The translations under genes were made by a program, and so were the position numbers. The notes below the pieces were generated by a model. That model made no database searches. It saw only the letters and a program-made list of their open reading frames with translations, and was not told where the DNA came from. From the NCBI RefSeq assembly GCF_001583495.1, contig NZ_LQAQ01000012.1, forward strand, positions 45,790-109,789: DNA of 64,000 nucleotides. The letters are read 5' to 3'. Shown piece by piece: positions 1-64,000 of this stretch; within the stretch, counting starts at the first letter, position 1; the number at the start of each line of letters is the position of its first letter. The stretch comes from Flammeovirga sp. SJP92 (lineage in GTDB: Bacteria; Bacteroidota; Bacteroidia; Cytophagales; Flammeovirgaceae).

Positions 1-7
1 AAAAAGA

Positions 8-57
8 AACTCACTATGCTATCCAGTTATTATTATAACTTGATAGTATAGTGAGTT
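8..57 (-). terminator. Rho-independent terminator after the TMEM43-like gene
   Basis: A long inverted repeat (arms beginning AACTCAC and ending GTGAGTT) surrounds an AT-rich centre. Read on the minus strand it ends in a T-rich run. It lies just past the stop codon of the minus-strand gene that begins at 1503. Confidence 0.75.
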
Positions 58-78
58 ATTATTTTTTTGAATAAAGTA

Positions 79-1503
79 TTATTCTACTTCTTCAAGTTCA
101 CGCTCTTCCTCTTTTGATTGACCTCCTTTAGGCTTATCAATATATGTTTTATAAACAAAGAAAGCACCTGCTACAATACCAATTCCCAATAGAGAATAAG
201 CTAATACAGGACGTGCAGCAATCCATGCAATTGAGATCGTGATAAAACTAAAGCAAATTGTCAATACACCTGCAATCAATGAAACACCAAACGAAACAAT
301 ACTTCCGATAAATGGTATTACATCTGCAAGTACTGCTAAAGGCTTAAAGATCATTGTAAATGATACAAACATCAATATAATACCACCAATTCGGCATAAC
401 CATAATACCATATTGTTACCTGATTCAGCCTTCTTGATTACATTTTTAGGTGAAACTTCGCCTGAGTTTACCTCAAAAAGAGTTTCTCCATCTGATGTTG
501 TATAGTTCACCAACTTGTTGCCTTTTTGCATTGCCATCACTGTTTTAGTGGCATCATTAGGTTCATATGTAAATGTCACCAACATGTCACCTACTTTAGG
601 ATCAGAATAAGTTCCCTTACCAACAAAAATCTCTGTATCGCTAACAAGTTTAGCATATTTGTTTCCTTTGATATTTGATTCATCCACTTTTACATCAACA
701 GGATTGTTGCTCATTAAGTTAGAACCATCATAAGCTCCAAATGTTGCTTTCTTAGCATCGTAAGTAGTGGCTTTATATAAAAATCTCTTCGGGTTTTTAT
801 GCCCTTTTGCGATTTTAAATTTCTCAGAGTTTTTTAAAGAGCTTGACCATTCTTTTCTGTAAGTATACTCTTTTGTTGTTTCCTTACTTCCTCCAAGTTT
901 TTTCTCAGATTTAGAGTTTACATCCTCTACCCACTGGAACATTTTTACTTCTCTACTTAAAGAGAATCCATTGACCTCAACCTTGAATTTTTTATCCTTC
1001 AAAGTTTCATCTGTATGAACTTTCCCAACTACGTGAACAAGTTTACCTTCATTTTTTGGATCGATTTTATTTACATCAGCCACAACAAAAGACGACGCAC
1101 CTTCTTCTAAAGCATCTGCTCTTTTAACGGCACGGCCTTCATTCCACCATAATAAATAACATGAACCAAATAATAGTACAAAACCAAATAAGATACCGAA
1201 CAATGAACTTCCGATACGCTCACCGTAAGATTCTGTTGAGGTTTCTACATAGCGATCTTCTCTTTCTTCAACACTAACCTCATCTTCATAATCACTGGCA
1301 AAGTGATCGTCTTCCATAGAATCATCATCAAAAGAAGCCGCTATTGCTTCTTCTTCTACATCATCTACCTGCTCTTCTTCATCGGTTTCAGTTTCTTCTT
1401 CTTCGTCGGATGCATCATTAAAAAAATCATCTTCAGCTGAAGATTCTTCTTCATTCGTTTCTTCGTTTTCGTTGAAGAACTCTTCTTCTTCGTTATTAGT
1501 CAT
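79..1503 (-). CDS. TMEM43/DUF1625 family membrane protein
   Basis: This is a predicted inner membrane protein of 474 residues. The first 95 or so residues are an unusually acidic, Glu/Asp-rich cytoplasmic tail. A transmembrane segment follows, ending in the motif LLWWNEGRAV, which is characteristic of the TMEM43 (LUMA) family. A large, probably extracytoplasmic loop of about 250 residues comes next, then a hydrophobic C-terminal block with about four transmembrane segments (NMVLWLCRIGGIILMFVSF onward). I placed the start at the ATG at 1503 (MTNNEEEEFF), not at an upstream start that would add a poorly matched 27-residue leader. The bacterial function of the family is unknown. It is monocistronic and divergent from the small secreted protein at 1692. 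The family call rests on the WNEGRAV motif and the topology. Confidence 0.8.
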   Translation of the reverse strand: MTNNEEEEFFNENEETNEEESSAEDDFFNDASDEEEETETDEEEQVDDVEEEAIAASFDDDSMEDDHFASDYEDEVSVEEREDRYVETSTESYGERIGSSLFGILFGFVLLFGSCYLLWWNEGRAVKRADALEEGASSFVVADVNKIDPKNEGKLVHVVGKVHTDETLKDKKFKVEVNGFSLSREVKMFQWVEDVNSKSEKKLGGSKETTKEYTYRKEWSSSLKNSEKFKIAKGHKNPKRFLYKATTYDAKKATFGAYDGSNLMSNNPVDVKVDESNIKGNKYAKLVSDTEIFVGKGTYSDPKVGDMLVTFTYEPNDATKTVMAMQKGNKLVNYTTSDGETLFEVNSGEVSPKNVIKKAESGNNMVLWLCRIGGIILMFVSFTMIFKPLAVLADVIPFIGSIVSFGVSLIAGVLTICFSFITISIAWIAARPVLAYSLLGIGIVAGAFFVYKTYIDKPKGGQSKEEERELEEVE

Positions 1504-1691
1504 TTGAATATAGTTTGATGTTGAAAAATAATTTGCAAAAAACTTTAAAAAATTCACTAGCATTTGTCGATGCTGCAGACCCAAACTACGATAAAATCGA
1601 GAAAATAAAAAACAAGACTATTACATATCTTTAATTTTTTTTACATAAATTAAAACGGCAAATAAATCTTAACTAATTTTATTTTTAAACT

Positions 1692-2060
1692 ATGAAATTC
1701 TTAGCTATCGCACTGGCGTTAACTTTTTCGACTGCATTCGCGAACCCTCTAGTAACCAAGTACTATGTATGCGGTACAAGTAAAGTTGCCCATATCAAAA
1801 AAGATTGTCCTGCTTTAAAGAAGTGTAAAAATAAAGTTACAGAAGTAACTTCTCTTAAAACAGGTATGACGGTATGTAAATTTAAAAGTGGTTGTAATGG
1901 AGGAGGCACTTCTTCTCAAAAAGCATCGAGTAGCTCTTCTGCTACAAAAAAGACTTCTAATTCAAGTTCTACTGATAAGAAAACGTCTTCTAGCAGCTCA
2001 ACGCAAAAGAAAACGTCAAGTTCTTCATCATCATCTAGCAGCACTACAAAAAAGAAATAA
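1692..2060 (+). CDS. Small secreted protein with Cys motif and Ser/Lys-rich tail
   Basis: A 122-residue exported protein. Residues 1-17 form a clear signal peptide (cleavage after STAFA). A compact Cys-containing domain at about 20-70 follows, with the pattern YVCGTSKVAHIKKDCPALKKC and then VCKFKSGC. This pattern of a Cys, a His and a CxxLxxC-like pair recurs in many small secreted Bacteroidota proteins of unknown function and may bind a metal. Residues from about 75 to the end are a low-complexity tail of alternating Ser runs and KK/TKK clusters. I do not know its role. It is followed at once by a strong terminator, so it is a single-gene unit. Confidence 0.7.
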   Translation: MKFLAIALALTFSTAFANPLVTKYYVCGTSKVAHIKKDCPALKKCKNKVTEVTSLKTGMTVCKFKSGCNGGGTSSQKASSSSSATKKTSNSSSTDKKTSSSSSTQKKTSSSSSSSSSTTKKK

Positions 2061-2101
2061 TTCAACCTCACAGAGGCTATTCTTTAAATGTAGGCTAAAT
2101 A

Positions 2102-2140
2102 AAAAAGCTGTCTTAGTTTCGAAACTAAGACAGCTTTTTT
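2102..2140. terminator. Bidirectional terminator between the secreted protein and SRP RNA
   Basis: A perfect hairpin (AAGCTGTCTTAGTTTC paired with its complement) is flanked by A and T runs on both sides. It can therefore stop transcription from the plus-strand gene ending at 2060 and from the minus-strand SRP RNA. Confidence 0.85.
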
Positions 2141-2162
2141 GTATAAAATCTTGGACATAAAA

Positions 2163-2252
2163 AAACAAGCCGGGAACGCATCGCTCAACTCCTTACCCTT
2201 GCTTGCTTCCGCACCTGGGGGATTCGGAGGAGCAAATCGACCCGACTTGCGA
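2163..2252 (-). ncRNA. ffs: Signal recognition particle RNA (4.5S type)
   Basis: On the minus strand the sequence contains the SRP domain IV signature: a GGTGCGGAAGCAAGCAAGG tetraloop/internal-loop segment, closely like the E. coli 4.5S GGTCCGGAAGGAAGCAGCC. The ends pair as CAAGTCGGG (2249-2241) with CCCGGCTTG (2174-2166), giving the expected single long hairpin of the small bacterial form, about 90 nt. It would bind Ffh and guide nascent membrane proteins. A Bacteroidota promoter lies directly upstream and a terminator hairpin about 25 nt downstream. The exact ends are estimated from the pairing. Confidence 0.93.
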
Positions 2253-2254
2253 TG

Positions 2255-2284
2255 CAAAGGTAAGTACATTTTTTAATTCCGCAA
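2255..2284 (-). promoter_or_regulatory. Promoter of the SRP RNA (TTG-N19-TACCTTTG)
   Basis: On the minus strand a TTG -33 element (plus-strand 2282-2284) is followed after exactly 20 nt or fewer (N19 between 2263 and 2281) by TACCTTTG (2255-2262), matching the Bacteroidota -7 consensus TAnnTTTG. The predicted start falls at the first paired bases of the SRP RNA, about 2249. Confidence 0.75.
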
Positions 2285-2394
2285 TGGTTTTTTATTATTT
2301 TTTTCTCAAAAACTTATAAGTTAGCGCTAATTATTTAGCTTTCAATAAATTAAAGATGATTTTTTATTTTAAAAAAAATTGATCGTCGAATACA

Positions 2395-5310
2395 TTATGA
2401 TAAAAGGTTAGTGATATCGTCTTTACTTAACTTCTTCATAAAACTTTCCTCAGTCGTGATCAAAGTATCAGCTAGCTCTTTTTTGCTTTGCTGTAAAGCC
2501 AAAATTTTCTCTTCAACCGTACCTCTGGTAATGAATTTATAAACCATCACCTTATTTTCCTGTCCAATACGATGTGCTCTATCTACAGCCTGAGCTTCGA
2601 TAGCCGGGTTCCACCATGGATCTAAAATAAAGACATAATCTGCCGCAGTAAGGTTTAAGCCTAGTCCTCCTGCTTTTAATGAAATCAAGAAGATCTGTAC
2701 GTCCTTAGAGTTTTGGAATTTACTCACCTCTTTCTTTCTGTCCTTCGTTCCACCATCCAAGTAAGCATAATCAAAACCTTTATCATCTAACTCTTTTCTG
2801 AACAATGTCAAGTGCTTTACAAATTGACTGAACACTAAAATTTTATGTCCTTCTGCTGTTGCATTTTCCAATGATCGAATCACTTCATCAAACTTACCTG
2901 CAGAGTGCTCGTATTTCTCTTCTAAGAGCACCGGGTGATTAGCCAGCTGTCTGAGTTCCGTCAAACCTTTAAGAAGCATAAACTGAGATCCCTTCACTCC
3001 TGTACTTTCAATATGCTCTAAAATCTCATTCCGATAAGAAGACTTGATTTCTTCATATTTTGCTTTCTGTTCAGATGTCATATCAATATACATTACCTTT
3101 TCGATCTTCTCTGGAAGTTCAGAGGCAACTTGTGATTTATGTCTACGCATCACAAATGGCTTGATCAAACGATAGAGCTTTGCATATTTTTCTTCGTCCT
3201 TCTTTCTTTCAATCGGATGCAGGAATTCTTTCTTGAAGAAATTTTGTCCACCTAATAACCCCTCATTCGCAAAATTCATCTCAGACCAAAGGTCCATCGT
3301 TGTGTTTTCAATAGGTGTACCTGTCAATAAAAGACGTTTTCTAGACTTTAACTGATTGACTGATTTTGTAACTATAGAAGATGGGTTTTTAATGATTTGA
3401 GCTTCATCCAATATGATATAATTGAAGAAATATTGTGATAGAATCTCTGCATCAATACGTGCTGTACCATAAGAAGTAATCACCAAATCGTACAATCCAA
3501 ACTTCTCGGGATTCTTTTGTCTATTGGTACCTGTATAGTTGAGAATCTTCATTTTAGGTGTAAACTTCTTGGCTTCCATTTCCCAGTTATAAACCAAAGA
3601 AGTTGGCATAATCAGTAATGAAGTACCATTTTCGGCTCCTCTTTCATGTTCTAAAACAGCCAAAGTTTGTACTGTTTTACCCAATCCCATATCATCTGCT
3701 AAACAGCCACCAAAATTGTACTCAGAAAGGAATCGCATCCAATTATAACCTGCTTTTTGGTAAGGTCTTAATTTTCCCTTGAAGCCTTTAGGAACATCAT
3801 AATCCTCTATCTGATCAAAATCGTTCAACTTCGATAACCTTTCATTCAAACTCACTTTAGCCAATGAACCTTCTTTCAGTTCTTGCACTAAAGCCAAGTG
3901 ATGTTTATGCAGACGTGGTGTTTCGCTATCATTATTAAGGAAATAGAAAAGTTCCTGATACTGAGAGAACCACACATTAGGTATCACGGCAATTTCACCA
4001 TTTGGAAGTTCAAATTCATGACGGCCAGAAACGATTAATTTTCTGATCACTGTAAATGGAATTTCAAACTCACCAAACAATACTTTGGTCTTGATATCAA
4101 ACCAATCCCTATCCTCTTCTACCTCAAGATTGATCACTGATTTACCAATGAAATATTTCTTTTCAATGGCTCCATCCTGATCAATCAAGACATTATTTTC
4201 TTCCAAAGCTTGAGCATTGTTTGAAATCCAAGAGAAAGCGTCATTCTTAGGTAAAATGATTTTTCCTTTCTTGCCAATCTCCAACCCTAAATGTTCAATA
4301 TTTTCTTTAACGGCCGTTTCAAAATTGACTTTTCGGTTCATTTTGAAAAATGTAAATTCATCGTCTTTGTACTCCAAATTCACATGGCTTCTTTTCCCGA
4401 TTGTTCCTCCATCAATCACACGATCTCCATATTTGAAGACCAAACTCAATTCCACGTCATTGACAACTGGAGCACTTTCTTCGGAACCATTTTCAGCCGT
4501 TACAATTTCTTTCAGAAGTAAAGATGCTGTAGCTTCTTCTTCCAAACGGACAATATTAAAACCATCCGCTTTTACTTTGTAATCTTCAATCAGGTGTGTA
4601 ATAAACTTTTCGTAGTAGCTAGGTTCCATTTTCTTAGGAATAGCAATAAAGTTTTTGAATAAGAAAGGCTTAATTTTCTTTCCATCCACATCACCTTCAA
4701 AAGTATAAAGTTTTCCTTCCAATAGTAACCAAGCAGGTCTATTGGAAAGTAGAACGGCATTTTTATATTGGAACTCGACCTTTTCACCATTGAAAAACAT
4801 GAAAGGCCTGTAATTGGTATTTTCTTTTTCTTTGTTTCTCCAGAAACGGAAGGTAATAGAAGCTTTTTCTTTTTGAACGCGAATCGTTTTGTAAGTAGGG
4901 TTACCATCTTTTCCCATCTCAAACACCATTTTTCCTGAAAGGCGATTAAGAATTTTGATTCTTTCTTCCTCTACATAATCGAGGATTCTTTTCTGAAGCA
5001 GTTCATCTCCTTTTTTATCATCAAAAGTGGATAAGAAAAATGCATTCGCTTTTTGTCGTTTTTTTCCACCAAAACGATGTGCTACTGCATCAGGTTGAAT
5101 ATTGTCCATCAGGTCAATAAGTTCATAATCCTTCTCATCCAGTCTGCTTGAAAACTCATGGGCATTTCTTGCAGAAATATTCTGATGTTGAAGGGTCAAC
5201 TTATTTTCGTGGTTCAATTGAACTACAAAGGATTCGAATAAATAGCCTAAAAATTGATGTTCAAATAAAGAAAAAACCAATTGAAAGGGTTGGGACGTGG
5301 AAACTTTCAT
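2395..5310 (-). CDS. SNF2-family DEAD/DEAH-box helicase
   Basis: A 971-residue Swi2/Snf2-type ATPase expected to translocate on double-stranded DNA and displace bound proteins. Helicase motifs are all visible in the C-terminal half: motif I DDMGLGKT near 541, motif II DEAQ near 635 (Gln instead of His), motif III LTGTPIEN near 660, and the second RecA domain with SLKAGGLGLNLTAADYVF near 877 and DRAHRIGQ near 911, the arginine-finger motif VI. The first 500 residues contain no motif I recognise beyond the bacterial SNF2-associated type of N-terminus. There is no SWIM zinc motif (CxCn) that I can see. No restriction or defence gene is adjacent, so a housekeeping role similar to RapA or bacterial Snf2 proteins is more likely than a defence role; this is inference. 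Confidence 0.9.
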   Translation of the reverse strand: MKVSTSQPFQLVFSLFEHQFLGYLFESFVVQLNHENKLTLQHQNISARNAHEFSSRLDEKDYELIDLMDNIQPDAVAHRFGGKKRQKANAFFLSTFDDKKGDELLQKRILDYVEEERIKILNRLSGKMVFEMGKDGNPTYKTIRVQKEKASITFRFWRNKEKENTNYRPFMFFNGEKVEFQYKNAVLLSNRPAWLLLEGKLYTFEGDVDGKKIKPFLFKNFIAIPKKMEPSYYEKFITHLIEDYKVKADGFNIVRLEEEATASLLLKEIVTAENGSEESAPVVNDVELSLVFKYGDRVIDGGTIGKRSHVNLEYKDDEFTFFKMNRKVNFETAVKENIEHLGLEIGKKGKIILPKNDAFSWISNNAQALEENNVLIDQDGAIEKKYFIGKSVINLEVEEDRDWFDIKTKVLFGEFEIPFTVIRKLIVSGRHEFELPNGEIAVIPNVWFSQYQELFYFLNNDSETPRLHKHHLALVQELKEGSLAKVSLNERLSKLNDFDQIEDYDVPKGFKGKLRPYQKAGYNWMRFLSEYNFGGCLADDMGLGKTVQTLAVLEHERGAENGTSLLIMPTSLVYNWEMEAKKFTPKMKILNYTGTNRQKNPEKFGLYDLVITSYGTARIDAEILSQYFFNYIILDEAQIIKNPSSIVTKSVNQLKSRKRLLLTGTPIENTTMDLWSEMNFANEGLLGGQNFFKKEFLHPIERKKDEEKYAKLYRLIKPFVMRRHKSQVASELPEKIEKVMYIDMTSEQKAKYEEIKSSYRNEILEHIESTGVKGSQFMLLKGLTELRQLANHPVLLEEKYEHSAGKFDEVIRSLENATAEGHKILVFSQFVKHLTLFRKELDDKGFDYAYLDGGTKDRKKEVSKFQNSKDVQIFLISLKAGGLGLNLTAADYVFILDPWWNPAIEAQAVDRAHRIGQENKVMVYKFITRGTVEEKILALQQSKKELADTLITTEESFMKKLSKDDITNLLS

Positions 5311-5698
5311 CTGCGCTCAGAACTCTTTTTACTAAACAATTTTTCCAATTTCTAAATCATCAAAAGTAGTATAATTAATCTTATCAACAAATCGTAGCAT
5401 CAAAAAGTAGCATATCAACACTCAATCGTGATGCATTTTGTACCTTTGTAAAAACACTTTTTCACAACATTGTTTCCTCTTAATTTTCAATTAATTAATG
5501 ACAGATAGTGTCATCAATATTTTTGACAATGTTATTCTATTTGAAGTAAAATATGTTAAGAAAAATCATCATCTTTAAGTAAATTTTATTTACTAACATT
5601 AATTATGTAAACATTTGTAAGTCATTCTACTGAATGTTAGCGATTTGATTTTTCTGAGCTTAAATTTACATTTAATCTAACGATCCAAAATTAAGATT
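5311..5698. other. Divergent intergenic region (388 bp)
   Basis: AT-rich region between the divergent SNF2 and DUF4230 genes. It contains a -7-like TACCTTTG on the plus strand at 5441-5448, without a clear -33 partner, and a small hairpin ATGACA-gatag-TGTCAT at 5498-5514. If that promoter is real the DUF4230 mRNA has a leader of about 240 nt. No ORF or tRNA is seen here. Confidence 0.4.
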
Positions 5699-6313
5699 AT
5701 GTCCTCGAAGTTACATACATCAATCCTTACTGTTTTGGCTATACTTATGGCTACTTATATTGTTTGGGATTTTTTTACAGAAAGCTATGCTGATACTACT
5801 AATGAACATCAACTCATTGTCGAAGAATTAGAAGGTCTTGGCCGTCTTGAATTATACAAGGCCCATGTGAGAGATGTGGCAGAATATACGGAAGACAGTA
5901 AATATTTTGCTGACATTCCAGTGGCGAATGATTATTTCAAATCAAAAATACTCGCTGTCATCGGCGGTGAGATTGTAGCTTATATCAATCTAAATGAAAT
6001 TCAAGAAGATGATATTCATATCATCGATTCTACTGTGGTTGTTGACCTTCCAATGTTGAATATTGACGGCAGAGTGAATCCAAAAGAAGTGAAAGTTTAC
6101 TCTTCTGAATTTGCCAGCCCTGAAGCTATGAATCAATTATATATTGAAGCTGAAAATAAATTGAAGAAAACCGGACAAGAGATGCAATTGGAAGCTAAGG
6201 CTAAAGAAAATGCAAAACTCTACCTCGCTCCGATTCTTTCAAAAATCAGTGGTCACAGAAAAGTTAAAATCAACTTTAAAGACAGTGTCAATTTACATTA
6301 CATGCGTAAGTAA
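5699..6313 (+). CDS. DUF4230 domain protein, membrane anchored
   Basis: A 204-residue protein with one N-terminal transmembrane segment or uncleaved signal (residues 7-27, SILTVLAILMATYIVWDFF). The rest matches the DUF4230 pattern: a strand LGRLELYKAHVRDV, then KILAVIGGEIVAYINLNEI, then a VVVDLPMLNIDGRVNPKEV strand, and a charged helical C-terminus ending in KVKINFKDS. DUF4230 proteins are common single-pass envelope proteins whose function is unknown. The gene stands alone, with 275 bp before the next gene. The family assignment is from memory of the motif layout. Confidence 0.7.
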   Translation: MSSKLHTSILTVLAILMATYIVWDFFTESYADTTNEHQLIVEELEGLGRLELYKAHVRDVAEYTEDSKYFADIPVANDYFKSKILAVIGGEIVAYINLNEIQEDDIHIIDSTVVVDLPMLNIDGRVNPKEVKVYSSEFASPEAMNQLYIEAENKLKKTGQEMQLEAKAKENAKLYLAPILSKISGHRKVKINFKDSVNLHYMRK

Positions 6314-6588
6314 AAAAACACTTCCTCTTTCTTTAGAAATAGTACTATTCAAATATTTCGCCTGATTTATGTTATATGTTAACAGATAAGTTTTCATCGC
6401 TTTTTTAGGGCATTAACATATAGAATCATTGAACTATGAGTATTCTATTACATATTTAGAATCAAAATATTCTAATATTTGATTATTTTGAGAAAAAACT
6501 GTATTATACAGCAACTCATTAGTCTTTATTTTTTAATATATCAAAGACTGTCCATTTGAACTATACATCATAATCGCATTTTTTTGTT

Positions 6589-9500
6589 ATGGTTAGAGCA
6601 ACAAATACGAATCTTCGCATTCATTTTTTGATACATCTTATTACCTCAATTTTACTTCTCATTAGTACATCTATCTCTGCCCAGAATATCCTAAGTACAC
6701 ACTACTCTAAGGATAATGGACTTAAGTCGGAGTACATAAAAAGTATTGCCAAGGATTCTATCGGGTATCTATGGATGGGTACAGACAATGGCCTAGTACG
6801 CTATAATGGTTTGACCTTTAAAGGTTACGGAAGCAGTCAGCTTCACAGTAATTATATTAAACAACTTTTGCAGAAAAAGGACGGTTCATTATATGCGATT
6901 ACAGACAAAGAAATTGTTCAAATATACAGTACGCCAGACGAAGTAACATTTAAAGTATTGATGCAAACAAAGACACCTGAAGCAGATGAAGGGGATTTGT
7001 TTTATGGTAAAATGCTTTATGAGGACAGAAACAATGTACTTTGGGCAGCTGATAACTCACAAATTTTTAAACAAACTCCTTCTGGAGAATTTGAGCTTAC
7101 TTTCAGTAATTTCGACTTGATCAATGAAGCTCAAAATAGATCATTCCAACTTGTTGAGAACATTGATGGAGAATTATTTGCTTTTCACCATACAGGAGTG
7201 GTTCTAAAGTATGATGAGGAAGCCAATCAGTTCCGTGATATGAAAGCCAATTTATCATTGGATAATATTCAACATGCGATTTGGTACAACGGTTCATCTT
7301 TCCTTGTTGCAGATACAGGAAAAGGTGTTTCACTTGTAGAGATTAAAGGAAATAAAGTAACTCGCCGACAAATTGGCCAGAGATTAGACGCTTCCTACAT
7401 TCAGGAAATCGGCACTGACACTTACATGGTTTCTTGTTGGTTAAAGGGTATGTATAGACTAGAAAGTACTTACGAAGGTTTCAAACTTCATAGAGATGCT
7501 GAATTAGGTGTATACAACGGTAATGCAATGTATTACAACGACTTGGATCTTTGGTTAGCAAGAGATAACGGTGTTTCTTTATTCCAGCAGCTTCCTTTTA
7601 ATCAGTTTGCTCAAAATGTTACTACTTCGTTTATCCAGCATGTTAACGGTGACGATAAGAACTTATATTTCACAGATGGTGATAATTTCTACACTGGTAC
7701 TATAAACTCTATCAACGAATTTAAGTTGACGCAGAAAATTAAGGTGAAGCCTTCAGGAAACGCCTTTTTGAGGATATTACCCACTAAAAACGGTGTTTGG
7801 ACTTCTGATGCTGAAGGACACCTTGTTTTATGGAAGGGAACACAAGAAATTAAGAAATTCGATTTATCACATTTAGGTGGAGCCATATTCGTAATGAAAC
7901 AAGATAAGAATGGTAACCTTTGGGTCTGTCAAGATGGTATTGCGGGTGTGATTAAGATTCAACCAAGTGGAAAAACAAAAATATATAGTGTAGAAGAAGG
8001 TGTTTCTAGTAGAGCTATCAGTATTGAAATTACAGAATCAAATGAAATACTTCTTGGTGGTTCTTCTAAAGAGGGGCTGGTATTCCAATACAATGATGTA
8101 ATTGATGGTTTTGATAACTTGACAACGGATTTGAATTTCAAGCTAGAAGGAAACCTTCAAACCAATGATATTAGAAAAGCTTCAAATGGTGATGTTATTT
8201 TAGGTACATCTTATGGTACAATGATATTGAAAGATGAAAAGATCAAACGTCTGAACTTAGGTGACTTCACTACAATTTCAAATAATGCTTTAGCGATTGA
8301 CCCTTCGGAGCAACAACTTTGGATTTCTACTCCATCAGGTCTAATTCGTTACAATTTTGAACATGACGAGTACTTACGCTATACTTATAAGGATGGTCTT
8401 CCTGATGGTCAGTTAAACCACAGAGGTCTATACATTGATGATTTTGGTAAATTATTTATCTCCTCTACTAGAGGTATTGGTTTTGCTCCAAACTTACAGG
8501 TATTAAAAGAAACTCCGAAGCCTTTTATTGAACAGGTTCATGTGGGTGGTGATAAGATTGGTAATGATGAAAGACCAGAAGTGGCATCAGATTCATATTT
8601 GAGAGTTGATTTCCATATTCCTGTATATCCAACTGAAAACGTTGCCTTGCAAAAACGTATTTTAGGTTACCCTGGATTGGACGAGTGGACCAACTTTGAA
8701 AAAGACCATGAAGGTTTATTAATTGATAAACTAGAAGCGGGGTCGTCTTATACTTTAGAAATCAGAGGTAGAAAAACGGGTAACTTCTCATGGAGTAGAC
8801 CTATGGCCTTTAGATTCTCTGTATTTACTCCTTTCTACAAGCAATGGTGGAGTTACGTAATTTATATAGTAGGTACAATCACAATTGTCCTCATTTTCGT
8901 ACAATTGAACATTCTTAGAAGTAGAAGAGATAAAAGAAGACTGGAAGAGCAAGTAAACCTAAGAACAAAAGAGGTTGAGCAACAATCTTCGGAGTTAACA
9001 GAGAAAAATAGTGAATTGGAAAAAGCCTTTAACAGACTAAAAAGGTCTGAGGCTATTCTTAATCATAACACCAAAGAACTAGAAAGAGCAAAGAAAGAAG
9101 CGGACAAAGCCGTTTCAAAGCTGAAAGATAAAAACACCGAGCTTGAAGAGACTTCTCGTACAATTCGTGAACAACACCAAGAGATGAAGAGTCACCGAGA
9201 GCAAATCCTAAGACAAAACGAACTTGTAAAAGAACAAGCTCTTCTACTTTCTCAGCACAATGACAAGGTAAAGAGTTCTGTAAACTATGCAAGACGAATG
9301 CAAACTGCCGTATTCGGTCAGCCTTCTGAAATGGCTGAGCAAATGAAAGGTATTGGTCAGCATTGGGATGGTTTTGTATACTTGAAACCTAGAGATATTG
9401 TATCGGGTGATTTCCACTGGTATGGGGAGAAAAATGAGAACCATATTATTGTAGCAGCCGATTGTACAGGCCACGGTGTTCCGGGTGCCTTCATGTCCTT

Positions 9501-10125
9501 GATTGGTAATGACCTTCTAAACCAAATTGTTTACGAAAGAGGTATTCTTGATCCAGGTAGAATTTTAAAGTTGATGAATGACATGATTCGTCAAGCCTTG
9601 AACCAAGCTGAAAATGAAAATAGCCGTGATGGTATGGACATTGCCATCTGTGTTGTTTCTCCAAAGCGTAAAACATTAACCTTTGCAGGTGCAGGCAGAC
9701 CTTTATACTATATTGACAACAATGATCCTGATGAGCTGAAACGCTTGAAAGGTGGTAAATTTGGTATTGGTGGTAAGGCTACGAAGAAAAAAGTATTCGA
9801 TTCTTATTCATTGCCTTTAGAAGACATCAAAGTAATGTATATCTGCTCGGATGGTTACCAAGATCAGTTTGGTGGCCCTAATGGACGTAAATTGATGCAG
9901 AGACCATTCAAAGAACTTCTTTTCTCTATTCATGATAAAGAAATGGACCTTCAGAATAAGTCATTAGATCAGTTTATGGAGCAATGGATGTTGCATGGTA
10001 ATCAGAAACAAATTGATGATATGTTGATTATCGGCTTAAAACCACACGTAGTGGTTGATGAAGAAAGTGAAAAAGAAATATTGCTTGTGGATGAGCATGA
10101 AGCACAAAGACAATCAATTTTCTAA
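6589..10125 (+). CDS. Two-component-type beta-propeller/Y_Y_Y sensor with SpoIIE PP2C phosphatase output
   Basis: A 1178-residue transmembrane signalling protein. Residues 1-31 form a signal peptide (ending SISAQ). Residues 32 to about 640 are a periplasmic double beta-propeller of the two-component regulator type, with repeats such as DSIGYLWMGTDNGLVRYNG near 57 and FGKLFISSTRGIGFA near 624. A Y_Y_Y-type beta-sandwich follows at about 650-735. There is one transmembrane helix near 752-775 (WWSYVIYIVGTITIVLIFV), a long coiled coil at about 778-905, and a cytoplasmic SpoIIE/PP2C serine phosphatase at about 920-1150. The phosphatase carries PRDIVSGDF, ADCTGHGVPGAFMS and the late DDMLIIGLK metal-binding Asp motif. 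It lacks a histidine kinase or helix-turn-helix, so it should signal by dephosphorylating a Ser/Thr-phosphoprotein, perhaps an anti-sigma-factor antagonist; none is encoded nearby. Confidence 0.92.
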   Translation: MVRATNTNLRIHFLIHLITSILLLISTSISAQNILSTHYSKDNGLKSEYIKSIAKDSIGYLWMGTDNGLVRYNGLTFKGYGSSQLHSNYIKQLLQKKDGSLYAITDKEIVQIYSTPDEVTFKVLMQTKTPEADEGDLFYGKMLYEDRNNVLWAADNSQIFKQTPSGEFELTFSNFDLINEAQNRSFQLVENIDGELFAFHHTGVVLKYDEEANQFRDMKANLSLDNIQHAIWYNGSSFLVADTGKGVSLVEIKGNKVTRRQIGQRLDASYIQEIGTDTYMVSCWLKGMYRLESTYEGFKLHRDAELGVYNGNAMYYNDLDLWLARDNGVSLFQQLPFNQFAQNVTTSFIQHVNGDDKNLYFTDGDNFYTGTINSINEFKLTQKIKVKPSGNAFLRILPTKNGVWTSDAEGHLVLWKGTQEIKKFDLSHLGGAIFVMKQDKNGNLWVCQDGIAGVIKIQPSGKTKIYSVEEGVSSRAISIEITESNEILLGGSSKEGLVFQYNDVIDGFDNLTTDLNFKLEGNLQTNDIRKASNGDVILGTSYGTMILKDEKIKRLNLGDFTTISNNALAIDPSEQQLWISTPSGLIRYNFEHDEYLRYTYKDGLPDGQLNHRGLYIDDFGKLFISSTRGIGFAPNLQVLKETPKPFIEQVHVGGDKIGNDERPEVASDSYLRVDFHIPVYPTENVALQKRILGYPGLDEWTNFEKDHEGLLIDKLEAGSSYTLEIRGRKTGNFSWSRPMAFRFSVFTPFYKQWWSYVIYIVGTITIVLIFVQLNILRSRRDKRRLEEQVNLRTKEVEQQSSELTEKNSELEKAFNRLKRSEAILNHNTKELERAKKEADKAVSKLKDKNTELEETSRTIREQHQEMKSHREQILRQNELVKEQALLLSQHNDKVKSSVNYARRMQTAVFGQPSEMAEQMKGIGQHWDGFVYLKPRDIVSGDFHWYGEKNENHIIVAADCTGHGVPGAFMSLIGNDLLNQIVYERGILDPGRILKLMNDMIRQALNQAENENSRDGMDIAICVVSPKRKTLTFAGAGRPLYYIDNNDPDELKRLKGGKFGIGGKATKKKVFDSYSLPLEDIKVMYICSDGYQDQFGGPNGRKLMQRPFKELLFSIHDKEMDLQNKSLDQFMEQWMLHGNQKQIDDMLIIGLKPHVVVDEESEKEILLVDEHEAQRQSIF

Positions 10126-10147
10126 AAAAGAATATCAAATCTTAAAC

Positions 10148-10180
10148 AGGAAGCTCAATTTCGATTGGGCTTCCTTTTTT
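10148..10180 (+). terminator. Terminator after the SpoIIE sensor gene
   Basis: Hairpin AGGAAGCTCAAT-TTCG-ATTGGGCTTCCT followed by a run of T, 23 bp after the stop codon. Confidence 0.9.
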
Positions 10181-10322
10181 TAAGCCATTCAACCCTTACG
10201 ATCAACACATTACACCAAAACATTTACTAAAAACGTTTTAAATATTGAAATAAATTTTTTAAGAAATTTTAAGTTATTATTTTTACAGTACACATTCTAA
10301 TATAACATACTATACGCTATAA

Positions 10323-10772
10323 ATGCCCTACATCATCTTTTTTTTAATATTACTGTTTTCAAGCAACTCATTGGCTCAAACCCAGCAAGTCAGTACCTCC
10401 TACAAAACAATATACCTTGTAGAAGATGAAGGGCTTCTTGATAAAGTTGATGCTAAAGAAAGAGATATCATTACCCTCACCCACCCACACTCTATGGAAG
10501 AGTGGCAATTTTTCTTCGAAAAAAATAAATTGATCGCCTTTGAATGTATTCAAAAAAACTTCCTTTTTGAGGAACTCTTTGAAGTAAGACCCAACATATA
10601 TGAAGACAAAAGCGGGCTTTATAAACTCTACACCCAAATCAAAAAGCCGAATGAAATTTCTATTACAATAGAATCTCAAAATAACCTTACAGACTTGTGT
10701 TTTCCAGAAAATAACAATGAACAAGCAACATTTTACTTCAAAAAAATGGTAGTTAATAAAAGTAAATTGTAA
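10323..10772 (+). CDS. Hypothetical exported protein
   Basis: A 149-residue protein with a signal peptide (residues 1-18, MPYIIFFLILLFSSNSLAQ). The mature part is mixed alpha/beta, with no motif I recognise. A Lys-rich FYFKKMVVNKSKL end completes it. It sits between the sensor-phosphatase and a porin-like gene on the same strand, with 198 bp upstream and 85 bp to the next start; co-transcription with the next gene is possible. A long antisense frame covers most of the gene, but only the plus frame has a signal peptide. Confidence 0.6.
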   Translation: MPYIIFFLILLFSSNSLAQTQQVSTSYKTIYLVEDEGLLDKVDAKERDIITLTHPHSMEEWQFFFEKNKLIAFECIQKNFLFEELFEVRPNIYEDKSGLYKLYTQIKKPNEISITIESQNNLTDLCFPENNNEQATFYFKKMVVNKSKL

Positions 10773-10857
10773 ATTACAACAACTTTCAGTTAAACAAACA
10801 TTATCAATCTAACTAAAGTGATGTACAATTCTTCACTTTTACATAACTCTCATTAAT

Positions 10858-11775
10858 ATGAAATACATTTTTTCGAAGGCACTTCTAACACTCGTTTTCT
10901 GTGCTCTATTCTCTTTGCGATCTAACGCACAAGGATGTGCTGATGCCGGTTTATGTAGCATTGGTCCAATGAAAAGCAGCGAATTCTTTAATGAAACACC
11001 TACACATGGAGAACTCCGCTTCCGCCCTTCTTATGGATTAGGAGAAAAACAAGTGAGCGTAATAGGTTTACAATTAGAAGGAGATTACAACATTAAAGAT
11101 GTCGTTTATTTCCAGTTCCAGTTACCTTACATAATCACAGCAGGAGACCTTGGAAATGCAAACGGTCTTGGTGATTTAACTTTATCATTATCTGTTCCTG
11201 TATATAAAAGCGATCAAGTAACCACTACAATTTTTGGTGGAACTAAGATTCCTTTTCAAGATGGAAATGCAATGCATAATGGCAACCCTCTTCCTATGGC
11301 TTATCAACCAAGTTTAGGTACGTATGATATTCTTGGTGGAATTGCGGTAAGATATAATCAATTCTTATTCTCTGCAGGTTATCAGCAACCTCTTACTCAA
11401 AATGAAAATACATTTTTTGAGACAGGCTCAGACCCTGATAATGAATCATGGTCAACAAACCAATTTGAAAGACAAGCTGATTTGGCAATCAGAGCTGAAT
11501 ATTCTAAAGACAACCCTGAAAAAATCAATTGGAAAGCAGGATTACTTGGCATTGTTCATATGGGCAATGACACTTTTGTAGATACTGACGGTGTTAGAAA
11601 AGAAATTGACGGTTCCAGTGGACTTACGCTTAATCTTACAGGAGGACTATCAAAAACATTCGGTAAATATACATTGGGTGCTGATTTAGGTTTTCCAGTA
11701 ATGGCGAGAACTGCACGCCCTGATGGTCTTACTAGAACGTTCGTTATCGGATTTTATGGTGGATGGAAATTCTAA
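10858..11775 (+). CDS. Outer membrane beta-barrel protein of the transporter/porin type
   Basis: A 305-residue exported protein. Signal peptide at 1-24 (ending RSNAQ), then a short Cys-containing segment CADAGLCSIG, followed by amphipathic beta strands and a C-terminal strand ending in GFYGGWKF, the aromatic last residue expected of an outer membrane barrel. The stretch GLGDLTLSLSVPVYKSD resembles strands in the 'MetA-pathway phenol degradation' type of transporter-annotated barrels. The segment after it includes an insert that binds no recognisable substrate. Substrate unknown. Strong terminator downstream. Confidence 0.65.
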   Translation: MKYIFSKALLTLVFCALFSLRSNAQGCADAGLCSIGPMKSSEFFNETPTHGELRFRPSYGLGEKQVSVIGLQLEGDYNIKDVVYFQFQLPYIITAGDLGNANGLGDLTLSLSVPVYKSDQVTTTIFGGTKIPFQDGNAMHNGNPLPMAYQPSLGTYDILGGIAVRYNQFLFSAGYQQPLTQNENTFFETGSDPDNESWSTNQFERQADLAIRAEYSKDNPEKINWKAGLLGIVHMGNDTFVDTDGVRKEIDGSSGLTLNLTGGLSKTFGKYTLGADLGFPVMARTARPDGLTRTFVIGFYGGWKF

Positions 11776-11802
11776 TAGATTTCTTCCAATTAGTTATAAA
11801 TT

Positions 11803-11847
11803 AAAAAGCTTTCCATGCCGTATAAAAGACATGGAAAGCTTTTTTTC
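11803..11847 (+). terminator. Terminator after the barrel protein gene
   Basis: Hairpin AAAAAGCTTTCCATG / CATGGAAAGCTTTTT with a 12-nt loop, followed by a T run. Confidence 0.9.
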
Positions 11848-11992
11848 ATTAAGTAATATTTAACTGTGTGTTCATAATTTCAAAAGGGTTCATTAAGCCT
11901 ATTTTACCTTTAGATGAACTCTCTCAAAATGTGTTTTTCGCTTTGAGTATAGTGGTATATTGATAGTGTCAAAGCCCAATTAAATTGAAATT

Positions 11993-12220
11993 ATGAGTTT
12001 AGTAAATCAACAACAGTACCTGTGGGAAGGTGGTTTTGAGAAAGCCGAATCAAAAGAAATGAGCTTTCAAATTACACTTTACTACAATGATGAATCAGAA
12101 GAAACATTTTACGAGTCTTCCTCAACTGATCTTACTGAAGATGAAAAGTATCATGAAAAATTATTAGACTTTGAAGATGTGATTGATTTCTATATTGAAT
12201 TAGAAGGAGTCATCGCTTAA
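11993..12220 (+). CDS. Small acidic hypothetical protein
   Basis: A 75-residue acidic protein without signal peptide or transmembrane segment. It has a run of Glu/Asp-rich sequence (DDESEETFYESSSTDLTEDE-like composition) and ends in DFEDVIDFYIELEGVIA. I recognise no family. The reading frame is intact, starts with an ATG and is followed by a terminator, which supports it being a real gene. Confidence 0.55.
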   Translation: MSLVNQQQYLWEGGFEKAESKEMSFQITLYYNDESEETFYESSSTDLTEDEKYHEKLLDFEDVIDFYIELEGVIA

Positions 12221-12309
12221 AAAAATTATAACATTCAGACTAATGTAAATACTTAAATTTATTTTACTGAATGCTTTATAATCCAAAAACTATTTACTCT
12301 TGAAACATT

Positions 12310-12340
12310 TAGCCCTTTCTGTTATTAGAAAGGGCTATTT
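12310..12340. terminator. Terminator between convergent genes
   Basis: Hairpin TAGCCCTTTCT / AGAAAGGGCTA followed by TTTTATTATTT on the plus strand. It lies between the small acidic gene and the convergent L,D-transpeptidase gene, so it may serve both. Confidence 0.75.
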
Positions 12341-12362
12341 TATTATTTGATACAGAAAAACA

Positions 12363-14534
12363 TTAATCAGCTAATGATAATGCTTCTCCATCTACTTCAG
12401 AAGAAATAATATATTGATTGGCCTTCCATTTATACTTACTGTAATAGGCTTCTGCCAGCATTATCATTCCATACAGCATTTCATCTTTAGGATAAGCTAC
12501 AGAAACCATTTTCATTAATGTTTTATTTTCTGAACTATGAGAATATTGAAAAAGTACCCATAAACCTGCTTCATCCATCATTTTCATTGTATCTTTCATT
12601 CCATACTCATTCCACAATTTATCTTGAAAAAGCTGTCCTTTTACAGATACTAACTCACCTGCTTTTACTCTTCGTTTATACAACTCCTCCTCTCCCAAAG
12701 CATAAATGTAAGCCTGCATTAATACCGCATCATTATAGTCAACACCATTATCTTCAGAGGCAGAAACCATATTTCCTCTGAAAGGAATATATTTCTCTAC
12801 CCATTCCAAATGCTCCCATTCTGTAAAAACTTCAGGTTTGGACTGGGTCAATGAATCTATCATTTCCATATAATGCAATACTCTTTTTCGCTCATTTGAT
12901 ATAGAAAAATACTCCAAAGGGTCTAAAGTGTCCTGTAAGACATTAAAATGGTCATCTATTAAAGTTTGATCATTAATTTCAACAGAAGACAGTAATACTG
13001 TATCTAGCTCATATTTTGTCAAAGCTTTACTTAAGTCGGCATGTAATGCATTTTTAGTATCTGAAATCCTGTTTGAAAAATAGTGATTGATTTCTTCTGA
13101 TTTGTAGGCCTTGAAAAAAGGATTGTGAGATGTTCTATTGACATTCTTATAATATTCTCCTCTGAAGCCAAAATGCTGCTGAAAAAGGATATTTTCATTC
13201 TCATTATTTTGATGAAGTGTAAGCCAATACTTCATAGCTGATTCAGGGAACGGTACTGTAACATAGATATCAACGTTTGCATGCTGCTTATCTACCTTAG
13301 ACATTCTGTAAGCTAATGAATTAGCTAGTTCAGGTAACACATTAGCATAAAGATTTTTCAATAAAGAAACCGAATCCAACAAGTTCTGCTTTCTGATGAC
13401 TATAGACTGAGTATTATAAATCGACTCTAAATCAGTATCATCAAATCCAGGAACTTTAACTGGTTTAGGTTCATGAAAGGGCACTGCATCTAAAAACACA
13501 GGCATTGTACCTTGCTTAGCTACAATTTCTTTGATGATAAATGAATTGATATTTGAAATCCTGACACACCCACCTGAAAGTGCAAAACCTAATTGATCCA
13601 CACGGTTAGATCCATGGATGTACAATTGTCTCTTTCCTGAATTACTATTATCAATATAGCAAACTTCCTCTGGTGATTTTCTCAAATAATCAGGAGCAGA
13701 AAGATCCACATATTCTGATCCAAAATTCTGTCCTATCAACCCAAATTGATTACTGCATATATAGGCTTTCTCAATTTTAGTGCTTTTTCTATAAATGTAC
13801 ATTGCCTCCCCATCATAGGTTTGACGATGCAGTTTGTAAAAAATATGTTTTGGATCAGTAGTAATCGTTTTTGATTGCCACCCTTTTTGATGATAATCTT
13901 TATACACTAAAAAATAACCCAAAGGAGTTTGTCCCGAGTCATTTTCAAAACCTACTCCTTTCCAAGCGGAAGAAATATCAATCTCCACCAATTCTCCATT
14001 AGCCATATTAATAATATATCCCTTTTGTCCTCCCACATTTTTCTTGGCGATATTTCCAACAAAAGCATACCCTGTTTGAATTCCTTTTGTATCTCTCAGG
14101 TATAAAAACGCTTTTTGTAGTTTATGATGTACTAGGGAAAAATACTTTGGGTCTGTCTTTTTTGACAAAACTCTCATACCACACTTTGCATCAGCATTGA
14201 GCATTTCCTTCTGATGCTCTGTTAGTTCTGGATATTGTTCTAATAATTGATTCAGGAAATGCTGTGTAAGCTCTGCCAAACTCTCCGGCATCAAAGCTTT
14301 TGCTTCTTCTAATTGCTGTATGGCAGGAATAGTATATACTTCTTCTTTGATATTTGCAGGTGCACTTCCTCTAGCATTGACATAAACAGCTTTTCCTGTC
14401 AGTGCTTGCCAATTAAAATCTTCAGATGAAAATACAGCCAACTCATCTTGTTTTTTGTAAGGTTGCTGGGTTACACATGAAAAGAACAGTGCCAGGCCAA
14501 CTGCAATAGTCAATATATATTTTAATGATTTCAT
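12363..14534 (-). CDS. L,D-transpeptidase (YkuD-type) lipoprotein
   Basis: A 723-residue lipoprotein (signal ending ALFFSC, Cys at about residue 20). The catalytic domain sits near residues 160-345. Its active-site signature is YIHGSNRVDQLGF followed by SGGCVRISN near 320-330, matching HG...SxGC(V/I)R with the nucleophilic Cys and His present. Such enzymes make 3-3 peptidoglycan crosslinks or attach proteins to peptidoglycan. The C-terminal half, about 370-720, is a helical region with no motif I can name. It is far longer than a typical YkuD protein of about 300 residues, and the extra part may be a tethering or regulatory domain. Transcribed alone or with the upstream symporter on the same strand; a terminator separates them from the symporter fusion behind it. 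Confidence 0.85.
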   Translation of the reverse strand: MKSLKYILTIAVGLALFFSCVTQQPYKKQDELAVFSSEDFNWQALTGKAVYVNARGSAPANIKEEVYTIPAIQQLEEAKALMPESLAELTQHFLNQLLEQYPELTEHQKEMLNADAKCGMRVLSKKTDPKYFSLVHHKLQKAFLYLRDTKGIQTGYAFVGNIAKKNVGGQKGYIINMANGELVEIDISSAWKGVGFENDSGQTPLGYFLVYKDYHQKGWQSKTITTDPKHIFYKLHRQTYDGEAMYIYRKSTKIEKAYICSNQFGLIGQNFGSEYVDLSAPDYLRKSPEEVCYIDNSNSGKRQLYIHGSNRVDQLGFALSGGCVRISNINSFIIKEIVAKQGTMPVFLDAVPFHEPKPVKVPGFDDTDLESIYNTQSIVIRKQNLLDSVSLLKNLYANVLPELANSLAYRMSKVDKQHANVDIYVTVPFPESAMKYWLTLHQNNENENILFQQHFGFRGEYYKNVNRTSHNPFFKAYKSEEINHYFSNRISDTKNALHADLSKALTKYELDTVLLSSVEINDQTLIDDHFNVLQDTLDPLEYFSISNERKRVLHYMEMIDSLTQSKPEVFTEWEHLEWVEKYIPFRGNMVSASEDNGVDYNDAVLMQAYIYALGEEELYKRRVKAGELVSVKGQLFQDKLWNEYGMKDTMKMMDEAGLWVLFQYSHSSENKTLMKMVSVAYPKDEMLYGMIMLAEAYYSKYKWKANQYIISSEVDGEALSLAD

Positions 14535-14586
14535 TTGGTAATTGGGTTTTAATAAAGAGAGAAGTGAGGTATAATTTCTATAAAAA

Positions 14587-14621
14587 ATTCCAAGATGGAA
14601 TCACTCTCCGCATCTTGGAAT
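14587..14621 (-). terminator. Terminator of the symporter-SBP fusion gene
   Basis: Hairpin ATTCCAAGATG / CATCTTGGAAT between the fusion gene stop (14633) and the L,D-transpeptidase start, followed by T-rich sequence on the minus strand. Confidence 0.8.
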
Positions 14622-14632
14622 TTATCTTTTTT

Positions 14633-16828
14633 TTAATCTACCCAGTGTAATACATTTCGAATCACACTCCAGTGTTTATCTGTACTTGTTGGGTCTTCAC
14701 CCAATATCCAATAATCGTAAAAACGCTGGATGGTGCCATCTTTCTTATTGACTTCAATCCAGTCAGAAACAAAATTGGCCATATTTTCATCATTATTTCC
14801 TACCGGGTAAGCAAGCGGAAGTGTAATACTGTAAGGCAACGGATTTGCAATTTGGAACTCCGGATGGAGAAGCGTTAAAGCTGCTCCTCTCTCTGCACTT
14901 GTCAGTAAGCCACTTAAAGGAATACTGTCTGGTTTAGTATCAAAAAACTCATCAACAGAATCCAGTCGCACAGCTTGAGCATTAGGGAAATATTTCAAAA
15001 ATTTATCGGCAACATCGCGTCTTTCAAAATAGCCAATATTGAAAGAATCTAAAGCTGCTGTTTTTTCAAAAGTCTTAAATTGATCTGCCTGATCTCCTAC
15101 CACCAATGCCATTGTAACATCGATATAAGGTTTAGAGAATACCAACTCTGCGGAATATTGACTCGACATAAATATATCCGACATTACAATATCAAAATTG
15201 TCATTTTTCAACTCTTCAGGCATGTTACCTACTGTAATTGGTACAAATTCGATTTCCACATCAAGCACTGAACCTAATTCATGAGCCATATCAATTCCAA
15301 ACCCCACCAATTCTCCTTTTGCGTTAAAGTAGCTGAATGGAATTTCATTTTCATAAAAACCTACTCTGATAATCCCTCTTCTTTTAATCCTGTCCAAAAT
15401 TCCTTCTCCTTCTATTAACGGAATTGGATTTGGAGATGCCTCGGGAAGTACTTTAAAGGGTACCAACTGATGAACCAACTGCATATTAGCAATTACTTTA
15501 TCATTCTGATAAACATCTTTTAATGAATAAGCCAAGAAGTATCGTAATGGAATTAATGTTCCTATAAATAATCCAATCGAAACAGTAATCAACATGGAGA
15601 TCTTACGCTTCTTAACCTTGAAAAATCCATGTGAAGTACCTAATGTTAAAATAGTGAGTGTAATCAAATGCATAGCTCCTAATACCACTCTTACTCTATC
15701 TGTAAATACTGTTGATACTACGAAAAGCTGGAACATATCTTTTGGAATTTTCAAGATATCCAGCATAAAGGGAATACCTGTCACTGGTGCCACGAAGCTA
15801 CTCAACAACGTTGCCCCCACAAACATAGGGTAGTCTTTAAAGGTGATTTCATTCCCTACAAACCACGCTGCAAAGGGAACAAAAACAAATATCACTAAAG
15901 TACCAAGGTTAGGAAAAGGATAAGCTAACGGCATTAGAATGTCAGTTCCTGCATCATTTTCATCATTTCCTAAATTATACTCTTTGTATAACTCTTTTAA
16001 ATCTTCGATCAATTGAGGAAGTACAACAATGATTTTTCCTGTTGCAAAAATTGTTATCAAAGTAGCTTTTGTATACTTAAAAATGTCTTTGTATTTAAAA
16101 GGTGTACAAGCCGAAATCAACATTGGCAATACCCAAAATACCATGATCATCACAGCCACAATATAGGTCAGCAAATACGCTTGCATCTTACCTAATTCAT
16201 CCAGCGTCATTGTCCCTGCCGTACTTGCTGCAATGGCAAAAACCCCTGCTGGTGTCAACTTCACAACCAGTTTATTAACCTGATTCAGTGCTTTGTTAAA
16301 CGCATCTAAACTATTTAGTAATAGATCCTTATCCTTCCCACTAATTTGCATTACTCCAATTCCTACTAGAATAGAAAATAATACCACTGCAGGTACTTTA
16401 CTTTCTGCCAAAGAGAAAAACGGATTGGAAGGAATATATAACTTCAGAAAATCAATCTCTGGTGGAGGAGTGATAAAGCTAGTACTGAAAAAGTTTGCTG
16501 ACTTCCATTCTGGAAAAGCAAAAGGCAGTATTAAAACCACACCTATTCCTAGCAATAATAAGAATGATAGACATCGAATGCCGTTTACAATAAGCTTGCG
16601 TCCTTCTTCTAAAGAAAGACGGCCAATGTTCACTATCAATGAAAAAACAATATAGGGTAGTACTGTCATTTGCAGTAACCCAATAAATGCATCACCGAAA
16701 ATTCCTAGATGCTCGCAATATTCACCAAAAAATAAACCTATAGCAATTCCCAAAAATAGACCAATCAAAATCTTTGTTGATAAAGTCATGGGTTTCTTTT
16801 CTTTTGAAGTTTTGGATGGATTAGACAT
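14633..16828 (-). CDS. Divergent SDF-family symporter fused to a solute-binding domain (SBP_bac_3 type)
   Basis: A 731-residue fusion. Residues 1 to about 420 are a polytopic membrane domain of the sodium/dicarboxylate (SDF) symporter family, with about 8-9 hydrophobic segments. Residues from about 470 to 720 are a periplasmic amino-acid-type binding domain, beginning RIKRRGIIRVGF, then GELVGFGIDMAHELG, VEIEFVPITVGN and DIVMSDIFMS, the order seen in SBP_bac_3 domains. The transport domain lacks the usual serine-rich HP1 loop and the NMDGT and DMxRT signatures that hold sodium and substrate in GltP-type proteins; FPNLGT and DRVRVV replace them. The binding domain is therefore likely to set the substrate specificity. 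Fusions of this type occur in some bacteria, but what they carry is unknown. The next gene on the same strand is a conventional SDF symporter. Confidence 0.85.
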   Translation of the reverse strand: MSNPSKTSKEKKPMTLSTKILIGLFLGIAIGLFFGEYCEHLGIFGDAFIGLLQMTVLPYIVFSLIVNIGRLSLEEGRKLIVNGIRCLSFLLLLGIGVVLILPFAFPEWKSANFFSTSFITPPPEIDFLKLYIPSNPFFSLAESKVPAVVLFSILVGIGVMQISGKDKDLLLNSLDAFNKALNQVNKLVVKLTPAGVFAIAASTAGTMTLDELGKMQAYLLTYIVAVMIMVFWVLPMLISACTPFKYKDIFKYTKATLITIFATGKIIVVLPQLIEDLKELYKEYNLGNDENDAGTDILMPLAYPFPNLGTLVIFVFVPFAAWFVGNEITFKDYPMFVGATLLSSFVAPVTGIPFMLDILKIPKDMFQLFVVSTVFTDRVRVVLGAMHLITLTILTLGTSHGFFKVKKRKISMLITVSIGLFIGTLIPLRYFLAYSLKDVYQNDKVIANMQLVHQLVPFKVLPEASPNPIPLIEGEGILDRIKRRGIIRVGFYENEIPFSYFNAKGELVGFGIDMAHELGSVLDVEIEFVPITVGNMPEELKNDNFDIVMSDIFMSSQYSAELVFSKPYIDVTMALVVGDQADQFKTFEKTAALDSFNIGYFERRDVADKFLKYFPNAQAVRLDSVDEFFDTKPDSIPLSGLLTSAERGAALTLLHPEFQIANPLPYSITLPLAYPVGNNDENMANFVSDWIEVNKKDGTIQRFYDYWILGEDPTSTDKHWSVIRNVLHWVD

Positions 16829-16878
16829 ATAGTTTTTTGTAGTAAAAAAGTACGGTTTTGTTAAGCCTAATATAAATA

Positions 16879-16913
16879 AAGGTTACTCCTATTCCTAAAA
16901 ATAAGAGTAACCT
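16879..16913 (-). terminator. Terminator of the conventional symporter gene
   Basis: Hairpin AAGGTTACTC / GAGTAACCTT with a 16-nt loop, followed by a T-rich tail on the minus strand, downstream of the stop at 16974. Confidence 0.8.
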
Positions 16914-16973
16914 TCTGTTTATTTTAAGTCTTTCACTTCTGTTATATAAAATTGCAACTGAAGCTTAAACAAC

Positions 16974-18182
16974 CTAACCTTTTTCAATTCTATCCATAAT
17001 CACTGCACATGAAGCATCACCTGTGATATTCACTGCCGTTCTAAACATGTCGAAAATTCTGTCTACACCAAAGATCAATGGTAAAGCTTCCACTGGAATA
17101 CCAACTGCCATTAATACCGCCACAGACAACAACGTTGGCCCTGGAACACCTGCTGTCCCAACAGCACCCAAAACGGAAGTAATAGCAATTGCTACATAAT
17201 GCCCGAAATCTAGTTCCATTCCATACATCTGTGCAAAGAAAATAGCAACCATTGGGTTAAACACTGCATTCCCTGCCATGTTTACGGTAGCACCAAGAGG
17301 CAAAACAAATGAAGATACCGAACGACTTACTTTCATCTTATCACAAGCTTCATAATTTAATGGAAGTGTAGCTAAAGATGATGCAGAAGAAATTGCAAAA
17401 ATCTGAGGAGTAATCATTTCTTTTATAAATTTCAATCCTGAAACTTTTCCAAAAAGATGAACAAGGCCTCCAAATACAGGGAAAGTAACAATTAATAAAG
17501 CCACCATATACAAGATAAACAGGTTGCCAATATTGAATAAAACATCATATCCAAAAGTACCTACAGCATCTGCCATTAAACTCAAAACACCAAATGGTGC
17601 CAGCCACATCACTTTGATGATCATCCAAGTTAAAACATCATTCACTCCTTCAATAAATTGACTTACAATGTTTCTTTTTTCATCTGATAATTTGCCAATA
17701 CCTACCCCAAAAAACAATGAGAATAAAATGATTTGCAATACACTTCCTTCAGATAACGATAGGAAGGGGTTAGATGGTATTGCACCCAATATCGTATCCC
17801 AAAAACCGGCTACTTCCCCCTTCTCTTCAAGGCTTGCATCCATCATTCCATTTGCCAAAATGGATAAATCAAGGCCTTTGCCTGGTTCAAAAAGTACTGG
17901 TAAAAGAATACCGAAGAAAACGGCTATAAATGAAGTTATACCAAAATAGACGAAGGTTAATGTACCAATTGCACCTGCATTTTTTGATTTCCCCAATGCT
18001 TGAGCTCCCATGATAATAGAGAAGAAAACCAATGGTATCACAAGCATTGACAATAGCTTAATAAAGATTTTTCCGATAGGAGCAATAACAGATACCTCAG
18101 GTCCAAAAAGAACACCTAACAGTACCCCTAGAATCATGGAAATAAGAATAGCTATTCCAAGATCTATTTTAAAAAACTTCAT
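16974..18182 (-). CDS. Dicarboxylate/amino acid:cation symporter (GltP/DctA-like)
   Basis: A 402-residue SDF-family transporter for dicarboxylates or acidic amino acids. Family signatures are present: the HP1 serine loop SSASSLATLP near residue 262, and the final segment with DRIFDMFRTAVNITGD near 372-387, which aligns with the aspartate-binding TM8 of GltPh (DMxRT then VNxTGD). In TM7 the usual NMDGT sodium motif is NMAGN here: the Asp and Thr are replaced by Ala and Asn. This should alter sodium binding at one site, so the protein may use a different ion or have altered coupling. Length is normal for the family. Lies directly upstream of the fused symporter on the same strand. Confidence 0.9.
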   Translation of the reverse strand: MKFFKIDLGIAILISMILGVLLGVLFGPEVSVIAPIGKIFIKLLSMLVIPLVFFSIIMGAQALGKSKNAGAIGTLTFVYFGITSFIAVFFGILLPVLFEPGKGLDLSILANGMMDASLEEKGEVAGFWDTILGAIPSNPFLSLSEGSVLQIILFSLFFGVGIGKLSDEKRNIVSQFIEGVNDVLTWMIIKVMWLAPFGVLSLMADAVGTFGYDVLFNIGNLFILYMVALLIVTFPVFGGLVHLFGKVSGLKFIKEMITPQIFAISSASSLATLPLNYEACDKMKVSRSVSSFVLPLGATVNMAGNAVFNPMVAIFFAQMYGMELDFGHYVAIAITSVLGAVGTAGVPGPTLLSVAVLMAVGIPVEALPLIFGVDRIFDMFRTAVNITGDASCAVIMDRIEKG

Positions 18183-18287
18183 GTTAATCGATTAGTATGA
18201 TTTAAATAATTGTGTTTCCGAAAGTTAATAGATTGTACTTAAACTTACTTTATGATGAGTGTTATTGCATTTAAATGCATAAAAAAA

Positions 18288-18313
18288 ACCCTATCACGTT
18301 GCCGTCATAGGGT
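18288..18313 (-). terminator. Terminator with GNRA-type loop after the small lipoprotein gene
   Basis: On the minus strand the stem ACCCTATgACG / CGTgATAGGGT closes a GCAA loop and is followed by a run of T. It lies between the stop codon of the lipoprotein gene (18349) and the symporter gene. Confidence 0.85.
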
Positions 18314-18348
18314 CTAAATTTCAATAGGTCTTTCCTTACATTCGTAAA

Positions 18349-18759
18349 CTATTGCTTAGAGAACGTGTAAGTAAACTTAGCTGGTGTTTCTTTAACTCTT
18401 GAAGTTGATTCTTCATAAACTAAAGTAACAGTACTAGTAGGATTAGCGAAATCTCCAGTTACATCAGTAAAACCTGCAACAAATGTAGCAATAGCTTGTG
18501 TACCATTCTTCATTGTTGTTGGCATTAAGCCTGTAGTTCCTTCAGGGATACCTGCAATAGTAACGTTAGTACCGCTTACTGTTGCTGTAATTCCATCCAC
18601 TGACATCTCTACACCTGCATTATTTTCAAAGCCTGTTAAGTTGAAAACTACGTCAGTTGGTTCTTCTACTGGATCATCACTACTACCGCAGCTAGATACA
18701 AATGTCATTAAGCCAATTAGCGAAAGAAAAAGAATTGCATTTTTCCAAATGTTTTTCAT
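18349..18759 (-). CDS. Small hypothetical lipoprotein
   Basis: A 136-residue lipoprotein. Signal peptide with lipobox ending TFVSSC near residue 24, then a Ser/Asp/Glu-rich linker (SSDDPVEEPTD) typical of surface-exported Bacteroidota lipoproteins, and a beta-rich domain of about 100 residues ending in FTYFSKQ-like sequence. No named family. The linker after the Cys has the acidic character described for outer-surface export signals in this phylum; that is an inference for this organism. Confidence 0.7.
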   Translation of the reverse strand: MKNIWKNAILFLSLIGLMTFVSSCGSSDDPVEEPTDVVFNLTGFENNAGVEMSVDGITATVSGTNVTIAGIPEGTTGLMPTTMKNGTQAIATFVAGFTDVTGDFANPTSTVTLVYEESTSRVKETPAKFTYTFSKQ

Positions 18760-18840
18760 TACAATAGATTTTTAAGTTTTAGAATGTAATAGAGACAATT
18801 GAAATAAGGAGACCGACAATAGCAAATATAATATAATATA

Positions 18841-19455
18841 TTAATATTTATAATTTTCCATGAATATTTTATACTTACAGAATTCGTACTCATACGGTTG
18901 ATTACTACATATTAAGGTGATTTTACCCTTACTACAAATAGGCAACCATTGCTGATACCACTCTATATTTTTATGATCCAAATTACTTGTAGGTTCATCT
19001 AGCATCAGTATAGAAGCTTCTGAGAAAAATGCTAAAGCAAGTTTCAACTTTTGTTTCATTCCTGAAGAAAATGCTTGAATCTGTTTGTTTCTAGCATTCT
19101 TAAAACCTAGAACCTCTATGATCTCTTCATTTGTCTTTGTGAGCGATTTTAATCTTCTATGGAAATTCAAATGTTCTTCCAAAGTATATTCCTCAACAAG
19201 TTCAGTGTAAGGCCCTGCTAATACTAATTCCTGCCAAATCTCATCTACAGGAATTTCCTTATCCTTCTTTTTGTAAGTTATCTTTCCTTTGGATGGATCA
19301 TTAATACCAGACAGAATTTTCAATAAAGTGGATTTCCCACTGCCGTTGCCTCCAACAATGGCATAAGCCTGATCACTTTTCAATGTGTAATCAATCCCTT
19401 TAAAAATCCATTCTCTACTAAACTTCTTACTTAATTGCTCTACTATTATTTCCAT
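18841..19455 (-). CDS. ABC transporter ATP-binding protein (orphan)
   Basis: A 204-residue ABC ATPase, close to the minimal size. Walker A GGNGSGKST near 36, signature FSSGMKQKLKLA near 130, Walker B SILMLDEPTSNLD near 150-162. A basic/aromatic C-terminus (YKYKIFMENYKY) ends it. No permease gene lies in the neighbourhood; the next genes are a lipoprotein and a divergent uxaC. It could act with a permease encoded elsewhere or in a non-transport role. The order of the signature, Walker B and a SNLD box is typical of the simple two-domain ABC-2 type exporters. Confidence 0.85.
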   Translation of the reverse strand: MEIIVEQLSKKFSREWIFKGIDYTLKSDQAYAIVGGNGSGKSTLLKILSGINDPSKGKITYKKKDKEIPVDEIWQELVLAGPYTELVEEYTLEEHLNFHRRLKSLTKTNEEIIEVLGFKNARNKQIQAFSSGMKQKLKLALAFFSEASILMLDEPTSNLDHKNIEWYQQWLPICSKGKITLICSNQPYEYEFCKYKIFMENYKY

Positions 19456-19695
19456 TCTTTAATGTATTAATGCCGGCAAATATACATTAATTAAAAATAG
19501 CAATAACTATTCACCTCAACTCTGAGCCTGTATTACTCTATACTGCTCAATAATTAATAATGGCAAAATTCAAGATATTCTCCCCTACTTTAACCGTTAT
19601 AAGTACCGTTTCAACCCCGTTAAAAATCAATTCTTCATGACATAATAAGTAAATAGCAACATGATAAAACAACTCATAGACATAAAAAATTGGGG

Positions 19696-21135
19696 ATGAA
19701 AACTGTAATCGAACAAGAATTAGAAGAGCAGAATATAAAACTCTTTTTGGATGACAATTTTATTCTGGAAAATAAAACTGCCAAAATCCTATACCATGAA
19801 TATGCGAAGGACATGCCTATTATTGATTACCATTGCCACATCTCTCCAAAAGATATTGCAGAGAATAGAAAGTTCAATACTATCACAGAAATATGGCTGG
19901 AAGGTGATCATTATAAATGGAGAGCAATGAGGACCAACGGTGTTGATGAAGCTTTTTGCACAGGTAATAAAACACCAGAAGAAAAATTCAAAAAATGGGC
20001 TGAAACTGTTCCTTATACTTTGAGAAATCCATTGTACCATTGGACGCACTTAGAACTGAAAAAGCCTTTTGGGATTAATAAAGTACTTTCTTCTGTTACT
20101 GCTTCGGAGATTTATCAAGAATGTAATGATAAGCTTGCACAAGAAGAATATACCGTTCAAGGTTTAATAAGAAAAGCAAATGTAGAAATCATTTGTACAA
20201 CTGATGATCCTATCGATGATTTACGTTATCACCAACAGATCAAAGCATCTGGTTTTGAAGTAAAAGTTCTCCCGGCCTGGCGACCAGATAATGTAATGGC
20301 TGTAGAACAACCGAAAGAATATAATCTTTATTTAAATAAGTTAGAGGAGGTCTCTAATGTGACTATTAATTCTTATACCTCTCTTCTTACTGCTCTTCAA
20401 AAACGTCATAACTTCTTCCATCAGCACGGATGTCGCCTTTCTGATCATGGATTAAATTACATTTCATATTCTGAGTATTCAATCGAGGAGATTGAGGAAA
20501 TTTTCACGCTATTAAGAGCAGGAAAAACGTTAACCCCTTTACAAGTTGAAAGCTTCAAATCAGCCATATTATATGACCTTGCATTAATGGACCATTCGAA
20601 AGGATGGGTACAGCAATATCATCTTGGGGCTTTAAGAAATAATTCTTCTAGAATGATGAGAGAACTTGGCCCAGATACAGGGTTCGATTCTATAGGTGAT
20701 TTTTCACAGGCCGAAAACCTTTCCAAATTTTTAAATAAACTGGATAACACAAACAGTTTAGCCAAAACAATCATTTACAACCTCAACCCCTCAGACAATG
20801 AAGTATTCGGCACTATGATCGGTAACTTCCAAGACGGTTCAGTAGCGGGAAAACTACAATATGGATCAGGCTGGTGGTTTTTAGATCAAAAGGATGGAAT
20901 GGAAAAACAAATTAATGCTCTATCTAACCTTGGGTTATTAAGCCGGTTTATTGGCATGCTGACAGATTCAAGGAGTTTTCTTTCCTATTCAAGACATGAG
21001 TATTTCAGGAGAATATTGTGCAACATGTTTGGTAAAGATATTGAAGCCGGATTACTTCCCAATGATATAGAACACGTGGGTAAGATTATACAAGATATTT
21101 GCTATAACAACGCAAAATCATATTTCAATTTCTAA
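19696..21135 (+). CDS. uxaC: Glucuronate isomerase
   Basis: Interconverts D-glucuronate and D-fructuronate (and galacturonate/tagaturonate), the first step of hexuronate breakdown. The N-terminal HxH metal pair lies in MPIIDYHCHISPKDIAEN near residue 42. The body contains the typical ICTTDDPIDDLRYH segment near 165 and ends in an NMFGKDIEAGLLP-like C-terminal region. The length, about 479 residues, is that of the family. A TTG upstream at 19690 would add two residues; I chose the ATG at 19696. The next gene, 25 bp downstream, is a matching transporter. uxaA, uxaB and the KDG genes are not in this window. Confidence 0.95.
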   Translation: MKTVIEQELEEQNIKLFLDDNFILENKTAKILYHEYAKDMPIIDYHCHISPKDIAENRKFNTITEIWLEGDHYKWRAMRTNGVDEAFCTGNKTPEEKFKKWAETVPYTLRNPLYHWTHLELKKPFGINKVLSSVTASEIYQECNDKLAQEEYTVQGLIRKANVEIICTTDDPIDDLRYHQQIKASGFEVKVLPAWRPDNVMAVEQPKEYNLYLNKLEEVSNVTINSYTSLLTALQKRHNFFHQHGCRLSDHGLNYISYSEYSIEEIEEIFTLLRAGKTLTPLQVESFKSAILYDLALMDHSKGWVQQYHLGALRNNSSRMMRELGPDTGFDSIGDFSQAENLSKFLNKLDNTNSLAKTIIYNLNPSDNEVFGTMIGNFQDGSVAGKLQYGSGWWFLDQKDGMEKQINALSNLGLLSRFIGMLTDSRSFLSYSRHEYFRRILCNMFGKDIEAGLLPNDIEHVGKIIQDICYNNAKSYFNF

Positions 21136-21160
21136 TAAAGGCAAACTCAAATTATACATC

Positions 21161-22498
21161 ATGTCAGTTGTACAAACTCAACTTAAGGAAAATAAAGTCA
21201 AACCAGCAGGACGGTACAGATATTGGATATTAGCATTACTCTTCATGGCCACTACCATCAATTATATGGATAGAAGTATCATTGGCGTATTGGCTCCTAC
21301 TTTAGAAAAAGTATTTGCTTGGTCAAAGTCTGATTATGCTTCCGTTAATGTTGCTTTTAAAATGGCCTATGCTGTAGGTATGATTTCAATGGGAACTATT
21401 ATAGACCGATTTGGAACTCGAATAGGTTACACTATTGCTATTGGCATTTGGTCTGTTTTTGGAATGCTTCACGCTTTGTTACGCCCCAGTTTTGGATTGA
21501 TTGGGTTTATGACAGCTCGTTTCGGATTGGGGTTTGGTGAGGCCGGTAATTTCCCTGCCGCCATCAAAACGGTTGCTGAATGGTTCCCTAAAAAAGACAG
21601 AGCATTTGCCACTGGAATTTTCAATGCAGGTTCCAATGTTGGTGCATTTCTAGCTCCCATTGCAGTAACGACTATACTTACTGTTGGAGGAACTCAGTCT
21701 TGGCCTTTCACTTTTCTAATCACAGGAATATTCAGTGCAATTTGGGTAGTATTATGGTTGAAAATCTATAAAAAACCAGAACAACACCCAAGTGTCAGTG
21801 AGGAAGAACTTCAATATATTCAGCAAGATGACCAAGAAAAGAACAAGAATGAGGAGGAGGTAAAAATTCCACTTAAAAAGGTTCTGTTCAAAAAACAAAC
21901 TATTGCTTTTACCATTGGTAAACTAACAGACGGTGTTTGGTATTTCTTTATGTTTTGGTCGGGTATGTTTTTCACAGATAGATTTGGAATGAGTATAAAG
22001 GAATTAGGAATTGCTTATGCTGTCATGTATCTAATTGCTGATTTGGGAAGTATTGGTGGCGGGTATTTGTCCAAGTTTTTCATTAATAAAGGTTACAGTT
22101 TGAATGTATCAAGAAAACTATCATTATTGATTTGTGCATTGGCTGTATTTCCTGTTTTCATTGCTACACTGACCAACAATCCTTATATCGCCGCCTGTTT
22201 TATTGCTTTAGCCTCTGGAGGGCATCAAGCATGGTCTGCCAATATGTTTACGGTTTCTTCGGATTTACTCCCTAAAAGTGCTACAGCCTCAGTAGTAGGC
22301 TTGGGTGGCATGTTTGGAGCCTTATCAGGAATGCTTATTGATATCATTTTAGGTCAAAACCTAGATGCAACAGGACAGCAAGCTTATTTTTGGATGTTTC
22401 TTGTTGCAGGGTGTTCTTATATCAGTATTTTAATAATTATGCATTTGATTGTTCCAAAGTATAAACCTTTAGATCATCAGCTTAATGAAATTGAGTAA
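21161..22498 (+). CDS. MFS hexuronate transporter (ExuT-like)
   Basis: A 445-residue major facilitator with about 12 transmembrane segments. It has ATTINYMDRSIIGVLAPTL near 30-50, the typical substrate-site region of anion:cation symporter (ACS) family members such as ExuT, and FGLGFGEAGNFPAAIK near 115-130. The cytoplasmic loop after TM6 is long and charged (QQDDQEKNKNEEEVKI near 220). Placed 25 bp after uxaC on the same strand and followed by a terminator, so the two form a hexuronate uptake and isomerisation operon. The exact substrate (glucuronate, galacturonate or both) cannot be read from the sequence. Confidence 0.88.
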   Translation: MSVVQTQLKENKVKPAGRYRYWILALLFMATTINYMDRSIIGVLAPTLEKVFAWSKSDYASVNVAFKMAYAVGMISMGTIIDRFGTRIGYTIAIGIWSVFGMLHALLRPSFGLIGFMTARFGLGFGEAGNFPAAIKTVAEWFPKKDRAFATGIFNAGSNVGAFLAPIAVTTILTVGGTQSWPFTFLITGIFSAIWVVLWLKIYKKPEQHPSVSEEELQYIQQDDQEKNKNEEEVKIPLKKVLFKKQTIAFTIGKLTDGVWYFFMFWSGMFFTDRFGMSIKELGIAYAVMYLIADLGSIGGGYLSKFFINKGYSLNVSRKLSLLICALAVFPVFIATLTNNPYIAACFIALASGGHQAWSANMFTVSSDLLPKSATASVVGLGGMFGALSGMLIDIILGQNLDATGQQAYFWMFLVAGCSYISILIIMHLIVPKYKPLDHQLNEIE

Positions 22499-22550
22499 CT
22501 GTTAGTCACATTCCTGAAATAGGTTCTCTAGCAAAACGATACAAATATAA

Positions 22551-22590
22551 AAAAGCCACTTTTTCATTTAAAAATGGAAAAGTGGCTTTT
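22551..22590. terminator. Terminator between the hexuronate operon and lpxA
   Basis: Hairpin AAAAGCCACTTTTTC / GAAAAGTGGCTTTT, symmetrical for the convergent transporter gene and lpxA. Confidence 0.85.
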
Positions 22591-22610
22591 GATATAATAT
22601 TAAGCTCAGA

Positions 22611-23405
22611 TTAATACCCTTTGATAATTCCTCTTTCTGATTTCTTAAGGAATTCTAAAATGATATCACGTTCTTCAGATTGCTCGATTTCTTCTTCAAT
22701 TTGACGGATCGCTTGTGTCATAGTAAAACCTCTAGTATAGATCATTCGATACATCTCATGTACCTCTTGTAAGGTATCTCCTTCAAATCCTCTTCTTCTC
22801 AATCCCACAGAGTTGATACCACAATAACTCAACGGCTCTCTTGCTGCTTTTACAAAAGGAGGAACATCTTTTCTTACCAAAGATCCACCACCTATAAAAG
22901 CATGCTGACCAATTTTCACAAACTGATGTACAGCCGCAGTACCAGCAATAATCACATGATCATCAATTTCTACGTGTCCTGCAATTTGAGTAGCATTAGA
23001 TAAAATACAGTGATCACCCATGATCACATCATGTGCAATATGAACGTAAGCCATCAACATACAGTTACTGCCTACTACTGTTTTCATCTTATCTGTTGTT
23101 CCTCTACTTACAGTCACACACTCTCTCAATGTAGTGTTATCACCAATATAAGTAAGCGTTTCCTCGCCTTTAAACTTTAAATCTTGAGGTATACCTGAAA
23201 TTACTGCACCAGGAAAAACTTTCACATTTTTTCCAATTCGAGCACCATCCATAATTACGGCATTTGGCCCAATCCATGTCCCTTCTCCAATCTCTACATT
23301 GCCTTGAATTGTTGCAAAAGGCTCCACCACTACACCATCCGCTATTTTAGCATCAGGGTGGATATTTGTCATTGGATATTTTTCAGTGTAAGGATTTTTA
23401 GTCAT
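22611..23405 (-). CDS. lpxA: Acyl-ACP--UDP-N-acetylglucosamine O-acyltransferase
   Basis: Catalyses the first step of lipid A synthesis, attaching a hydroxyacyl chain to UDP-GlcNAc. About 200 residues of hexapeptide repeats (left-handed beta-helix) start near residue 15, including HPDAKIADGVVVEPFATIQG. The catalytic His is in MAYVHIAHDVIMGDH near 125. A helical C-terminal domain of about 60 residues ends in LKKSERGIIKGY. Length matches the family. An internal ATG at 23372 (MTNIHPDAKI) is an alternative start. A terminator-like hairpin separates it from the lpxC-fabZ gene upstream, and a promoter element sits in its own 160-bp leader. Confidence 0.93.
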   Translation of the reverse strand: MTKNPYTEKYPMTNIHPDAKIADGVVVEPFATIQGNVEIGEGTWIGPNAVIMDGARIGKNVKVFPGAVISGIPQDLKFKGEETLTYIGDNTTLRECVTVSRGTTDKMKTVVGSNCMLMAYVHIAHDVIMGDHCILSNATQIAGHVEIDDHVIIAGTAAVHQFVKIGQHAFIGGGSLVRKDVPPFVKAAREPLSYCGINSVGLRRRGFEGDTLQEVHEMYRMIYTRGFTMTQAIRQIEEEIEQSEERDIILEFLKKSERGIIKGY

Positions 23406-23503
23406 CTTCTATTTGTGGTAATAATATCAGCGTATTCTTACGAATATTACCTCGATTTTTTAACATTAAGACTTCTGACAAGAAAACTTTTTGTCATAGG
23501 ATG

Positions 23504-23511
23504 CAAATATA
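23504..23511 (-). promoter_or_regulatory. Possible promoter -7 element for lpxA (TATATTTG)
   Basis: On the minus strand TATATTTG fits the Bacteroidota -7 consensus TAnnTTTG. A TSS near 23497 would give lpxA a leader of about 90 nt. No clear -33 element was found, so support is partial. Confidence 0.45.
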
Positions 23512-23523
23512 TTGAATAAAAAG

Positions 23524-23555
23524 ATGAGTTGAAAGTAAGTGTACTCTCAACTCAT
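23524..23555 (-). terminator. Terminator-like hairpin between lpxC-fabZ and lpxA
   Basis: Hairpin ATGAGTTGA / TCAACTCAT followed on the minus strand by CTTTTTATTC, between the lpxC-fabZ stop and the lpxA promoter element. Confidence 0.6.
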
Positions 23556-23566
23556 TTTCTCAATAT

Positions 23567-24967
23567 TTATGCATTATCTTTTTTCACCAAACTTGCAGTC
23601 ATGATCGCTTCAGTCACTAACTTATCACCAACATAAGCTTGACCTTTCATCTTTGCAATTCCTCTACGGATTGGCATTAATAATTCACATTTGATGATTA
23701 ATGTATCACCTGGCATTACCATTTTACGGAATTTACATTCTTCTACACCTACAAAATAAGTCCAGTAATTTGCTGGGTTATCCACAGTGTTAAGTACCAA
23801 AATACCTCCTGTCTGACCCATTGCTTCAATCTGTAATACACCTGGCATTACAGGGTTGCTTGGGAAGTGACCTTGGAAGAAAGGTTCATTGATTGTCACG
23901 TTCTTCACACCGATAACATAGTTGTCAGTGATCTCAGTGATTTTGTCTACCAATCTAAATGGATAACGGTGTGGCAACATCTCCTCAATTTGATTGATAT
24001 CATAAATTGGAGGTACACCTGGATCATAAGTAGGAACGTTTTTACGTGCCGACTTCAACATCAAACTCTTTAATTTACGAGCGAATGCTACATTGGCCGC
24101 GTGACCAGGACGAGCTGCAAGAATTTGTCCTTTGATTGGTCTACCTACTAATGCTAAGTCACCTACCATGTCTAATAACTTATGACGTGCAGGCTCATTA
24201 GGGTGACGTAATTGAACGTTGTTCAAAATACCTTCTTCAGCTACTTCAACTGACGGCAGTTCAAATAACTCCGCTAATTCGTCTAATGTCTCTGGAGAAA
24301 CCACTTGATCAACCACTACGATAGCGTTGTTGAAGTTACCTCCTTTGATAAGATTTGCTTTGCGTAAAGCTTCTACTTCGTGTAAAAAACAGAATGTTCT
24401 TGATGAAGCAATTTCAGAAGCAAAATCTTCAATATTATTAAGTGCAGCATGTTGGCTACCTAATACTGGAGAATTATAGTCTACCATTACAGTTAGTCTA
24501 TAATCGTTCAAAGGTAACGCTGCGATTTCTACTTTACGATCGTCTTCTTTGTAAAATACTCCCTCAGGTACTTCAAAGAAGTTTCTCAACATAGATTGTT
24601 CCTCAACACCAACTTCCATTAATGCTTCAACAAACTTGATAGAACTCCCTTCCATGATTGGAGGTTCAGGACCATCAATTTCAATTAAAACATTATCGAT
24701 CTGCAAACCTACCAATGCAGCCAATACGTGCTCAACAGTATTTACTCTTGCACCGTCTTGCTCAATCGTTGTTCCTCTTGAAACGTCTACTACGTTGTCA
24801 ACGTCACAATCTACGATTGGTTTACCTTCGATATCTACTCTCTGGAATTTAAATCCATGATTTTCAGGAGCTGGATTGAAAACCATCTTACTGATTGCTC
24901 CCGTATGAATACCAACGCCTTCTACAGTCACCGGCGCTTTTATAGTATGCTGTTTTGTATACATCAT
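23567..24967 (-). CDS. lpxC/fabZ: Bifunctional UDP-3-O-acyl-N-acetylglucosamine deacetylase / (3R)-hydroxymyristoyl-ACP dehydratase
   Basis: A 466-residue fusion, as is normal in Bacteroidota. Residues 1 to about 310 are LpxC, the zinc deacetylase that commits lipid A synthesis; zinc-binding motif TVEHVLAAL near 77, and the second zinc/active site motif HKLLDMVGDLAL near 260. Residues about 325-466 are FabZ, a dehydratase of fatty acid synthesis; its active site motif is HFPSNPVMPGVLQIEAMGQ near 366-385. Co-locating the two activities links the use of hydroxyacyl-ACP for lipid A with its conversion for fatty acids. Lies between lpxD upstream and lpxA downstream. Confidence 0.95.
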   Translation of the reverse strand: MMYTKQHTIKAPVTVEGVGIHTGAISKMVFNPAPENHGFKFQRVDIEGKPIVDCDVDNVVDVSRGTTIEQDGARVNTVEHVLAALVGLQIDNVLIEIDGPEPPIMEGSSIKFVEALMEVGVEEQSMLRNFFEVPEGVFYKEDDRKVEIAALPLNDYRLTVMVDYNSPVLGSQHAALNNIEDFASEIASSRTFCFLHEVEALRKANLIKGGNFNNAIVVVDQVVSPETLDELAELFELPSVEVAEEGILNNVQLRHPNEPARHKLLDMVGDLALVGRPIKGQILAARPGHAANVAFARKLKSLMLKSARKNVPTYDPGVPPIYDINQIEEMLPHRYPFRLVDKITEITDNYVIGVKNVTINEPFFQGHFPSNPVMPGVLQIEAMGQTGGILVLNTVDNPANYWTYFVGVEECKFRKMVMPGDTLIIKCELLMPIRRGIAKMKGQAYVGDKLVTEAIMTASLVKKDNA

Positions 24968-25044
24968 AAAATAGAAGTGGCAATTAAGATTGCCTAACTA
25001 CTTGGTTAATTTCTAATATAATAGCGGTTGTGCTTAAAACACAA

Positions 25045-26088
25045 CTACAAACTTAATACTTTTTTCTCAAGATCTCTTACAATTCTTTGTAACTCAGGTA
25101 GCTTCCTGTATACAGCGAACGCTTTTAGATGATCCATTTGAGATATTGCAGGGGATCCCATGATCCTTGTCCCTGGATTTTTCACTGTTTGAGCCAATCC
25201 AGATTGTGCTGCGACCATTGTTCTGTCAGCCACTTGAATATGACCAGAAACACCTACTTGGCCACCAATCATACAATTTGCTCCAACTTCACTTGAGCCA
25301 GAAACACCCGTTTGCGAAGCAATCACAGTGTTTGAGCCAATCACAACGTTATGTGCAATTTGGATTAAGTTATCCAATTTCACGCCACTTTTCAATACTG
25401 TTGAGCCCATTGTTGCTCTATCCACAACAGTGTTCGCTCCAATATCTACGTTGTCTTCTAGAATCACATTTCCAATTTGAGGAATTGATTTATATGTTCC
25501 ATCCTTTTGTGGAGCAAATCCAAATCCATCAGAACCAACAACAGCACCTGCTTGAAGAGTACAATTATTGCCTAGTTTTGTGCCGTGGCAAATCTTCACT
25601 CCAGCATAAATCACGCAATTATCACCGATTTCAACGCCCTCACCAATAAATACCTGAGGATGAATCTTCACATTTTTACCAATTTTTGCACCCTTAGAAA
25701 TATAAGTAAATGCTCCAACATAAGCTGTTGCTTTATCCATTTCTACAGAGTCATCAATAAAAGCAGGCTGTTCAATTCCTACTTTTGCTAAGCTCAGCAT
25801 TCTTTGGTATTCAGTAAGTAGGTCTGTAAAACCAGCATAAGCGTCTTCTACTACAATCATAGCACAAGGCACTTCTTTTTTGGGTTCAAAACCTTTACTT
25901 ACGATTACAGCACTCACTTTAGTTGAATAGAGATAATCTTCATATTTCATATTGGCAAGAAATGAGATTGCATTAGCATCTCCTTCTTGAATCTTAGCAA
26001 TTGCTGAAATTTTTGCATTAGGATCTCCTCCTACTACTTCGCCTTGTAGTAATGCTGCAATTTGTTGTACTGTAATCTCTAACTTCAT
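25045..26088 (-). CDS. lpxD: UDP-3-O-(3-hydroxyacyl)glucosamine N-acyltransferase
   Basis: The third step of lipid A synthesis, attaching an N-linked acyl chain. A 347-residue protein with an N-terminal LpxD uridine-binding domain (MKLEITVQQIAALL; ISFLANMKYEDYLYST near 40-55), then a hexapeptide beta-helix from about 110 to 310, with the catalytic His in LIQIAHNVVIGSNTV near 242. Length and domain order match the family. It is in the lipid A block between the HD hydrolase and lpxC-fabZ. A 77-bp gap to lpxC-fabZ suggests co-transcription. Confidence 0.94.
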   Translation of the reverse strand: MKLEITVQQIAALLQGEVVGGDPNAKISAIAKIQEGDANAISFLANMKYEDYLYSTKVSAVIVSKGFEPKKEVPCAMIVVEDAYAGFTDLLTEYQRMLSLAKVGIEQPAFIDDSVEMDKATAYVGAFTYISKGAKIGKNVKIHPQVFIGEGVEIGDNCVIYAGVKICHGTKLGNNCTLQAGAVVGSDGFGFAPQKDGTYKSIPQIGNVILEDNVDIGANTVVDRATMGSTVLKSGVKLDNLIQIAHNVVIGSNTVIASQTGVSGSSEVGANCMIGGQVGVSGHIQVADRTMVAAQSGLAQTVKNPGTRIMGSPAISQMDHLKAFAVYRKLPELQRIVRDLEKKVLSL

Positions 26089-26325
26089 AGTAAGGTTCCT
26101 ATGTAAGTACTACAACATATAGGATAAATATTCAAAATGTTATTGGGGAACTTAATTATGTTAAAATTTCATCTGCAACTATAGATTTAACGCTCACGTT
26201 GACCTCTGCAATCCCAAAAACACATGCTTTAAAAACATCCGTTTTTTACTGTCTTAGTACTTATCTTTTTTAGATAATTTATTCATTTTTCTGTGCTAAC
26301 AACGAATATTAGCCAAAAAATCACG

Positions 26326-27543
26326 CTAAGATACGATTTTGGGTTGGCATAGATAATATTTTGTGACAATTTTCGTCAAAACTTCAATATTAGGCAAGTC
26401 TGAAGCCTCTGAAATATCAATTAGATCACCGTTATTCATTTTTACCTTAATATTCTGTCTACCAGAAGTATACGCCGAATTACTCACTTCTCCAATAAAG
26501 GATAAATAAGTTAAATCTTCTTTAGAAAAACCTTTTGCTAATAATTGTTTCTCGACTGATTTTAACTTTTTTTGTGATATTTTTCCAGTTGACATCTCTA
26601 AATGAAACAATTTTCGATTAATCAATCCGTCAATGAGAAAGTCCAAGACCTTATCTCCTGAATTTTTCCACTGCTTTATCGCCGCCCAGATATTATAATC
26701 ATCTAGTTGTAAAAAGTGTTCCAGCAATTGATCATCTTGTTTGAAATCCTTTTTTGTAAACTCGTTGGTTAGAAAAAACTTAAGGTCAGGATCACAGACC
26801 CTCACCTTCCCCTCTTGCACTAGCTTTTTGGCTCTCCTGACTATACTTTGAAGCATAATTTCAGCCGCTAAACCTGTCTTATGCAGATAAACTTGCCAAT
26901 ACATCATTCTTCTCGCATTCAAGAAGCGATCAATACTGTAGATTCCTTTTTCCAACACCACAATTTCATCATTGTGCACGTCCAACATTCTAATGATACG
27001 GTCTGCACCCACACTCCCTTCAACTACACCTGAAAAAAAGCAGTCCCTCTGAAGATAATCCAAGCGGTCCATATCCAATTGACTGGATACGAGCCTGTGG
27101 AAAAAGTTCCTTTTATAAGTACCTTCAAAAATAGAAAGAGCCAAATTTAATGCTCCGTCAAATTCAGCATTCAATTTATGCATTAATAGAGATGTCAATT
27201 CTTCATGATGAACATTGATCAGAATATGTTCCAAGGAATGAGAGAAAGGCCCATGTCCCAAATCATGAAGAAGAATAGCAATCATGGCCGCTTCTTTTTC
27301 TTTCTTTGATATTTTTGTTCCTTTTCTTTTCAAGGATTCCAATGCCAGTTTCATTAAGTGCATAGCTCCTAATGCATGACTAAAACGAGTGTGCTGAGCC
27401 CCAGGGTATACAACACTAGATGTCCCCATTTGCTTGATTCTTGTCAATCTTAAGAAAATAGGGTGATTCACCAATTCTAAAATCAGTTCCGAATCTATTG
27501 TCACAAATCCATAAATTGGATCGTTTATCATCTTGTATACCAT
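26326..27543 (-). CDS. HD-domain metal-dependent phosphohydrolase
   Basis: A 405-residue HD-superfamily enzyme. The metal motif is in HTRFSHALGAMHL near 52 and LLHDLGHGPFSHSLEH near 93-108 (His-Asp pair present), with QLDMDRLDYLQRD near 158 completing the typical dGTPase-like site. The C-terminal half is helical. Relatives are annotated as dGTP triphosphohydrolase-like or generic HD hydrolases; the substrate cannot be read from sequence. In Bacteroidota this gene commonly precedes lpxD, and its position here repeats that arrangement. A candidate promoter TATTTTTG at 27580-27587 lies about 30 nt upstream of the TSS-to-ATG distance. Confidence 0.88.
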   Translation of the reverse strand: MVYKMINDPIYGFVTIDSELILELVNHPIFLRLTRIKQMGTSSVVYPGAQHTRFSHALGAMHLMKLALESLKRKGTKISKKEKEAAMIAILLHDLGHGPFSHSLEHILINVHHEELTSLLMHKLNAEFDGALNLALSIFEGTYKRNFFHRLVSSQLDMDRLDYLQRDCFFSGVVEGSVGADRIIRMLDVHNDEIVVLEKGIYSIDRFLNARRMMYWQVYLHKTGLAAEIMLQSIVRRAKKLVQEGKVRVCDPDLKFFLTNEFTKKDFKQDDQLLEHFLQLDDYNIWAAIKQWKNSGDKVLDFLIDGLINRKLFHLEMSTGKISQKKLKSVEKQLLAKGFSKEDLTYLSFIGEVSNSAYTSGRQNIKVKMNNGDLIDISEASDLPNIEVLTKIVTKYYLCQPKIVS

Positions 27544-27634
27544 ATAATAAGTCTGTTTTTAAGTACCTGAAGTGCTTATCAAAAATAAGAGAAAGAAAGA
27601 TGTTTTGGTATTTTTTGAGTACCATATACAAAAA

Positions 27635-27661
27635 CAGGTTCTAATTAAACATTAAAACCTG
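27635..27661 (-). terminator. Terminator of the FadL-like gene
   Basis: Hairpin CAGGTT...AACCTG (with TTAAT/AATTA inner pairing) followed by TTTTTGTAT on the minus strand, after the stop at 27695. Confidence 0.75.
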
Positions 27662-27694
27662 CTTTTATCCCATTAAAAAATGAAATACGTTTTT

Positions 27695-29443
27695 TTAAAA
27701 CCTTTTACCAATACTTAATTGGAATTCAGTTCGGCTGTAATCTACATCAATAATAGGATATATTAATACTGTATTTCCTTCATTATCTACAAAATTGTCT
27801 TCAAGTTGATAAGGGCTTTCTGTGCCTTTCCATTGACTAAATACAACAGAGAAATCTGCATAGAAATTATTATTTCTATACCCTAAACCACCTGAGTAGA
27901 ATGATCTGCTTTGATCTACAAAACGGTACTCTTCTTTGGTTGGATCTTGATAATAAGCATAACCTGCTCTTAACATGAAACGCTTATTTAATCGATACTC
28001 ACCACCTACTCTAATGTTTATCGTATTTCTATATTCCTCTCCGAGAATATAATTATCACCTGCAAAATTCAATTCCTCTTCAATAGGGTTCATTGTATAT
28101 TCAAAATAATAGGTTGTACCCTTGCTTACTTTCATTGCTGAATACCCAATGTACTCGACATCCAATGTGATAAAACCTTTTTTACCAAAGAAACCTGAAA
28201 TACCACCTGAAGCTTTCCATGGGGTATTCATATTGTAGCGAGTTCTAATCTCATCATGATTTGATGTTCTTACACCAGAATATTTTTGAGAGTCATTCGC
28301 CGCATTTGGATTATAAAGATCAACCCCTGCCGGGTTATAAATATAAGATTGCCCATCCCTGAAATGATTAGCTTGATAAGTAGAATCATTCCATGTATAA
28401 TCTGCATCTCTTGTCAATGATGCACTGTAGTAATCATTTAAAGCATACCAAGTTGGTGAAGTATATGTGGCACCTAATCTGATAGCATCGATAGGTCTCC
28501 AAATTACACCTGCTTGTAAATTCAATCCCCAACCTGTAGTTCTGAATCGCTCTGTCAAACCAAGATAGGTTAATTCTGTATCTCTCAGTTCTACATAATT
28601 GCTTGTCTTCGTGTAATTCACATTCTGAACACCCACCTTAGCACCTATATAGAGTTTATCATCAAAATTACCTCCATATGCAAAAGAAGTTTCATATTGT
28701 CCCCCTCTTGTCTCTACCATTTGAGACCTTTGGGATATTCTTGAGGTTGAAAAACCATCAGCATCACGGTCTATATTATAATAATAGAAGTTTTCATTAT
28801 TGTAATCAGAATCACTTGAACTTCTATTAAAGACAGGCTTGATCAGATCTAATGCATAAGCCATCCCAGCAAAAGTTGTTGGAGAAAACTGTTTTTCCTC
28901 TTCCATAAAAGCTTGAGAGTAACCATATGACGCTTCTTCAAAAGCATTCAACAGTGAAGTTGGATTACCACTGCGATCTACATAAGAAACATCGCTATTA
29001 AAATCTGCAATACGGTTAAATGAAATAGCAAATGCTCCTCCTCTCCATTTGCTTCCTCCACCTGTTGAGGATTTAGAGCTAGAAAAAACCGCTCCTAGTT
29101 CAGGTAAAAAGAACCTTGTTTGTCCAGCATCCCCTGATATTCCTGTTCCTGATGCATTTGAGTTGGTTAAACCAATTCCAGCAGAGATATGATATTCTGA
29201 TTTACGCATAAACCCAAGTCCTGCAGGATTTAACATCGCATGGGAAATATCTCCACCTAATGAAACCCCTGCACCTCCTAGTGCTCTGATTCGGGCTGAC
29301 CCCATAGGGTTTTGTTGTGAAAATCTCACTGCATCTCTATAATACCCAATCGGATAAAATTCCGACTGTGCACTTACTGACAAAGAAAAAAATAAGGGTA
29401 GTGCGATTAATAAAACAGGTTTGATAAGATCTTTTGTATTCAT
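27695..29443 (-). CDS. OmpP1/FadL/TodX-family outer membrane protein
   Basis: A 582-residue outer membrane protein. Signal peptide 1-25 (ending SLSVSAQ), then a conserved start FYPIGYYRDAVRFSQ and ARIRALGGAGVSLGGDISHAMLNPAGLGFM near 50-80, which is the hatch-region signature of FadL-type transporters of hydrophobic compounds. The rest is a beta-barrel rich in aromatic residues, and the C-terminus ends with FQLSIGKRF, an aromatic last residue. Longer than typical E. coli FadL (about 440), with large surface loops. Substrate unknown. Confidence 0.85.
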   Translation of the reverse strand: MNTKDLIKPVLLIALPLFFSLSVSAQSEFYPIGYYRDAVRFSQQNPMGSARIRALGGAGVSLGGDISHAMLNPAGLGFMRKSEYHISAGIGLTNSNASGTGISGDAGQTRFFLPELGAVFSSSKSSTGGGSKWRGGAFAISFNRIADFNSDVSYVDRSGNPTSLLNAFEEASYGYSQAFMEEEKQFSPTTFAGMAYALDLIKPVFNRSSSDSDYNNENFYYYNIDRDADGFSTSRISQRSQMVETRGGQYETSFAYGGNFDDKLYIGAKVGVQNVNYTKTSNYVELRDTELTYLGLTERFRTTGWGLNLQAGVIWRPIDAIRLGATYTSPTWYALNDYYSASLTRDADYTWNDSTYQANHFRDGQSYIYNPAGVDLYNPNAANDSQKYSGVRTSNHDEIRTRYNMNTPWKASGGISGFFGKKGFITLDVEYIGYSAMKVSKGTTYYFEYTMNPIEEELNFAGDNYILGEEYRNTINIRVGGEYRLNKRFMLRAGYAYYQDPTKEEYRFVDQSRSFYSGGLGYRNNNFYADFSVVFSQWKGTESPYQLEDNFVDNEGNTVLIYPIIDVDYSRTEFQLSIGKRF

Positions 29444-29705
29444 ATTAGTTTGATGTATTTTCTAAAAAATTGGGGAGTCAAAAACACATTTTAAATTTAA
29501 GACTAGAAAATATTAAACATTACTATGAGCGAAATTCAGTTATAGAATTTAGTTAAATACCTAATCACAAGTTAGTTGAAAAGTTAATTTAGACACTTTT
29601 GAATAAGTACTTAATGATGAATAATTGCCCATAATTAAATCCGTTGTTGTTCTTTTATAATACGAATTTGAATGCATGCTTAATTATAGGACGAAAGTTA
29701 CAAAA

Positions 29706-29732
29706 AAGGATGTCTCATATTGAAACATCCTT
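29706..29732 (-). terminator. Terminator of the Gly/Tyr-rich protein gene
   Basis: On the minus strand AAGGATGT / ACATCCTT with inner TCA/TGA pairing, followed by six T. Confidence 0.85.
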
Positions 29733-29753
29733 CTATATTTTTTATGATTTTGA

Positions 29754-30761
29754 CTATCTTCTTCTTACTGATCGACCTGCTGATCCAGAACTTCTTCCTC
29801 CCATTGATGAAGGTGATGTACTTCTGAATGATGAATTGTTATTCGTAGGTCTTCTGTAAGTACTGTTATTATTGAAAGGACTGCTACTTGGTCTCGAAGA
29901 TCCAAAACTTGTTGTTGGTCTTGTTTGAGACGAAGAAGGTCTTCTTGTAGTACCTACACCATTTGTTGCCATCGAAGTTCTGTATCTTTCCGGATACTTG
30001 ATTCTATTGGCTGTAGCACTTGGTCTCTGTGCCACACGCTGATTTCTTTCTCTACCAGAGTTGATTGGCATATAAACTGGGTATCTACCGTAACCATAAC
30101 CTGGATAACCATACATTGGATAGCCATAACCATAACCGAACATAGGGTCATACATTCCTCCATAACCATAGCCCGGATACATACCACCCATTCCATAAGG
30201 GTAACCGTACATACCTCTCATTCCATACATCGGGTAGCCATACATTGGATAACCCCATCCTGGATACATTCCCATGCCCATACCCATTCCGATACCAAGG
30301 CCTAGGCTGAAAGCTGAATTATTTCCAAAACCAATTCCTACACTTGTACCTGTACCGAAAGTACCTGCAGACATTCCTAGTGATACAGAGGGATTAGAGA
30401 AAAATCCACCGCTTTTCTTACCGCCTTGTTGTTGTTCTGCAATACTCATTCCTTGAGTTGCCTCCATGTAAGCATTTCCCACTGAAGGAATTGACGAAGG
30501 AATAACACCTTCTTCTGTTACATAGTAAGGATAACCATATCCTGTACCTACCCCATCAGGGTTTGAAAAACGACTTTGCTGCGCTTGTCTTTCTGGTGTG
30601 TTTGGAAAATCATGATTTGCAATATCCATAGGTATTATTGCAGGCTTTGCACTTAGTGCTTCTCTGTCGGCTTTTGTGAAATACATGTCATCGAACTCCT
30701 GACCGAAGGCAGAAGACACTGCAAGTAATGCACTAATAGCCGTATATATCCATTTATTCAT
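29754..30761 (-). CDS. Secreted Gly/Tyr/Pro-rich repetitive protein
   Basis: A 335-residue exported protein; signal peptide 1-20 (ending SSAFGQ). Residues 21-110 are a globular-looking segment. Residues about 110-220 form a low-complexity block in which GYP, GYG, GMY, MYG and PGY motifs repeat many times; the core is Gly, Tyr, Met and Pro. Residues about 230-335 are Ser/Arg/Asn/Thr rich and basic, ending in RSVRRR. This composition resembles adhesive, glue-like or phase-separating proteins more than an enzyme, but I know no named family and the role is inference. Divergent from proS. A possible -7 element TATATTTG lies upstream at 30866-30873 on the minus strand. Confidence 0.8.
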   Translation of the reverse strand: MNKWIYTAISALLAVSSAFGQEFDDMYFTKADREALSAKPAIIPMDIANHDFPNTPERQAQQSRFSNPDGVGTGYGYPYYVTEEGVIPSSIPSVGNAYMEATQGMSIAEQQQGGKKSGGFFSNPSVSLGMSAGTFGTGTSVGIGFGNNSAFSLGLGIGMGMGMGMYPGWGYPMYGYPMYGMRGMYGYPYGMGGMYPGYGYGGMYDPMFGYGYGYPMYGYPGYGYGRYPVYMPINSGRERNQRVAQRPSATANRIKYPERYRTSMATNGVGTTRRPSSSQTRPTTSFGSSRPSSSPFNNNSTYRRPTNNNSSFRSTSPSSMGGRSSGSAGRSVRRR

Positions 30762-30963
30762 AATAAACGTGGTTACTATTTTATAAAAACATCAATGGGA
30801 GCAAAATTCTATTATATTTGTGTTCCGATTGAACTCAAAAAAATAGGTTAGCATTAGCTTATAGACAAATATAATAATTATAAGCAATATTACACTAACT
30901 TTAACAGTTCAGACGACAATTTATATACTTGATTGTAACCACTTTCAGATAGTTTTATAGATC

Positions 30964-32439
30964 ATGGCAAAAGGCTTACCAAAAAGAAGCGACGATTATT
31001 CAGCTTGGTATAACGAGTTGGTAAAAAAAGCAGATCTTGCTGAGAATTCAGCAGTGCGTGGATGTATGGTGATTAAACCTTACGGATATGCGATCTGGGA
31101 AAAAATGCAACAGACATTAGACAAAATGTTCAAAGATACTGGACACTCTAATGCGTATTTCCCATTGTTAATTCCTAAATCTTATTTAAGCAAAGAAGCA
31201 GACCATGTAGATGGTTTTGCGAAGGAATGTGCTGTAGTAACACACTACCGTCTTAAGAATGCAGAGGATGGTTCTGGTGTTGTTGTAGACCCCGAGGCTA
31301 AATTGGATGAAGAATTGATCGTACGTCCCACATCTGAAACAGTGATCTGGAGTACTTATAAAAACTGGATCCAATCGTACAGAGATCTTCCTTTATTGGT
31401 AAACCAATGGGCTAACGTAATGCGTTGGGAAATGCGTACGCGTTTATTCCTTCGTACTTCTGAATTCTTATGGCAAGAAGGCCACACTGCACATGCTACA
31501 GAAGCAGAAGCAGTAGCTGAAACAAAGCAAATGTTAGAAGTATACGCTGATTTCGCAGAGAATTTCATGGGAGTTCCTGTTGTAAAAGGTGTAAAAACAG
31601 CTAATGAAAGATTTGCAGGTGCTGTTGATACATTCTGTATTGAAGCAATGATGCAAGACGGTAAAGCATTACAAGCTGGTACTTCTCACTTCTTGGGTCA
31701 AAACTTCGCAAAGGCATTTGATGTGAAGTTCTCTGACAAAGACAATAAGTTAGAACACGTTTGGGGTACTTCTTGGGGTGTGAGTACACGTTTGATGGGT
31801 GCATTAATCATGGCTCACTCTGATGATGAAGGATTAGTATTACCTCCAAAATTAGCTCCTATCCAAGTAGTAATTGTTCCTATCTACAAAGGACAAGAGC
31901 AATTGGATGCTATTGCTGAAAAAGTAAAAGTGATTCAAAAAGAATTACAAGCTTTAAATATTTCAGTGAAATTTGACGACAGGGATGCATTACGTCCTGG
32001 TTTCAAATTCGCAGATTGGGAATTAAAAGGTGTTCCTGTACGTATGGCAATGGGACAACGTGACCTTGAAAATGGCACTGTTGAAATCGCTCGTCGTGAT
32101 ACTAAGGAGAAAAACACTTACCAGTTAGATAACGTAGTTGAAACGGTTCAAAAACTTTTAGAGGAAATTCAAGCGAATATCTACCAAAAGGCATTTGATT
32201 ACCGTGAAGCTCATATCACTAAAGCGGATACTTTTGATGAATTCAAAGATCTTTTGGAGAACAAAGGTGGTTTCATTTCAGCACACTGGGATGGAACTGG
32301 CGAAACAGAAGATAAGATCAAAGAATTGACAAAAGCGACAATTCGTTGTATTCCTTTAAACAATGAGCAAGAAGAAGGTGCTTGTATTTACACTGGCAAA
32401 CCTTCTACGCAAAGAGTACTTTTTGCGAAGGCTTATTAA
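30964..32439 (+). CDS. proS: Prolyl-tRNA synthetase (archaeal/eukaryotic-like type)
   Basis: Charges tRNA-Pro with proline. The 491-residue length, start at [16 protein letters not shown] and C-terminal FAKAY (family ends with Tyr) identify the ProS type without the editing insert. Class II motif 2 region [19 protein letters not shown] near 155-173; motif 3 region near 240-265. The ATG start is supported by the family-typical N-terminus. Its own mRNA ends in a T-rich hairpin 60 bp downstream. Confidence 0.95.
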
Positions 32440-32497
32440 GCACCAAAACAAAATTATTTAATACTAATTCATAGTATTGTTTTGCGATTACTGCCTT

Positions 32498-32537
32498 AAA
32501 AAAACGATTAATAGAACCACTATTTATACGTTTTTTT
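32498..32537 (+). terminator. Terminator of proS
   Basis: Arms AAAAAAACG / CGTTTTTTT close a large AT-rich loop, 59 bp after the proS stop. Confidence 0.65.
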
Positions 32538-32651
32538 ACGTTGTAAAAAAAAAAATAATTAAGAATTAAATATTAACTACTTTTGACTTAGTACTTACTT
32601 AAAATAAATAATACGCTTAAGAAGAAATTCATAAGCTAAAAATTATATTAA

Positions 32652-32690
32652 ACGGATGGCATGTGTAACTTACATATGCTATCCGTTTTG
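32652..32690 (+). terminator. Second hairpin between proS and the acetyltransferase
   Basis: ACGGATGGCATGTG / TACATATGCTATCCGT (one wobble) followed by TTTTGTTTCTTTT on the plus strand. It may be a second terminator for proS or the end of a short transcript in the spacer. Confidence 0.65.
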
Positions 32691-32724
32691 TTTCTTTTCA
32701 GTATTTTAAAACAATAAAAAAATT

Positions 32725-33363
32725 ATGGACCATCTTAATCCAGTAATTATACTTGGTGCTAGTGGTATGGGTAAAGCCGCACTAGACATATTCAAAAGTC
32801 AAGACATTATTGTTTACTGCTTCCTTGACGCAGATGAAGAGCTTCATGGTGCTGAAATTGGTGAAATATCTGTAATGGGCTCTCCTGAAGATGGAGGTTT
32901 CTTGAAGCATATTGGTAAAAAATGTGATGCTTTTGTTGCGATTGAAGACCATGATACGCGTCAGAAAGTAGTGAAAATGTTGAAGGAACGCCGTAAGGTA
33001 ATGCCTGTAAATGCCATCCATAAAGACGCTAGTATTTCAGAATCCGCTTTCTTAGGATACGGTAACTTCATCAATGCTGGGGCTAGAATTGGTTATGATG
33101 CCAAAGTTCCTGAAAATTGCATTATTCACAGTAATGCAGTGCTTGAACACAATGTAATTCTTGATGATTTTGTTTCTATCGGATCAGGTGCTATCATCGG
33201 ATCAGGAGCTAAAATTGGCAAAGGTGCATTTATTGGGTCGGGTGCTATTATTTCTTCTAATGTAATTGTTGGAGAAAATGCTAAAGTTGCTCCAGGTTCA
33301 TTGGTGATGACTGAAGTTAAAGCGAATACTACAGTGTTCGGAATGCCTGCGAAGGAAATTTAA
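32725..33363 (+). CDS. PglD/NeuD-like acetyltransferase
   Basis: A 212-residue sugar acetyltransferase. Its N-terminal nucleotide-fold domain starts VIILGASGMGKAALDIF near 8-24, then a left-handed beta-helix from about 100 with repeats such as FLGYGNFINAGARIGYD and GSGAIIGSGAKIGKGAF. The likely acetyl-transfer His-Asn pair lies in CIIHSNAVLEHNVIL near 131-145. The family acetylates the amine or hydroxyl of UDP-sugars for capsule, O-antigen or protein glycosylation; the substrate is not knowable here because no glycosyl genes are adjacent. The next gene, a radical SAM protein, lies 98 bp downstream. Confidence 0.85.
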   Translation: MDHLNPVIILGASGMGKAALDIFKSQDIIVYCFLDADEELHGAEIGEISVMGSPEDGGFLKHIGKKCDAFVAIEDHDTRQKVVKMLKERRKVMPVNAIHKDASISESAFLGYGNFINAGARIGYDAKVPENCIIHSNAVLEHNVILDDFVSIGSGAIIGSGAKIGKGAFIGSGAIISSNVIVGENAKVAPGSLVMTEVKANTTVFGMPAKEI

Positions 33364-33418
33364 TAATCGAATTAGCTGTATACTTTTGGTGAATTCATTT
33401 AAAAATAATCTAATTGGA

Positions 33419-33440
33419 GGGTAGACACGTAGGTCTACCC
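33419..33440. repeat. REP-like palindrome GGGTAGAC-ACGTAG-GTCTACCC
   Basis: An 8-bp perfect stem around ACGTAG, followed by CCTAC. It sits between the acetyltransferase and radical SAM genes. Similar elements (CACGTAG, CTAC/GTAG) occur at 51706 and 51791. Confidence 0.6.
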
Positions 33441-33460
33441 CTACAACCCTCTTCCCTCCC

Positions 33461-34432
33461 ATGAGACTCATCTCCCATCCGGTTTTATGTAATTATTATG
33501 TCACTTATAGGTGCAATGCCAAGTGTCATTTTTGTGATATATGGGAAAAACCTTCTCCTTACATCACTTTAGAACAGGCTGAAGAGAATTTCAAGGATTT
33601 AAAAAAACTTGGTGTTCGCGTCATTGATTTTACTGGAGGTGAGCCTTTATTACATCAAGAACTACATTTGCTTCTCGCTTTAGCTAAAAAATACGGCTTT
33701 ATCACCACTGTTACATCTAATGGATTACTTTATCCTAAAAGAGCGAAACAACTAAAGGGGTTAATTGATATGCTTCACTTTTCATTAGATTCATATGATG
33801 CTCAAAAACACGACAAAGGCAGAGGAGTGAAGTGTTATGATAAAGTAATGGAGTCAATAGACATTGCACTTGTTTTAGGTGAAAAACCTGATATTCTTTT
33901 TACGGTAATGGATGATAATGTTGAGGAAATTGATAAGGTTTATCGGAATATTACTTTTCAAAAAAATCTTGTATTAATACTAAATCCTCTTTTTTCTTAT
34001 GGTGATATCGGTGGAGGACTTTCCACTTCAACCATGGATACACTTGAAAAATGGACGAAAAAGAAAAGAGTATTTTTGAATGATGCATTAATCAACCTCC
34101 GAAAAGATGGAGGAAATAAAATAGAAGACCCTATTTGCAAAGCGGCAAGTAGTTGCATTGTTATTTCTCCTAAAAATGAATTGATCCTTCCTTGTTATCA
34201 TTTAGGCAAACAAGCTTTTCCTATTGAAAATAATTTAAAGGAATTATATCAATCCAAAAAAATTCAGGAAATTATCCAAAATGAAGGAAGACTTCCTGAA
34301 TGTGAAGGCTGTGCTATAAACTGCTATATGCAACCTTCTTTTAGTGTTGAGATCAACAAATATTTTTGGCAGTCACTTCCTAGTACTTTCAAGTACAACT
34401 TATGGAAAGGTACATGGAAGCAACTCTTATAA
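33461..34432 (+). CDS. Radical SAM protein with SPASM-like C-terminus
   Basis: A 323-residue protein. The [4Fe-4S] cluster motif CxxxCxxC is at C18, C22, C25 (RCNAKCHFC), and FTGGEPLL follows near 60. The C-terminal part has further Cys: CKAASSC near 229, LILPCYHLG near 247, CEGCAINC near 290, resembling SPASM/twitch auxiliary cluster domains. Such proteins modify peptides, lipids or hopanoids (HpnH type). The substrate is unknown. It ends one base before the stop codon of the convergent PagL-like gene on the other strand. Confidence 0.88.
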   Translation: MRLISHPVLCNYYVTYRCNAKCHFCDIWEKPSPYITLEQAEENFKDLKKLGVRVIDFTGGEPLLHQELHLLLALAKKYGFITTVTSNGLLYPKRAKQLKGLIDMLHFSLDSYDAQKHDKGRGVKCYDKVMESIDIALVLGEKPDILFTVMDDNVEEIDKVYRNITFQKNLVLILNPLFSYGDIGGGLSTSTMDTLEKWTKKKRVFLNDALINLRKDGGNKIEDPICKAASSCIVISPKNELILPCYHLGKQAFPIENNLKELYQSKKIQEIIQNEGRLPECEGCAINCYMQPSFSVEINKYFWQSLPSTFKYNLWKGTWKQLL

Positions 34433-34433
34433 A

Positions 34434-35651
34434 TTACATTCTAGGGTCTTTGTTTTTACCATACATTCTAAACCCTATTCCCCACTCTACAAAGTCTGCA
34501 ATAAAACCACCTGGCGTTTTTAAAGCTAAATGAGCAAACATCTTACGGGTAAAATCATAACGTCCACCTACCCTTGCATACCAGCCACCACGGCCTTCTA
34601 CATTTGTAAATGGAATACCTACTTGTGTGACTAGAGTGACTCTATGAATTAATAATTCATGTGAAAAATGGATTCCTGCGTACCATAATTTACTATTAGG
34701 CACACCATTCGGATATTGAGATTGGTATTCTTCTACTAATGAACCATCATGAAAAACATCAATACCTATTCCGTACTTTCCTTTGTAACTATAATGTCTC
34801 GCTACATCAAATGCAATTGTAGCTACACCATAATACAGTTCACGGTCCTCAATATCATAAGGTGAAGTACTCCATCCTCCCGCAACAAACGTATAGTATT
34901 CCCAAAAAGGTTTGAAAGTATCAAAACTATGGTCAATATATTCTAATCTAGGATCTTTCTTCCGTTCTACAAACTGACTTCCTTTTTTCGGGATATAAGT
35001 ATTGAAGTTATACTTGATACCTGCATTGAGTCCGTAGAGATTAACTCCTTTATTCGGTGTCCTTGTTCTACCATTTGAGAAGTGAGTGAATAAAAGTCCT
35101 AAAGTACCATCTATCCTCGGTGAAAGCTTGAACTCCCCTTCCACACTAACGGTAAAGTAAACGTTGAATTCACTGCCAATTGCAGTCTGATCTGGATTAT
35201 CTTTGGGATCATAACCAAAGAAATCATAAGCCAGACCAACTCCTAAATCATACATTAAACTCCACTTCTTATATCTTCTGAAAGGTGCATTAAAGAAGCC
35301 GTAAACAGCAGATGGACTCCCTAAAATATTTGCTTCAGGGAAGAAAGTGGCTTGATAAAGGCCTAAACCATAATTAGGATAACCGAATAATTTATGCCAT
35401 TTTTTCCTTCCGTACCCCTTCCAACCTACTCTTAGTTCTAAAGCTGAAAAGTAGTTGCGTTCCACTTCTTCCAAACCATCTACACCAGTAGAAAAGTGAC
35501 CTCCAAAGTGTACTTTGGTTTGCCCGAAGATTTGTCTTGGATAAGTTTTATTGGCATCAGTTGTATCAGCCTTCAGGAAATCCCAAGTCTGAGCATTTGA
35601 GAAAAGTGACAGTAGAATAGCGCAAAGCGTTAAAAAATATCTTAGCTGCAT
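34434..35651 (-). CDS. PagL-like lipid A 3-O-deacylase / acyloxyacyl hydrolase
   Basis: An outer membrane enzyme of about 405 residues. Signal peptide ends near LLSLFSNAQ. The beta-barrel region contains LLFTHFSNGRTRTPNKGVN near 205-222, which carries the His-Ser pair and Asn-Gly of the PagL active site (HxSN[GA]). PagL removes a 3-O-acyl chain of lipid A, lowering its immune potency. An N-terminal extension of about 100 residues sets it apart from the 170-residue PagL of Salmonella. The upstream ATG at 35660 (MLLMQLRY) would add three residues; I chose 35651. It is convergent with the radical SAM gene (1 bp between stops). Confident for the family by motif, less so for activity. Confidence 0.72.
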   Translation of the reverse strand: MQLRYFLTLCAILLSLFSNAQTWDFLKADTTDANKTYPRQIFGQTKVHFGGHFSTGVDGLEEVERNYFSALELRVGWKGYGRKKWHKLFGYPNYGLGLYQATFFPEANILGSPSAVYGFFNAPFRRYKKWSLMYDLGVGLAYDFFGYDPKDNPDQTAIGSEFNVYFTVSVEGEFKLSPRIDGTLGLLFTHFSNGRTRTPNKGVNLYGLNAGIKYNFNTYIPKKGSQFVERKKDPRLEYIDHSFDTFKPFWEYYTFVAGGWSTSPYDIEDRELYYGVATIAFDVARHYSYKGKYGIGIDVFHDGSLVEEYQSQYPNGVPNSKLWYAGIHFSHELLIHRVTLVTQVGIPFTNVEGRGGWYARVGGRYDFTRKMFAHLALKTPGGFIADFVEWGIGFRMYGKNKDPRM

Positions 35652-35704
35652 AAGTAACAATGGGATTATTAAAAAGAAGAGATTGATAGTAAAAATAAAA
35701 AAAA

Positions 35705-35729
35705 AGCCAAGATTTAATAAATCTTGGCT
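35705..35729 (-). terminator. Terminator after rpsT
   Basis: AGCCAAGATTT / AAATCTTGGCT with a short loop, followed by a T run on the minus strand, 35 bp past the rpsT stop. Confidence 0.9.
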
Positions 35730-35763
35730 TCAATGTTTTTCAACTTTAGCTTTTAATCTAAAA

Positions 35764-36021
35764 TTAAGCAGCAAGTTTGTTAACGTGCTTCGCTAATTTA
35801 GATTTTTTGTTTGCTGCATTCTTGTTATGAATGATGTTACGCTTCGCTAACTTATCAATCATAGATGCAACTTTGTTATAAAGCTCAACTGCCTCACCGT
35901 GGTCTTTTGTTTCACGTAAACGCTTCACAAAAGTACGAGTAGACTTAAGTTGATATCTATTTCTCAAGCGTTTCGCTTCGTTAGAGCGAATTCTCTTTTT
36001 TGCTGACTTATGATTTGCCAT
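35764..36021 (-). CDS. rpsT: 30S ribosomal protein S20
   Basis: 85 residues, starting MANHKSAKKRIRSNEAKRLR and ending in a Lys-rich tail KHVNKLAA. The very basic, helical composition and the start motif are diagnostic. It stands alone, as in most bacteria, between the PagL-like gene and serS. A good promoter lies upstream, and a strong terminator follows. Confidence 0.96.
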   Translation of the reverse strand: MANHKSAKKRIRSNEAKRLRNRYQLKSTRTFVKRLRETKDHGEAVELYNKVASMIDKLAKRNIIHNKNAANKKSKLAKHVNKLAA

Positions 36022-36092
36022 TATATATATGTATTAAAATTCTTAGATAAAGCTTGGAATACCATCCTCACGAACTTCTCCCAAACGGAATG

Positions 36093-36123
36093 CAAAAATA
36101 TTGTATTTATAATTAATAAACAA
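36093..36123 (-). promoter_or_regulatory. Promoter of rpsT (TTG-N20-TATTTTTG)
   Basis: On the minus strand TTG (36121-36123) and TATTTTTG (36093-36100) are separated by 20 nt, fitting the TAnnTTTG -7 consensus. The predicted TSS near 36086 leaves a leader of about 65 nt before the rpsT ATG. Confidence 0.7.
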
Positions 36124-36162
36124 GTAACTTACCCGTTAACAACGATAAATATCAACTATCTA

Positions 36163-37437
36163 TCAGTCTATTACCTCAAAATTCGTATATTTTTGCAATA
36201 CTTTAGGAATCATTATACCTTTTTCGGTTTGATTATTTTCAAGAATTGCCGCTAAAACTCGCGGTAAAGCCAATGCTGATCCATTCAATGTATGCAATAA
36301 AGACGTCTTTTTATTGTTGTCTCTATATCTCAATTTCAGACGATTAGCTTGATAATTACCAAAGTTACTAATTGAACTTACTTCTAACCAACGACCTTGG
36401 GCTGCAGACCACACTTCTAAATCATAGCATAAATTGGCATTCACACCCAAGTCTCCACTACATAATAACAATCGACGGTAAGGAAGTTCTAATTTTTCTA
36501 AAAGCATCTCTACATGTTTTGTCATTCTTTCATGTGCTTCTTCAGAATCTTCAGGTTTTTGGATTTCTACAATCTCCACTTTATCGAATTGGTGAAGTCT
36601 GTTTAACCCTCTCACGTGAGCACCCCAAGAACCTGCTTCTCTTCTGAAACAAGGCGTATGCCCTGCCATTTTCTTTGGAAGGTCGTTTTCTTGTAACAGT
36701 TCTCCTCTGAACATATTAGTGATCGGCACCTCAGCTGTTGGGATTAAGTAAAGGTCATCTGCACCCATATAGTACATTTGTCCTTCTTTGTCTGGCAACT
36801 GACCTGTACCATATCCTGAAGCTTCATTGATAAGAATAGGAGGCTGTACTTCCATATAACCTGCATCTGTAGCTTCATCTAAGAAGAAACTGATCAAAGC
36901 TCTCTGAATACGAGCACCTTTTCCTTTATAGAATGGAAAACCTGCTCCAGTTACTTTATTTCCTAATTCAAAATCAACGATATCATATTGCTCAATCAAA
37001 TCCCAGTGAGGTTTAGCATTTTCTGGCAAAGTTGGTTTTTCACCACGCTCATACATTACCTCATTATCTTCGTCTGTTTTTCCAACAGGAACATGTTTTC
37101 TAGGGATGTTTGGTATTTGATAAAGTAATTTTTGTAATTCTCCTTCAAGTTCAGACACTCTTGAACTCAAATCTTTTGCTTTTTGTTTATTTGTTGCAGC
37201 AGATGCCTTCGCAGCTTCGGCCTCTTCTTTTTGGCCGGACTTCATAAGCATACCAATTTGCTTCGCGCTTTTGTTTGCTTCTGCTTGTGCATCATCTCTA
37301 TCTTTCTGAGTTTGACGTCTTTCCTCATCAAGCTCTAGAACTTTATTTATTGTAGTTTCAGGCTCATCGAAAAATCTTTTCTTTAATCCTTCGATTACTT
37401 CAGCCTTATTTTCAGATATATATGAAACTAATAACAT
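36163..37437 (-). CDS. serS: Seryl-tRNA synthetase
   Basis: Charges tRNA-Ser and tRNA-Sec with serine. A 424-residue protein with the N-terminal antiparallel coiled-coil arm (about 30-110, rich in EERRQTQKDRDDAQAEAN-type sequence), motif 2 with FRREAGSWGAHVRGLNRLHQ near 270-290, and motif 3 with TLNGSALALPRVLAAILENN near 385-405. Length and start (MLLVSYISENK) match the family. A -7 element TATATTTG at 37467-37474 puts the TSS about 23 nt before the ATG. Confidence 0.96.
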   Translation of the reverse strand: MLLVSYISENKAEVIEGLKKRFFDEPETTINKVLELDEERRQTQKDRDDAQAEANKSAKQIGMLMKSGQKEEAEAAKASAATNKQKAKDLSSRVSELEGELQKLLYQIPNIPRKHVPVGKTDEDNEVMYERGEKPTLPENAKPHWDLIEQYDIVDFELGNKVTGAGFPFYKGKGARIQRALISFFLDEATDAGYMEVQPPILINEASGYGTGQLPDKEGQMYYMGADDLYLIPTAEVPITNMFRGELLQENDLPKKMAGHTPCFRREAGSWGAHVRGLNRLHQFDKVEIVEIQKPEDSEEAHERMTKHVEMLLEKLELPYRRLLLCSGDLGVNANLCYDLEVWSAAQGRWLEVSSISNFGNYQANRLKLRYRDNNKKTSLLHTLNGSALALPRVLAAILENNQTEKGIMIPKVLQKYTNFEVID

Positions 37438-37466
37438 TTTGGTCTGTATTATTTGAATTTTGACTG

Positions 37467-37474
37467 CAAATATA
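37467..37474 (-). promoter_or_regulatory. Promoter -7 element for serS (TATATTTG)
   Basis: TATATTTG on the minus strand, 30 bp upstream of the serS ATG. No good TTG at the -33 distance was seen, so it rests on the -7 box alone. Confidence 0.45.
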
Positions 37475-37541
37475 GTTAACTTTTAGATGGAGAACTTACT
37501 TAAGCAGTGTGAAAAAAGAGAAATTACCCTAAAAACTATCC

Positions 37542-38345
37542 ATGGATCCACACTTACTGGAATATACTTCAATCATTGCCTACATTATCACAGGAATTGT
37601 TGCCGGTATAGTCAATACACTTGCTGGCGGAGGGTCTTTATTCACCTTGTCTTTACTAATGTTTCTAGGTATGCCTGTGGGTATGGCAAATGGAACAAAC
37701 AGACTAGGTATTTTATTCCAAAACTTCACTGGGGCCTATACTTTCCATCAAAATAAACTCTTAGACATTCCTTCTTCTCTTAAATATTTAATTCCGTCAC
37801 TAATAGGTGCAATTGTAGGTGCTTTTACGGTTTCTGACATTGATGAGAAAACTCTGAAATACATCATTGGAACATTGATGGCTTTTATGCTGATACCTAT
37901 ACTAAGAGATAATAAACCGAATAGCCCCGTTCAGATCAAAGTAGGTCAAAAACCAAAATTCCAATACTGGAGAGATAATATCATTTTCTTTGCCATTGGA
38001 TTTTACGGCGGTTTTGTTCAGGCAGGAATTGGAATAATGATTCTAGTAGGAGTTTCAAATTTGGGAAAAATGACGTTAATTAGAGCCAACGCAGTCAAAA
38101 TGCTTATCATCGCCACCTACACTCTTCCTGTGTTTATAGTTTTTCTTTTAAAAGGACAAGTAGTATGGGTTGCTGCCATCTTATTGGCTATTGGTCAAGT
38201 GATAGGCACATGGTTTGCAGGTAAATTTGCATCAGGATCAGAAAAAGCCAATACTTTTATCAAGTGGCTTTTAATATGTATGGTTGTGGTCTCTATTTTT
38301 AAAATGTTTTGTCTAACAACATGGCTCATCAATTGTTTTCAATAA
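37542..38345 (+). CDS. TauE/SafE-family sulfite exporter-like permease
   Basis: A 267-residue polytopic membrane protein with about 8 transmembrane segments. It has the two repeated TauE domains, including GIVAGIVNTLAGGGSLFTL near 20-38 and GFYGGFVQAGIGIMILVGV near 155-173 in the second half, the conserved Gly/Gln motifs of the family. Family members export sulfite, sulfoacetate or other organosulfur anions; substrate unknown. It overlaps the next gene by 25 bp, suggesting co-translation. Confidence 0.85.
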   Translation: MDPHLLEYTSIIAYIITGIVAGIVNTLAGGGSLFTLSLLMFLGMPVGMANGTNRLGILFQNFTGAYTFHQNKLLDIPSSLKYLIPSLIGAIVGAFTVSDIDEKTLKYIIGTLMAFMLIPILRDNKPNSPVQIKVGQKPKFQYWRDNIIFFAIGFYGGFVQAGIGIMILVGVSNLGKMTLIRANAVKMLIIATYTLPVFIVFLLKGQVVWVAAILLAIGQVIGTWFAGKFASGSEKANTFIKWLLICMVVVSIFKMFCLTTWLINCFQ

Positions 38346-39130
38346 ATAAACTCTCACTACTCTTATTTTCCTTTTTAGTGATCTTCTTTACTGACAGTGC
38401 AAATGCACAAAAAAAACAGGAAGAGGTGAATACGTATGAGGAATATCAAAATAAGCAGAAGAAGGTGACCAATACACCGATGGACAAACAAAAAACGAAA
38501 CGTAATCTCAAACAAGCTCGAAAAGTCGATTCAGACATCAGGCTATCAGAGGATGCTAGAAAGAACGTTTCAAAGGATATGAAAAAATTCAAGCCTTATT
38601 CTGAACAAATCTCCACCAAGCAGAAGAAAAAAAATAACAAAAAACAACTTGGCAACCCTGTATTAGTAGAGGTGGACAAGAACAAGGGCAAAAAAATGAA
38701 TAAGACTGTTGCTCAACATCAAGGCTATGTGGTGGTTGAAAAAAACAAAGGAAAGAGAATAAGCAAAGAAGCTTCCAACTTCAAAGGGGGTTATGTGATT
38801 GTAGAAAAAAATAAAGGAAGAAGAGTTGGTAAAAAAGCCGCACAATACAGAGGTTATGTGGTTGTCGACCGATCAAGAAACAGAAGAATATCTAGACAGG
38901 CAGCAAACTTCAAACCGAATTATATTAAGATAAAGCAACAGCTTACCCTTACAAAAATGTATTATGGCAAAGGGCACGGCAAAAACTCTTACAAATATGT
39001 ACAGAAGAAACGCTTTGCTCCTCACTTTAAAGATATACCACAGCGAACTACTAAGGGGAAATCAAACAGCATGAAAGAGAAGCCTATTAAATATACCTAT
39101 TCTAAGGATGAGGCTGAAATATGGAATTAA
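38321..39130 (+). CDS. Secreted Lys-rich protein with four tandem 22-residue repeats
   Basis: A 269-residue exported protein. Signal peptide to about residue 30 (ending DSANAQ), starting at the ATG of MAHQLFSIN. Residues 35-115 are Lys/Gln/Glu-rich with a coiled-coil-like pattern. From about 118 to 205 four degenerate repeats occur, of the form GYVVVEKNKGKRISKEASN, GYVIVEKNKGRRVGKKA and GYVVVDRSRNRRISRQA (the first is LVEVDKNKGKKMNK). Each is a beta strand followed by a basic turn. The C-terminal part is basic and aromatic. I know no family. It overlaps the TauE gene by 25 bp and may be translated with it; no terminator is seen directly after. Confidence 0.75.
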   Translation: MAHQLFSINKLSLLLFSFLVIFFTDSANAQKKQEEVNTYEEYQNKQKKVTNTPMDKQKTKRNLKQARKVDSDIRLSEDARKNVSKDMKKFKPYSEQISTKQKKKNNKKQLGNPVLVEVDKNKGKKMNKTVAQHQGYVVVEKNKGKRISKEASNFKGGYVIVEKNKGRRVGKKAAQYRGYVVVDRSRNRRISRQAANFKPNYIKIKQQLTLTKMYYGKGHGKNSYKYVQKKRFAPHFKDIPQRTTKGKSNSMKEKPIKYTYSKDEAEIWN

Positions 39131-39226
39131 TTTTAAAGTTGGGGTAAATTGGATTTAGGCTTGACATCAGGTACTATTGACCTTTATAAGATTGGTTTTA
39201 TACCAAAGGCTTCTTAAGAGCAATGC

Positions 39227-40366
39227 TTAAGTGTTTAGCCATACTAAAATGAAAGGCACCACAAAGAAAAGCAGGAATAAGTACACAAAACCAAAGATTC
39301 TTTCCTTCGCTGCAAAAAATCCAAGCTTACTTGCATACCAAACTGGTATTCTTTTCAAAGTAGGTACTGTTGTAAAAATCACTACGCCCAATACATTGAA
39401 CAATACATGAGTTAGGGCAATCTCTACACCGAATTCTGTACCCGTTGCCAAGGCAGCAAATAAAGCCGTTATTGTAGTACCTACATTGGCTCCCATGATA
39501 AACATGTATGCTCTAGGAAGCGTAATTCTCTTACTTGCCGTCAAAGGTACAATCAACGATGATGTAATAGAACTTGACTGAACAATGGCCGTCAATGAGA
39601 TTCCTGAAAATAAACTTACGGCATCATTCTTAAACAAAGCATTAACCGATTTCACCTGAGAAGTATTTATGAACACCTCCTTGGTCATACCTCCAATTAA
39701 TTTCAAAGAGACAATCAACATCAGTACTGATATTCCTAAAATCACCCAAGGGTAATCTGTCAATGAATCAAATAACAAGTGGCTGATTTGATCAATTCCT
39801 ATATTCAAACCCTCAAAACGACTATTTGTATTCGCTAAAGAAAGGTCTTGCTTAAAGAAATTACTTGCTATGGACTGGGACAAATTGGATAAAAAACCTG
39901 TACTCAATTCCAAAGGCAAGAAAATCAAGGCTGCAAAAATATTAAAAAAGTCATGAAGCGCCGCCCCAGAGAGTGCCCTCATGAAAATACTTTTATCGTC
40001 TATATAACTCAATGCCACAATAGTACTTGTAACGGTTGTACCAATGTTAGCACCCATCACTATAAAAACTGCATCATCTAACGACAATTTTCCCAATCCA
40101 ACAGCTCCCACAACTATTGCTGTGACCGCTGAACTACTTTGAAAAACCGCCGCACCTAAAAGGCCAATAAAAAAATAAATAAATGGATTATGCTCTACTG
40201 CTACTAATTCTTCCGCCAACCCTGTTCCTAAAAGAGTAAAAGCAAATTTCATTGTTCCAAATGAAATGAACATTAAGTAGAATGCACAAATCACAAATAT
40301 TGTTTTCTTTGCTATAACTCTATAATCAACATTCTCCAAGTTTATATTATTTATTGCTTGTTTCAA
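39227..40366 (-). CDS. Na/Pi cotransporter-family protein (NptA-like)
   Basis: A 379-residue polytopic protein with two inverted repeats, each carrying the family's QSSS signature: AAVFQSSSAVTAIVVGAVG near 80 and TAIVQSSSITSSLIVPLTAS near 265. Typical of the PF02690 sodium-phosphate symporter family. About 8 transmembrane segments. Usually longer bacterial members carry a PhoU domain at the C-terminus; this one ends at the membrane part, so it is a short form. Divergent from the RsmI-like methyltransferase gene. Confidence 0.9.
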   Translation of the reverse strand: MKQAINNINLENVDYRVIAKKTIFVICAFYLMFISFGTMKFAFTLLGTGLAEELVAVEHNPFIYFFIGLLGAAVFQSSSAVTAIVVGAVGLGKLSLDDAVFIVMGANIGTTVTSTIVALSYIDDKSIFMRALSGAALHDFFNIFAALIFLPLELSTGFLSNLSQSIASNFFKQDLSLANTNSRFEGLNIGIDQISHLLFDSLTDYPWVILGISVLMLIVSLKLIGGMTKEVFINTSQVKSVNALFKNDAVSLFSGISLTAIVQSSSITSSLIVPLTASKRITLPRAYMFIMGANVGTTITALFAALATGTEFGVEIALTHVLFNVLGVVIFTTVPTLKRIPVWYASKLGFFAAKERIFGFVYLFLLFFVVPFILVWLNT

Positions 40367-40515
40367 GTATAAAAACTAGTCTATTTTGTAAGTTTGTAAA
40401 ATTAATAAAACAAGTGTTGTAATTACTCTCTGTAATATTAATAAAAAATGAATTAATATTTATTTTGAGTTTTTAGATAATCATCAATTTTCTTACCATT
40501 TAAACCATTTTTCTT

Positions 40516-41214
40516 GTGTTTTTATATCTAATCCCAAGTTTGCTTGCCGCTGACCGATACGACGTTTTACCCCCTGAAACCAAAGAGGCTATTAAAAATA
40601 CCAAATATTATCTTGTTGAAGATTTAAGAACAGCACGTCGATTTATTGGCGGATGGAAAATTGATGGTATTACAGTTCAGGATTTAAATTTCCAGATACT
40701 GGATAAGAAAACGAAGCCAGAACAAGTTAAAAACCTCTTTAATAATGTTCCGAAAGGAGAAAGTATTGGAGTAATTTCTGAAGCAGGCTGTCCAGGAGTT
40801 GCAGACCCTGGTGCATTAGCTGTTCAATATGCTCATAAAAACAAAATCAAAGTAAAACCATTAGTGGGACCTTCTTCTATATTATTAGCTTTGATGGCTT
40901 CTGGACTAAGCGGGCAAAAATTTGCATTCCATGGTTACATGCCAATTCAAAAAGCTGAAAAAATCAAAGCCCTGAAGCGTCTAGAAACAGAATCCACAAA
41001 ATTCTATCAAGCTCAAATCTTTATGGAAACACCATTTAGAAATACAGCAATGATAGAAGACTTGTGCGACAACCTCAATCCTAATACGAGATTATGTATT
41101 GCTTCCAACGTACAGGCAGAAGATGAGTTCATCAAAACATTCACTCTGAAAGAGTGGAAATCTAAGAAAGTGGATATTCATAAAAAACCTACCATTTTTA
41201 TACTACAGGCTTAA
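40516..41214 (+). CDS. RsmI-like SAM-dependent methyltransferase
   Basis: A 232-residue tetrapyrrole-methylase-fold enzyme. The SAM/substrate motifs are ISEAGCPGVADPGALAV near 95-111 and VGPSSILLALMASGLSG near 120-136. The family includes RsmI, which 2'-O-methylates C1402 of 16S rRNA, and related Bacteroidota proteins about 50 residues shorter than RsmI, like this one. The start is a GTG at 40516 (FLYLIPSLLA follows directly, as in relatives). It is probably not true RsmI since the C-terminal domain is missing; the substrate is unsure. Confidence 0.75.
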   Translation: MFLYLIPSLLAADRYDVLPPETKEAIKNTKYYLVEDLRTARRFIGGWKIDGITVQDLNFQILDKKTKPEQVKNLFNNVPKGESIGVISEAGCPGVADPGALAVQYAHKNKIKVKPLVGPSSILLALMASGLSGQKFAFHGYMPIQKAEKIKALKRLETESTKFYQAQIFMETPFRNTAMIEDLCDNLNPNTRLCIASNVQAEDEFIKTFTLKEWKSKKVDIHKKPTIFILQA

Positions 41215-41315
41215 TCTTATCGCAAAAGAGTCTGTTTCTAGCAACAGAGCCTCTAAGGATTAGTCACTGTGTTATCAGAATAGAATATTTTCTATCTTTT
41301 TAATGAAAATATTTC

Positions 41316-41346
41316 AAGCTTCTAATTGAATTTAGAAGCTTTTTTT
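41316..41346 (+). terminator. Terminator of the methyltransferase gene
   Basis: AAGCTTCTAA / TTTAGAAGCTT hairpin followed by a T run, 100 bp after the stop. Confidence 0.85.
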
Positions 41347-41475
41347 ATGGATAATAGTTTATCATTAATAAATCACTAAATAACACTTTAAATAAGCTAG
41401 ATGAATTATGATTTTATTAAATATAAAGCTAAATTATTACCAATATCATAAATAATAAATTATTTTATTGAAAAG

Positions 41476-41507
41476 TTTGTATTTGAAATTAATATTATCT
41501 TACTTTG
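41476..41507 (+). promoter_or_regulatory. Promoter for the tRNA-like pair (TTTG-N20-TTACTTTG)
   Basis: TTTG at 41476-41479 and TTACTTTG at 41500-41507 are separated by 20 nt, one mismatch to the TAnnTTTG -7 consensus. The TSS would be near 41514, 57 nt before the first tRNA-like gene. It shows the plus strand is transcribed here. Confidence 0.55.
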
Positions 41508-41559
41508 TATCAACGAAAAGGGAAAAAGATTAAACGAATCGCAATAACCCTTCAAAAAA

Positions 41560-41727
41560 TTTGAAATACACTGTAAGGTGATGAAACTGGCAGACATGCC
41601 CTCCTGTCTCGGGGGTGGAGATTCGCGATAAACACTTGGTAATGGGTTGACCACTAAACGTGCGATGCATACACGATTTGTCAAGAGGCTAAGTACTCCG
41701 TGAAGGTTCGAATCCTTCCCTTACAGC
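41560..41727 (+). repeat. First copy of a 168-bp direct repeat
   Basis: Near-identical to 41759-41926, differing at five or so positions; offset 199 bp. The repeat unit contains one tRNA-like gene and about 11 bases upstream of it. Confidence 0.95.
41571..41726 (+). tRNA. tRNA-like gene, copy 1, with ~85-nt extra region
   Basis: A cloverleaf can be drawn by eye. Acceptor TGTAAGG (41572-41578) pairs with CCTTACA (41719-41725); an eighth C-G pair (41571/41726) extends it. U8-G9, D stem ATG/CAT with a Leu-type loop AAACTGGCAGA, then G26. Anticodon stem CCCTC/GGGGG with loop CTGTCTC, which reads as anticodon GUC but puts U at position 37, where a purine is normal. T stem GAAGG/CCTTC with loop TTCGAAT. 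Between the anticodon stem and the T stem lie about 85 nt instead of 4-20. An alternative is that TGTC...TGTC flanks an insert, whose removal leaves CTGTCAA in the anticodon loop. CCA is not encoded. Function is uncertain. Confidence 0.55.
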
Positions 41728-41758
41728 AACTCTCAACATAACGACGTTGAGCATAACT

Positions 41759-41926
41759 TTTGAAATACACTGTAAGGTGATGAAACTGGCAGACATGCCC
41801 TCCTGTCTCGGGGGTGGAGGTTCACGATAAACACTTGGTAATGGGTTGACCACTACACGTGCGATGCACACACGATTTGTCAAGAGGCTAAGTACTTCGT
41901 GAAGGTTCGAATCCTTCCCTTACAGC
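41759..41926 (+). repeat. Second copy of the 168-bp direct repeat
   Basis: Near-identical to 41560-41727. A short hairpin CTCAAC/GTTGAG (41733-41751) lies between the copies. Confidence 0.95.
41770..41925 (+). tRNA. tRNA-like gene, copy 2, with ~85-nt extra region
   Basis: Same fold as copy 1: acceptor TGTAAGG/CCTTACA with an extra C-G pair, Leu-type D-arm, anticodon stem CCCTC/GGGGG, T-arm GAAGG-TTCGAAT-CCTTC. The differences from copy 1 lie only in the long insert (five or so); the tRNA body is unchanged. The changes include TTCGCG to TTCACG opposite CGTGAA, which keeps pairing through a G-U to A-U exchange, hinting that the insert has a conserved fold. A strong terminator follows at 41935. 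The antisense frame encodes REGFEPS, the usual shadow of a T-arm. Confidence 0.55.
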
Positions 41927-41927
41927 T

Positions 41928-42878
41928 TTAATTAAGCTTCCTAGATTCTTTTAGGAGGCTTTTTTTATTCGCTACCGTTTTCACAAAAGACAAAACTACA
42001 TTGCTTGCTTCTACAAAAAAACCAATATTGATATTCTCAAAAGTGTCAGTTGGCCTATGATAATGTTGGTGTTCTTCTACTCCAAAATAGATAAAAGGTA
42101 CTCCTTTTTTATGGAATTCTCCATGGTCAGACAAAAACACCCAATTATTCAATCCATCATCTCTTTTTCTATCATGTCCATATTTTATAGAAAGGTCACA
42201 ATATTCTAAAGTCTCATTGATATCTTTTTTGAATTCTGGATGAAAGTTAGTACCAGTAACAAACAACTTATCTTCACTGCTTATGGAAATCATATCCATA
42301 TTAATAAAAAGATGAATTGATTCATTGGGTAGTAAATTACTATTGACAAAATAATTAGAGCCAGCACACCTCATTTCTTCTGCGTCAAAAGAAATAAACA
42401 CGATCGGTAATGAAGCTGGTTGAAGTTTCAGTTCTTTTGCAATTTCTATCAATGCCGCTACACCTGAAGCATTATCGTCTGCTCCATTATAAATATCTCC
42501 AGCATAGACACCTAGGTGATCATAATGGGCACCAACTACAATACATCCTTGACTTGGATTTTTGATTTCAGTACCTTCCAGATAACCAATTACATTATGT
42601 GCTGTAGGATTAACATTAAAAAGTCTGTTGTGAAATTTAAAGGTTTGTACATAAGTAGAATCCAATGGTTTTAAACCTATTTCTTCGAATTTTTCGACAA
42701 TAAAGTCCCTAGCCATTCGCCCTCCTTTAGTATCTGTTTTTCTACCCTCAAATGCATCTGAAGATAAAATTCTAGTAGTCGTTAATAAGGAGACCGAATT
42801 GATTCTTGATTCCTGTGCAATACAAATCGAAGTCACTACAAGTAAGGTAAAAGAAAGAAATGCTCTAAAGATGGACAT
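41928..42878 (-). CDS. M28-family zinc aminopeptidase
   Basis: A 316-residue secreted metallopeptidase. Signal peptide 1-21 (ending SICIAQ). All zinc ligands of the M28 family are visible: His in GAHYDHLGVYAG near 118, Asp in NGADDNASGVAAL near 134, Glu-Glu in SFDAEEMRCAGS near 168, Asp in FINMDMIS near 193, and His in GVEEHQHYHRPTDT near 279. Likely cleaves peptides or amino acids in the periplasm. Operonic with the HhH gene 10 bp upstream. The plus-strand terminator of the tRNA-like pair falls inside the C-terminal codons. Confidence 0.92.
   Translation of the reverse strand: MSIFRAFLSFTLLVVTSICIAQESRINSVSLLTTTRILSSDAFEGRKTDTKGGRMARDFIVEKFEEIGLKPLDSTYVQTFKFHNRLFNVNPTAHNVIGYLEGTEIKNPSQGCIVVGAHYDHLGVYAGDIYNGADDNASGVAALIEIAKELKLQPASLPIVFISFDAEEMRCAGSNYFVNSNLLPNESIHLFINMDMISISSEDKLFVTGTNFHPEFKKDINETLEYCDLSIKYGHDRKRDDGLNNWVFLSDHGEFHKKGVPFIYFGVEEHQHYHRPTDTFENINIGFFVEASNVVLSFVKTVANKKSLLKESRKLN
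41935..41967 (+). terminator. Terminator of the tRNA-like pair
   Basis: AGCTTCCTA / TAGGAGGCT, 9 bp with one G-U, followed by seven T on the plus strand. It overlaps the end of the M28 coding region on the other strand. Confidence 0.8.
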
Positions 42879-42888
42879 AAAAAATCAT

Positions 42889-44004
42889 TTATCGGAATGA
42901 TAAATATGGAAGAATATTTTCTATATCTTTTAATGTTATCATCTTTATTTTCAATAAATCCTCAATATTTTCATATTTCCCATGTTGATCCCTGTATTTT
43001 GTGATCCATCTAGCCTGCTTATGACTTAGGTAAGGATGAGTTGCAAGCTGTTCAAAAGAAGCTTCATTAATATGAATTTTTTTGATTCCTCCATCATCAA
43101 CATATATTTGTGAAGACAGAGAAACAAACAATAACGAGTCTATTCCATATACTTCCTTTAATTGTTCCTTTTTATAAAAGCTACCGCCTAACCGTGTCCT
43201 ATAGTCTTTAATTTTTTGAGCTCTAGCATCACCAATTCCTTTCAATTGCTTTAACTCCTCAAGGTCAGCCGTATTTAAATTGATATAAAGTTTTTCCTCT
43301 ACAATCTCTTCTTCTTTTTCAGCTTCAATATGTATGTACTCTTTTAAAGATAAATACAATGCAGAATCTACACCATACAGTTTATAAATGTCTTCTACTT
43401 TATAAAAGTGACCTCCTTTTGATCTATAATTGATTAAACTTTTTATAAAATAAGAGGAAAGGTGCATTTGCTTCAGTGTCAACTCGTCAACAGTGTTGGG
43501 ATCAAACTTCTTTAACTTTAAATCATTCTTCTTTTTCTTCCTCATTTTTGAATAGGAAGTTGTTGTAGCAGTAGAAAGGTATTTTGGCTTGTGTACTTTT
43601 CTTCTTGGGAAAATAAAATAAGGTAAAAGAGTATCTACCTTATCTTTATCAATATCATAGATAGCATAAAGGTCTGCTTCAGAATAAAAGTACCCACCTT
43701 TCAATCTAAAGTTTACAATTCGATTGGCTATTTCTTCAGAAAAATCAAGTTTCATCCAATCTTTTACTTTCAAGTGATTGGGATTTACCTTCTCTTCAAG
43801 AGAAATACTGTTTTTATCTTTCTGTAAAAAATGTACCTCAATCTTCTTTTGAATCATTTCATCCTCTTCATCAAAAAAGAAATTATAAATCTGATGAGAA
43901 TAAAGAACACAAAAGATAAAAGGGATAAGTATGAGAAAGCTGGCTATTTCCCTTCTATTTGAAGAAAAACGATGTGCTAATTCTTTCAACCATTGGTTTT
44001 TCAT
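42889..44004 (-). CDS. Membrane-anchored protein with four helix-hairpin-helix repeats (ComEA-like)
   Basis: A 371-residue protein. A single transmembrane segment at about 22-40 (ASFLILIPFIFCVLYSHQ) anchors it, with the repeats outside or in the periplasm. Four related segments follow, each with the pattern of a helix, a G-h-G or similar turn, a helix and then an aromatic-rich F-Y-x-x-x-D-L/I-Y sequence: near 75-120, 150-200, 235-290 (LKQLKGIGDARAQKIKDYR is the cleanest hairpin) and 300-350. Such repeats bind DNA in ComEA-type competence proteins; here comEC is not adjacent. The first ATG (44043) lies inside the terminator hairpin of the previous gene; I chose 44004. Confidence 0.75.
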   Translation of the reverse strand: MKNQWLKELAHRFSSNRREIASFLILIPFIFCVLYSHQIYNFFFDEEDEMIQKKIEVHFLQKDKNSISLEEKVNPNHLKVKDWMKLDFSEEIANRIVNFRLKGGYFYSEADLYAIYDIDKDKVDTLLPYFIFPRRKVHKPKYLSTATTTSYSKMRKKKKNDLKLKKFDPNTVDELTLKQMHLSSYFIKSLINYRSKGGHFYKVEDIYKLYGVDSALYLSLKEYIHIEAEKEEEIVEEKLYINLNTADLEELKQLKGIGDARAQKIKDYRTRLGGSFYKKEQLKEVYGIDSLLFVSLSSQIYVDDGGIKKIHINEASFEQLATHPYLSHKQARWITKYRDQHGKYENIEDLLKIKMITLKDIENILPYLSFR

Positions 44005-44033
44005 TATGAGCGTTAGTTTTTGTTGAATCATAA

Positions 44034-44070
44034 AAATAAGCATGTCTTAAATATTTAGACATGCTTATTT
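44034..44070 (-). terminator. Terminator of the glucosaminidase gene
   Basis: AAATAAGCATGTCT / AGACATGCTTATTT with an AAATATTT-like loop, followed by TTTTATG on the minus strand. Confidence 0.8.
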
Positions 44071-44076
44071 AATCTA

Positions 44077-44745
44077 TTATTTCGTATCGAATTCGTACAA
44101 TCGATACTTTTCGATAATATCTATCAATTTGGAAGGATACTTTGGATCAGTGGCGTACCCTGCCTTTTTCAGTCCTTTAGCCCAACCTTTGTAATCTGTA
44201 ATTTTCAAATTGAAAAGTGGTGCATACCAAGACCTTGTTCTCAGAAAATCACCATGATCTTCATATGAATCTAATACAGAACCATACACTCTAAAGCACT
44301 CATTGGGCCTGTCATCATCATAACGGTATGATTCTCCATTCCAGTTTCCACCACACTTAATACCAAAGTGATTATTTGTTGCTCTTGAAAGTTTACTATT
44401 GCCTACACCTGACTCTAATAAGCCTTGTGACAAGGTAATACTTGCCGGCACTTTCTTCTTATGCATGGATTCTATAGCGTAAGGGCTGAACATATCGATA
44501 TACTCCTGAACCGTCAATTTTTTGCCTGGAGGAATTTTATCTTCAACACCTTTCTTTGCTTTTGCAGTTTCATTTTTGGTATCAGGAACGTAATTATTAT
44601 TGGCATTGCCCCCATTTTCAGCCAATAGTTTTTTGTTTCTCTTTTCCACTCGATTAGAGTAAGTGTATTGACTTAAACTTGCACATGAAGTGAAAAACAA
44701 GAAAACAACGGCACAAGCTGGGATAAAAAATTTAGATGTTCTCAT
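44077..44745 (-). CDS. Glucosaminidase-domain lipoprotein
   Basis: A 222-residue peptidoglycan hydrolase. Lipoprotein signal with lipobox FFTSC near 20. The glucosaminidase domain (about 85-220) carries the catalytic Glu in ITLSQGLLESGVGNSKLSR near 105-120 and the typical NNHFGIKC near 127. It cleaves glycan strands during cell growth or division. A charged linker (about 40-70) joins the anchor to the domain. It lies upstream of the HhH gene on the same strand but is separated from it by a strong terminator. Confidence 0.88.
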   Translation of the reverse strand: MRTSKFFIPACAVVFLFFTSCASLSQYTYSNRVEKRNKKLLAENGGNANNNYVPDTKNETAKAKKGVEDKIPPGKKLTVQEYIDMFSPYAIESMHKKKVPASITLSQGLLESGVGNSKLSRATNNHFGIKCGGNWNGESYRYDDDRPNECFRVYGSVLDSYEDHGDFLRTRSWYAPLFNLKITDYKGWAKGLKKAGYATDPKYPSKLIDIIEKYRLYEFDTK

Positions 44746-44764
44746 TCAAAAAATTAAATAAAAA

Positions 44765-44794
44765 AAGCTCAAGTCTAAAATTAAACTTGAGCTT
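44765..44794 (-). terminator. Terminator of glyS
   Basis: AAGCTCAAGT / ACTTGAGCTT followed by a T run on the minus strand, 20 bp after the glyS stop. Confidence 0.9.
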
Positions 44795-44815
44795 CAATGT
44801 ATTAATATTTATCTA

Positions 44816-46360
44816 TTAAAGCAATTGCTTCAATAAACTTGTTAACGAACACTTCTCGTCTAAGAATTGCTTTAATTCGCTAATTGGAAGACGGAACTGA
44901 TCCATTGAGTCTCTTTCACGAACTGTTACTGTATTGTCCTCCAATGTTTGGTGGTCTACAGTGATACAGTAAGGAGTACCAATTAAGTCTTGACGAGTGT
45001 AACGCTTACCAATCGCGTCTTTCTCTTCGTAAGAAACATTATGATCGAATTTGATTTCGTTCATTGCTTCTCTTGCTTTCTCTGGTAAACCATCTTTCTT
45101 CGTCAATGGGAATACAGCCGCTTTGATTGGCGCTAAAGCAGGGTGAAGTTTCAAGAATGTTCTTGCTTTACCTTCTACCTCTTCTTCAGTGTAAGCACCT
45201 GTCAAGATAGACAAGAACATACGGTCTAAACCAACTGAAGTTTCCACTACGTAAGGAACAACATTTTTCCCTAACTCATGATCGAAGTACTGTAATTTTT
45301 TGCTCGATAACTCTTGGTGAGCATTCAAGTCAAAATCAGTACGAGAGTGAATACCTTCCAATTCTTTTTGACCGAATGGGAATTTGAATTCAATATCAAC
45401 AGCCGCGTTAGCGTAGTGTGCTGTTTTTAAGTGATCATGGAATACATAATTGTCAGGATTACCTACAACTGTATGGAATTTCATACGTTGTTCTTTCCAG
45501 TATTCATACCATTTCATTTCTGTACCTGGCTGAATAAAGAATTGCATCTCCATTTGCTCAAATTCACGCATTCTGAAGATAAACTGACGTGCAACGATTT
45601 CATTACGGAATGCTTTACCGATTTGAGCGATACCGAATGGAGGACGTTGTCTTGAAGTGTTCATTACATTCAAGAAGTTCACAAAAATACCTTGAGCCGT
45701 TTCAGGACGAAGGTAGATTTTGTTAGAGTCACCAGCTACAGCACCAAGTTCAGTAGCGAACATAAGGTTAAACTGACGAACATCCGTCCAGTTGCAAGTA
45801 CCAGAGATAGGACAAACGATATTATTCTCTTCAATGATCGCTTTTAATCCTTCCATATCTTCGTCCTCTAAAGCAGTTTTGAACTTCGCTTCGATTTCGT
45901 CGATCTTCTTCTGGTTTCTAAGAACGTTTGGATTCGTTGCCAAGAATTGCTCCTTGTCAAACGCGTCACCAAATTTCTTTTGAGCTTTTGTTACTTCTTT
46001 TTCGATTTTAGCCTCATACTTAGCCATTAAATCTTCAATAAGAACGTCTGCTCTATATCTCTTTTTAGAGTCTTTGTTATCAACCAATGGATCATTGAAC
46101 GCATCAACGTGGCCAGAAGCTTTCCAGACTTTAGGGTCCATGAAAATAGAAGCATCAATACCCACGATGTTCTCGTGCATTTGTACCATAGATGCCCACC
46201 AATACTTCTTAATGTTGTTTCTTAACTCAACACCATTCGATCCGTAATCATATACTGCTTGAAGTCCACCATAAATTTCCGATGAAGGAAATACAAAGCC
46301 GTACTCTTTTGCGTGAGAGACAACTTTTTGGAACATATTTTCTTTGTCTTGCTTTGCCAT
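44816..46360 (-). CDS. glyS: Glycyl-tRNA synthetase (dimeric type)
   Basis: Charges tRNA-Gly. About 514 residues, the homodimeric form. N-terminus ENMFQKVVSHAKEYGFVFPSSEIYGG is typical, CPISGTCNWTDVRQFNLMF lies near 185, motif 2 region FGIAQIGKAFRNEIVARQFI near 245, and the anticodon-binding domain starts near 400. A TAATTTTG -7 element at 46390-46397 would put the TSS at about 46383, which supports the start at the ATG 46360 (MAKQDKEN) over the one at 46378, where almost no leader would remain. Confidence 0.96.
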   Translation of the reverse strand: MAKQDKENMFQKVVSHAKEYGFVFPSSEIYGGLQAVYDYGSNGVELRNNIKKYWWASMVQMHENIVGIDASIFMDPKVWKASGHVDAFNDPLVDNKDSKKRYRADVLIEDLMAKYEAKIEKEVTKAQKKFGDAFDKEQFLATNPNVLRNQKKIDEIEAKFKTALEDEDMEGLKAIIEENNIVCPISGTCNWTDVRQFNLMFATELGAVAGDSNKIYLRPETAQGIFVNFLNVMNTSRQRPPFGIAQIGKAFRNEIVARQFIFRMREFEQMEMQFFIQPGTEMKWYEYWKEQRMKFHTVVGNPDNYVFHDHLKTAHYANAAVDIEFKFPFGQKELEGIHSRTDFDLNAHQELSSKKLQYFDHELGKNVVPYVVETSVGLDRMFLSILTGAYTEEEVEGKARTFLKLHPALAPIKAAVFPLTKKDGLPEKAREAMNEIKFDHNVSYEEKDAIGKRYTRQDLIGTPYCITVDHQTLEDNTVTVRERDSMDQFRLPISELKQFLDEKCSLTSLLKQLL

Positions 46361-46389
46361 TTTCAATGATCTGTTCAAAAATTCAGCCC

Positions 46390-46397
46390 CAAAATTA
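46390..46397 (-). promoter_or_regulatory. Promoter -7 element for glyS (TAATTTTG)
   Basis: TAATTTTG on the minus strand fits TAnnTTTG, with the TSS about 23 nt before the chosen ATG. No -33 TTG was found at the ideal spacing. Confidence 0.45.
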
Positions 46398-46467
46398 GCA
46401 AATCAGAACCATTAAACCATTCATTCTTCAATATATCATCCTAATTTTTCTGAAATCCATAAAAAAA

Positions 46468-46510
46468 GAGTTTGAATTTATTGTTCATGAACAAATAAAT
46501 ATGCAAACCC
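46468..46510 (-). terminator. Terminator of cstA
   Basis: Long hairpin with outer GGGTTTG / CAAACTC and inner TTTATTTGTTC / GAACAATAAA pairing, followed by a run of T on the minus strand. Confidence 0.8.
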
Positions 46511-46552
46511 TTTCTTTATGAGCTTATTTTAGGCGTTAAAAGTCATTTACAA

Positions 46553-48004
46553 CTAAGCCATTGTACTCACTTTTTGTTCTTTATTTTTCTTCTTATTCTG
46601 ATAATCGAAGTAGACGAATCCAGCTGTTACCAGTAATCCTGTAATTACTCCAACCGCCACAGAAAAAGTATAATCCAAACCAAAACCTTCAGGGGCTACC
46701 AATATATAAGTGACAACCACTGATGTCATAAAGAATGCTGGTGCGATAACATACCAATAGATCTTCTTTTGATCCATCAAATACTTTACAATTGTCCACA
46801 AAACAATCGTAGCCAATACTTGATTAGACCACCCAAAATACCTCCAAATCACACCAAAATTGATCTGCGTTAAAGCTACCCCAGCAATAAAAATTGGGAT
46901 AGTGACCATTAATCGTTTTACTAATTTATCTTGATTAAATTTAAATGAATCTGCAATCGTTAAACGAACGCTTCGGAAGGCTGTATCACCAGAAGTAATT
47001 GGTGCAGCTACTACACCCAATACTGCCATAAATCCACCTACTTTACCCAGCATTGTTGATGAAATTGTATTCACCACCCAAGCGGCATTATGACCTTCTA
47101 TTGCCATTGTATCACCCAATTCTCTTACTCCTCCAAAAAATGCCATTGCTACTGCAGCCCAAATCAACGCCACAATTCCTTCTGTAATCATTGTTCCGAA
47201 AAAGATTACTTTGCCATCCTTTTCATTAGAAATACAACGGGCCATTAATGGTGATTGAGTAGAATGAAAGCCTGAAATTGCTCCGCAGGCAATAGTGATA
47301 AATAATAATGGAAAGATGGGGTACTTATCAGGGTCAGCCTGCATATTCTGTAAGTTGGCCACTGACAATTCTGGAATTGTATAATCTTCTATCATTAATG
47401 CTCCAAACAATCCCACTGCCATCACTAAAAGTGATAGTCCAAACAATGGATAGATCTTACCAATCAATTTATCAATAGGAATCATCGTTGCCAACAAATA
47501 ATACAAGAAGATTACTGTAATCAAAATAGTCACATCAACTCCCGTCAGCCCATTTAAAATAGTGGCTGGTCCTTTCACAAAAACAACTCCCACTAAAAGT
47601 AATAAAATCACAGAAAAAACTCTCATAAACTGCTTCACTCCATTCCCTAAGTATTTTCCCACAATTTCCGGAATACTTGCTCCACCATGACGGATTGCCA
47701 ACATTCCTGAAAAATAATCGTGCACTGCACCTGCAAAAATACATCCGAAGACAATCCACAAAAAGGCTACGGGTCCCCAAAGTGCTCCAGCAATTGCTCC
47801 AAAAATTGGCCCCAAGCCCGCAATATTCAAGAATTGAATCAAAAAGATCTTACCTAACTTCATGGGTACATAGTCCACTCCATCTTGCTTTGTAATAGCG
47901 GGTGTTTCTAATGAAGGATCAGCGCCAAATTGTTTTTCGACATATTTTCCGTAAACAAAATAGGCTACGATTAAAGTAATAACACTTAGTAGGAAGGAAA
48001 TCAT
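46553..48004 (-). CDS. CstA-type carbon starvation permease
   Basis: A 483-residue membrane protein with 11-13 transmembrane segments. The N-terminal half shows the family's FGADPSLETPAITKQDGVDY, then KLGKIFLIQFLNIAGLGPIFGAIAGALWG near 50-78, GAVHDYFSGMLAIRHGGASI near 92 and TQSPLMARCI near 245. E. coli CstA transports peptides or pyruvate during starvation; E. coli CstA is about 700 residues, so this is a short form. A pyruvate or peptide role is inferred from family only. Confidence 0.88.
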   Translation of the reverse strand: MISFLLSVITLIVAYFVYGKYVEKQFGADPSLETPAITKQDGVDYVPMKLGKIFLIQFLNIAGLGPIFGAIAGALWGPVAFLWIVFGCIFAGAVHDYFSGMLAIRHGGASIPEIVGKYLGNGVKQFMRVFSVILLLLVGVVFVKGPATILNGLTGVDVTILITVIFLYYLLATMIPIDKLIGKIYPLFGLSLLVMAVGLFGALMIEDYTIPELSVANLQNMQADPDKYPIFPLLFITIACGAISGFHSTQSPLMARCISNEKDGKVIFFGTMITEGIVALIWAAVAMAFFGGVRELGDTMAIEGHNAAWVVNTISSTMLGKVGGFMAVLGVVAAPITSGDTAFRSVRLTIADSFKFNQDKLVKRLMVTIPIFIAGVALTQINFGVIWRYFGWSNQVLATIVLWTIVKYLMDQKKIYWYVIAPAFFMTSVVVTYILVAPEGFGLDYTFSVAVGVITGLLVTAGFVYFDYQNKKKNKEQKVSTMA

Positions 48005-48168
48005 TTCATCTAGTTTTTAGAAGATTAAAAAGTTGATATGCAATTTATTCTCTAGAAGGCACATTTGCACTTTTTATTTTAAATAAGTACTCGAATTGAG
48101 AGGTTAATGTACTAATAGATACATCAATAGGTACGATAACTTCATTCACAATTACTACAAAAAAGAAA

Positions 48169-48205
48169 AACTTTGAAATGACCATGATGAGATCACTTCA
48201 AAGTT
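48169..48205 (-). terminator. Terminator of the first sodium symporter gene
   Basis: AACTTTGAAATGA / TCACTTCAAAGTT with one mismatch, followed by T-rich sequence on the minus strand. Confidence 0.8.
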
Positions 48206-48247
48206 TTTATATCTACAAATCAATTCTTTTGACTTAAGTACTAAGAC

Positions 48248-49651
48248 TTACGCACCCAAAATATGGATTCCAAAGAATTTAGATAAAATCGTAATTACTG
48301 TAATAGAACCTAAAATAAATGGTGCTAAATATTTTAATGCGAAAATGGTATACTTTCCAATTAATGAATCACCAAATCCTGGGTTGCCAATCTCTACCTC
48401 TTTCTTGAAGTTGTCTCCTCTCCATACCCAAGCGGTATAAACGGAAATCAAGAATCCACCTAATGGTAGGAAGGTATCCGATGCCATATCTTCAATGAAG
48501 TCCATAAAAGATACTGGGTTTTCTGAGCTTGAGTATTGCACAAACTCTGTAAAGAAAGGAACTGTACCATTACCTAGCATAGATGGGATACCTAAAAGGA
48601 AAATACCTAAACCTACAATCCAAACTGTTCTTTCTCTTCTTACCTCGTATTCATCCACTACATAAGCTACTGGCACCTCTAATAATGAAACGGTTGAAGT
48701 TAAAGCGGCAAAGGATAATAACACAAAGAAGAAACCTCCAATCACTCTACCCAATACTGGACCAATAGATTCAAACGCACCTGGCAATACCGTAAAGATA
48801 AGACCGGCTCCTCCACCTTGTCCTTGTAACCCTTGAGAGAATACAAAAGCAAACATCATCAAGCCTGCAATAAAAGCAATACCTACGTCTGTCAATAAGA
48901 TCATAGTAGTAGAAGTTACAATATTGTCCTTTTTACCTACATAACTACCGTAAGTAATCAAGGCGCCCATACCCAATGATAATGAGAAAAAGGCTTGCCC
49001 CATTGCACCATAAGCTGTTTCGAAAGTAATGGCATTAAAGTCCGGCACGAGATAATAAATCACACCGTCTACTGCTCCTTCTTGCGTCAATGAATACGCC
49101 ATTAATGATAAGATAAGGATCAATAAAGAAGGCATTAAAATCTTTGATGCTTTTTCAATACCACCTGATACACCTTTGGCTACAATATAAATTGTTACCA
49201 CCATGAAAATAGAAGAGAACACTAAGTTCAATTGCCAGTTTCCGATAAAGGCTCCAAAGTTCTGGCCTAGTTCAAAGTTTCCGGCAAACATCTCGATAGC
49301 AAAACCTAATGCCCAACCGGCTACTACATTATAAAATGAAAGGATTAATATCCCTGTAAGTACACCTAATTTGCCCAATGCTGACCATGCTCTATGACCA
49401 TTTTCAGTAAAGGCTCCTACTGCATTTTTATTGGTTTTTCGTCCGATTGCCACCTCTGCCATCATTACTGGAAAGCAAAGCATAAAGCAAAACGCTAAAT
49501 ACATTACAACGAAAGCTCCTCCGCCTCCATCGCTTACTTCAAATGGAAATTTCCATATATTACCTAGTCCTACAGCTGACCCCGCTGCGGCTAGTACAAA
49601 TCCAATCTTATTAGAAAATCCTCCTCGGCTACTGTCTTTTATCCCCGCCAT
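48248..49651 (-). CDS. Neurotransmitter:sodium symporter (NSS) family transporter, copy A
   Basis: A 467-residue transporter of the LeuT fold with about 11-12 transmembrane segments. The sodium and substrate motif of TM1 is in LAAAGSAVGLGNIWKFPFEV near 20-39. The TM6 region with ALITYGSYVGKKDNIV near 230 follows, as does SFAALTSTVSLLEVPVAYV near 310-328. Members carry amino acids or related amines with sodium. The next gene upstream is a near-duplicate. Substrate unknown. Confidence 0.92.
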   Translation of the reverse strand: MAGIKDSSRGGFSNKIGFVLAAAGSAVGLGNIWKFPFEVSDGGGGAFVVMYLAFCFMLCFPVMMAEVAIGRKTNKNAVGAFTENGHRAWSALGKLGVLTGILILSFYNVVAGWALGFAIEMFAGNFELGQNFGAFIGNWQLNLVFSSIFMVVTIYIVAKGVSGGIEKASKILMPSLLILILSLMAYSLTQEGAVDGVIYYLVPDFNAITFETAYGAMGQAFFSLSLGMGALITYGSYVGKKDNIVTSTTMILLTDVGIAFIAGLMMFAFVFSQGLQGQGGGAGLIFTVLPGAFESIGPVLGRVIGGFFFVLLSFAALTSTVSLLEVPVAYVVDEYEVRRERTVWIVGLGIFLLGIPSMLGNGTVPFFTEFVQYSSSENPVSFMDFIEDMASDTFLPLGGFLISVYTAWVWRGDNFKKEVEIGNPGFGDSLIGKYTIFALKYLAPFILGSITVITILSKFFGIHILGA

Positions 49652-49886
49652 ATAATTTTAAAAGTTGAGTCTGATAATTTTAGTTTACAATGAGCTCATT
49701 GTAGTATCCTCGTACAAATAGTGTTGAAGACGTAGTAAATCAAACCGCAATATATGCACTTATATGTTTATGGGCCAATAAATTAGTGTATCACAATTAA
49801 AATATTATCACTTGTTATGTTGAATATCCTTAAAAGTTTGCGACACTGTATTTTCACGAAATATTCTTCTTAACTGAATAAAAAAA

Positions 49887-49915
49887 GAGGAATACATCGC
49901 TCTGACCTATTCCTC
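49887..49915 (-). terminator. Terminator of the second sodium symporter gene
   Basis: GAGGAATA / TATTCCTC with a 13-nt loop, then T run on the minus strand. Confidence 0.85.
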
Positions 49916-49940
49916 CTTTCTAATCTATATAATAATAGAA

Positions 49941-51341
49941 TTACCCAATAAGGTGTATTCCAAAAAATTTCGATAAAATGGTTACAATCGTAATTGAACC
50001 TAAAATTAATGGAGCTAAAAACTTCAATGCAAAAATGGTGTATTTCCCCATTAGGGAATTTCCAAACTCAGGATTTCCTTTCTCTACTTCCTCTTTAAAT
50101 TTATCTCCTCTCCAAACATAAGCCGTATACACTGCCACTAAGAAACCACCTAAAGGCAAGAACGTATCTGAAGCTAAATCTTCAATAAAGTCCATAAAGT
50201 TTACTGCTTTCTCAGCACCATGATAGTGTACAAAGTTGGTAAAGAAATCAACCGTTCCATTACCAAGCATGGATGGAATACCAAACAAGAAAATCACAAA
50301 TCCTACAATCCATACCGCTCTATTTCTTCTTACTTCAAACTCATCCACCACATAAGATACAGGTACTTCTAAAAGTGATACCGTTGAAGTTAAAGCAGCA
50401 AATGATAACAATACAAAGAAGAAACCTCCAATGATTCTACCCAATATTGGCCCAATCGACTCAAATGCACCTGGTAAAACCGTAAAGATCAAGCCGGCAC
50501 CTCCACCTTGTCCTTGAAGACCTTGAGAGAAAATAAATGAGAACATCATCAAACCTGCAATAAAGGCAATACCCACATCCGCTAATAAAATCATAGATGT
50601 AGCCGACACCATATTATCTCTTTTTCCAACGTAACTACCATAAGTGATCAAAGCACCCATACCTAATGACAATGAGAAAAAGGCTTGCCCCATTGCTCCG
50701 TAGGCTGTTTCAAAAGTGATTTCACTAAAATCTGGAATCAGATAAAACTTCACTCCTTCCATAGCGCCTTCTTGCGTTAACGAATACGTCATCAAGGCTA
50801 AGATTAAGAACAATAAAGAAGGCATTAATATTTTTGATGCTTTTTCAATACCACCTGATACACCTTTGGCTACAATAAAAATCGTTACAAACATAAAGGC
50901 TGTAGAGGTAGCCATATTGATATGCCAATTTCCAACAAATTCACCAAAATGTTGTCCTACAGAAAAGTTACCTGAGAACATTTCCCAAGCATAGCCCAAT
51001 GCCCATCCAGCAACAACATTATAAAAAGACAAAATCAAAGATCCACTTAATACGGCCAAGATTCCTATTGGAGCCCATTTCTTATGCCCGTTTTCAGCAA
51101 ACGCACCTACTGCGTTTTTATTCGTCTTACGGCCCAATGCAATCTCTGCCATCATCACAGGAAAACACAGCATAAAACAAAATGCAAGGTACATCACCAC
51201 AAAGGCACCTCCACCTCCATCACTTACTTCAAAAGGGAATTTCCATATATTTCCAAGCCCAACTGCTGAACCTGCTGCCGCTAAAACGAAACCTAGTTTG
51301 TTTGAAAAGCCTCCTCTACTGCTTTCTTGGATATTAGCCAT
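49941..51341 (-). CDS. Neurotransmitter:sodium symporter (NSS) family transporter, copy B
   Basis: A 466-residue paralogue of the gene at 48248. The N-terminal 80 residues are almost identical (LAAAGSAVGLGNIWKFPFEVSD), as are TM3, TM6, the KASKILMPSL stretch and the C-terminal GNPEFGNSLMGKYTIFALKF region; differences concentrate in the extracellular loop around residue 90-140 and near 360-380. It has its own terminator, so the two are separate transcripts. Tandem copies may carry different amino acids or respond to different signals. Confidence 0.92.
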   Translation of the reverse strand: MANIQESSRGGFSNKLGFVLAAAGSAVGLGNIWKFPFEVSDGGGGAFVVMYLAFCFMLCFPVMMAEIALGRKTNKNAVGAFAENGHKKWAPIGILAVLSGSLILSFYNVVAGWALGYAWEMFSGNFSVGQHFGEFVGNWHINMATSTAFMFVTIFIVAKGVSGGIEKASKILMPSLLFLILALMTYSLTQEGAMEGVKFYLIPDFSEITFETAYGAMGQAFFSLSLGMGALITYGSYVGKRDNMVSATSMILLADVGIAFIAGLMMFSFIFSQGLQGQGGGAGLIFTVLPGAFESIGPILGRIIGGFFFVLLSFAALTSTVSLLEVPVSYVVDEFEVRRNRAVWIVGFVIFLFGIPSMLGNGTVDFFTNFVHYHGAEKAVNFMDFIEDLASDTFLPLGGFLVAVYTAYVWRGDKFKEEVEKGNPEFGNSLMGKYTIFALKFLAPLILGSITIVTILSKFFGIHLIG

Positions 51342-51705
51342 AATCGTTTAAATAATAGAATACGAATAGTGTAAATCAATCAATGAAATTGTTTAGTCTA
51401 TAACTTTCTTGCAAGGATACATTGTTATGTCCTAATTATTCATTTTTATATGGATTTATTTAATACTTATCTGATGATGAATAAATTATTTCAAAAAAGT
51501 CAAAATAATATTTTTGAAAAGAGCTATTATTTAGAATTAAATTTCAGACAGTAGTGTACTATTCTTTAAGATGTAATAATTGTTTGAGAGTGTATTAATT
51601 GAAGTTGGAAAGATATGATTTTCAGATTGAATTACCTTAATAGTACACAAGAAAATCAGTATCAAGACTGAATAATGAGATAAAGTAATAGATAATTTCG
51701 TAGCC

Positions 51706-51722
51706 ACGTAGCCCTGCTACGT
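51706..51722. repeat. Palindrome ACGTAGC-CCT-GCTACGT
   Basis: 7-bp stem with a 3-nt loop. Preceded by GTAGCC. Its core is the reverse complement of the element at 51791. Confidence 0.6.
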
Positions 51723-51790
51723 ATGAATGCTTGAGGTTAATAGAGTATTTAATTTCGGGTGATTCATCAATAAACCTTTGCTTCAAGATA

Positions 51791-51809
51791 AGCGTAGCAG
51801 GGCTACGCT
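51791..51809. repeat. Palindrome AGCGTAGC-AGG-GCTACGCT
   Basis: 8-bp stem with a 3-nt AGG loop, the complement orientation of the element at 51706. With 33419-33440 it may belong to one REP family. Confidence 0.6.
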
Positions 51810-51904
51810 ACTACATACAAGAAAGTAATAATTACCCATCGATATACAATTTGCACGTAGTAAATTTCGTACCAACGGAATACCAAAACCCTTATAAAAA
51901 TAAA

Positions 51905-51937
51905 GACCCAAGCAATCCTAATTGGATTACTTGGGTC
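51905..51937 (-). terminator. Terminator after rpsC
   Basis: GACCCAAGCAATCC / GGATTACTTGGGTC (one mismatch), followed by CTTTATTTTTAT on the minus strand, 32 bp past the rpsC stop. Confidence 0.9.
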
Positions 51938-51969
51938 CACCTGTCGGCTTAGATAAGGTTATCTAGGTG

Positions 51970-52755
51970 TTACGCTTTTGGAGCGTTTCCGCCACCTTTG
52001 TTTCCACCACCTTTTCTACCACCACGTCCGCCTCTACGACGATCGTTTCCGCCACGCTTTCTATCGTTACCACCTCTACGGTTGTCACGACGTCCAGTTT
52101 CAGCAGAAGGAGAAAGATCTCTCTTACCTAAAACTTCACCTTTGAATACCCAAACTTTGATACCAATGATACCATATACTGTAAGAGCTTCAGATAAAGC
52201 GTAATCGATATCCGCACGTAATGTATGCAATGGAATACGACCTTCTTTATAAAGTTCAGTACGAGCCATTTCAGCACCACCCAAACGACCAGAAAGCTTT
52301 ACTTTGATACCTTGCGCACCGTGACGAACAGCGTTAGCAATTGCTTGCTTCATCGCACGACGGTAAGATACACGGCTTTTCAATTGTTGAGCGATTGACT
52401 CACCGATTAATTTTGCATCAGTCTCAGGACGCTTAACTTCAGAGATGTTGATTTGAACATCTTTACCAGTTAAACGCTTCAACTCTTCTTTGATTTTGTC
52501 TACCTCAGCACCTGCTTTACCGATTACTACACCTGGACGAGCCGTGTGAATAGTTAACGTAACGCGCTTGATAGTACGCTCGATAACTACACGTGAGATA
52601 CCCGCACGAGGGTTCGGTAAACGAACTGCGATATATTTTCTGATCTTGTCGTCCTCTACTAATTTGTCAGAGAAATCTTTTCCACCATACCAGCTAGATT
52701 CCCATCCTCTGATATAGCCTAAACGAAGACCAATTGGATTTATCTTTTGTCCCAT
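51970..52755 (-). CDS. rpsC: 30S ribosomal protein S3
   Basis: 261 residues, starting [20 protein letters not shown]. The KH domain contains [18 protein letters not shown] near 75-92. The C-terminus is extended by about 45 residues of Gly/Arg/Asn repeats ([18 protein letters not shown]). Last gene of the rplC-to-rpsC run; it is followed by a terminator rather than rplP. Confidence 0.97.
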
Positions 52756-52769
52756 GGGAAAAACTTATT

Positions 52770-53171
52770 TTAGTTATCTGACTCGTTTGATTCTGTTGTA
52801 TCCTCAGCGACTACGTCGATAAGGCTTGTGCTACGAGCGTCTACTACCACTGTTACGTGGTTAGAACGCTTACGGATTCTGTGAGCACGTCCTTGTGGAG
52901 CTGGACGGAAACGCTTTAATTGGCGTCCACCAGTTACAAAGATTGATTTCACATATAAATCTGCATCTTCAACAGACTCGTCAGGGTTTTTGTTTTCCCA
53001 GTTTGCCACTGCAGAAAGAATTAACTTTTCTACTAGAGGAGCACCAGCTTTTTGCGCATAACGGAGTGTATTCAGTGCATCAATAACTTGCACACCTCTT
53101 ACTGCGTCCGCTACAAGCATCATCTTGCGTGGAGCGATAGGGCAATTATTAAGTTTTGCTACTGCTTCCAT
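52770..53171 (-). CDS. rplV: 50S ribosomal protein L22
   Basis: 133 residues. Contains [20 protein letters not shown] near 9-28 and [20 protein letters not shown] near 92-111, the tunnel-loop region. The ATG overlaps the rpsS stop (TAATG). An acidic tail ([16 protein letters not shown]) is added at the C-terminus. Confidence 0.97.
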
Positions 53172-53449
53172 TATTTTCTGCCTTTATCTTTTTTATTGAT
53201 ATGACCCTTGTAAGTACGTGTTGGAGCGAATTCACCTAATTTATGACCTACCATGTTTTCAGTTACATAAACAGGGATGAATTTGTTACCATTGTGTACA
53301 GCAAATGTATGACCGATGAAATCTGGAGAAATCATTGATCTACGCGACCAAGTTTTGATTACTGCTTTTTTACCAGACTCATTAGTCGCCTCGATTTTCT
53401 TTACTAAACGAAAATCAATATAAGGTCCTTTCTTTAGCGATCTTGCCAT
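53171..53449 (-). CDS. rpsS: 30S ribosomal protein S19
   Basis: 92 residues, starting [20 protein letters not shown] and containing [17 protein letters not shown]. Its stop codon overlaps the rplV start by one base. Confidence 0.97.
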
Positions 53450-53457
53450 GACTTAAA

Positions 53458-54282
53458 TTACTTTTTCCTTCTTGAAACGATCAGCTTGCTAGAATACTTC
53501 TTAGCGTTACGTGTCTTTTGACCTTTAGCGTAAACACCAGTACGTGAGCGAGGGTGTCCTCCTGAAGATTTACCTTCACCACCACCCATAGGGTGATCAA
53601 CTGGGTTCATTGCAACACCTCTAACACGTGGTCTACGACCTAACCAACGCTTTCTACCTGCTTTACCTAAACGAACGTTCATGTGATCGCCGTTAGAAAC
53701 AGTTCCGATTGTAGCATAGCACTCAATAAGTACTAATCTAGTCTCGCCTGAAGGTAATTTAAGTGTAGCATATCTACCAGTACGTCCTAATAATTGTGCG
53801 TAAGCACCAGCAGAACGTACCATTGCAGCACCTTTACCTGGCTTCAACTCCACGTTGTGGATGATTGAACCTACAGGAATCTCAGACAATGGAAGTGCAT
53901 TACCTAAATCAGGAGCTACACCTGAACCAGACAAGATAGTCTGTCCAACTTGTAATCCTTCTGGAGCAACGATATACGTTTTAGCACCATCTACATAGTA
54001 GATTAAGGCAATACGAGCAGTACGGTTTGGATCGTACTCGATAGATTTCACGATACCTGGAACACCATGCTTGTTACGTTTGAAGTCGATCGAACGTAAT
54101 CTACGCTTGTGACCACCACCAACGTTACGAACAGTCATTTTACCTGAGTTGTTACGACCACCTGTACGGTGCTTACCAACTGTCAGTGACTTTTCTGGTG
54201 TACTTTTCGTGATTTCCTCGAAAGTAGGAGCGACTCTGAATCGCTGTCCCGGAGTGATGGGCTTTAACTTTTTAACAGCCAT
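53458..54282 (-). CDS. rplB: 50S ribosomal protein L2
   Basis: 274 residues. [20 protein letters not shown] start and [20 protein letters not shown] near 220-240, the peptidyl-transferase loop, with the His of the loop present. Eight bases separate it from rpsS. A 141-bp gap separates it from rplW. Confidence 0.97.
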
Positions 54283-54373
54283 TTTACAAACTTTCGTAAT
54301 TTGCTTTTACAGTCTCTAGATAGGTTTTCCTAGATACTATAGACAACAAATTTGGTTAAACTTAATAAATATC

Positions 54374-54393
54374 CGGAGCCCGAATGAGCTCCG
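54374..54393. other. Hairpin in the rplW-rplB gap (CGGAGC / GCTCCG)
   Basis: A 6-bp GC-rich stem with an 8-nt loop, in an otherwise AT-rich 141-bp gap inside the ribosomal operon. On the plus strand it is followed by TTTTT, on the minus strand by weaker T-rich sequence. It could be a regulatory hairpin or attenuator. Confidence 0.4.
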
Positions 54394-54423
54394 AACAATA
54401 TTTTTAATTTTTTTATTCAGATC

Positions 54424-54711
54424 TTAAAGACCTTCGTAGATGTCGATAATCTCACCCTCAGCTACTTGTACCATCGCTTTTTTGTACGATGAAGTATGAC
54501 CGCTAATTACAGCTGCTTTTGTGTAACGAGTTTTAGATTTACCTGGTAGAATTGCAGTACGAACTGCTTCTACGTTAACACCATACTTCGCCTCAACAGC
54601 TTGTTTGATCTGAACCTTATTAGCACCTTTTGCCACTTTGAAAGTGTAAACACCGTTCTCGTGAGCTAAAGCTGCCTTTTCTGTCAAGATAGGTTTTACC
54701 AATACTTGCAT
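54424..54711 (-). CDS. rplW: 50S ribosomal protein L23
   Basis: 95 residues, with MQVLVKPILTEKAALAHENG at the start and KTRYTKAAVISGHTSSYKKAM near 60-80, matching the family. Confidence 0.96.
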   Translation of the reverse strand: MQVLVKPILTEKAALAHENGVYTFKVAKGANKVQIKQAVEAKYGVNVEAVRTAILPGKSKTRYTKAAVISGHTSSYKKAMVQVAEGEIIDIYEGL

Positions 54712-54723
54712 CTTAATAGGGGC

Positions 54724-55341
54724 TTAGAGGTTTGATAATTTTTCAACTGCGTCGTCAGCAAGAATTAACTGGTCTGCGTGCAAGATGTCGTAAGTGTTTA
54801 ATGAATCAACAACTACTACATTTGCTTTAGGCAAGTTTCTTGAAGACTTGTAAACGTTATCGTTTTGAGACGCTACAACGTAAAGAGTTTTTACGTCAGA
54901 GAATTTCAAGTTAGCTAAAACTTCTTTGTAAGCTTTAGTTTGAGGAGCATCAAATGATAATGCTTCTAAAACAGTTACATTAGCTTCTTTAGCTTTGTAA
55001 GATAACGCTGAACGACGTGCCAATTGCTTAACTTTTTTGTTAAGAGATTGACGGTAGTCTCTTGGGCGTGGTCCGAAGATACGTCCACCACCTCTGAAAA
55101 CAGGTGACTTGATAGAACCCGAACGAGCTGTACCAGTACCTTTTTGTTTTTTAAGCTTACGAGTAGATCCTACGATCTCCGCACGCTCTTTTGCTTTATG
55201 CGTACCTTGACGTTGAGCCGCCAAATACGCTTTTACGTCAAGATAGATAGCGTGATCATTTGGCTCGATACCAAATACCGCTTCTGGTAAAGTTACCTTA
55301 CCAGTCTCAACGCCTTTTGAGTTCAATACTGCGATTTCCAT
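54724..55341 (-). CDS. rplD: 50S ribosomal protein L4
   Basis: 205 residues. KQKGTGTARSGSIKSPVFRG near 70-90 is the conserved extended loop that lines the exit tunnel; L4 often also regulates the S10 operon by binding its leader. Confidence 0.97.
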   Translation of the reverse strand: MEIAVLNSKGVETGKVTLPEAVFGIEPNDHAIYLDVKAYLAAQRQGTHKAKERAEIVGSTRKLKKQKGTGTARSGSIKSPVFRGGGRIFGPRPRDYRQSLNKKVKQLARRSALSYKAKEANVTVLEALSFDAPQTKAYKEVLANLKFSDVKTLYVVASQNDNVYKSSRNLPKANVVVVDSLNTYDILHADQLILADDAVEKLSNL

Positions 55342-55348
55342 CTACTGA

Positions 55349-55969
55349 TTACTTTTCAAGGATTACGTAAGAATTTTTAGCACCTGGAATTGCACCTGAA
55401 AGAAGGATTAAACCATCTTCTGGGTACATTTTCATAACACGTAAGTTCATCACTTTAACGCGCTTACCACCAGTACGTCCAGCCATACGAAGACCTTTGA
55501 ATACACGTGATGGAGTAGCACATGCACCAATCGCACCTGGTGCTCTCAAACGGTTATGCTGACCGTGAGTAGCTTGTCCAACACCACCGAAGTTGTGTCT
55601 TTTAACTACACCTTGGAAACCTTTACCTTTTGATGTACCAACTACGTCAACGAATTCACCTTCTGAGAAGATTTCTTCCATTTTAAGCTCGTCTCCTAAT
55701 TGACGCTCCATAACTGGGTTACGGAATTCAATTACTTTACGCTTTGGCGTTGTACTCGCTTTTGAGAAGTGACCTTTCATAGCAGCGGACGTGCGCTTCT
55801 CCTTTTTCTCGTCGAAGCCTACTTGAATAGCTGTATAGCCATCAGTTTCTACCGTCTTAACCTGAGTCACAACGTTAGGACCAGTTTGAATCAACGTACA
55901 AGCGATGTTCTTGCCGTTTTCATCAAAAATACTAGTCATACCGACTTTTTTTGCAATAAGTCCTGGCAT
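55349..55969 (-). CDS. rplC: 50S ribosomal protein L3
   Basis: 206 residues, starting [40 protein letters not shown] near 115-135 is diagnostic. First gene of this operon fragment; rpsJ would usually precede it, but the upstream gene is on the other strand. A promoter lies about 155 bp upstream. Confidence 0.97.
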
Positions 55970-56277
55970 TGTATTTTACTTAATTAAATTAATAAATAAC
56001 CTGATTGTCAGCTCATAAACATCCAACTCATTTAATCCGAAACACTGCTTGAACTCCCCGTCTGGTCCTTCTTTTAGTGCCTCAAATTAGAGCTGTTACG
56101 ACATAGTACAGCTTCCAAACGGCTTGCAAAGGTAAGAAGAATTTATAACAACACAAATTTTTATTCATATATCGCTAAAAAACAGTGAGATAGGAAGCTT
56201 TTATTAACAGATGCATTAACTTACCGTATATTTTTTCCTTTTAAAGGCTAGATTGATACTTTTTTGGACGATTTACT
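55970..56277. other. Divergent intergenic region with rplC leader (308 bp)
   Basis: Holds the rplC promoter (56127-56157) and an apparent mRNA leader of about 150 nt on the minus strand. I see no rpsJ remnant. The leader could host an autoregulatory site for L4 or L3, but I cannot identify a conserved structure by eye. Confidence 0.45.
56127..56157 (-). promoter_or_regulatory. Promoter of the rplC operon (TTTG-N19-TACCTTTG)
   Basis: On the minus strand TTTG (56154-56157) and TACCTTTG (56127-56134) are separated by 19 nt, an exact match to the Bacteroidota consensus. The TSS would be about 56120, so the fragment has its own promoter and does not depend on an upstream rpsJ. Confidence 0.8.
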
Positions 56278-57399
56278 ATGGCAAAAAACAACAACAGACG
56301 AGATTTCATTAAAAATATGACCGCACTCAGTGGAGCTGCACTTTCTACTTCCCTTATTTCTTCTTGTGCGACTTCTTCTAAGGATCAAAAAATTAAAGAG
56401 AAAAAATCCGATAAGGTCTATAATTGGAGATGTGTAACCGTTTGGCCTCCTAACTTTCCTATTCTTGGTGAAAGTGTGGTCAATCTTGCGAATGAATTAA
56501 GAGACCTTTCCAACGGAAGACTTAATATAAAGGTATACGGCGGAGGTGAGTTGGTACCTGCTTTGGAATCTTTTGATGCTGTACAGCTCGGTGGTGCACA
56601 AATGATGCATGGCGCCGCTTATTATTGGGCTGGTAAAATTCCAGCATCTATCTTCTTTACGGCCGTTCCTTTTGGAATGAGTACAAGAGAACATAATGCG
56701 TGGTTATTATATGGTGGTGGAAACGAACTTTGGAAGGAACTCTATAATAGTATAGGTTTGGAACCTTTCCCTTGTGGCAACACAGGCACACAAATGGGCG
56801 GTTGGTTCAATAAGAAACTAGAAACTGCTGAAGACTTGGAAGGTATTAAAATGAGAATTCCTGGTTTAGGAGGAAAAGTATTCACAAAAGCGGGTGGCAC
56901 TTCTGTCACTGTTCCCGGAGGGGAAATCTATACCAACTTAGAAAGAGGAGTAATTGACGCTACAGAATGGATCGGTCCTTATCATGATTATTTGATGGGC
57001 TTCCATAAAATAGCAAAGTATTATTACTACCCCGGCTGGCATGAACCATCAGCGACATTAGAATTAGTCTGTAATAAAAAGGCATATGATGAACTGCCGG
57101 AAGACCTTCAAGAATTAATCCGATCGGTTTCTCTAAAGCACAATGGCATCATGATGTCAGAGTTTGAAAAGTACAATGCAGAATACCTAGAGAAAATCAG
57201 AGCTGAAAATAAAAATGAAATTCTCCCCTTCCCTGATGATGTCATGAAGTCTCTAAAAAAATATGCAGATGAATCCATGGAAGAATTAATTCAAAGTGAT
57301 GAATTTGCTCAAAAAGTGGCACAAAGCTTCTTCGACTTCAAGAAAAAAATTAAACAATGGTCAATAATTTCAACAGATGCCATGCAACCCTATCTTTAA
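56278..57399 (+). CDS. TRAP transporter solute-binding lipoprotein (DctP type)
   Basis: A 373-residue substrate-binding protein of a tripartite ATP-independent periplasmic transporter. Its N-terminus has a twin-arginine pair (NNRRDFIKNM, R7-R8) followed by a lipobox ending LISSC at Cys30, so it is likely exported folded and lipidated. The body shows GVIDATEWIGPYHDYLMGF near 223-241, the region that carries the conserved substrate Arg/Asn in DctP proteins, and YPGWHEPSATLELV near 248. The membrane subunits DctQ and DctM are not adjacent, so the partner is encoded elsewhere. Confidence 0.88.
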   Translation: MAKNNNRRDFIKNMTALSGAALSTSLISSCATSSKDQKIKEKKSDKVYNWRCVTVWPPNFPILGESVVNLANELRDLSNGRLNIKVYGGGELVPALESFDAVQLGGAQMMHGAAYYWAGKIPASIFFTAVPFGMSTREHNAWLLYGGGNELWKELYNSIGLEPFPCGNTGTQMGGWFNKKLETAEDLEGIKMRIPGLGGKVFTKAGGTSVTVPGGEIYTNLERGVIDATEWIGPYHDYLMGFHKIAKYYYYPGWHEPSATLELVCNKKAYDELPEDLQELIRSVSLKHNGIMMSEFEKYNAEYLEKIRAENKNEILPFPDDVMKSLKKYADESMEELIQSDEFAQKVAQSFFDFKKKIKQWSIISTDAMQPYL

Positions 57400-57413
57400 A
57401 TGAGAATTTCTTT

Positions 57414-57421
57414 TACCTTTG
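57414..57421 (+). promoter_or_regulatory. Promoter -7 element for the acidic protein gene (TACCTTTG)
   Basis: TACCTTTG on the plus strand, with the TSS near 57428, about 20 nt before the ATG at 57449. No clear -33 element. Confidence 0.5.
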
Positions 57422-57448
57422 CAGCATATAAAACATTGATTCTCATAG

Positions 57449-57955
57449 ATGAACACAAAGTTAATTTCAAAAGTTAAAGGTCAGATCCAGAAAACGGGTA
57501 AACCTTTTGTTTTTACTGCTCCAGAAGACAACGACGAAAGTCAAGTGCAGTTCCAGTTTTTAGGTTCTAAAGACGGAAAAGAAGTAGTGTATGATGCATT
57601 CTTATACACACTTGAGATGGAGTATTTTGCAAAAATACACGAAGAGGCTACTCAATTAGTGATTGACGAAAATCCTAAGTTCAAAGGTGCTGATTTTGAT
57701 GTTATGGATGGACCGCACATCGAAGCATTGGAAGAAATTTCTGCTGAATTAGCAAAATCAGATGAGTATGATGTAGCTGAGTTTATTGAAGAAAGACCTG
57801 AAGATGCAGACGAGGATGGTATTCCTTTAGATGTATGTTTAAATGTGACTTCAATAACAGAGGAAGCAATCGTGAAATTCGTTACTGAATTTAATGAAGG
57901 AACATTGAAATTAGACGACACAGTCTATTCATTTGACATGTGGAATGAAAATTAA
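57449..57955 (+). CDS. Acidic hypothetical protein
   Basis: A 168-residue cytoplasmic protein, strongly acidic (stretches such as EERPEDADEDGIPLD near 118-132). No signal, no transmembrane segment. Beta strands at the N-terminal half (KPFVFTAPEDNDESQVQFQF) precede an alpha/beta C-terminus ending in SFDMWNEN. I do not know a family, though the ORF has good codon use and its own promoter. It is 49 bp after the TRAP gene and may be a separate unit. Confidence 0.65.
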   Translation: MNTKLISKVKGQIQKTGKPFVFTAPEDNDESQVQFQFLGSKDGKEVVYDAFLYTLEMEYFAKIHEEATQLVIDENPKFKGADFDVMDGPHIEALEEISAELAKSDEYDVAEFIEERPEDADEDGIPLDVCLNVTSITEEAIVKFVTEFNEGTLKLDDTVYSFDMWNEN

Positions 57956-57982
57956 TCCTCATTCTGAAATAAGATATAGAAA

Positions 57983-58014
57983 AAGGGAATGTAGTACTTA
58001 AACTGCATTCCCTT
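57983..58014. terminator. Terminator between the acidic protein gene and DUF4293 gene
   Basis: AAGGGAATG / CATTCCCTT with a 14-nt loop and T-rich flanks on both strands, between convergent genes. Confidence 0.8.
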
Positions 58015-58035
58015 CTTTATTGAAAAAAGATTCTT

Positions 58036-58512
58036 TTAGTCTCTTAAACGTCCGCTGATTGAATCTTTTACTTTTTTCTCGTCTTTTTGGATAAAACGGT
58101 TGGCCAAAGAATTGAATAAGATGGCAAAAACAGGTAAGAAGAAACCTATTTTATATTGTCCTTGAACACCACCCATCAAATCAGTGCCTTGCATATATCC
58201 ATAGTAAAGGTTCAAACCAATTACTGCAAATATTAAAAGGCTATTCACCAAGTTCAGTTTCATTTGATTCATTCTGTTTTTGAATGAAAACATTGAAGCC
58301 AAAGCAACAACACCAGCCAAACCTGCTACTACAGCAATTGCAAGTGTATTTACCGTTTCAATTACAGTTCCGTTTTCAGTCACCGTTAATTGCATGGCAG
58401 TAAGTACAGCTTGTTTCGATTCTGTGGCAGATACCCAAATTTGTGATGAAACAATAGCACCCATTGCTACCGCCACCAACAAAAGAAAAATTGATTGTAT
58501 TCTTTGAATCAT
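58036..58512 (-). CDS. DUF4293 family membrane protein
   Basis: A 158-residue protein with four transmembrane segments, starting MIQRIQSIFLLLVAVAMGAI, which is the characteristic beginning of the Bacteroidota DUF4293 family. The last residues are basic (RFIQKDEKKVKDSISGRLRD). Function unknown. It lies 20 bp after rpiB on the same strand, so they may be co-transcribed. Confidence 0.88.
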   Translation of the reverse strand: MIQRIQSIFLLLVAVAMGAIVSSQIWVSATESKQAVLTAMQLTVTENGTVIETVNTLAIAVVAGLAGVVALASMFSFKNRMNQMKLNLVNSLLIFAVIGLNLYYGYMQGTDLMGGVQGQYKIGFFLPVFAILFNSLANRFIQKDEKKVKDSISGRLRD

Positions 58513-58532
58513 GTTTGTTTGATTTGTCTTCC

Positions 58533-58961
58533 TTATACAGGAATCTTGTCTACTCTATTTTGATGACGTCCTCCCTCAAATTCAGTCGAAATGAAAGTAT
58601 CAACAATCTCAATCGCTCTTACCAAAGAGATAAAACGAGCTGGGATTGATACTACATTAGAATTGTTGTGCTGACGAGTCAACTGAGCTAAAACGGGTTC
58701 CCAGCATAAACCTGCACGAATACCTTTGTGCTTGTTTGCTACGATAGAAACACCAATACCACTTCCACAAATAGTGATACCAAACTCATACTCTCCATTT
58801 TCTACAGCTTCCGCCAATGGATGTACATAATCAGGGTAATCACAAGAAGCCGTTGAGAAAGGACCAAAGTCTTTTACTTCATGTCCGTTTGCTTCTAAAT
58901 GCTTAATGATCTCTGCTTTATATTCAAAGCCAGCGTGGTCGCCACCAATTGCCAATTTCAT
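58533..58961 (-). CDS. rpiB: Ribose-5-phosphate isomerase B
   Basis: A 142-residue enzyme that interconverts ribose 5-phosphate and ribulose 5-phosphate. Starts MKLAIGGDHAGFEYKAEIIKH; CDYPDYVHPLAEAV near 45 and ITICGSGIGVSIVANKHKGI near 62-82 hold the catalytic Cys. I chose the ATG at 58961; the upstream frame to 59006 lacks an ATG start. A -7 element TAAATTTG at 59036-59043 lies upstream. Confidence 0.95.
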   Translation of the reverse strand: MKLAIGGDHAGFEYKAEIIKHLEANGHEVKDFGPFSTASCDYPDYVHPLAEAVENGEYEFGITICGSGIGVSIVANKHKGIRAGLCWEPVLAQLTRQHNNSNVVSIPARFISLVRAIEIVDTFISTEFEGGRHQNRVDKIPV

Positions 58962-59035
58962 TTTTTGACTATTTATTATTTTAAAAATCAATGGAAAGAC
59001 AAGCAATTAAACTATTGCTTCAGTCATCTTGGGTG

Positions 59036-59043
59036 CAAATTTA
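59036..59043 (-). promoter_or_regulatory. Promoter -7 element for rpiB (TAAATTTG)
   Basis: Matches TAnnTTTG on the minus strand; TSS near 59029 leaves a leader of about 70 nt. No -33 element seen. Confidence 0.45.
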
Positions 59044-59160
59044 ACTAATTAATTTTCCTTGTGAATCAGTTGAAGTAAGAATTGCATCATTTTTATTCAG
59101 TTTTTATAATCAAGTGTTAAATTTTGAACATAATTGTTTTAAAAGTCGGTTTATAAAGTT

Positions 59161-59168
59161 TAATTTTG
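59161..59168 (+). promoter_or_regulatory. Promoter -7 element for the ACT-like protein gene (TAATTTTG)
   Basis: Fits TAnnTTTG. The TSS would be near 59175, which supports the internal ATG at 59195 rather than the GTG at 59114. Confidence 0.5.
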
Positions 59169-59194
59169 GCACTTACAATTTTAATATTCTAACA

Positions 59195-59863
59195 ATGGTC
59201 ACACTTGCCGAAGTAATTGCAGAGCTTATCAACGAATCACCTTTTATTCAAGAAGGAATAGCCGAAGGTATTATCAATTATAGTGCGCTCGCTCGAAAGT
59301 TCCACTCAGAAGTTGAAAGCAGATTTGGCAAAGAGGTACAACAAGGTGCAATTGTGATGGCATTGAAAAGAATGGCCCATAAAATTAATGCCACTGAGCT
59401 GGAAGATCAAGCCAAAGAATATATCCGTCATATGGGTGATATTTTGGTCCGTTCAGATTTGGTCGATTTCGCCTATAAAAATTCCCCTACTTTAATACGT
59501 GCTCAGAAAGAATTGCTGGAAATGGTACAAAACAGCAGTAATGAACTCTTTCATGCTTCTTCAAAAGGAATGCACGAAACCAATATTATTACCAGTAGAT
59601 CTTTCGCTCCAAAAGTAAAAGAACTTTTCTTTGGTGAAGATATGCTTTCTGAAATTACAGATTTGGCTGCTGTAACGATGCGTATGCCTATTACTTATGA
59701 TAAAGATGCTCCTGGAGTATTTTACTTTATATTAAAGATTTTGGCTTGGAATAAAATCAATGTGGTGGAATTCATCTCAACAAAGCATGAGTTTTCTATT
59801 ATTATTGAAAAAGAAGAAATCAATCATACCTTTAAGCTTTTACATGATATGAAAAACAGTTAA
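59195..59863 (+). CDS. ACT-domain-like protein
   Basis: A 222-residue cytoplasmic protein. The N-terminal part is helical (LAEVIAELINESPFIQEGIA). The C-terminal 60 residues (DAPGVFYFILKILAWNKINVV then EFSIIIEKEEINHTFKLLHDM) have the beta-alpha-beta arrangement of an ACT domain, which binds amino acids and controls enzymes such as aspartate kinase. Related Bacteroidota proteins are sometimes labelled aspartate kinase, but no kinase motif is present here. The role is unknown. The promoter placement supports this start. Confidence 0.65.
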   Translation: MVTLAEVIAELINESPFIQEGIAEGIINYSALARKFHSEVESRFGKEVQQGAIVMALKRMAHKINATELEDQAKEYIRHMGDILVRSDLVDFAYKNSPTLIRAQKELLEMVQNSSNELFHASSKGMHETNIITSRSFAPKVKELFFGEDMLSEITDLAAVTMRMPITYDKDAPGVFYFILKILAWNKINVVEFISTKHEFSIIIEKEEINHTFKLLHDMKNS

Positions 59864-60203
59864 CAATATTTACAGCTCCGTTGTTTTCATTAATTTTCAT
59901 ATATAAATACCAATAATTTTTTCTCATTCTGTAAATTTGCATGCAGAATTATAAGTTCTATTTTTTGACAAACGCAATTACTTTTCACAATTAATTCCCC
60001 GATATTAATTCTATTGTAACTTATTTATAATCAGCTATTTTTAATTCATCTAAGTAAGTACTCTAATTTATTCATTCATATTTTCCAAAATAAGAGTAGG
60101 GGAAAGTAATCTTTTGCGTGTCTTAATTATAGAGACGGTAATTAAATGTCTCTAAGTTTTATTAAAACTGTATACAAACTTATTTACGATCTAACATCTA
60201 GTC
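59864..60203. other. Intergenic region (340 bp) before the acyltransferase
   Basis: AT-rich. A -7-like TAAATTTG on the plus strand at 59932-59939 and a small hairpin AGAGAC / GTCTCT near 60131-60155 are the only marks. A long leader or a small RNA is possible; I see no ORF. Confidence 0.35.
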
Positions 60204-61064
60204 ATGAAAAAAATCAAATTTTTCCCTTTTTATCTGTTATCTATCGTACCTATACAACTACTGTTTATTTTATCTGACATCACTTACATCATTATTTATA
60301 AGTGCATAAAATATAGAAGAGCGGTAGTATCTGAAAATCTTAAAAAAGCATTTCCTGAAAAATCTGACAAAGAACTAAGAGAAATTGAAAAGAAATTCTA
60401 TCATCACTTCTGTGATATTGCTTTTGAAAGTATAAAGACTTTAACCATGGGTAAAAAAGGCATTCAAAAGAGGTTCCAATTGCAAAACACAGAACTAATC
60501 AAGGATCTTTTTGAGCAGAACAAAAGTATTTTACTTTATGCCGCACATTTAGGGAATTGGGAATGGCAAGCATTTTTCCCACAGTACCTTTCAGACCATC
60601 AAATTACAGCTTTTTATCAGCCACTCTCTAATAAATATTTTGATGAACTGATGCAAATTATCAGAGGAAGATTGGGTGTATTATGTATTCCTTCTCAAAA
60701 GGGATATAAAACATTGATGAAACTGAAAGCCGAAAATAAATTAACTTTCAATCTTTTGATCGGTGATCAATGTCCTGCATGGAACTCTGGCAAGTACTGG
60801 ACAGACTTCTTACATCAAAAAACAGCATTTCTTGTGGGTGCAGACGCTATTTCAAAGAAAAGTGATTGTGCTGTTGTTTATCCAAAATGTACTAAGATCA
60901 AAAGAGGAGTTTATAAAACAGAGTTCATTTTATTAGATTCATCTCCCAAACAATCTGAGAAGTTTTCAATTGTTGAAAAATATTCAAAAGCATTGGAGCA
61001 AAATATCAAATTACAGCCTGATCTATGGTTGTGGAGTCATAAACGTTGGAAATTAACCGCATAA
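60204..61064 (+). CDS. LpxL/HtrB-type lysophospholipid acyltransferase
   Basis: A 286-residue membrane-bound acyltransferase for late lipid A acylation or a related lipid. One N-terminal transmembrane segment (about 10-33). The catalytic motif HxxxxxE-like is in LLYAAHLGNWEWQAF near 110-124, matching the family's HLGNWEW. DQCPAWNSGKYWTDFLHQKTAF near 190 is a second conserved block. The C-terminus ends LQPDLWLWSHKRWK, characteristic of the family. In a lipid A context it probably adds a secondary acyl chain, but its location far from lpxA is usual. Confidence 0.88.
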   Translation: MKKIKFFPFYLLSIVPIQLLFILSDITYIIIYKCIKYRRAVVSENLKKAFPEKSDKELREIEKKFYHHFCDIAFESIKTLTMGKKGIQKRFQLQNTELIKDLFEQNKSILLYAAHLGNWEWQAFFPQYLSDHQITAFYQPLSNKYFDELMQIIRGRLGVLCIPSQKGYKTLMKLKAENKLTFNLLIGDQCPAWNSGKYWTDFLHQKTAFLVGADAISKKSDCAVVYPKCTKIKRGVYKTEFILLDSSPKQSEKFSIVEKYSKALEQNIKLQPDLWLWSHKRWKLTA

Positions 61065-61110
61065 ACCGGAATTAGTCTCCAATTGTTGAACAACTATTAT
61101 CTAACAACAA

Positions 61111-61179
61111 CAAAATGTTGATAACTTTCCGAAAGTACACTCGTTAATATTGAGTATTCTATAAGTTATCAACATTTTG
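61111..61179. repeat. 17-bp perfect inverted repeat between convergent genes
   Basis: CAAAATGTTGATAACTT (61111-61127) and AAGTTATCAACATTTTG (61163-61179) form a 17-bp perfect stem around a 35-nt loop that itself contains ACTC/GAGT pairing. It lies between the LpxL-like gene and the DUF5687 gene, so it may act as a bidirectional terminator, or it may be a site for a binding protein. Confidence 0.75.
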
Positions 61180-61195
61180 TCATTTTATTCACTTA

Positions 61196-62668
61196 CTATT
61201 TTTTAAAACTCTCCAGCATTTCAAATTTCGCACTTGAAAGTTTTTTAGAAACAAGATCAATGTTCTTTGGTATAAAAAACAATCCCACTACAGAAAGTAC
61301 AGACATTACTATTAAACCAGCAAAACCCAAGTCAAAAAGATCAAATGCTCCTAATATCACAAAAAGCATTATGATAAAAGTGAAGCTTACTCCAAATTGA
61401 TACATGTTCATATTAGTATCTTTTCCAAAGAAAGAAGATTGATCCAAATCCAAGGCTTTACGATTGTATGTCGAAGCATACATCATCATAGGGATTACAA
61501 CACCGATAGAGTACAACATAAATGTTATGATATAATATATATACTCTACATTTATAAACAGGGTCCAACAAGAAATGAAAGCACTTACAAAAACCAACAG
61601 TATTAAAATATAGTACTTGGACTTTACATAAAGTTTAGTGGGAATATTTGCCGTCATTAAGAAAGGATAGAATTTACTCTCCATTGAAAAAAACATTCCC
61701 GCATATGTACTTGTGCATACCAAAGTCGCCATAAATATGGCAAATGATCGAAGAATTGTTGAAGATATTTCCCCATTCATTAATACTGTGGCTGCATAAA
61801 AATTTCCGAATAATATTTGAAAAGGAAGAAGATATCGAAACTTTTTACTTCTTAAAATCAACCTTGTTTCATACAACATCAGATTGCCCAAAACTGATTC
61901 TTTATTGAATAATTTAGCAAGGTCAATTCCTATTTCTGAAGCATCATTTAATACTTCTAAGCTTAAATATTTTTTCAGTGTTAAACTTAACGCATAGAAA
62001 AGAAGAAGGTAAAGTATAAAAACGCCCAACATCAACATTGGAGATTTTACAAGCAATGAAACATACTCCGTATAGTAATTCACAATTCCTGTATACCCTT
62101 TCCACTCTAGAAAAATTGTTCCACCTATACTGAATACTATCACTGCCCAAGAAGTAATTTTCTTACCAACAGTCTTTCCTATATGAAAAGAAAGCGTACT
62201 GTTAAAAAGGCAATGAATGAATAGTAAAACGAAGAAATTGAAACACACCACCCCTCCATTTTCTGGACTTATAACTTTAATATAAGAAAAAGAGAAAAGA
62301 AGAAATGGTAAAAAATTAAAGAGACTGAAAAACGCTTTGTACTGTAAAAAATAAAGTATTGTTTTCTTTGATATTGGAAGTGTCAAGTAAGGCTTAATAT
62401 TCACACCTCCTTGACTTTCAAGAAATGCTCTTAGGAAAAGGTCTATCATAAAATAATAGCACATCCATGATAATAATGTTTCACTTGAGGTTAATCCATT
62501 ATCTATTCCATTAAGCACACTAGGCATCAAAAAGCCCGCTATCAGAAAATAAACCAACATCATAAATGCTCCTAATCCCATAAAAACTGATGCGAGTGCC
62601 ACCTCTGAATCCTGAAGCTTATAAATTTTTATGGTAAAATAATGTTTAAATAAAGCTGCTAATTTCAT
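61196..62668 (-). CDS. DUF5687 family ABC exporter permease
   Basis: A 490-residue polytopic membrane protein with about 12 segments, typical of the Bacteroidota DUF5687 family, which accompanies ABC ATPases. I chose the ATG at 62668 (MKLAALFKHYFTIKIYK) because the frame upstream starts with TTG and would overlap the ATPase gene. Basic start, then alternating hydrophobic stretches to the end. The ATPase gene is 7 bp upstream. Substrate unknown. Confidence 0.85.
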   Translation of the reverse strand: MKLAALFKHYFTIKIYKLQDSEVALASVFMGLGAFMMLVYFLIAGFLMPSVLNGIDNGLTSSETLLSWMCYYFMIDLFLRAFLESQGGVNIKPYLTLPISKKTILYFLQYKAFFSLFNFLPFLLFSFSYIKVISPENGGVVCFNFFVLLFIHCLFNSTLSFHIGKTVGKKITSWAVIVFSIGGTIFLEWKGYTGIVNYYTEYVSLLVKSPMLMLGVFILYLLLFYALSLTLKKYLSLEVLNDASEIGIDLAKLFNKESVLGNLMLYETRLILRSKKFRYLLPFQILFGNFYAATVLMNGEISSTILRSFAIFMATLVCTSTYAGMFFSMESKFYPFLMTANIPTKLYVKSKYYILILLVFVSAFISCWTLFINVEYIYYIITFMLYSIGVVIPMMMYASTYNRKALDLDQSSFFGKDTNMNMYQFGVSFTFIIMLFVILGAFDLFDLGFAGLIVMSVLSVVGLFFIPKNIDLVSKKLSSAKFEMLESFKK

Positions 62669-62675
62669 GATTTCA

Positions 62676-63389
62676 CTAGTTAGTTTGTTCTTGAATTTTC
62701 GCACCAAAGTATCTTTCTAATTCCGCTAAGGTATTCTCCGTATTTGCCACATCTTTAATGATCACGCCTTCTTCCAACATTATAATTCTAGAGCTAATAC
62801 CCGTTACATGTTGCAAATCATGGCTAGAAACAATAACAGTCACTCCTTGTTCTGCTAGTTTTTGAATTTTAATTCTTAGCCATTGTTGAGAAGTGGGATC
62901 GAGGTTGGCAAATGGCTCATCCAAAATCAATAAATCCAGACTGCCAATCATAGCCCCTAAAATTCCAGTTTTATTTTTATTCCCTTTCGATAAATCCTTA
63001 ATCATTTTTTTACCTGAAAGAAAATCATCTCCATAGAATTGTTTATTCTCTTCTAAGAACTCCTCTAAATCACCCTTTTTCCATCCATGCAGTTTGCTTA
63101 TAAACTCAAGGTATTCATAAGAAGTCATAAAAGGAATTAGGAATGTATCGTCCAAAAAAGAGCCTATGTATTGCTTCCAATCTTCATGAACTGCTACATT
63201 TTTATCTTTCAAGAATACACCTCCTTCAGTGGGTTGGATTAAATCTAAAACCAAACTTAAAAATGTTGTTTTACCAGCACCATTGTTCCCTACTAACCCT
63301 ATAATTTCTTGTTTTTTAATCGTTACATCTGCGATATCTAATGCAACCTTTTCCTTGTATTTTTTTTGAAGTTTGTCTACTTGTATCAT
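62676..63389 (-). CDS. ABC transporter ATP-binding protein for the DUF5687 permease
   Basis: A 237-residue ABC ATPase. Walker A GNNGAGKTT near 33-41, signature DLSKGNKNKTG near 133-143, Walker B LLILDEPFANLD near 153-164. The start at 63389 (MIQVDKLQKKYKEK) was chosen over a five-residue longer form. Seven bases separate it from the permease gene, so the two are co-transcribed and should form a two-component exporter. Confidence 0.92.
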   Translation of the reverse strand: MIQVDKLQKKYKEKVALDIADVTIKKQEIIGLVGNNGAGKTTFLSLVLDLIQPTEGGVFLKDKNVAVHEDWKQYIGSFLDDTFLIPFMTSYEYLEFISKLHGWKKGDLEEFLEENKQFYGDDFLSGKKMIKDLSKGNKNKTGILGAMIGSLDLLILDEPFANLDPTSQQWLRIKIQKLAEQGVTVIVSSHDLQHVTGISSRIIMLEEGVIIKDVANTENTLAELERYFGAKIQEQTN

Positions 63390-63404
63390 CTTATAATAAT
63401 TCAT

Positions 63405-63905
63405 TTTAAGTAATATATTCTAGTATTATATATTCATGTGGGTTTCAATAACTAATAGTAATTCATCCAAAACCTGCCACTCTAAACGAATAAGAGGAAA
63501 GCCAATAACAGGATCATATCAAACGAACAATAGCTTTTCAACTACAGAAGTAACTCTTAAATGAGACGTAGAAGCCTATCAATAGATTTAGAAATAGTAT
63601 AGAAATAATGATCTTGAAGTCTGAAAGATTACCTTACTCTACTCAAAAGAGGTATTATAGTTAGCTTAAGTACTATTAATTTTATGCTTACATCAGAGAG
63701 CAATTTCAGAGCAAGCGACTATAAACTGTTAGCTTACCTTGGTATAGTAACTATATAAATATTAGATATGTACTATATTTCTGTAAAGGTCAAAGGCATA
63801 GATTATAGCAACATTACTCTTTAGTCTATATTATTTACTGTATCAGAAAATTCTGAAAAGTAATATTAAAAGCAATACAATATACATAAAAATGTATAGA
63901 CACAA
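63405..63905. other. Intergenic region (about 500 bp) between the exporter and the 5S rRNA
   Basis: AT-rich, no ORF of note, no palindrome that I can see. It separates the exporter operon from the end of the rRNA operon. The exporter's promoter should lie near its right end, but no clear TAnnTTTG was located. Confidence 0.5.
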
Positions 63906-63908
63906 AAA

Positions 63909-63941
63909 AAGGTTAGTCAACATCTTGTGTTAACTAACCTT
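63909..63941 (-). terminator. Terminator of the rRNA operon
   Basis: AAGGTTAGT / ACTAACCTT with extra pairing (CAACA/TGTTA-like) and a T run on the minus strand, about 15 bp after the 5S rRNA end. Confidence 0.85.
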
Positions 63942-63957
63942 CTGTATTTAATGAATG

Positions 63958-64000
63958 TGGCGCCGACTTACTCTCCCGGGGGTTAACCCAGTACCATCAG
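63958..64000 (-). rRNA. rrf: 5S ribosomal RNA, 3' part, cut by the window edge
   Basis: On the minus strand the last bases read GATGGTACTGGGTTAACCCC, then CGGGAGAGTAAGTCGGCGCC, the familiar 3' end of bacterial 5S rRNA. The 5' two-thirds and the 23S and 16S genes lie beyond the right end of the window. The position of the 3' end is approximate. Confidence 0.93.

Follow-up and report, generated by a model that had tools for sequence, protein, structure and literature searches.

What kind of RNA is encoded by two neighbouring tRNA-like genes, each about 156 nt long, in which an extra segment separates the anticodon stem from the T stem? The pair was noticed in a 64,000-nt stretch of the genome of Flammeovirga sp. 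SJP92, which I will call the window (position 1 being its first letter). The initial annotation, made from the sequence letters, offered three readings: a class II tRNA with a giant variable arm, a tRNA with an intron-like insertion, or a tRNA-like regulatory RNA.

The window copies and their detection

Both genes lie where the annotation had placed them (Table 1), as direct tandem repeats on the plus strand with a period of 199 bp, the second copy 97% identical to the first. From T1 to G73 they span 41572–41726 and 41771–41925, 155 nt each, or 156 nt with the base at −1. The parts read from the letters proved to be as described: the acceptor stem TGTAAGG/CCTTACA, the Leu-type D arm, the anticodon stem CCCTC/GGGGG and the T arm GAAGG-TTCGAAT-CCTTC, with 86 nt (the estimate had been about 85) from the anticodon stem to the T stem. 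The pair is flanked by genes for a protein with a below-cut-off tetrapyrrole-methylase match and for an M28 peptidase.

Table 1. Features of the tRNA-like RNA pair, in window positions.
Feature	Position	Strand	Basis
tRNA-like RNA copy 1 (C at −1, then T1 to G73)	41571..41726	+	cmsearch with model R1, 196.1 bits; copy in R1 training set
tRNA-like RNA copy 2	41770..41925	+	cmsearch with R1, 192.8 bits; copy in R1 training set
Acceptor stem 5' strand, copy 1	41572..41578, partner 41719-41725	+	Several covarying pairs; U1-A72 and G2-C71 invariant
Anticodon arm CCCTC-CTGTCTC-GGGGG, copy 1	41599..41615	+	Stem variants in relatives: CCCGC/GCGGG, CCGTC/GACGG, CCTCC/GGTGG, others
Giant variable region, copy 1, 86 nt	41616..41701	+	Pair counts against shuffles
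Variable-region base stem, copy 1	41617-41620/41696-41699	+	Pair counts against shuffles
Variable-region short stem, copy 1	41625-41626/41693-41694	+	Pair counts against shuffles
Variable-region central helix, copy 1	41635-41642/41678-41685	+	Pair counts against shuffles
Variable-region hairpin, copy 1	41659-41662/41672-41675	+	Pair counts against shuffles
T arm, copy 1	41702..41718	+	Covariation pair counts
Hairpin in spacer between copies, 6 pairs	41732..41751	+	Terminator/hairpin scan
Intrinsic-terminator-like hairpin, 12 pairs, with T run	41934..41961	+	Terminator/hairpin scan
Putative Bacteroidota-type promoter, near-match (TTTG ... TACTTTG)	41476..41507	+	Pattern scan; one base short of TAnnTTTG

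A promoter and a terminator had also been said to bracket the pair. The terminator stands, as a terminator-like hairpin of 12 pairs, and four terminator-like sites fall within 41230–42000 (shuffled mean 0.3), two of the four being one upstream hairpin counted on both strands. The promoter stands as a near-match only: the exact pattern TTG-N18-24-TAnnTTTG, which I take to be the Bacteroidota housekeeping promoter, was not found upstream of the copies in the window, where only the one-base-short form occurs. Across the RNA family 87 of 191 upstream regions contain the exact pattern, where resampling gives a mean of 3.3 and a maximum of 7. The hairpin in the spacer may play a role in processing.

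Standard tools pass over both copies. Default ARAGORN reports no tRNA in the whole window, and Rfam 15 at gathering scores reports in it only the signal-recognition-particle RNA (bacterial small type, 2161–2251 on the minus strand) and nothing on the two copies. Run over the unit itself, Rfam 15 gives three weak matches to other families, at no more than half their gathering scores, and it gives no gathering-score match in 20 loci with relatives of the RNA. An origin from a plasmid or phage was considered and set aside, a window copy having no DNA-level match in the collections of either. No earlier report was found by title or abstract opening in the open-licence PMC literature, and the RNA may have been in print before.

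Spread among relatives and comparative fold

A search of Flammeovirga-like genomes, suggested with the annotation, recovered the repeat in all nine genomes of the genus, more than chance would give: 35 copies, two to six per genome, arranged in tandem in eight of the nine (both copies of G007 sit at two contig ends). A covariance model, R1, trained on 25 distinct genus copies (two copies having been dropped beforehand), matched 18 of 18 genomes in the family sample at E ≤ 1, tRNA-sized matches included; family matches of 85 nt near 58 bits are of tRNA size, and the one in the window's genome (G000) is its tRNA-Leu(GAG). Long forms of 109–158 nt occur in the nine genus genomes and in G010, G011 and G013–G017, one further match of 204 nt spanning a run of N, and the less complete genomes G009 and G012 give only tRNA-sized or contig-end matches.

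Of the 390 genomes in the order sample, 331 have a match at E ≤ 1e-6; by hand count the best match of 44 of these is weaker than 1e-13, the tRNA-sized level, leaving about 287. One genus of that sample (g20) is patchy, with many genomes at E about 1e-20 and many only at tRNA level near 1e-10. With a second model, R2, at E ≤ 1e-15, matches were found in 69 of 395 genomes of the class sample and 32 of 296 of the phylum sample, two of the latter outside the class; the two samples share genomes, and each count includes one match of ordinary tRNA size (G029, 77 nt). Among the matches listed, pattern-selected copies with the motif come from Flammeovirga, Algoriphagus, Cyclobacterium, Hymenobacter, Pontibacter, Dyadobacter, Spirosoma, Marinoscillum, Portibacter, Saprospiraceae and Chitinophagaceae. 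The two window copies belong to a widely conserved bacterial RNA family that is missing from Rfam.

The fold of this RNA rests on comparison, since minimum-energy folding of six copies, each by itself, does not in every case give the structure that covariation supports. In the 25 genus copies that structure has 8 helices and 39 pairs; 98.9% of cells are paired, 6 pairs have changes on both sides and the covariation score is 0.163 (0.102 when shuffled), values each reached by none of 500 shuffles, and in slid versions of the structure the paired cells drop to 32–54%. The shuffles are beaten on four of five measures, further pair types standing at 14 against 15.4. With 105 distinct rows from genus to order, in an alignment fitted to the covariance model, 96.6% of cells are paired, 29 of the 39 pairs have both-side changes and 0 of 500 shuffles were as high on all five measures. 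Covariation, the check that the annotation itself had named, is found above shuffles with 25 rows and with 105, and supports the first of its readings, a class II body with a giant variable arm.

T1 is preceded by C, U or A, and only in 86 of the 105 rows does this base pair with G73, for which reason the acceptor branch is taken as 7/5. A 7-bp acceptor stem and D, anticodon and T arms make up a cloverleaf; the RNA is a 7/5 body of tRNA-Leu type, with real anticodon and T arms, to which a giant variable arm has been added.

Counts of single positions will be given for 169 copies (104 from the order and family, 65 from the class and phylum, these including one order genome). The copies come from among the matches listed, mostly the higher-scoring ones, and the models behind them were trained on sequences of this kind; constancy is therefore overstated. 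The anticodon stem is mismatched in one of the 169 (CCCTC/TAGGG), and its paired variants are CCCTC/GGGGG, CCCTC/GAGGG, CCCGC/GCGGG, CCGTC/GACGG, CCGCC/GGCGG, CCTCC/GGTGG and CCAGC/GCTGG. I also considered whether this arm (CCTCC) mimics an anti-Shine-Dalgarno sequence and rejected the idea, since the stem drifts to CCCGC/GCGGG, CCGTC/GACGG and others with its pairing kept.

The variable arm starts from a 4-bp base and continues through a short, bulged stem and an internal loop to an apical domain; the whole region measures 39–127 nt by approximate count. Its base is 100% paired in the 105 rows, with 3 of the 4 pairs changed on both sides. A pairing of TTCGCG or TTCACG with CGTGAA, proposed in the annotation, crosses this base and had to be given up; the G/A site at which the copies differ (41625 in copy 1) faces U41694. 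The internal-loop pattern NANAAA + CYAA occurs in 103 of 104 order/family copies (GATAAA in 63, CTAA in 100). Among the 66 copies from class and phylum, 51 have it (GATAAA in 24, CTAA in 49), and 12 of the 15 that are missing it are shorter than 125 nt. Where the loop is present, the pair closing the apical domain is formed in 102 of 103 order/family copies (shuffled mean 62.0) and 47 of 51 class/phylum copies (30.2). The domain itself differs between lineages, from a small hairpin in 109-nt forms up to a large structure, and the 142-nt genus copies cleanly lack the segment GGGTTGACCACT. By eye, some copies in the class-level relatives L365, L382 and L385 have an extra hairpin-sized insertion in the D loop.

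Acceptor end, anticodon loop and neighbouring regulator

When the body without its variable region is compared to the tRNAs fetched from the window's genome, the best score (20.5) goes to tRNA-Leu(GAG), the same gene that R1 hits off target, and the next (12.0) also to a Leu tRNA. By eye the D arm with its 3-bp stem and Leu-type loop, T44, the 4-bp arm base and the GT preceding the T stem are as in tRNA-Leu, as are the 7-bp acceptor and 5-bp T stems, and on these resemblances the body evidently descends from the tRNA-Leu type. It differs from tRNA-Leu in its Asp-like loop, its variable region of 39–127 nt, the scarcity of a purine at position 37 (5 of 169) and its discriminator base: the leucine identity base A73 is absent from the 169 counted copies, all of which have G73.

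G73, U1-A72 and G2-C71 are present in 104 of 104 order/family and 65 of 65 class/phylum copies counted; in 111 pattern-selected copies outside the count, G73 and G2-C71 occur in all and U1-A72 in 109. C74 is encoded in 113 of 113 copies of the set A4 (the full CCA in 15) and in 66 of 66 of A6, and the ordinary tRNAs of the window's genome, as printed by ARAGORN, likewise have C74 encoded with the rest of CCA mostly missing. The 3' end would be finished by the CCA enzyme.

The anticodon loop combines constant and drifting positions. U35 and C36 are present in 169 of 169 loops and C38 in 167; at position 34 a G stands in 82 of the 104 order/family copies, replaced by A, C or U in the other 22, and in 64 of the 65 from class and phylum. 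Of the order/family copies 98 have U33 and none has a purine at 37; of the class/phylum copies 46 have U33 and 5 such a purine. Over the whole count U33 is present in 144 of 169 copies and missing from 25. The fetched stretches of the window's genome hold 90 ordinary tRNAs, of which 87 have U33 and 84 a purine at 37. (Ile and Ala tRNAs are not among the 90; they are perhaps in unassembled rRNA operons.) Because U33 is lost in 25 loops and purine 37 present in so few, ordinary decoding by the giant-arm RNA seems unlikely and a non-decoding role likely.

What synthetase might recognize such an RNA? The aspartate identity set is listed in PMC9976931 and PMC6523644 as G73, G34, U35, C36, C38, G2-C71 (minor), G1-C72 and G10. 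The giant-arm RNA keeps G73, U35, C36 and G2-C71 in all 169 copies, C38 in 167 and G34 in 146; it has lost G10, found in 1 of 105 rows, and G1-C72, found in 0 of 169 (U1-A72 throughout). Because the kept bases overlap the aspartate set, AspRS is most probably the enzyme that would charge it. The loss of G34 in 22 of 104 order/family copies counts against recognition by AspRS, which might also clash with a giant variable arm.

Outside the window's own family, the RNA commonly stands beside one particular gene. It encodes a protein of about 154 aa and, in 35 of 40 order loci, is transcribed away from the RNA, starting 121–287 bp upstream of it by first ATG. A profile of the protein finds it in 36 of the same 40 loci and in 20 of another 21 from the order (near-identical genomes among them); in the class and phylum samples it has this divergent placement, no more than 400 bp upstream, at 28 of 40 loci, with both genomes from outside the class among them. 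Over loci of all kinds it is beside the RNA in 106 of 165, some of the others being cut by contig ends. The protein carries Lrp/AsnC ligand-binding and DNA-binding domains, and its best PDB match is E. coli AsnC (2cg4, 114 bits; the next match has 79 and E. coli Lrp 36). The asnC gene of E. coli runs divergently from asnA. All 18 genomes of the window's family have the regulator, which adjoins the RNA in none of 11 loci there. In 19 of the 40 order loci the same regulator adjoins a following gene that is, by its sequence, presumably sufB, and its link with the RNA could be mere old synteny. The annotation's reading of a tRNA-like regulatory RNA is partly favoured, by the loop features and by this linkage in other families.

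Possible functions

The reading I prefer, with a probability of roughly 0.4, is that of a leucine-tRNA-like RNA family whose variable arm has grown into a structured domain and which works outside decoding, as a charged but non-translating tRNA. Of this reading, the comparisons establish the fold, a body of tRNA-Leu type, a wide distribution with frequent tandem copies, a constant G73 and, outside Flammeovirgaceae, a conserved place beside the AsnC-type gene; aspartate charging, docking by way of the arm and regulation by the AsnC-type protein are suggestions with modest support. The RNA is predicted to be transcribed from a Bacteroidota promoter, cut from its precursor by tRNA-maturation enzymes and completed to CCA on the encoded C74. 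A synthetase, most probably AspRS, would then charge it, and the loss of U33 and of purine 37 would prevent it from decoding efficiently. The giant arm, in which the internal loop (usually GATAAA/CTAA) is conserved, may dock a protein that senses the charging or makes use of it, and amino-acid supply may set the level of the RNA by way of the divergent AsnC-type regulator. Its job would possibly be that of an amino-acid-linked signal or carrier RNA. A tRNA-derived RNA with a giant domain, found across much of a phylum and missed by Rfam and default ARAGORN, would if so read represent the recruitment of tRNA bodies on a wide scale for a stable non-decoding role, and it offers a directly testable case in its charging synthetase, its arm-binding partner and its control by an AsnC-type protein.

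It is possible, if somewhat unlikely, that the RNA is never charged and only mimics a tRNA, the body serving maturation, stability or the binding of tRNA-handling proteins and the giant arm being the working regulatory part. Such a mimic could well vary at positions 33 and 34 and differ by lineage in its apical domain, as this RNA does, and several copies per genome suggest high dosage; however, a G73 and first two acceptor pairs constant in 169 of 169 copies and a C74 that is always encoded exceed what a mimic needs, and the keeping of U35, C36 and C38 also argues against it.

In an unlikely elaboration the RNA would be an aspartate tRNA as old as the phylum, taking no part in decoding and serving as an amino-acid gauge: AspRS would load it, an amidotransferase might convert the load to asparagine, the arm would present it to a dedicated protein and the AsnC-type regulator would set transcription. 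If true, most sampled Cytophagales genomes would put the charging system to a second use, away from the ribosome. The conversion step is included because U1-A72 is an amidotransferase mark, these enzymes relying on U1-A72 of tRNA-Gln (PMC9976931). In a hand comparison of 59 genomes (RNA-positive meaning a best E under 1e-13), the GatB amidotransferase is present in 41 of 41 RNA-positive genomes and 12 of 18 others, a distribution that fits tRNA-dependent asparagine formation and is confounded with small genomes. The idea that by this route the RNA replaces asparagine synthetase was rejected as unsupported: TIGR01536 has a match over its cut-off, which may include paralogues with other tasks, in 38 of 41 RNA-positive genomes and 14 of 18 others. 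AsnRS is found in 59 of 59, so asparagine charging can do without the amidotransferase route.

A decoding tRNA with an oversized variable arm, for Asp codons or for a recoded site, is improbable, given the losses at position 33, the near absence of a purine at 37, the drift at 34 and the three ordinary tRNA-Asp(GTC) genes among the 90 of the window's genome. Against this must be set that tRNAs whose variable arm ended in a hairpin aptamer were translationally active in E. coli (PMC7590224), and that position 37 is the only difference between the loop CTGTCTC and the CTGTCAC of the genome's tRNA-Asp. U37 alone is no bar to decoding, since six of nine tandem tRNA-Lys(UUU) genes (G000:C93:295307-295889) have the loop CTTTTTA, with U in place of a purine there.

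Serine is a doubtful candidate for the amino acid carried. An acceptor of the allo-tRNA kind would recruit SerRS by G73 and a long variable arm, the anticodon being ignored; SerRS uses these two features and a Leu-to-Ser identity switch follows A73G (PMC9976931, PMC7609411), and G2-C71 is kept. The C72 of bacterial serine identity (PMC9976931) is A72 here, however, the anticodon arm, not required by SerRS, is among the best-conserved parts, and the arm base is by eye built like that of tRNA-Leu. The allo-tRNAs described in PMC7609411 are also of class II, with anticodons unmatched to the body, some in polycistrons, and are suggested serine acceptors; unlike their 8/4 or 9/3 structure (a 12-bp acceptor branch), the giant-arm RNA is 7/5 by pair counts, its arm is far larger and structured, an AsnC-type gene lies alongside it, and it occurs in Bacteroidota, the allo-tRNA groups there being Clostridia, Proteobacteria and Acidobacteria.

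Other known RNAs are more distant. A long variable arm and G73 are shared with tRNA-Sec, but the giant-arm RNA has no obligatory eighth acceptor pair (−1 and 73 are unpaired in 19 of 105 rows), and a UCA anticodon occurs in none of the 169 counted loops. The tRNA-like ends recall tmRNA, from which the RNA differs in having an anticodon arm and a full D arm; ARAGORN gives no tmRNA at the window copies, and a stretch that by eye resembles the 3' end of the genome's own tmRNA lies elsewhere. The tRNAOther of Bacillus cereus and the staphylococcal non-decoding tRNA-Gly are, like the giant-arm RNA, tRNA-like RNAs with tasks beyond decoding, but they are of ordinary tRNA size, come from other organisms and are not known to have a giant arm.

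An ordinary tRNA-Asp with an intron in its anticodon loop, the second reading in the annotation and the call that ARAGORN makes for both copies when introns are allowed (tRNA-Asp(gtc), 74-nt intron), can be dismissed: the presumed 3' exon strand, TGTCAA, pairs with TTGGT in a covarying helix inside the variable arm, the second TGTC is not conserved (relatives without it include TTTGCTTAAAAGC in G008), the unspliced anticodon stem CCCNC/GNGGG covaries, and removal of the insert restores no conserved anticodon arm.

Ordinary tRNAs of the window's genome are also found in long tandem arrays, of nine Met, nine Lys and seven Phe genes. Three of the nine Met copies (G000:C112) have C33 and an altered T loop, and may be decaying or specialised. 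There is besides a second odd tRNA-like gene (G000:C99:171476-171598) of 123 nt, which Rfam RF00005 matches with 42 bits and default ARAGORN misses. It is 95% identical in G002, with partial matches in G001, G005 and G008 and none in the other four genus genomes, and the insert in its anticodon region can form an 8-bp stem, AATATTTA/TAAATATT.
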